A stretch of DNA of 20,372 bases from a virus. Both the position numbers and the translations under genes were made by a program. Location: positions 1 to 20,372 of IMG/VR virus record IMGVR_UViG_3300031787_001039, one strand, 5' to 3'. The notes under the pieces were generated by a model. That model saw only the letters and a program-made list of their open reading frames with translations, had not been told where the DNA came from and did not search any database. Below, piece by piece: positions 1 through 20,372 of the stretch (positions are counted from its first letter, which is position 1; the number at the start of each line of letters is the position of its first letter).

Positions 1-2
1 CT

Positions 3-1805
3 AAGTATATCCCGGAACTGCAAAGACGCGAAACATGGGAAGAACTAGTTACTCGTAACAAAGAAATGCATTTAACGAAGTATCCAAACTTAGCAGATGA
101 GATTGAAGCTGCATATAAGTTTGTGTATGATAAGAAAGTACTACCTTCAATGCGTAGTTTACAGTTTGGCGGCAAGCCAATCGAAATTTCGCCAAATAGA
201 ATTTATAACTGTGCATATTTACCTATAGATGATTGGAGATCATTTGGTGAGGTGATGTTCCTATTGTTAGGGGGTACGGGAGTAGGTTATAGTGTACAGA
301 AACATCACGTAGATCAATTACCAGAAATTCGTAAGCCATCTGCAGAACGCGAACGTCGTTATCTTATTGCAGATAGTATAGAAGGATGGGCAGATGCCGT
401 TAAAGTTTTAATGAAGAGTTATTTTCAGGGAGGTTCAAAACTTAAGTTCGACTTTTCTGATATACGTCCAAAAGGCGCCCGCCTAGTAACATCGGGAGGT
501 AAAGCTCCAGGTCCACAACCACTTAAAGAATGTTTGATCAAAGTACAAGGTATTTTAGATGCAAAACAAGATGGCGAAAAGCTTTCGGCGATTGAAGTAC
601 ATGATATTGTCTGTCACATTGCTGATGCTGTATTGGCTGGCGGAATACGTCGTGCTGCCCTTATATCGCTTTTTAGTGCTGATGATGATGAAATGATTTC
701 GTGTAAGTCTGGTGCATGGTGGGAACTGCATCCACAGCGCGGTCGCGCTAATAACTCAGCTGTATTGATGCGTCATAAACTTACGAAAGAATACTTTATG
801 GATCTTTGGAAACGTGTTGAAGCGTCCGGAGCTGGCGAACCTGGTATCTATCTTTCAAATGATAAAGATTGGGGAACTAATCCATGTTGTGAAATCGCAT
901 TACGTCCATACCAATTCTGTAATCTATGTGAAGTAAATGTATCGGATATTGAATCGCAAGAAGATTTAAACGCACGTGTTAAAGCAGCTGCATTTATTGG
1001 AACGCTGCAAGCCGGTTACACTGATTTTCATTATTTACGTCCGGTATGGAAACGTACTACTGAAAAAGATGCGCTTATTGGCGTGTCTATGACAGGCATT
1101 GGTTCTGGTACTGTATTGGGTTATGATATGCGTCAGGCATCGAAAGTAGCTAAAGACGAAAATGCACGTATAGCAGATATTTTAGGAATCAATAAAGCTG
1201 CTCGCGTTACTACCGTAAAACCAGCCGGTACGACGTCATTGACATTAGGAACTAGTTCCGGTATACATGCTTGGCATAACGATTACTATGTACGTCGTGT
1301 ACGTGTAGGAAAGAATGAAGCTATTTATACTTATCTATCAATCTATCATCCAGATCTAATAGAAGACGAATATTTCCGTCCGCACGATACTGCAGTAATA
1401 TCAATTCCACAAAAAGCACCTGCAGGAGCTATATTGAGATCTGAATCGCCTATTCAGTTGTTAGAACGTATTAAGCGTGTACATTTGGAATGGGTTAAGC
1501 CAGGACATCGTAGTGGTAGCAATACACATAACGTTTCGGCAACAGTTTCACTACGTGAGCATGAATGGGATGCTGTAGGACAATGGATGTGGGATAACAG
1601 AGATCATTATAATGGTTTATCAGTTCTTCCATATGATGGTGGTACGTATATTCAAGCACCATTTGAAGATATTACAGAAGAACAGTTTGATGAAATGATG
1701 AAATCACTTCATGAGATTGATTTATCAAAAGTTATTGAAATCGAAGATACAACGAATCTTAAGGGCGAAGCTGCTTGTGCCGGTGGAGCATGTGAGGTAG
1801 TTTAA
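3..1805 (+). CDS. nrdJ: Adenosylcobalamin-dependent ribonucleoside-triphosphate reductase (class II), 5'-truncated
   Basis: Reduces ribonucleotides to deoxyribonucleotides using a coenzyme-B12 radical, supplying dNTPs for phage DNA synthesis. The frame is open to the window edge: 21 residues precede the first ATG at 66 and include an ELxRRETWEE stretch typical of the monomeric Lactobacillus-type enzyme, so the true start lies upstream. Visible landmarks: the first redox cysteine in YNCAYLP (codon 210-212), the glycine-rich GGTGVGYS, SGGKAPGP, the active-site NPCCEI (first Cys codon 885-887) followed by FCNLCEVN, then VKPAGTTSLTLGTSSGIH. The C-terminus has two cysteines five residues apart (codons 1776 and 1791), matching the spacing of the tail pair that passes electrons to the active site in this family. 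About 600 residues are visible, against roughly 740 for the Lactobacillus enzyme. No intein or separate beta subunit is seen. The family call is firm. Confidence 0.93.
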   Translation, partial: KYIPELQRRETWEELVTRNKEMHLTKYPNLADEIEAAYKFVYDKKVLPSMRSLQFGGKPIEISPNRIYNCAYLPIDDWRSFGEVMFLLLGGTGVGYSVQKHHVDQLPEIRKPSAERERRYLIADSIEGWADAVKVLMKSYFQGGSKLKFDFSDIRPKGARLVTSGGKAPGPQPLKECLIKVQGILDAKQDGEKLSAIEVHDIVCHIADAVLAGGIRRAALISLFSADDDEMISCKSGAWWELHPQRGRANNSAVLMRHKLTKEYFMDLWKRVEASGAGEPGIYLSNDKDWGTNPCCEIALRPYQFCNLCEVNVSDIESQEDLNARVKAAAFIGTLQAGYTDFHYLRPVWKRTTEKDALIGVSMTGIGSGTVLGYDMRQASKVAKDENARIADILGINKAARVTTVKPAGTTSLTLGTSSGIHAWHNDYYVRRVRVGKNEAIYTYLSIYHPDLIEDEYFRPHDTAVISIPQKAPAGAILRSESPIQLLERIKRVHLEWVKPGHRSGSNTHNVSATVSLREHEWDAVGQWMWDNRDHYNGLSVLPYDGGTYIQAPFEDITEEQFDEMMKSLHEIDLSKVIEIEDTTNLKGEAACAGGACEVV

Positions 1806-1981
1806 TGTATAGAGAAGATGATTGGGTATTTAAACAGTATGTGGAGGGGCTTAGTAAACCTAAGCTCCTTCCTACTGATTTTTATTACGATGAAAATGGT
1901 AATATGGTAATGACTGAATCGTATCATTTACGACGCGGATCATGTTGCGGAAATGGTTGTAAACATTGTCCTTATAGTTAA
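1805..1981 (+). CDS. DUF5522-type small Cys-rich protein (58 aa)
   Basis: A 58-residue protein whose ATG overlaps the ribonucleotide reductase stop (taATG), so it is probably translated by coupling. The C-terminal half reads YHLRRGSCCGNGCKHCPY, the hallmark of the DUF5522 family, with cysteines at residues 47, 48, 52 and 55. These could bind a metal (inference); the family's function is unknown to me. There is no signal peptide or membrane segment. Its place directly behind a thiol-dependent reductase makes a redox or metal role conceivable, but nothing in the sequence proves it. It is too short for many gene-calling cut-offs. The family match is by motif recognition only. Confidence 0.8.
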   Translation: MYREDDWVFKQYVEGLSKPKLLPTDFYYDENGNMVMTESYHLRRGSCCGNGCKHCPYS

Positions 1982-1995
1982 TATTTATATATGAT

Positions 1996-2253
1996 ATGAA
2001 ATTAAAACCACTATTAGAAAATTTCGGCGGTCCTGGTAAAATGATTTTACCAAAAGGACATAAAGCCGGCTTACGAGTTCCGAAAGGAGGCTCATGTTGC
2101 GCTAACTGTAAGTATTGGGATGCTGATGCAGAAGTATGTAACAGTGATTACTATGTAAAATGGGCTGGTACTAATACTATTCCATATCCAGCAAATGAAT
2201 ACTGTACTAACTGGTGGGAACCTATACCACATAAACCGACGGAAGAAGAATGA
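1996..2253 (+). CDS. Small Cys-rich protein, putative metal or Fe-S binding (85 aa)
   Basis: Function not recognised. The N-terminal third is basic and glycine-rich (KMILPKGHKAGLRVPKGG). It is followed by cysteines at residues 34, 35, 38, 48 and 70, arranged as C-C-x2-C-K-Y-W, then C, then Y-C-T-N-W-W. CxxC plus two spaced cysteines flanked by aromatics resembles small zinc or high-potential iron-sulfur-like modules, but the spacing does not match any family I can name with certainty. It starts 14 nt after the DUF5522-type gene, and its stop overlaps the next ATG (ATGA), so it is part of the same transcription unit. No Shine-Dalgarno sequence is visible before the ATG. Confidence 0.8.
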   Translation: MKLKPLLENFGGPGKMILPKGHKAGLRVPKGGSCCANCKYWDADAEVCNSDYYVKWAGTNTIPYPANEYCTNWWEPIPHKPTEEE

Positions 2254-2651
2254 AACTACGAGATCTAATTAAATTACGTGAAGCTTCAGAAACAAATCAT
2301 GAACAAATGGCAATGCCGTTTTTACGTGAGTTTCATACACGTTACGGTTATAACGTAAATTTCAAATTCTTAGGAATGAAAGACGAAGAATGCATTTACG
2401 TAGCTCCGATGTCAGACCTAGGAATGTTTGAAATGATTGTTAGTGATGCTAAAATATATGCCAAGATCACAGAGAAGTCAGCAATATTTGGTATCGTATA
2501 TACATTAACTGGTCTAGAAAAGTTTGAAGCTACGATATCAGCCATGAAACAAAAAGACGGTGTTGTTGAAACAATACTTTTTGATAACAGTGATAAAAAG
2601 ACATTTAGTAATAAAGCTACAGACTTTCTAGGTATTGAAAAGGAAGGCTAA
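2250..2651 (+). CDS. Hypothetical protein (133 aa)
   Basis: Not recognised. The ATG overlaps the preceding stop by four bases (ATGA), and the gene is followed after one base by the next ATG, which supports it as a real operon member. The protein is mixed alpha/beta in character, with a charged N-terminus (MKLRDLIKLREASE) and a lysine-rich C-terminus. It has no membrane segment, signal peptide or catalytic motif I can point to. The first residues resemble those of the upstream gene (MKLKPLL versus MKLRDLI), but similarity does not continue. Confidence 0.72.
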   Translation: MKLRDLIKLREASETNHEQMAMPFLREFHTRYGYNVNFKFLGMKDEECIYVAPMSDLGMFEMIVSDAKIYAKITEKSAIFGIVYTLTGLEKFEATISAMKQKDGVVETILFDNSDKKTFSNKATDFLGIEKEG

Positions 2652-2652
2652 C

Positions 2653-3318
2653 ATGTTTAAGATACTAGATTATAAGATTCCTACACATCCGTACATTTCA
2701 GAACCACTTCCGGATGAATCGGTATTCGACCGTTTAGTAGCCCCAGAATTCTTTGATCGATTTGGTTATGAGTTAACATATATCGAAAGTCTATATCACG
2801 TACATAACAATATACCGGGTCACGTATTAGTTCCTGGTAGTCCAACAGATGCCGCTGCTTGTATACAGGATTGGATGATACAAACAGAACAACACCCGCA
2901 TATATTTTTAGATCACTGTCATCTCAATACACGTTATGCTTATGAAGGAGCTGCGTTAGAGCAGTTAAAACGCTTGAGTAAACGTTATCCTAGACTAGTA
3001 AAAATCTTAAACATCAAACCTAAATACATGGTTGATTTTTGTTTAGATTATATTGTTGATGATAAAGTTGTAGAATTGATTCATATAGAACATGATTTTC
3101 ATGACTATAATCAATACATGACGCATATCGATTTTTGCGAGACATTTATACAATCTCAGGATTGGCGTCGTGCATATTTAGATTTAAAGCCGTTTTTTGA
3201 TAACGGGTATGATTATGATGAGTATGCACAGGCTCAGTATAAAGCCAAGTACTATGGCTTTGATACATTAGATTATTTACATGAGCCGAAAATGTTATCT
3301 TATAAAAAAGTTTACTAA
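2653..3318 (+). CDS. Hypothetical protein (221 aa)
   Basis: Not recognised. The ATG at 2653 is chosen over an upstream TTG at 2635 because it has a clear Shine-Dalgarno AGGAAGG at 2641-2647 with good spacing and follows the previous stop by one base. The protein is acidic and rich in His, Tyr and Asp, including LDHCHLNTRYAYEGAALEQL near residue 90 and IHIEHDFHDYNQYMTHIDF near residue 150. Such His/Asp clusters could hold a metal, but no known hydrolase motif is evident. No transmembrane segment is seen. It ends the operon that begins with the ribonucleotide reductase, as a promoter-like gap follows. Confidence 0.75.
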   Translation: MFKILDYKIPTHPYISEPLPDESVFDRLVAPEFFDRFGYELTYIESLYHVHNNIPGHVLVPGSPTDAAACIQDWMIQTEQHPHIFLDHCHLNTRYAYEGAALEQLKRLSKRYPRLVKILNIKPKYMVDFCLDYIVDDKVVELIHIEHDFHDYNQYMTHIDFCETFIQSQDWRRAYLDLKPFFDNGYDYDEYAQAQYKAKYYGFDTLDYLHEPKMLSYKKVY

Positions 3319-3322
3319 GCAT

Positions 3323-3351
3323 TTGTTTTTATGGAATTTTGTTCTTATAAT
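3323..3351 (+). promoter_or_regulatory. Sigma70-like promoter, predicted leaderless
   Basis: TTGTTT (3323-3328), a 17-base spacer and TATAAT (3346-3351) lie in the 40-base gap after the 221-aa protein. Counting seven bases from the end of the -10 box places the start at 3358-3359, which is the ATG of the 38-aa gene, so the transcript would have almost no leader. The -10 box is perfect and the -35 box is half-matched. Not tested experimentally. Confidence 0.5.
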
Positions 3352-3358
3352 AATGTAA

Positions 3359-3475
3359 ATGAGTAAGACAAAAGAGTTAGTAATACAAATGCAAGAGGAT
3401 TACGTTAATAGCTGGGACGCTGTTGACGCTAATTACTTTTATCAAAAATTTCTAGAAAATAATAAACAGTTATGA
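3359..3475 (+). CDS. Small hypothetical protein (38 aa)
   Basis: A 38-codon frame starting at an ATG seven bases after a TATAAT box, with its stop overlapping the ATG of the following gene (ATGA at 3472-3475). The product is hydrophilic and partly helical (KTKELVIQMQEDYVNSWDAVDANYF is split here by description only: a charged helix-like first half and an aromatic second half). Function unknown. The four-base overlap and promoter placement are the reasons for accepting it. It could also be only a leader frame that couples translation to the next gene. Confidence 0.5.
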   Translation: MSKTKELVIQMQEDYVNSWDAVDANYFYQKFLENNKQL

Positions 3476-4062
3476 AAAATCAACTTGAGAAAAAACTTAT
3501 TGATATATTAGGTCCGATATCAGATGATAAATTAGCCTTTGGCAATCAAAATGTCGAGGCAGTTTCTAATGGCAATATAGTCGGTTACATTATACACGCA
3601 GTAACTAATGAACAACGTATACAGATAGAACAAGCTTTAAAAGATGAGCTTAAATTAAAAGAAGTACGTTGGATAGACTATCCAACAGCCGTTGATACAA
3701 GCGGAAAGAGGATCGACACTGAGTCTATTAAATTAACAAATACATACGTTGATACGTATGATGGAAAGATAGGATATTTATATCAAATATTCTTCACGCC
3801 GAAATTATATAACCCATCTGATCTAATCTTTGATACTGTAAAAGATGGTTGTACAATTGGACCAATTATATATAATACAGAAACATTCGAACCATCTCGA
3901 GTTCTTATAATGACGTGGAATCCTTCAAGGCCCGCATTTACTGACGATGTAGAAGCAGTAAAACAACAGTTGCGAGATCAATTAGATATGATATTAGAAA
4001 ATCCTGAAGAGTATACGCATCCAGGATTTAGAGCATGTATGATACGTATCGCAATTGTGTAA
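3472..4062 (+). CDS. Hypothetical protein (196 aa)
   Basis: Not recognised. It starts at an ATG overlapping the 38-aa frame. The N-terminal 80 residues look like a ferredoxin-type or similar alpha/beta fold (KLIDILGPISDD, then VGYIIHAVTNEQRIQIEQALKDEL). The C-terminal half contains YLYQIFFTPKLYNPSDLIFD and a proline-rich WNPSRPAF segment. There is no signal peptide or membrane helix. It is the last gene before the palindrome-containing promoter of the queD-queE unit. It may be structural or accessory; I cannot assign a role. Confidence 0.72.
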   Translation: MKNQLEKKLIDILGPISDDKLAFGNQNVEAVSNGNIVGYIIHAVTNEQRIQIEQALKDELKLKEVRWIDYPTAVDTSGKRIDTESIKLTNTYVDTYDGKIGYLYQIFFTPKLYNPSDLIFDTVKDGCTIGPIIYNTETFEPSRVLIMTWNPSRPAFTDDVEAVKQQLRDQLDMILENPEEYTHPGFRACMIRIAIV

Positions 4063-4080
4063 TAATTTTTAAAAAATAAT

Positions 4081-4095
4081 GCTCAAAATTTGAGC
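4081..4095. repeat. 15-bp palindrome (possible operator)
   Basis: GCTCAAAATTTGAGC is a perfect inverted repeat around one central base (seven-base arms). It sits in the gap after the 196-aa gene, and its right arm contains the -35 box of the predicted promoter at 4090-4118. There is no downstream U-run, so it is not a classic terminator. A repressor-type operator is one reading; chance in AT-rich DNA is another. Confidence 0.4.
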
Positions 4096-4118
4096 GTTTG
4101 AGAAAGAGTTCATATATT
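4090..4118 (+). promoter_or_regulatory. Sigma70-like promoter upstream of the queD-queE unit
   Basis: TTGAGC (4090-4095), 17 bases, TATATT (4113-4118). The expected start, near 4125, leaves an 18-base leader before the ATG at 4143. It also excludes the TTG at 4098 as start codon, because that lies upstream of the transcript start. The -35 box is embedded in the 15-bp palindrome. Confidence 0.5.
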
Positions 4119-4142
4119 TATCTATACAAAAACAAAACAGTT

Positions 4143-4439
4143 ATGTTCAAATTTAAAGACGTAGAAATTACATTTAATTTCAGAGAATTGCCGCATTATG
4201 ATCAAGAGTATTTGCGTACTATGGCATATGAGACAGCTATGAATAAATCTGTTAAGCATACCGGTTGGGGCTTTGACAAGATGTATTCAGACGCTGATAA
4301 CTTTACGATGTTTGATAATATAAACGCACTCGATGAATATATGAGTGAGTTTGTACACGAGTATGATTATGTAGCTTCACATTTGCTACATGGCAAGAAG
4401 TATTATTTTGCTTGGACTTATTCACAAAGGAACAGATAA
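4143..4439 (+). CDS. Hypothetical protein upstream of queD (98 aa)
   Basis: Not recognised. The ATG at 4143 is preferred to a TTG at 4098 because a promoter-like element (TTGAGC-N17-TATATT) lies between them, and because AGTT-ATG is shared with other starts here (3472, 10611, 14438). The product is acidic and rich in Tyr, Phe, Asp and Met, with VHEYDYVASHLLHGKKYYFAW at the C-terminus given only as its character: aromatic and His-containing. There are no cysteines, membrane segments or known motif. Its stop overlaps the queD ATG (taATG), so it is first in the queD-queE operon. A link to base modification is guilt by association only. Confidence 0.68.
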   Translation: MFKFKDVEITFNFRELPHYDQEYLRTMAYETAMNKSVKHTGWGFDKMYSDADNFTMFDNINALDEYMSEFVHEYDYVASHLLHGKKYYFAWTYSQRNR

Positions 4440-4915
4440 TGGCTAGATACATTTCGACAAAATTATTTGAAAACTATTCTGTAGCAATTAGACAATGGAA
4501 AGCACAACATTCACATTGTCAACTGCTTCATGGTTATGCTTTGAAATTCAAAGTATGGTTTGCTTCTAATGACCCAGATATCGACAAACAGCTCGATGAT
4601 ATGAACTGGATTGTTGATTATGGTGGATTTAAGCCTGCACCGCAAGGTAATGGTTTAAAAGCTTGGATGGATCACATGTGGGATCATACAACATTGATTC
4701 AGAAGGATGATCCGTATGCTGACATTTTTGTACAAATGGAGCAAATGGGTTTGTGTAAACTGCATTTACTAGATAAAATGGGAGCCGAAAGTTGTGCTCG
4801 TCTAGTATATGAACACTTTAACGAGGTATTGTCTAAGACAGATGCCGGCCGTTGCAAGTGTATTAAAGTAGAGTGTTTTGAAAATGATAATAACAGTTCA
4901 ATTTACGAGGAATAA
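4439..4915 (+). CDS. queD: QueD-like 6-carboxy-5,6,7,8-tetrahydropterin synthase
   Basis: Second step of 7-deazaguanine synthesis: converts dihydroneopterin triphosphate to 6-carboxytetrahydropterin. The ATG at 4439 (AAAGG at 4426-4430 upstream, taATG overlap with the previous gene) is preferred over a TTG at 4412; the product is 158 aa. Visible motifs: H24-S-H-C27-Q-L-L-H31-G-Y33 (catalytic Cys and zinc region), MNWIVDYGGFKP (family: MVxDFxxLK), WDHTTLI (family: LDHxxLN) and a C-terminal VECFEN. The usual C-x3-H-G-H zinc motif is H-G-Y here, and the loop between H24 and C27 is short. The substitution could reflect a phage or proteobacterial subgroup, so activity is likely but not certain. 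It is directly followed by queE with a one-base overlap. Confidence 0.9.
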   Translation: MARYISTKLFENYSVAIRQWKAQHSHCQLLHGYALKFKVWFASNDPDIDKQLDDMNWIVDYGGFKPAPQGNGLKAWMDHMWDHTTLIQKDDPYADIFVQMEQMGLCKLHLLDKMGAESCARLVYEHFNEVLSKTDAGRCKCIKVECFENDNNSSIYEE

Positions 4916-5688
4916 TGAACAGTCCAAGAATTACAGACTATGACAAAGTTTTACCAATTAATGAATTATACCGCTGTGTACAATCAGAAGGTTCTCGTTT
5001 TGGTAGACCTACTATTGCTATTCGTGTAACTGGTTGTACTCACCGCTGTTGGTTTGGTGAAGGTGGGTGGTGCGACAGTTGGTATAGTTCAATACATCCA
5101 GAGAAAGGTAAGTTTACTTTTAACGATATCATAAAAATCTATGATGAGAATCCACATATTAAAGAAATGATGTTAACGGGCGGTTCGCCGACTATGCAAC
5201 CTGCGTTAGTTAATGAATTAACGCATTTCTGTGCAAAACGTGGTATTATTATGACTATCGAAACTGAAGGTAGTCACTTTGTAGAAACAGATTTTCCAAT
5301 TGATCTTGTTTCTTTATCTCCTAAATTTAGTAACAGTGTTCCAAAACTAGGTGTTAAGACTCCTAAAGGTAATGTAGTAGATCAGAAGTTTATTGATCAG
5401 CACAATAAGTTTCGTCTTAATGAAGAAGCTATTCGTAAAATGATTACGACTTATGATTATCACTACAAGCCAGTTTGGGATGGTACTGAAGAAAATCTAA
5501 AAGAGATTGAAGAATTTCGAGTTAAATTTGGAATTCCGAAAAATAAAACTTATATAATGCCTGCAGGCGATACTAGAGAACAACTCATAAAGATGTATCC
5601 ATTAGTATTTGATCTGTGTGCTCGTGTAGGTTATAATATGACAGGTCGTGACCATATTATAGCATTCGATGACGCGCGCCAGGTGTAG
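4915..5688 (+). CDS. queE: QueE-like radical SAM 7-carboxy-7-deazaguanine synthase
   Basis: Radical SAM enzyme that rearranges 6-carboxytetrahydropterin to 7-carboxy-7-deazaguanine (CDG). Its 257 residues include QSEGSRFGRPTIAIRVTGC near the N-terminus, which matches the QueE signature before the iron-sulfur site. The cluster cysteines are C41, C45 and C53, i.e. C-x3-C-x7-C rather than the standard C-x3-C-x2-C, with the insert WFGEGGW. TGGSP at 88-92 replaces the usual GGEP SAM-binding motif. The later SLSPKF and the PVWDGTEENLKEIEEF region fit the family. The gene overlaps queD by one base. Variant cluster loops are known in QueE, so this is probably active. No QueC or QueF follows. Confidence 0.92.
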   Translation: MNSPRITDYDKVLPINELYRCVQSEGSRFGRPTIAIRVTGCTHRCWFGEGGWCDSWYSSIHPEKGKFTFNDIIKIYDENPHIKEMMLTGGSPTMQPALVNELTHFCAKRGIIMTIETEGSHFVETDFPIDLVSLSPKFSNSVPKLGVKTPKGNVVDQKFIDQHNKFRLNEEAIRKMITTYDYHYKPVWDGTEENLKEIEEFRVKFGIPKNKTYIMPAGDTREQLIKMYPLVFDLCARVGYNMTGRDHIIAFDDARQV

Positions 5689-5699
5689 CCACATTAGAC

Positions 5700-5718
5700 T
5701 ATAAATAAAGTATATAAT
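5700..5718 (+). promoter_or_regulatory. T4-late-type TATAAATA box and overlapping-region TATAAT box before the homing endonuclease
   Basis: TATAAATA at 5700-5707 is identical to the T4 late promoter consensus and is the only perfect copy I noticed in a gap on this strand. A second element, TATAAT at 5713-5718, has no good -35 box. Starts would fall near 5713 (late type) or 5725 (TATAAT). In T4, free-standing homing endonucleases are often expressed late, which fits. Confidence is limited because AT-rich gaps produce such matches by chance. Confidence 0.4.
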
Positions 5719-5722
5719 GTTA

Positions 5723-5746
5723 ATATTTATTTAAAAGGATAAATAT
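5723..5746 (+). promoter_or_regulatory. Hairpin over the ribosome binding site and start codon of the homing endonuclease
   Basis: ATATTTAT (5723-5730) and ATAAATAT (5739-5746) form a perfect 8-bp stem. The 8-base loop TTAAAAGG carries the Shine-Dalgarno sequence, and the 3' arm covers the first two bases of the ATG at 5745. All pairs are A-U, so the stem is weak. A transcript starting near 5725 would lack part of the 5' arm, while read-through from queE would form the whole hairpin. T4 homing endonuclease genes use comparable hairpins to block early translation. Confidence 0.4.
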
Positions 5747-6443
5747 GACATATATACGAACAGAAAAGATTAATGGTAAGTATAAGTTTATACATGGCAG
5801 AACATGTAATACATGTAATACATACTATGAAACGTTCTCTGGTAATAAAAAAACAATAACACGAAATGGTTGGTGTAGTCATGAATGTAAAAGAAAACAT
5901 TATAATCAACTATATCGTAAAACAGTTAACTGTAAGTATTGCAATACAACACATGATGTACCGACATCTAGTATAAAACAGTTTTGTACACATAAGTGTT
6001 ATACGGAATACGCAAAGTTACACCCCGAAGAATTTAATTTATACACAAAAGCTAAAAATATGCGTAAGTATACTAATACCGAATCGTCTATAGCTAAGGG
6101 TATAGAAACAAAACGAAAAAAAGGTTTGATACGCCAGTGGGTTGATGAACGTAATATAGAATGGACAAAATTTTGGAAAGTATGTAATTATCATACTCGA
6201 AAGATGCGAAAAAAACTTTTTAATACATGGGACGGATATGACTATTATACGGGAGAGTATATTAAGGATAATATTAGTTTACCGTACTACCATAAAGATT
6301 ATCCGACACTCGATCATAGAAAGTCTAGAAGTCAATGTTTTTTAGAAGGGTTAACTGTACGTGAAGCGTGTGATGAAAATAATTTAGTATGGACTACTAG
6401 ATTTAACAATAGTAAAAAGTATAATAAATCTTTGTCAAATTGA
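5745..6443 (+). CDS. Free-standing HNH homing endonuclease with zinc-finger-like CxxC pairs
   Basis: Selfish DNA-cutting protein of phages, 232 aa. The N-terminus has two CxxC...CxxxC modules (C21/C24 with C44/C48; C63/C66 with C81/C85), likely zinc-binding DNA-recognition elements. The middle is basic (KGIETKRKKGLIRQW). The C-terminus carries the HNH-like core YPTLDHRKS (D190-H191), then CDENNLVWTTRFNNSKK with N213 and N222, closely resembling phage HNH endonucleases. It lies alone between queE and groES with its own RBS (AAAAGG) and promoter-like signals. It uses many ATA, AGA and AAA codons and looks more AT-rich than its neighbours, as expected for an invading gene. Assignment to HNH is good; the target site is unknown. 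Confidence 0.87.
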   Translation: MTYIRTEKINGKYKFIHGRTCNTCNTYYETFSGNKKTITRNGWCSHECKRKHYNQLYRKTVNCKYCNTTHDVPTSSIKQFCTHKCYTEYAKLHPEEFNLYTKAKNMRKYTNTESSIAKGIETKRKKGLIRQWVDERNIEWTKFWKVCNYHTRKMRKKLFNTWDGYDYYTGEYIKDNISLPYYHKDYPTLDHRKSRSQCFLEGLTVREACDENNLVWTTRFNNSKKYNKSLSN

Positions 6444-6460
6444 TATGATGTTATTATATT
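6432..6460 (+). promoter_or_regulatory. Strong sigma70-like promoter for the groES-folE-PRT unit
   Basis: TTGTCA (6432-6437), 17-base spacer, TATATT (6455-6460): five of six matches in each box and ideal spacing. The start would be near 6467, 21 bases before the groES ATG. The -35 box lies within the last codons of the HNH gene, whose stop is at 6441-6443. This suggests host RNA polymerase transcribes the following genes from here. Confidence 0.6.
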
Positions 6461-6487
6461 ACAAATCAATAAAAACTAATAAAGAAT

Positions 6488-6781
6488 ATGAATATGAAAC
6501 CAATGGGCGACTTAGTTCTTGCAAAAGAAGTAAAACAAGAAAAAACTAAGTCAGGAATTATTTTGATGGAAAGTGCAGATAACTATGTATATGCTGATGT
6601 AGTAGCTATAGGAGATGGTTTGTTTACACAGACCGGAGATCGTATTCCTGTAACAGTTAAGGTAGGCGATCGTATTGTTATTCATAAGAATGAAGTCGGT
6701 AAGCATAAGAAAATTACAATTAATGACGAAGAATTTGTATTGGTTCGTGAATCTGAAATTGCACTAATCGAAGTAAAGTAA
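6488..6781 (+). CDS. groES: GroES co-chaperonin (Cpn10)
   Basis: Heptameric lid of the GroEL folding chamber, here phage-encoded. At 97 aa it equals the normal bacterial length. The start region LVLAKEVKQEKTKSGIILM corresponds to the GroES N-terminal strand plus mobile loop (family: EKTKSGIVLP) that docks onto GroEL. It is followed by ADVVAIGDG and VKVGDRIVIHKNEVGKHKKI (family: VKVGDxVxxxxYxG) and VLVRESEIALIEV at the end. An in-frame ATG at 6494 is an alternative start. Its stop overlaps the folE ATG by one base. The partner GroEL is encoded at 15378-16997, not adjacent as in bacteria. Identity is firm. Confidence 0.95.
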   Translation: MNMKPMGDLVLAKEVKQEKTKSGIILMESADNYVYADVVAIGDGLFTQTGDRIPVTVKVGDRIVIHKNEVGKHKKITINDEEFVLVRESEIALIEVK

Positions 6782-7485
6782 TGAATAAAGAAGTTGAAAA
6801 TACAATTGAGTTAGTATTAGGTGGTTATGCTAATGGTATTTCATTACAATTAGCAGAAAAGCAAAAACTGCAAGGACCCGATGCTAAACTAACAAAAGAA
6901 GAAAAAGAAGCTATTATCAGTGAAGCTGCAGAAGCCTTTGGTAACTTCTTAACAGCACTTGGTGTTGATTGGCAGAATGATCCGAATTCATCTGATACGC
7001 CGCGCCGTGTAGCAAAAGCATATGTAAATGATCTTTGGGCAGGGCGATTTAATCCAGCTCCGAGTATTACAGCATTTCCAAGCGATGGATATGACGGTAT
7101 GGTATTTGAAGGTGGTATTCCATTAACAAGTATGTGTAGTCATCATCACCAGACAATCATGGGTTCAGTACATGTAGCTTATATTCCAGGTAACGAAAGT
7201 AAAGTTATTGGATTGAGTAAATTGAATCGTGTTGTAGAACATTTTGGAAGACGTGGCGCTATTCAAGAACAGTTAACTGTAGCTATTCATAATGCTGTAG
7301 ATACGATGATTGAAAACAATCAAGGTGTAGCAGTAATGATTGAAGCAACCCATAACTGTGTACAATGTCGTGGTGTTAAGCATGGTGGTGCTAGTATGAA
7401 AACTAGTAAATTAACTGGCGCATTTAAAGATGACCCGGCTACAAGAAATGAGTTTTACGAATTTGTAAGAGGCTATAAATCATAA
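6781..7485 (+). CDS. folE: GTP cyclohydrolase I (FolE)
   Basis: First step of 7-deazaguanine synthesis: opens GTP to dihydroneopterin triphosphate, the substrate of QueD. The product is 234 aa. The zinc ligands are visible as C119 and H122 in SMCSHHH and C193 in HNCVQCRGV. The core also has GSVHVAYIPG, KVIGLSKLNRVVEHFGRR, IQEQLT and KLTGAF, all family signatures. The roughly 50-residue N-terminal extension is helical and charged, as in other bacterial forms. The gene overlaps both groES and the phosphoribosyltransferase by one base, forming a translationally coupled set. In a phage with QueD, QueE and a DpdA-like protein, deazapurine supply is a more likely role than folate (inference). Confidence 0.95.
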   Translation: MNKEVENTIELVLGGYANGISLQLAEKQKLQGPDAKLTKEEKEAIISEAAEAFGNFLTALGVDWQNDPNSSDTPRRVAKAYVNDLWAGRFNPAPSITAFPSDGYDGMVFEGGIPLTSMCSHHHQTIMGSVHVAYIPGNESKVIGLSKLNRVVEHFGRRGAIQEQLTVAIHNAVDTMIENNQGVAVMIEATHNCVQCRGVKHGGASMKTSKLTGAFKDDPATRNEFYEFVRGYKS

Positions 7486-7991
7486 TGGAAATAGTTATTC
7501 CTGAGTATAAAATCGAACGACGAGTTCGTGCGATGGCTCATAAAATATCAGAAGAACATACTGCTAGTGGCAATTCGTTACCGCCCGTAATGATTTGTGT
7601 ATTGAACGGAGCATTTATGTTCTTTTCTGATTTAGTTAAGGATATGGGTATAGACGTTGAAATAGATTTTATACGACCTAAATCATATCATGGCCGAGAT
7701 AATAGTGCCGGCGTAACATTTACAAAAGATATTGAACTAGACCTAAAAGGTAAACGTGTTTATATCGTTGAAGACATTGTAGATACTGGACAGACAATGA
7801 TAGAAATACTACAACGTATTTCAGATAAAATGCCGGATGAAGTAAAAGTAATAACACTAGTACATCGCAAAGGTAATGAGTTTCCAGTAGACCACTTTTG
7901 TTTTGAGATTGGCGACGAATGGGTAATCGGCTACGGTTTTGATGACAATGGTCTACGTAGAAACTACAGAAATATCTATGATGTACGATAA
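7485..7991 (+). CDS. Hypoxanthine/guanine-type phosphoribosyltransferase
   Basis: Type I PRTase joining a purine base to PRPP to give a nucleotide. The product is 168 aa, close to bacterial Hpt. Key parts: the pyrophosphate loop VLNGAFMF (residues 39-46), the PRPP motif VEDIVDTGQT (95-104, D100 as the catalytic acid position) and C-terminal FEIGDEWVIGYGFDDN, where the residue that stacks on the purine is Trp instead of the more common Phe. The lysine that contacts the base O6 is expected around LVHRK, but its position is shifted, so specificity is uncertain. It sits between folE and polB. It may salvage guanine or hypoxanthine, or handle a 7-deazapurine base (speculative). Confidence 0.88.
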   Translation: MEIVIPEYKIERRVRAMAHKISEEHTASGNSLPPVMICVLNGAFMFFSDLVKDMGIDVEIDFIRPKSYHGRDNSAGVTFTKDIELDLKGKRVYIVEDIVDTGQTMIEILQRISDKMPDEVKVITLVHRKGNEFPVDHFCFEIGDEWVIGYGFDDNGLRRNYRNIYDVR

Positions 7992-7996
7992 AAAGG

Positions 7997-8005
7997 ACTT
8001 ATATT
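7997..8005 (+). promoter_or_regulatory. ACTTATATT -10-like element, predicted leaderless start of polB
   Basis: ACTTATATT lies exactly six bases before the polB ATG, so the expected transcription start is the A of the ATG. The identical nine bases sit at the same distance before the nuclease ATG (17955-17963). No good -35 box is seen here (TATGAT at 17-base spacing). The AAAAGGA sequence at 7991-7997 is too far from the ATG for an ordinary RBS. Confidence 0.35.
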
Positions 8006-8011
8006 TAACTT

Positions 8012-10567
8012 ATGTATCAAGCAGTATATTTTCATAGACATACTAATGTAGTACACCTATGGGATGATGAAAAAGGATATATGCGTATACCGTATAAACG
8101 CTACGCTTATGTTAAATCTCCTAATGGTAATCTAACTGCATTAGATGGTACCTTAGTTAAGAAGGTATCAAAATTCGCGGGAGAAGATCCCAAAGACGTA
8201 TATGAATCGGATGTTCGACCGGATGTTCGTACACTGATTGATATGTACTATCAAACAGATGATGTATCAAAAGATCATCGTATTTTATTCTTCGATATCG
8301 AGGTTCAACGAGATGAAGAACGTCGACATAGTACGGTTGAAGATGCTACTAACGTAATCAACTCAGTAGCATATTATGATAACGTAAATCGACAGTATAA
8401 CATATTTGTAATCGATCCTAATGTAGAAAAGATTACTAAAGAACAAACTGAATCAGGTAACATCTTTAAATGTTCTAACGAAGCTGATTTGTTAATGTTA
8501 TTCCTTAAGGCTTGGAATAAGTTTAAGCCTACAATTGCTGTTGGTTGGAACTGTGATAAGTTCGATATTCCATACCTAGTAAATCGTATGAAGCGTGTAC
8601 TAGGTGAAGAATATGTTACTAAACTAAGTCCGATTGGTATCATCGATAAAGATCGTAAATACGAACAATACCAGATTGCTGGTGTTACGGTATTCGACTT
8701 AATGCGTTTATATCGTCAGTATACATATAACGAAGAACCGTCATATTCATTGGATTACATATCTAGAAAAGAATTGGGTAAAGGTAAGGTTGAATATGAA
8801 GGAAGCTTAGATACGTTATATGAAACGGATGTTAACAAGTTTATTGAATACAACCGTGTCGACGTTGAACTTATGGTTGAACTAGATGAAAAGCTTAAGT
8901 TCATTGATCTGGCTCGAAGCATATGTCATAAAGGTCACGTACCGTATAGTGATGTATACGCAGCGACCCGTACTTTGGATGGCGCATGCTTGACATTCTT
9001 AAAACGTGCTGGTATTGTAGCTCCCAATCGACAAGTATCTGATGATACCGAAGATGTAGCTGTCGATGAAGAGGATGATGATAGCTTTACTGGTGCATTT
9101 GTTAAAGATCCAGTACCTGGCAGGTATGAATGGGTATTTGACGAAGATGCCTCGGGTCTATATCCTAATACACAACGATCTCTAAATATGTCTCCAGAGA
9201 CTAAAGTGTTTAGAATCGACAATTGGGATCTAAATGCTTTTATCAATAATACTCCTATAGTATTTAAAGTATCATCTAAACGGCTGTCTTGGACACCTAA
9301 CGAATTGCGTGCTTATTTAGTTACTAATAACTATTCAATAGCTGCTAACGGCGTTGTATATGACTTGTCACGTAAGGGTCTTATTCCTAGTATTCTTGAG
9401 TTATGGAGCCAAGAACGTGATGAGTTTAGAGCTTTAGCTAAACAATATAAACAAGAAGGTAACAAATTGTTATACGAATACTATGAGTCCAGACAGCTAA
9501 CTCAAAAGATTATATCGAACTCTTTGTATGGTGTATTAGGTAATAGAGGCTTCAGATTCTATGACTTGGATAATGCAGAAGCAACTACCATTACCGGTCA
9601 GGCCGTAGTTAAACATGCGATGCAAAAAGGCAATGAGTGGTTTACTAAAGCAACTGGTATTGACCGAGACTATGTAATTTATGTAGATACGGATAGTAAC
9701 TTTTTCTCAGCAGTACCGATAATCGAAATGCTAGAAAAGAAGCAAGGTAAAAAACTTAGCTATGATGAAAAGGCTACGATAACATTTAAAACGTCTCAAC
9801 AGGTAGAAAAGTTTATTAACGGTTCGTTTGATGACTTTGCTAAGTTGTACTGTAATATTGATAAACACTTCTGGACCTTTAAACAAGAATATGTAGCTGA
9901 AGCAGCTATTTGGATTGCGAAGAAGCGTTATGCTCAAAAGATTATATCTGAAAAAGGCGTTTCTATTTCTGATATGACGAAAGGCGAAAAGCAGTTTAAA
10001 CTCGATGTGAAAGGCCTTGACGTTGTTAGATCTAACTTCCCTAAGAAGTTCCGTGAGTATATGTCAGATCTGTTAATACGCTTGTTAGACAATCAATCTA
10101 AGACTCAGGTCGATGAAGTTGTATTGGATTTTAAAGAGTATCTGCTTACTGTAGAAAACGTAACAGAGATTATGCCAGCCAGTTCAATTAAAAAGTTTGG
10201 CGAATATGCTACGGAGAGAAGTGATGGGTTTTTGATAACAGCTAAAGGTACACCGATACATATTAAGTCAGCAATTAACTATAACAACTTATTGCATATC
10301 TTAAACATCCCATCAGCACCTAGAATTGATATAGGACAGAAAGTTAAATGGGCATATATTAAGCCTAATGCATATACGTTTGAAACTATTGCAATTCCAG
10401 ATGAAGGTGTTCCGGCAGAGGTTATGGAATTCTTAAAACAGCATTTGAATAACAATCTAATCTATGAAAAGATTATGACAAAGAAACTGCAATCATATTA
10501 TGATGCTATGGGTTGGGGTGATATTCCTAACAACAGAAATGTTGGTAAATTCTTTTCATTTGCTTAG
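8012..10567 (+). CDS. Family B DNA polymerase (T4 gp43-like)
   Basis: Replicative DNA polymerase with 3'-5' proofreading, 851 aa. Exonuclease motifs: Exo I FFDIEV (D95, E97), Exo II NCDKFD (180-185) and Exo III YNRVD (280-284). Polymerase motifs: A as DEDASGLYP (377-385), B as K499-IIS-N503-SLYG and C as YVDTDS (557-562) with two catalytic Asp. A KKRYAQK segment follows. All catalytic residues are intact and no intein or split is present. An acidic stretch (DEEDDD, near residue 353) separates the exonuclease and palm regions. The gene probably works with the sliding clamp and loader encoded at 13.3-17.7 kb. If the DNA carries deazaguanine, this enzyme must copy it (inference). Confidence 0.96.
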   Translation: MYQAVYFHRHTNVVHLWDDEKGYMRIPYKRYAYVKSPNGNLTALDGTLVKKVSKFAGEDPKDVYESDVRPDVRTLIDMYYQTDDVSKDHRILFFDIEVQRDEERRHSTVEDATNVINSVAYYDNVNRQYNIFVIDPNVEKITKEQTESGNIFKCSNEADLLMLFLKAWNKFKPTIAVGWNCDKFDIPYLVNRMKRVLGEEYVTKLSPIGIIDKDRKYEQYQIAGVTVFDLMRLYRQYTYNEEPSYSLDYISRKELGKGKVEYEGSLDTLYETDVNKFIEYNRVDVELMVELDEKLKFIDLARSICHKGHVPYSDVYAATRTLDGACLTFLKRAGIVAPNRQVSDDTEDVAVDEEDDDSFTGAFVKDPVPGRYEWVFDEDASGLYPNTQRSLNMSPETKVFRIDNWDLNAFINNTPIVFKVSSKRLSWTPNELRAYLVTNNYSIAANGVVYDLSRKGLIPSILELWSQERDEFRALAKQYKQEGNKLLYEYYESRQLTQKIISNSLYGVLGNRGFRFYDLDNAEATTITGQAVVKHAMQKGNEWFTKATGIDRDYVIYVDTDSNFFSAVPIIEMLEKKQGKKLSYDEKATITFKTSQQVEKFINGSFDDFAKLYCNIDKHFWTFKQEYVAEAAIWIAKKRYAQKIISEKGVSISDMTKGEKQFKLDVKGLDVVRSNFPKKFREYMSDLLIRLLDNQSKTQVDEVVLDFKEYLLTVENVTEIMPASSIKKFGEYATERSDGFLITAKGTPIHIKSAINYNNLLHILNIPSAPRIDIGQKVKWAYIKPNAYTFETIAIPDEGVPAEVMEFLKQHLNNNLIYEKIMTKKLQSYYDAMGWGDIPNNRNVGKFFSFA

Positions 10568-10586
10568 GTTCGTATTGATTTTTTCA

Positions 10587-10595
10587 TTATAATAA
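10587..10595 (+). promoter_or_regulatory. TTATAATAA -10-like element
   Basis: TTATAATAA in the 43-base gap after polB, the same nine bases found at 3345-3353 and 19312-19320 before other genes. The perfect TATAAT is at 10588-10593, and only a poor TTAGGT is seen at 18-base spacing. The start would be near 10600, 11 bases before the ATG at 10611. It would drive the unknown-glycosyltransferase-dpdA string. Confidence 0.4.
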
Positions 10596-10610
10596 AAGAA
10601 ATAATTAGTT

Positions 10611-11036
10611 ATGATTGGATTTAAAGGTTATTGGTATGGCAAAGAAGTAGAAGGTCGGTATACGGATATCGATACTCTATTTATCTCAGATTTTAAAGCG
10701 TTGCCAGTAAATTTTACGATTGAACAGCCTCATGTATATTTTTGTTCAGGCGCTGTACAGCAACTAATAGATGAAAATAAGTTTGATACTATTTTCGATA
10801 TGTTAACGTCACGTATAATTTCATTAGAAGTTACGCCAGGTATGTTAGAAAAGATTCCGGCAATGTTACGTATACATTGTCATATACTTCTAATGATATC
10901 TGCAACAGATGCTGGGTTGTTAAAGAAAACAGATAGTATTAAAGTAGTGTATGATGACTATTCATTATATTGTACTACAGTGCATAATATGCAACAAGTA
11001 ACTCCTAACGATTATAAATTCGATACATATGAATAA
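10611..11036 (+). CDS. Hypothetical protein (141 aa)
   Basis: Not recognised. It is first gene of a string with the glycosyltransferase (8-base overlap) and the DpdA-like gene, and is preceded by a TATAAT box and AGTT before its ATG. The protein starts with aromatic-rich MIGFKGYWYG and has a middle region with ISLEVTPGMLEKIPAMLRIH and DAGLLKKTDSIKVVYDD. There is no membrane segment or known motif. The tight overlap suggests its product is needed together with the next two proteins, perhaps in DNA modification, but no function can be read from the sequence. Confidence 0.72.
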   Translation: MIGFKGYWYGKEVEGRYTDIDTLFISDFKALPVNFTIEQPHVYFCSGAVQQLIDENKFDTIFDMLTSRIISLEVTPGMLEKIPAMLRIHCHILLMISATDAGLLKKTDSIKVVYDDYSLYCTTVHNMQQVTPNDYKFDTYE

Positions 11037-12081
11037 AGTTTGGATTGTAGATTTAGAAGCTGTTGATACTCGATATACGGGCGAATGGAAGCATTGGGTA
11101 CCATCAGTAATTAGAGCTTATATCGATGATAAAGCTTTAGATTTCGATGTTGAGGTTGTTGAAGGCGATTCTGATATTCCAGAAGCTACTACACCCGGAG
11201 CATTTTTAAACTTTGGCGGTACGAATATATATAAGAGTTCACAGATGAGTAAAATTGCTCGAGCATTTACAGAAGGTAATGTTAAGGCAGGTGACATCTT
11301 TTTATATACAGATGCATGGAATCCAACAATAATTCAACTCAAGTATATGAGTCAGTTGTTAGGCATTCCTGTTAAGATACATGCTCTTTGGCATGCTGGT
11401 AACTATGATAAGAATGACTTTTTAGGTCGTCTTATTAAAGATGAGTGGGTTAAGTCATTTGAGTTATCATTAGCTCAAGCAATTGACTATAACTGGTTTG
11501 CATCAGAATATCATATTGAATTGTTTAAACAAACATATGGCAATGATATTAAATGTTACCATACGGGTTGGCCGATGGAGTATTTACACGCTATTGTAAA
11601 GCCAACTGAGAAAGAAGATATAATTTTGTTTCCGCACCGTATAGCGCCTGAGAAGCAAGTTGAGATATTTAGAGACTTAGCTAAACAATTACCTCAGTAT
11701 AAGTTTATTGTTTGTCAAGATCGAAAACTAACAAAAGCTGAATATCATGAGTTGTTAGGTAAGTCTAAGATAGTGTTTTCTGCAAATCTGCAAGAGACAT
11801 TAGGAATTTCATGCTACGAAGGTTTATTAGCAGAGGCAGTTTCATTGGTACCGAATCGTTTGAGTTATACAGAAATGTATGATACGATATTTAAGTATCC
11901 TAGTGAATGGACAGAATCGTTTGAGGCATATGAACGTAATAAAGAACAATTGGTTAAACTAATTGATTTTCATATGAGTTCATATCCAAACTATATGAAT
12001 GTTATACAACGTGATGCAAAACGTTTAACGAAAGAATATTTTAGTTGCGACAATTTATTAAAGGCAATGTTTAATGACTAA
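11029..12081 (+). CDS. GT-B fold glycosyltransferase
   Basis: Transfers a sugar from a nucleotide-sugar donor. The product is 350 aa. The N-terminal Rossmann half is divergent, with IFLYTDAWNPTIIQLKYMSQLLG and a KIHALWHAGNYD segment. The C-terminal half holds FPHRIAPEKQVEIF (donor-side entry), FSANLQETLGISCYEGLLAEAV and VPNRLSYTEMY, the family 4-type E-x7-E region; the stretch after it contains the sugar-donor glutamate. Acceptor unknown. The gene overlaps the preceding gene by 8 bases and the following DpdA-like gene by 8 bases. That tight coupling makes base or DNA glycosylation a candidate role, but capsid or host-surface modification is possible too. Confidence 0.8.
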   Translation: MNKVWIVDLEAVDTRYTGEWKHWVPSVIRAYIDDKALDFDVEVVEGDSDIPEATTPGAFLNFGGTNIYKSSQMSKIARAFTEGNVKAGDIFLYTDAWNPTIIQLKYMSQLLGIPVKIHALWHAGNYDKNDFLGRLIKDEWVKSFELSLAQAIDYNWFASEYHIELFKQTYGNDIKCYHTGWPMEYLHAIVKPTEKEDIILFPHRIAPEKQVEIFRDLAKQLPQYKFIVCQDRKLTKAEYHELLGKSKIVFSANLQETLGISCYEGLLAEAVSLVPNRLSYTEMYDTIFKYPSEWTESFEAYERNKEQLVKLIDFHMSSYPNYMNVIQRDAKRLTKEYFSCDNLLKAMFND

Positions 12082-13261
12082 TCCTAAGAAGTTTATTTAT
12101 TTTCCTTCCTTATCTGCCGGTGGTAGTGCCGATGCATTTAAGAAGAACAAAGAAGTTATGCCAGGCTTAACTTCTAGATTTTATTCAGAGGAGTTTCCAG
12201 AAGAATGGAGACATCCATATTTCCTAGTAACTGCAGGACACTATTACAAAAAGCCTGAGACCAGAAAAGACTTTGGTCTAGAGAAAGCATTTGTATTTGG
12301 TGACTCTGGCGGTTACCAGTTAGCTCGAGGAGCCCTAAAGTGGACTCCAGAGATTCGTGAGACTATTTTCCATTGGTTAGAAAATAATGCTGATATCGCA
12401 GCTAACCTAGATATCCCACCACGTACTATGTACGCGAACCGATTTGAAGATTCATTGTCTATTAGTTTAGATAACTTTAAATGGTTTGAACAGCATCAGT
12501 CCGGTAAATGTACATTCCTTAATGTACTTCAAGGTTCTAATACTCATCAGTATGCATACTGGTACGATCAGGTTAAGGATTTTGAATTTGGTGGTTGGTG
12601 TGTAGGCGGTCCACAAAAGCTTGTTGATTTCTTTTATGCTTTAGCAGTAATGTTACAGAATCGTGAGTTTGAAAAAGAGCGTAACGGTTATATTCACTTG
12701 CTAGGTATTTCTAAGATTAGTGACTTCTTCTTATTGAGTTTGCTACAAAAGAACTTTAATAAGCATTTCGATAACAGAATTCAAGTATCGACAGATAGTT
12801 CATCGCCAGGTCAATATCCAGTGTATGGTACGTATTTGCATTCACCTCAGTTAAGCAAAATGACATTTAGTCATTTATACTTCCCTAAAGGCGACAATCT
12901 ACCGTATAATGCTACAGATATTGTTCCTAATCCATTTGGTCATCCAATAAATATGACGTTTGGCGAAGTAGCTAAATATGACGCTGATTGCAATATGAAA
13001 ATGGTTCTTAACAATGTATTTGTATTTAACAAAGCAATTGACATGGTTAATGAACTAGTAGATGCTCATATTGAATTGTTAGAAACAATTGTTCCGGCAG
13101 ACTTTTATCAGATTCTTAAGAGTATGAATGAAATGTTTGAGAATCCAGACGCAGCACTTCATATCTATGAAAAGTATCGTCATTACTATATGAACTATGG
13201 CGGAACGCATATTTCATCGACAAACGAAAATACATTTAATAATTTCTTCGAAACAGTATAA
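12074..13261 (+). CDS. dpdA: DpdA-like DNA-guanine transglycosylase (Tgt superfamily)
   Basis: Predicted to swap guanine in DNA for a 7-deazaguanine base by base exchange. The product is 395 aa. Visible Tgt-type motifs: FGDSGGYQ with D77 (general acid/base equivalent of tRNA-guanine transglycosylase), LNVLQGSN (149-156), GGWCVGG (173-179), HLLGISKISD (near 210-220) and STDSSSPG with D241 in the nucleophile position. The C-x-C-x2-C zinc site of canonical tRNA Tgt is not seen, as in the divergent DNA-acting group. With folE, queD and queE in the same window, a DNA rather than tRNA role is the best reading. The gene overlaps the glycosyltransferase by 8 bases. DpdA identity is from motifs; the exact subgroup is uncertain. 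Confidence 0.85.
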   Translation: MTNPKKFIYFPSLSAGGSADAFKKNKEVMPGLTSRFYSEEFPEEWRHPYFLVTAGHYYKKPETRKDFGLEKAFVFGDSGGYQLARGALKWTPEIRETIFHWLENNADIAANLDIPPRTMYANRFEDSLSISLDNFKWFEQHQSGKCTFLNVLQGSNTHQYAYWYDQVKDFEFGGWCVGGPQKLVDFFYALAVMLQNREFEKERNGYIHLLGISKISDFFLLSLLQKNFNKHFDNRIQVSTDSSSPGQYPVYGTYLHSPQLSKMTFSHLYFPKGDNLPYNATDIVPNPFGHPINMTFGEVAKYDADCNMKMVLNNVFVFNKAIDMVNELVDAHIELLETIVPADFYQILKSMNEMFENPDAALHIYEKYRHYYMNYGGTHISSTNENTFNNFFETV

Positions 13262-13266
13262 CAAAT

Positions 13267-13989
13267 ATGAAAAAGACAGACATTTTAAGTTTTATTGGCC
13301 GTTACCATTTGGCCGGAGCAACTACATCAGTAAAGTGGGTTTCACAAAATGGTAAACTAACTACTAAGTTTATTACGGATGACCAGAATGTTATTGGTTC
13401 TGTAACATCAGAAACTCTTAATGTAGGAGATCATGAGTTAGGAGTATTTGCTACTCCGCAGCTTGTAAAAATGCTTTCAGCAGTTAATGATGACATTGAT
13501 GTAGATGTTAATGTAACGAGCAATCATGCAGTTAGCTTAGGTATCAATGATAAAGATGTTAACATGACATTTATGTTAGCAGACCTTTCAGTAATACGTC
13601 AGGTACCTGAATTAAAGCAATTGCCGGATTGGAATGTAACGGTAACCTTAAATAAAGAGTTCGTTAACCGTTTCATTAAAGCCAAGAATGCACTTCCAGA
13701 AGCTGAAAACTTTGGTATTGCATGTTCTGGTGGTAAGGTTGAATTTATTATGAACTATAGTTCAATCAATACAAACCGTATTAAGTTTGAAGCTGATTGT
13801 GAAGGCGAAACATGTAAAGATATGTCAGTGATTTGTTTCTCAAGTAACCTATTTAAAGAAATACTTCAAGCAAATCGTGATGCTGATACAGCAACGCTTG
13901 AAGTATCAGGTGCTGGTTTAGCTCGTGTAACATTCAAGTCTCAGACATATGAATCATTGTATTACTTAGTTCAACTACAAACAGCGTAA
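13267..13989 (+). CDS. Sliding clamp (T4 gp45-like)
   Basis: Ring-shaped processivity factor for the DNA polymerase, and possibly a late-transcription coactivator as in T4. The product is 240 aa; T4 gp45 is 228. It has the PCNA-type duplicated beta pattern and alternating hydrophobics, and ends with LARVTFKSQTYESLYYLVQLQ, a typical last strand. There are no catalytic motifs, as expected. Context supports the call: dUTPase and the clamp loader follow at once. It starts with ATG six bases after the DpdA-like stop, so expression is probably continuous with it. Confidence 0.85.
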   Translation: MKKTDILSFIGRYHLAGATTSVKWVSQNGKLTTKFITDDQNVIGSVTSETLNVGDHELGVFATPQLVKMLSAVNDDIDVDVNVTSNHAVSLGINDKDVNMTFMLADLSVIRQVPELKQLPDWNVTVTLNKEFVNRFIKAKNALPEAENFGIACSGGKVEFIMNYSSINTNRIKFEADCEGETCKDMSVICFSSNLFKEILQANRDADTATLEVSGAGLARVTFKSQTYESLYYLVQLQTA

Positions 13990-13990
13990 T

Positions 13991-14428
13991 ATGAAAGTAA
14001 GATTTAAGAAACTACATCCGAAAGCAGTAATTCCTGGCTACGCTAAGCCAGGAGATGCTGGTTTAGATTTAACGGCAATTGCTATGTTAACTGAACCGGA
14101 AAATGATGTTATTGCATATTATACAGGTCTAGCAGTAGAAATACCAGAAGGCCATGTTGGTTTGATATTTCCACGTAGTTCGGTATCTAAGAAAGATATC
14201 ATGTTATCGAATTGTGTAGGAGTAATTGATTCTGGATATCGTGGCGAGATTGTGTTTAAGTTTAAGATGCCAAAAGAAACATTCTTTGCATCACTTAAAC
14301 GTTATGAAATCGGTGACCGCGTAGGTCAGTTAATTATAATGCCTTATCCAACTATTGAAGTTGAAGAAGCAACAGAATTGACAAATACAGAACGTGGTGA
14401 AGGCGGATTTGGTAGTACAGGTAATTAA
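13991..14428 (+). CDS. dut: dUTP diphosphatase (dUTPase, trimeric type)
   Basis: Hydrolyses dUTP to dUMP, keeping uracil out of DNA and feeding dTMP synthesis. At 145 aa it is standard for the trimeric family, and all five motifs are present: PGDAGLDL (20-27), PRSSVSK (61-67), GVIDSGYRGEI with catalytic D80, GDRVGQLI (108-115) and C-terminal RGEGGFGSTGN (135-145), the flexible arm that closes over the active site. It sits one base after the clamp stop, within the replisome cluster. Confidence 0.95.
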   Translation: MKVRFKKLHPKAVIPGYAKPGDAGLDLTAIAMLTEPENDVIAYYTGLAVEIPEGHVGLIFPRSSVSKKDIMLSNCVGVIDSGYRGEIVFKFKMPKETFFASLKRYEIGDRVGQLIIMPYPTIEVEEATELTNTERGEGGFGSTGN

Positions 14429-14437
14429 TAATAAGTT

Positions 14438-16997
<2,560 letters not shown>

Positions 16998-17019
16998 TAC
17001 GAAAAAAAGATATTATACT

Positions 17020-17262
17020 ATGGCAAAGAAAGATAACGTTGTAAGAATGAATACTGGTCCTACTGCATCTAAAAGTTTTACTGCAGAGGACTTAGTAGAC
17101 ATTGCATGTGAAAGTTGCGGTGGTAGATTTTTTAAACAGGTATTCGCATTTAAGCGAGTACCTGCTTTAATATCTCAATCAGGCAAAGAAGAAATTGTAC
17201 CAATACCAACATTTCGTTGTGATGACTGTGGTCATGTTAACGAAGAATTTATGCCCGTATGA
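17020..17262 (+). CDS. Zinc-ribbon protein (80 aa)
   Basis: Small protein of unknown function with two CxxC knuckles, CESCGG (C30, C33) and FRCDDCGH (C67, C70), forming a probable four-Cys zinc ribbon. The ATG at 17020 is preferred to an upstream TTG at 16933 that runs inside groEL. It overlaps the gp62-like gene by four bases (ATGA). Similar small zinc ribbons occur in T4-like phage replication regions as far as I recall; a role with the loader or transcription machinery is inference. Confidence 0.8.
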   Translation: MAKKDNVVRMNTGPTASKSFTAEDLVDIACESCGGRFFKQVFAFKRVPALISQSGKEEIVPIPTFRCDDCGHVNEEFMPV

Positions 17263-17717
17263 GCACAAAAGTAATGACAATATTTGATCACTTAGCTAAT
17301 ATCACTGAGAAGAAGACTCCATGGGATAAATTGAGTGAAGCTGATCAAAAAGCATTTTCTCCATATTTGATCAACAGGTGGCTATCTATGTCACCTGATT
17401 TGATCGAATACGTAGACATGTTCCAACAATATACAATCGGTGAGTTGGATAAGAAGCACGTATATCAGTTATACTTAGACTTATTGCCTAAGAGACGTTT
17501 TTACTTGAAGTATATCAAAGGAAAATCTGCAGACAAGTACAATAAAGATCTTATTGAAATGTTACGTAATCACTTTGAGATACCTGGTAAAGAAGCAGAG
17601 GAGTATATTGATATGTTAGCAACTATCGATACAGATGATGGTTGTATCAAAGATTTTTTAAGAAAGTACGGTAAGACCGACAAAGAAATCAACAAACTAT
17701 TAAAACCGGAAAAGTAA
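17259..17717 (+). CDS. Clamp loader small subunit (T4 gp62-like)
   Basis: Non-ATPase clamp loader subunit expected to join the gp44-like ring. The product is 152 aa; T4 gp62 is 187. The N-terminal pattern IFDHLANITEKKTPW, then LSEADQKAFSPYLINRWLSM and YQLYLDLLPKRRFYLKYIKG, follows the gp62 family as I know it from marine T4-like phages. It has no Walker motifs. Context (clamp, gp44-like loader and DUF3310 around it) supports the call; sequence similarity is recognised by pattern, not by search. Confidence 0.75.
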   Translation: MSTKVMTIFDHLANITEKKTPWDKLSEADQKAFSPYLINRWLSMSPDLIEYVDMFQQYTIGELDKKHVYQLYLDLLPKRRFYLKYIKGKSADKYNKDLIEMLRNHFEIPGKEAEEYIDMLATIDTDDGCIKDFLRKYGKTDKEINKLLKPEK

Positions 17718-17932
17718 TGGCAGAAGCAGTTAATCATCCGAAACACTATGGTGGCGGAGACAATCCATATGAAGCTATTAAAGTTATAGAAGCTTGGAAT
17801 TTAGACTTTTGTTTAGGTAATACAGTTAAGTATATATCTAGGGCTGGTAAAAAGGATCCAACCAAAGAATTAGAAGATTTGAACAAAGCTTTATGGTATT
17901 TACAGCGCAGAATAGGACAAATCAGTAAATAA
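17717..17932 (+). CDS. DUF3310 small protein
   Basis: A 71-residue member of the phage-common DUF3310 family, recognisable by VNHPKHYGGG, EAIKVIEAW, FCLGNTVKYISRAGKK and EDLNKALWYLQRRI. The family is sometimes labelled a nucleotide kinase-like protein, but its role is not established. Its ATG overlaps the gp62-like stop by one base. It is the last gene of the replisome unit before a promoter-like gap. Confidence 0.92.
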   Translation: MAEAVNHPKHYGGGDNPYEAIKVIEAWNLDFCLGNTVKYISRAGKKDPTKELEDLNKALWYLQRRIGQISK

Positions 17933-17934
17933 AT

Positions 17935-17963
17935 TTGGATTTTTGAGTTTTTGCACTTATATT
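17935..17963 (+). promoter_or_regulatory. Sigma70-like promoter, predicted leaderless, for the nuclease
   Basis: TTGGAT (17935-17940), 17-base spacer, TATATT (17958-17963). The expected start is 17970, exactly the A of the nuclease ATG. The nine bases ACTTATATT (17955-17963) recur at the same distance before polB. An AAAGG at 17965-17968 is only one base from the ATG, too close for a normal RBS. Confidence 0.5.
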
Positions 17964-17969
17964 AAAGGC

Positions 17970-18905
17970 ATGCATAACTTCATAAAATATAGTACTAGAC
18001 AGCCTGCAGAAGGCGAGCGTAAGATATCATATTCTCAATTTGCTATGTATTCAACATGTCCTAGGCAATGGGAATTAGCTTATGCTAAAGGTCTAAGGAC
18101 ATTTAGTCAAAGTATACATACACTGTTCGGTACGGCACTGCACGAAACGGTTCAACTATATCTAACAACACTTTATACTGATTCAGTTAAAGCAGCAGAT
18201 CGTTTAGGCCTGCATGAAATTCTCAAAGAGAAACTGTTTACTGGTTATAAAGACGCTTATGAGAAGATGGGCTGTCATTTTTCTAACAAATTTGAATTGG
18301 GTGAGTTTTATAATGACGGCGTAGCTATTTTAGATTATATCAAACGTCATCGTAAGAAATACTTCTCACCTAAAAATGAAGAGTTAGTTGGTATCGAGGT
18401 ACCTATCTATCATCCAGTTAGTGACGACCATGGACATGTCTTAATGATGGGTTTCTTAGATATTGTTATACGAGATACGGTTACGAATCGAGTACGTATT
18501 ATTGACCTTAAGACTAGTACGAATGGTTGGAACAAATATCAAAAGGCTGATAAGACAAAAGCTTCGCAGTTGGTATTGTATAAACATTATTTTGCAGAAC
18601 AGTTTGGTTTTGATGTTGAGTCGATTGACATTACATATCTTATCGTTAAACGTAAGTTGATCGAAGGTGCAATGTTTCCGCAAAAACGTATTCAAGAGTT
18701 TAAGCCTGCAAGTGGTAAGCCTACACGTAACAAGCTCTTGAAAGAAATTCAAGGTATGATTGACTCTTGTTTTACAAAGAATGGAGAGTATAATACAGAT
18801 CGTATATATCCAGCTATAGCAGGTAAGAATTATAAAAATTGTAAGTATTGTGAATTTGCAGAGGATGATGAGTTATGCCCAATGAAAAACAGAATCAAAG
18901 GATGA
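17970..18905 (+). CDS. Cas4/RecB-like PD-(D/E)XK nuclease with predicted Fe-S cluster
   Basis: DNA exonuclease-type protein, 311 aa. It begins with SYSQFAMYSTCPRQWEL, typical of the RecB/AddB/Cas4 family. GTALHETVQLYL follows, then the active site GFLDIV (D164) with DLKT (D179, K181) and a downstream Q-x-x-x-Y motif. Four cysteines (C30, C291, C294, C303) have the one-plus-three arrangement of the 4Fe-4S staple in Cas4 and AddB. An ATG at 17970 is used because the predicted transcript starts there; a TTG at 17943 lies inside the promoter. Its stop region overlaps the SLOG gene. Likely roles are end processing in recombination or host DNA breakdown. Confidence 0.88.
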   Translation: MHNFIKYSTRQPAEGERKISYSQFAMYSTCPRQWELAYAKGLRTFSQSIHTLFGTALHETVQLYLTTLYTDSVKAADRLGLHEILKEKLFTGYKDAYEKMGCHFSNKFELGEFYNDGVAILDYIKRHRKKYFSPKNEELVGIEVPIYHPVSDDHGHVLMMGFLDIVIRDTVTNRVRIIDLKTSTNGWNKYQKADKTKASQLVLYKHYFAEQFGFDVESIDITYLIVKRKLIEGAMFPQKRIQEFKPASGKPTRNKLLKEIQGMIDSCFTKNGEYNTDRIYPAIAGKNYKNCKYCEFAEDDELCPMKNRIKG

Positions 18906-19303
18906 AAGTAGCAATTGTCGGTAGTCGTCAGTATGAAAATACACGTAAGATAAAAGATACATTAACCGATCTTAAACGTAAGTTTGGAGAAGACTTAATT
19001 ATCGTATCGGGCGGAGCACAACAAGGCGCCGATAAGTATGCTAGAAAATATGCGTTAGAGTTTGGTATTAAGTATAGAGAATTTAATCCAGCACATACGC
19101 CAAGGAATTTATATAGTGCTATGTCAGATGATTATTACGGCAAGCCATATCATGCATCTCAGTTTTTTCATCGCAATAGACTAATTGCAAAAGACTGTGA
19201 TGTAATGATAGCATTTATACCTACAGGAATTGAATCTAAAGGCAGTGAACATGTCGTAAAAGAAGCAACTAAGTTAGGTAAGAAAGTGGTTGTGATCAAC
19301 TAA
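18902..19303 (+). CDS. SLOG/DprA-like Rossmann-fold protein
   Basis: Small nucleotide-binding Rossmann-like protein of the SLOG group (DUF2493-like), 133 aa from this start. The signatures are VAIVGSRQY at the first strand, VSGGAQQGADKYARKYALEFG (the GG-x-x-x-G-A-D nucleotide site) and a last strand KKVVVIN. This start makes an ATGA overlap with the nuclease and begins directly at strand one. An upstream ATG at 18875 adds nine hydrophilic residues, has a GAGG about ten bases away and is also plausible. The ligand is unknown; relatives bind nucleotides or DNA. Confidence 0.8.
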   Translation: MKVAIVGSRQYENTRKIKDTLTDLKRKFGEDLIIVSGGAQQGADKYARKYALEFGIKYREFNPAHTPRNLYSAMSDDYYGKPYHASQFFHRNRLIAKDCDVMIAFIPTGIESKGSEHVVKEATKLGKKVVVIN

Positions 19304-19318
19304 AAGCATATTTATAAT
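19290..19318 (+). promoter_or_regulatory. Sigma70-like promoter for the second glycosyltransferase
   Basis: TTGTGA (19290-19295), 17-base spacer, TATAAT (19313-19318) within TTATAATAA. The start would be near 19325, leaving about 23 bases before the ATG at 19348. The -35 box is inside the end of the SLOG gene. A downstream AAATAAA makes it also resemble a late-type box. Confidence 0.5.
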
Positions 19319-19347
19319 AAATAAAAAGAACGGTTACAAGGAGATTA

Positions 19348-20372
19348 ATGCAACAGTTACAACTTCCAAAGTTAAGAAAAATCGATCCTAACAAGCCTAA
19401 GAAAAAGAAAATCCTTTTGTTGTCAGATGACTTAAGGATGCATTCTGGTATTGCTACAATGTCAAGAGAGATTGTAATTAATACATGTAAAGAATATGAT
19501 TGGGTACAGTTAGGTGCAGCAATTCAACATCCGGATCATGGCAAGATTATTGACATGAGTGCTGAAATTGCTAAAATTACTGGCGTCGCTGACGCGTCGG
19601 TAAAACTTTACGCACATGATGGTTACGGCAATCCGCAAGTCTTAAATGAACTAATGCGTATTGAAAAGCCAGATGCTATTCTTCATTTTACAGATCCTAG
19701 ATTCTGGATATGGCTTTATCAGATCGAACATGAGATACGCCAACAGGTTCCACTAATGTATTATAACATTTGGGATGATTTACCGTATCCACATTGGAAC
19801 GAACCTTATTATGAATCATGTGATTTGTTAATGAACATTTCACGTCAAACACAAAACATTGTTAAGAACGTGTTACGCCGCAATCCAAAAGAAGATTGGG
19901 CAGTACAATGGGTACCACATGGTATTAACGAAAATGTTTACTTTCCTATATCATCAGACGACACTGCAATCGGAGAAGAGTTTACAGCTTTTGAAAAACA
20001 GTTCAAAGGGCAGAACGGCGTTGATTTTATCATATTCTGGAACAACAGAAATATACGTCGTAAACAACCAGGCGATGTAATGTTAGCGTATGCTAGGTTC
20101 TGTGACAGTTTACCTAAGGAAGAAGCAATGCGTTGTGCATTATTAATGCATACGGCTATCATAGATGAGAATGGTACGGACCTAATGGCAGTTAAAAATG
20201 CTGTTTGTCCAGATTATAAAGTAATCTTTAGCAATCAACCGATTGATGGTAAGACAATGAACTTCTTTTACAATATGGCCGATGTTACAATTAACATTGC
20301 TAGTAACGAAGGATTTGGTTTGTCTGGCGCTGAAGCAATAATGGCAGGTTGTGTTGTCATTAATAATGTAAC
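19348..20372 (+). CDS. GT-B fold glycosyltransferase, 3'-truncated by window end
   Basis: The open frame runs off the window after 341 codons. It starts at ATG with AAGGAG (19338-19343) four bases upstream, the best Shine-Dalgarno in the window. The N-terminus is basic (PNKPKKKKILLLSDDLRMHSG), leading into the first Rossmann strand. MYYNIWDDLPYPHWNEPYY and the WVPHGINENVYFP segment, which joins the two lobes, follow. IASNEGFGLSGAEAIMAGC at the end is the family 4-type E-x7-E donor-binding motif. Similar glycosyltransferases occur in T4-like marine phages. The acceptor is unknown (DNA base, capsid or host glycan). Confidence 0.87.
   Translation, partial: MQQLQLPKLRKIDPNKPKKKKILLLSDDLRMHSGIATMSREIVINTCKEYDWVQLGAAIQHPDHGKIIDMSAEIAKITGVADASVKLYAHDGYGNPQVLNELMRIEKPDAILHFTDPRFWIWLYQIEHEIRQQVPLMYYNIWDDLPYPHWNEPYYESCDLLMNISRQTQNIVKNVLRRNPKEDWAVQWVPHGINENVYFPISSDDTAIGEEFTAFEKQFKGQNGVDFIIFWNNRNIRRKQPGDVMLAYARFCDSLPKEEAMRCALLMHTAIIDENGTDLMAVKNAVCPDYKVIFSNQPIDGKTMNFFYNMADVTINIASNEGFGLSGAEAIMAGCVVINNV

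Follow-up and report, generated by a model that had tools for sequence, protein, structure and literature searches.

The stretch of DNA from an uncultivated phage analysed here (IMG/VR record IMGVR_UViG_3300031787_001039, positions 1 to 20,372; its whole length of 20,372 nucleotides is called the window) probably belongs to a 7-deazaguanine DNA hypermodification pathway that operates without QueC, in which 7-carboxy-7-deazaguanine (CDG) would be processed by a small conserved protein, A2 (phrog_17812), and a glycosyltransferase (GT) and inserted by the transglycosylase DpdA, yielding a sugar-bearing base. Across distant phages a strong genetic linkage of GT, A2 and DpdA was shown.

Gene set and layout

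The genes concerned are arranged in the window as follows.

4439-4915, + strand, divergent QueD-like 6-carboxytetrahydropterin synthase (PF01242, 1.5e-11; phrog_2389 QueD, 4.5e-31)
4915-5688, + strand, QueE, CDG synthase, radical SAM (phrog_2076, 8.7e-46)
5745-6443, HNH gene (PHROG HNH, 4.9e-5)
6488-6781, GroES
6781-7485, + strand, FolE, GTP cyclohydrolase I (PF01227, 8.6e-48; phrog_2197, 7.4e-63)
7485-7991, + strand, probable hypoxanthine-guanine phosphoribosyltransferase, HGPRT (PF00156, 1.6e-24; TIGR01203, 5.9e-42)
8012-10567, PolB
10611-11036, + strand, small conserved protein X, immediately upstream of GT, syntenic within the lineage
11029-12081, + strand, GT4-fold retaining glycosyltransferase (GT), between polB and dpdA (predicted structure, catalytic residues, gene linkage)
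12074-13261, + strand, predicted DpdA-type DNA guanine transglycosylase, long form (Foldseek 7ui4, E 6.1e-5; invariant motifs)

The QueD-like protein reached 21.9 bits with TIGR03367 (NCBIfam QueD; cut-off 89.25) and displays HGY where the zinc motif is usually HGH. QueE, which is rare in phages (177 of 50,697 phage records), shares 63.5% identity with its counterpart in Cellulophaga phage phiST and 65.5% with that in Flavobacterium phage immuto; NCBIfam QueE models matched it at 2e-13, under the model cut-offs, and the three cysteines of the radical SAM cluster are retained in its sequence (CX3CX7CDS). HGPRT scored 143.3 bits with TIGR01203 (cut-off 150) and matched solved HGPRT structures down to 5.2e-30; its gene adjoins folE in most relatives. 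In Xanthomonas phage X1 the ORF preceding GT weakly resembles protein X (E 8.8e-4), and so does a family of 174 aa encoded ahead of A2 in further GT phages (hhalign E 4e-5, probability 43%). The window opens with a ribonucleotide reductase gene.

A previous sequence-only reading had placed queD, queE, folE and a DpdA/Tgt-like gene in this region, with HNH, groES, phosphoribosyltransferase and polB genes between them, and Pfam, PHROG and structure matches bear this out. That reading also took the pathway to be split. The relatives, however, keep the order queD-queE-groES-folE-PRTase-polB-orf-GT-dpdA-clamp, and of this stretch they lack the HNH gene alone.

The DpdA-type transglycosylase

The product of 12074-13261 matched no Pfam family, the TGT family included, and matched phrog_10773 weakly. 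The top PDB match of its predicted structure in Foldseek was the DNA enzyme DpdA (7ui4), followed by TGTs; QTRT1 scored Z 16.5, and each of the 50 TGTs among the matches listed exceeded Z 14. The TGT fold is present together with its catalytic aspartates in invariant motifs, D77 (GDSGG), D113 (LDIPP) and D241 (STDSSSP), and Q153 (NVLQG) is invariant as well. The C-terminal zinc site of TGTs (CxCxxC, then His) is absent from the protein, which has three cysteines in total. It is a predicted DpdA, and gene context supports its presumed action on DNA.

The fold and the top Z-scores to tRNA enzymes would also suit a Tgt-like protein that acts on tRNA, in a cluster that raises queuosine precursors for host translation. 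We hold this to be the least probable explanation, as the missing zinc motif and the best match to DpdA speak against a tRNA-type TGT, no Pfam TGT match was obtained, no tRNA gene was found in the window, and GT would lack an obvious place in a queuosine route without QueC. A profile comparison failed to join the long and short forms of DpdA.

The glycosyltransferase

The structure of GT was predicted with a pLDDT of 92.7 and a pTM of 0.89 and displays a GT-B fold, of GT4 type, with Z-scores of 25.7 against sucrose-phosphate synthase and 24.4 against BshA. The EX7E motif of GT4 enzymes and the sugar-nucleotide-binding R and K are present; R204, K209 and E264 are invariant in 42 sequences, of which 37 have E and five D at position 256. 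GT is predicted to glycosylate the deazaguanine. Its donor and acceptor are not readable from the fold, and one structural neighbour, the tetrahydrobiopterin glucosyltransferase BGluT, glycosylates a pterin.

The window encodes a second glycosyltransferase (at 19348), which served as a control and is related to a protein of Microcystis phage Mel-JY01, where neither QueD nor QueC was found and no GT of the linked type beyond a marginal match.

Linkage of GT, A2 and DpdA

Viral loci gathered by GT similarity alone (n = 79) contained A2 in 78, DpdA in 74, FolE in 60 and QueE in 45 cases, and QueC in none. Those gathered by A2 alone (n = 80), with a query from a phage that lacks GT, contained DpdA in 78 and GT in 71 cases, and again no QueC; among the 24 nearly full-length loci of this sample FolE and DpdA were found in all, QueE and GT in 22 each, QueD in 20 and QueC in none. 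The GTs form six clusters at 50% identity, and loci within a lineage share ancestry, so that these counts are not independent.

The pairing also occurs in phages in culture that infect Pseudomonas (PA5oct, Paride), Acidovorax, Xanthomonas, Sinorhizobium and Synechococcus. GT of the window and PA5oct gp167 share 46.6% identity; gp167 adjoins a DpdA that is 28.6% identical to that of the window, with the order of the two genes reversed. Deazaguanine genes were found near GT in every isolate lineage matched (PA5oct, Acidovorax phage ACP17, X1, Phosso, PhiXhv-12), and the locus of Synechococcus phage BUCT-ZZ01 reads QueE-XGPRT-x-QueD-FolE-x-DpdA-A2-GT. GT thus is part of the deazaguanine system and not an unrelated spacer, as the genes interspersed in the pathway had been taken to be. 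A scan of bacterial genomes with GT matched two contigs, both probably viral. Phosphomannomutase was considered as a constant sugar-supply gene and rejected, being present in only part of the GT lineage.

The recurrence of GT and A2 with the pathway in distant phages makes it more likely that the end product is further modified, probably by a sugar, and does not support the former assumption that the base is plain CDG or one of preQ0 type obtained from the host. A plain pathway, in which DpdA inserts CDG or a form decarboxylated by A2 while GT merely co-travels and acts on another target, for instance a pterin, protein or cell-surface component, is nevertheless conceivable, if rather unlikely. 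Cellulophaga phage phiST and Chryseobacterium phage MA9V-3 possess FolE, QueE, a short DpdA and A2, yet no GT; FolE and QueD make pterins, and BGluT is structurally near to GT (Z about 21). dCDG and dDG are, moreover, reportedly known phage bases. However, BshA, MshA and sucrose-phosphate synthase are closer to GT than BGluT is, and GT follows A2 (78/79) and the long form of DpdA (69/73, against 0/5 for the short form; Fisher p 6e-6) across distant lineages despite rearranged gene order.

The small protein A2

A2 was found in five relatives of the window with long contigs, where it is located outside the stretch that corresponds to the window. By sequence it showed no significant match to a known fold or family; Pfam gave nothing credible and a profile search of the PDB chance matches only. 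Three histidines and an SCE motif prompted a profile comparison with QueD, but this fell short of significance (hhalign E 0.006, probability 2.6%), and with Pfam and PDB yielding nothing, paralogy to QueD is not claimed. A scan seeded with A2 of phiST found nothing, and the alignment of A2 is too variable to serve as a search profile. DpdL is said to be a CDG decarboxylase; if A2 were DpdL, its product would be one without an evident sugar acceptor.

Absence of QueC

QueC is required for preQ0, ADG or G+, and the CDG type does without it. None was found in the window. Seven related contigs, the longest 95 kb, gave no match up to an E of 10, and ten further ones, the longest 127 kb, gave none up to an E of 1. 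The lack of QueC is therefore supported as a trait of the lineage and not an effect of the short window, and the earlier view of a FolE-QueD-QueE pathway that stops at CDG, lacks QueC and is joined by a DNA-type transglycosylase is upheld. A few GT phages encode a divergent QueC-like protein. A hidden divergent QueC was considered, and PP-loop proteins whose C-terminal cysteine motif resembles that of QueC do occur in some GT-bearing contigs, clearly so in three of 30 records searched; they are absent from the window, its relatives, PA5oct, Phosso, ACP17 and BUCT-ZZ01.

Without QueC, a base of the preQ0 or G+ type is not expected unless the host supplies that step. Host QueC could make preQ0 from CDG for insertion by DpdA, with the phage genes merely raising flux; host participation has been discussed (Hutinet et al., 2019; PMC6884629) and would agree with the lack of QueC in the window and its relatives. 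We regard this as improbable, since A2 stands in for QueC: no QueC was present in any A2-seeded (0/80) or GT-seeded (0/79) locus, and of 12 isolate lineages with A2, 10 lack QueC, whereas the four A2-less lineages compared all have it (Fisher p 0.008).

Proposed pathway

FolE, QueD and QueE would convert GTP to CDG, and A2 and the GT4 glycosyltransferase would turn CDG, or the base already in DNA, into a sugar-bearing 7-deazaguanine. We infer that GT acts on the deazaguanine, and the identity of the sugar, its attachment point and its timing relative to insertion, like the step assigned to A2, stand as presumed parts of the model. DpdA would swap the modified base for guanine in phage DNA after replication, and virion DNA would presumably carry it; the adjacent HGPRT may recycle the released guanine to GMP. 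As a counterpoint to a sugar-bearing base, the carboxylate is the sole handle on CDG.

In a pre-replicative route, the phosphoribosyltransferase would instead make a deazaguanine nucleotide, ribonucleotide reductase its deoxy form, and PolB would incorporate it. The purine phosphoribosyltransferase gene between folE and polB and the ribonucleotide reductase gene of the window fit such a route, which we consider very improbable, as DpdA is the most constant partner (24/24 nearly full-length loci) and the phosphoribosyltransferase resembles an ordinary HGPRT.

Glycosylated 7-deazaguanine could well be a widespread and apparently undescribed class of DNA base, a view we favour slightly: the route through FolE, QueD and QueE without QueC, together with A2 and GT4 and with insertion by long-form DpdA, would be shared by hundreds of phage contigs and by isolates that include PA5oct and Paride. 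A literature search, with Cui et al. (2023) and a 2024 review outside its scope, found no report of glycosylated 7-deazaguanine in DNA.

Comparison with known systems

Phages 9g, CAjan and nt-1 possess 7-deazaguanine DNA modification systems (Hutinet et al., 2019; PMC6884629), which likewise encode FolE, QueD and QueE together with a TGT-fold DpdA and share the post-replicative base exchange proposed here. Unlike these, the lineage of the window has no QueC or amidotransferase, GT4 and A2 are proposed to be involved, and DpdA is a distant long form without Pfam match. With phiST and MA9V-3 it shares FolE and QueE without QueC and the presence of A2, whereas both differ in their short-form DpdA and lack of GT.

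In mannosyl- and galactosyl-queuosine, eukaryotic enzymes place a sugar on the 7-deazaguanine nucleoside of tRNA with cyclopentenediol as acceptor, which is absent here. A further likeness is the glucosylation of 5-hydroxymethylcytosine in T-even phages, since sugars that a phage enzyme attaches to a modified base would shield DNA from restriction; here, however, transglycosylation is predicted to put a 7-deazaguanine in place, and the enzyme is of GT4 type with a fold related to BshA and MshA.

Functions are hereby proposed for proteins listed as unknown (phrog_10773 as DpdA, as well as phrog_17812 and the linked GT), and 7-deazaguanine DNA chemistry is extended from small substituents to a probable sugar. 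If true, this would be the deazaguanine counterpart of glucosylated hydroxymethylcytosine, with bearing on restriction, CRISPR evasion and modification-dependent nucleases, and the prediction is testable on phages already in culture.

Gene content and arrangement

The genes of interest in the window (20,372 bases, from a virus record) are all located on the plus strand, and HMM searches confirmed queD, queE, folE, an HNH gene, groES, a phosphoribosyltransferase gene and polB, all named in the sequence-only reading, at these positions:

4439-4915, +, QueD-like
4915-5688, +, QueE
5745-6443, HNH gene
6488-6781, GroES
6781-7485, +, FolE
7485-7991, +, phosphoribosyltransferase (probable HGPRT) beside folE
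8012-10567, PolB
11029-12081, +, glycosyltransferase of GT4 fold (GT)
12074-13261, +, DpdA

The sequence-only reading had regarded the pathway as split, which was not borne out, since relatives found through DpdA similarity lack the HNH gene and keep, with small variations, the order queD-queE-groES-folE-HGPRT-polB-orf-GT-dpdA-clamp-dUTPase-RFC. Its remark that no QueC is visible held when the search was extended to the window's relatives: none was found on contigs reaching 127 kb in length, which are fragments and leave absence from a single genome unproven, while the same search recovered QueC in at least 12 of 14 control genomes. Several GT-bearing phage contigs encode PP-loop proteins that carry SGGxDS and, at the C-terminus, a QueC-like C..CWWC.ER motif (L200:474-1217, L201:670-1332, L202:421-1164, L203:343-1044, L204:476-1288), possibly repurposed QueC. 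The window QueE (4915-5688), like that of phiST, has five additional residues in its cluster loop, which reads CX3CX7CDS rather than CX3CX2CDS, and GroES (6488-6781) and GroEL (15378-16997) are both phage-encoded at separate places.

Linkage of the glycosyltransferase to deazaguanine genes

The GT had been counted among unrelated spacer genes, a view contradicted by two samples. Among 79 viral loci taken by GT similarity, with DpdA not a criterion and many cut by contig ends, A2 (a small conserved protein, phrog_17812) was present in 78, DpdA in 74, FolE in 60 and QueE in 45; QueC occurred in none (0/79, many ending at contig ends). Of 80 loci seeded with A2 from a phage without GT, 78 had DpdA, 71 GT and none QueC, and the 24 nearly full-length ones contained FolE (24/24), DpdA (24/24), QueE (22/24), GT (22/24) and QueD (20/24). 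As QueE is present in just 177 of 50,697 phage records, this linkage of GT and A2 to the pathway is not chance, and the GT very probably belongs with the deazaguanine genes.

GT accompanied the long DpdA form, that of the window, in 69 of 73 loci and the short form, that of phiST and MA9V-3, in none of five (p 6e-6, loci of one lineage not being independent). At 50% identity the GTs formed six clusters, each with linked deazaguanine genes, although the cluster of window relatives was fetched through DpdA and hence is biased. The window GT shares 46.6% identity with PA5oct gp167, which follows immediately downstream of gp168 (DpdA); gp168 and the window DpdA are only 28.6% identical. Further matches in the phage collection, again close to deazaguanine genes, were Acidovorax ACP17 (QueD-x-FolE-x-DpdA-GT-A2-QueE), Xanthomonas X1 (FolE...GT-TGT-A2-QueE) and Sinorhizobium Phosso (A2-GT-x-FolE...QueE).

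The window's other GT (19348-20370) served as a control: Microcystis phage Mel-JY01 carries a relative of it, is without QueD and QueC and matches the linked-type GT no more than marginally. This second GT4-like gene is common to Flavobacterium phage immuto, Mel-JY01 and Rhodothermus phage RM378. Two contigs from genome bins assigned to Neomarinimicrobiota and Euryarchaeota (L198 and L199) also carry GT and A2, and are probably phage sequence within those bins.

A2 and neighbouring small proteins

A2 (~115-180 residues, phrog_17812 being functionally unannotated) accompanies the pathway genes, with PA5oct gp166, ACP17 gp125, Phosso 223 and phiST gp040 among its members. In the window's lineage it was found in five long contigs, distant from GT-DpdA (~30-45 kb where measured), and in the branch of locus L016 directly upstream of GT-DpdA. 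Three histidines are invariant and an SCE motif is conserved; a structure-database search found no significant relative of known structure. Gp176 of Vibrio phage Bakedbeans (L113:8212-9363), 383 residues long, has A2 as its C-terminal portion.

In many GT phages, small uncharacterised proteins precede GT, A2 or DpdA (window 10611-11036, L136:8735-9307, L099:8335-8733, L100:9513-9944). Judged by sequence, they may constitute one family, X; the L136 and ACP17 proteins were the one strongly similar pair (E 2.5e-26), and similarity was weak for the window.

DpdA and GT models

The DpdA gene (12074-13261) had no Pfam match and a weak match to phrog_10773, whose strong members are ACP17 gp123, the X1 TGT and one BUCT-ZZ01 protein. 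For the window's protein, AlphaFold gave, from 13 relatives, a model of modest confidence (pLDDT 62.7, pTM 0.70). Its best PDB match was 7ui4, the DNA preQ0 insertase DpdA; tRNA-guanine transglycosylases (TGTs) came next, and VIA-align scored Z 16.5 for QTRT1 and >14 for each of the 50 TGTs among the matches listed. GDSGG, LDIPP, NVLQG, GWCxGG, LLGIS and STDSSSP, in the order expected of a TGT, are largely invariant among relatives, and the cysteine zinc motif that tRNA TGTs carry was not found in the window's DpdA.

The GT model is confident (pLDDT 92.7, pTM 0.89) and shows a GT4 fold, with Z scores of 25.7 against sucrose-phosphate synthase, 24.4 against BshA and ~21 against BGluT, a pterin glucosyltransferase. 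Because R204, K209 and E264 do not vary across 42 sequences and position 256 is kept as E or D, the GT is probably an active retaining enzyme. Genes that could provide a sugar nucleotide lie within 10 kb in parts of the GT lineages, not in all: an NAD-dependent epimerase in 46 of 80-odd loci, a nucleotidyltransferase in 37 and a phosphomannomutase in 22. In one GT-bearing lineage (L136:3742-5925) a nucleotidyltransferase, a phosphomannomutase and a GDP-mannose dehydratase-like epimerase are located upstream of dpdA.

Proposed modification

FolE, QueD and QueE would produce CDG, an established pathway (PMC13329287), and, QueC being absent, the candidate base would be CDG or its A2 product. DpdA would put this base in the place of guanine in DNA, an exchange demonstrated in other phages (PMC6884629). 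The sugar would be added by GT before or after insertion, and guanine freed at each exchange could be converted to GMP by the HGPRT beside folE; phosphoribosyltransferases near the pathway also occur in BUCT-ZZ01, PA5oct and immuto. The weak point is the acceptor: CDG carries a carboxylate, whose removal by A2 would leave no evident handle. Carboxylate removal from CDG is the role proposed for DpdL. Since the acceptor is doubtful, a sugar-bearing deazaguanine in DNA is predicted with moderate confidence, less firmly than the GT linkage.

In the literature searched, no description of glycosylated 7-deazaguanine in DNA was found. Hutinet et al. (2019; PMC6884629) considered that one QueC-less phage, Bipper, might carry CDG, and passages of a jumbo-phage review (PMC7824862) already noted the deazaguanine synthesis and incorporation system of PA5oct, those passages making no mention of the GT. 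A weaker GT match, Xanthomonas phage PhiXhv-12, has the order Gat-QueC-deacetylase-GT (L101:7816-11050), in which a Gat-QueC fusion, an LmbE-type deacetylase and a divergent GT of the same family adjoin, a possible route to a glycosylated, deacetylated archaeosine-type base.
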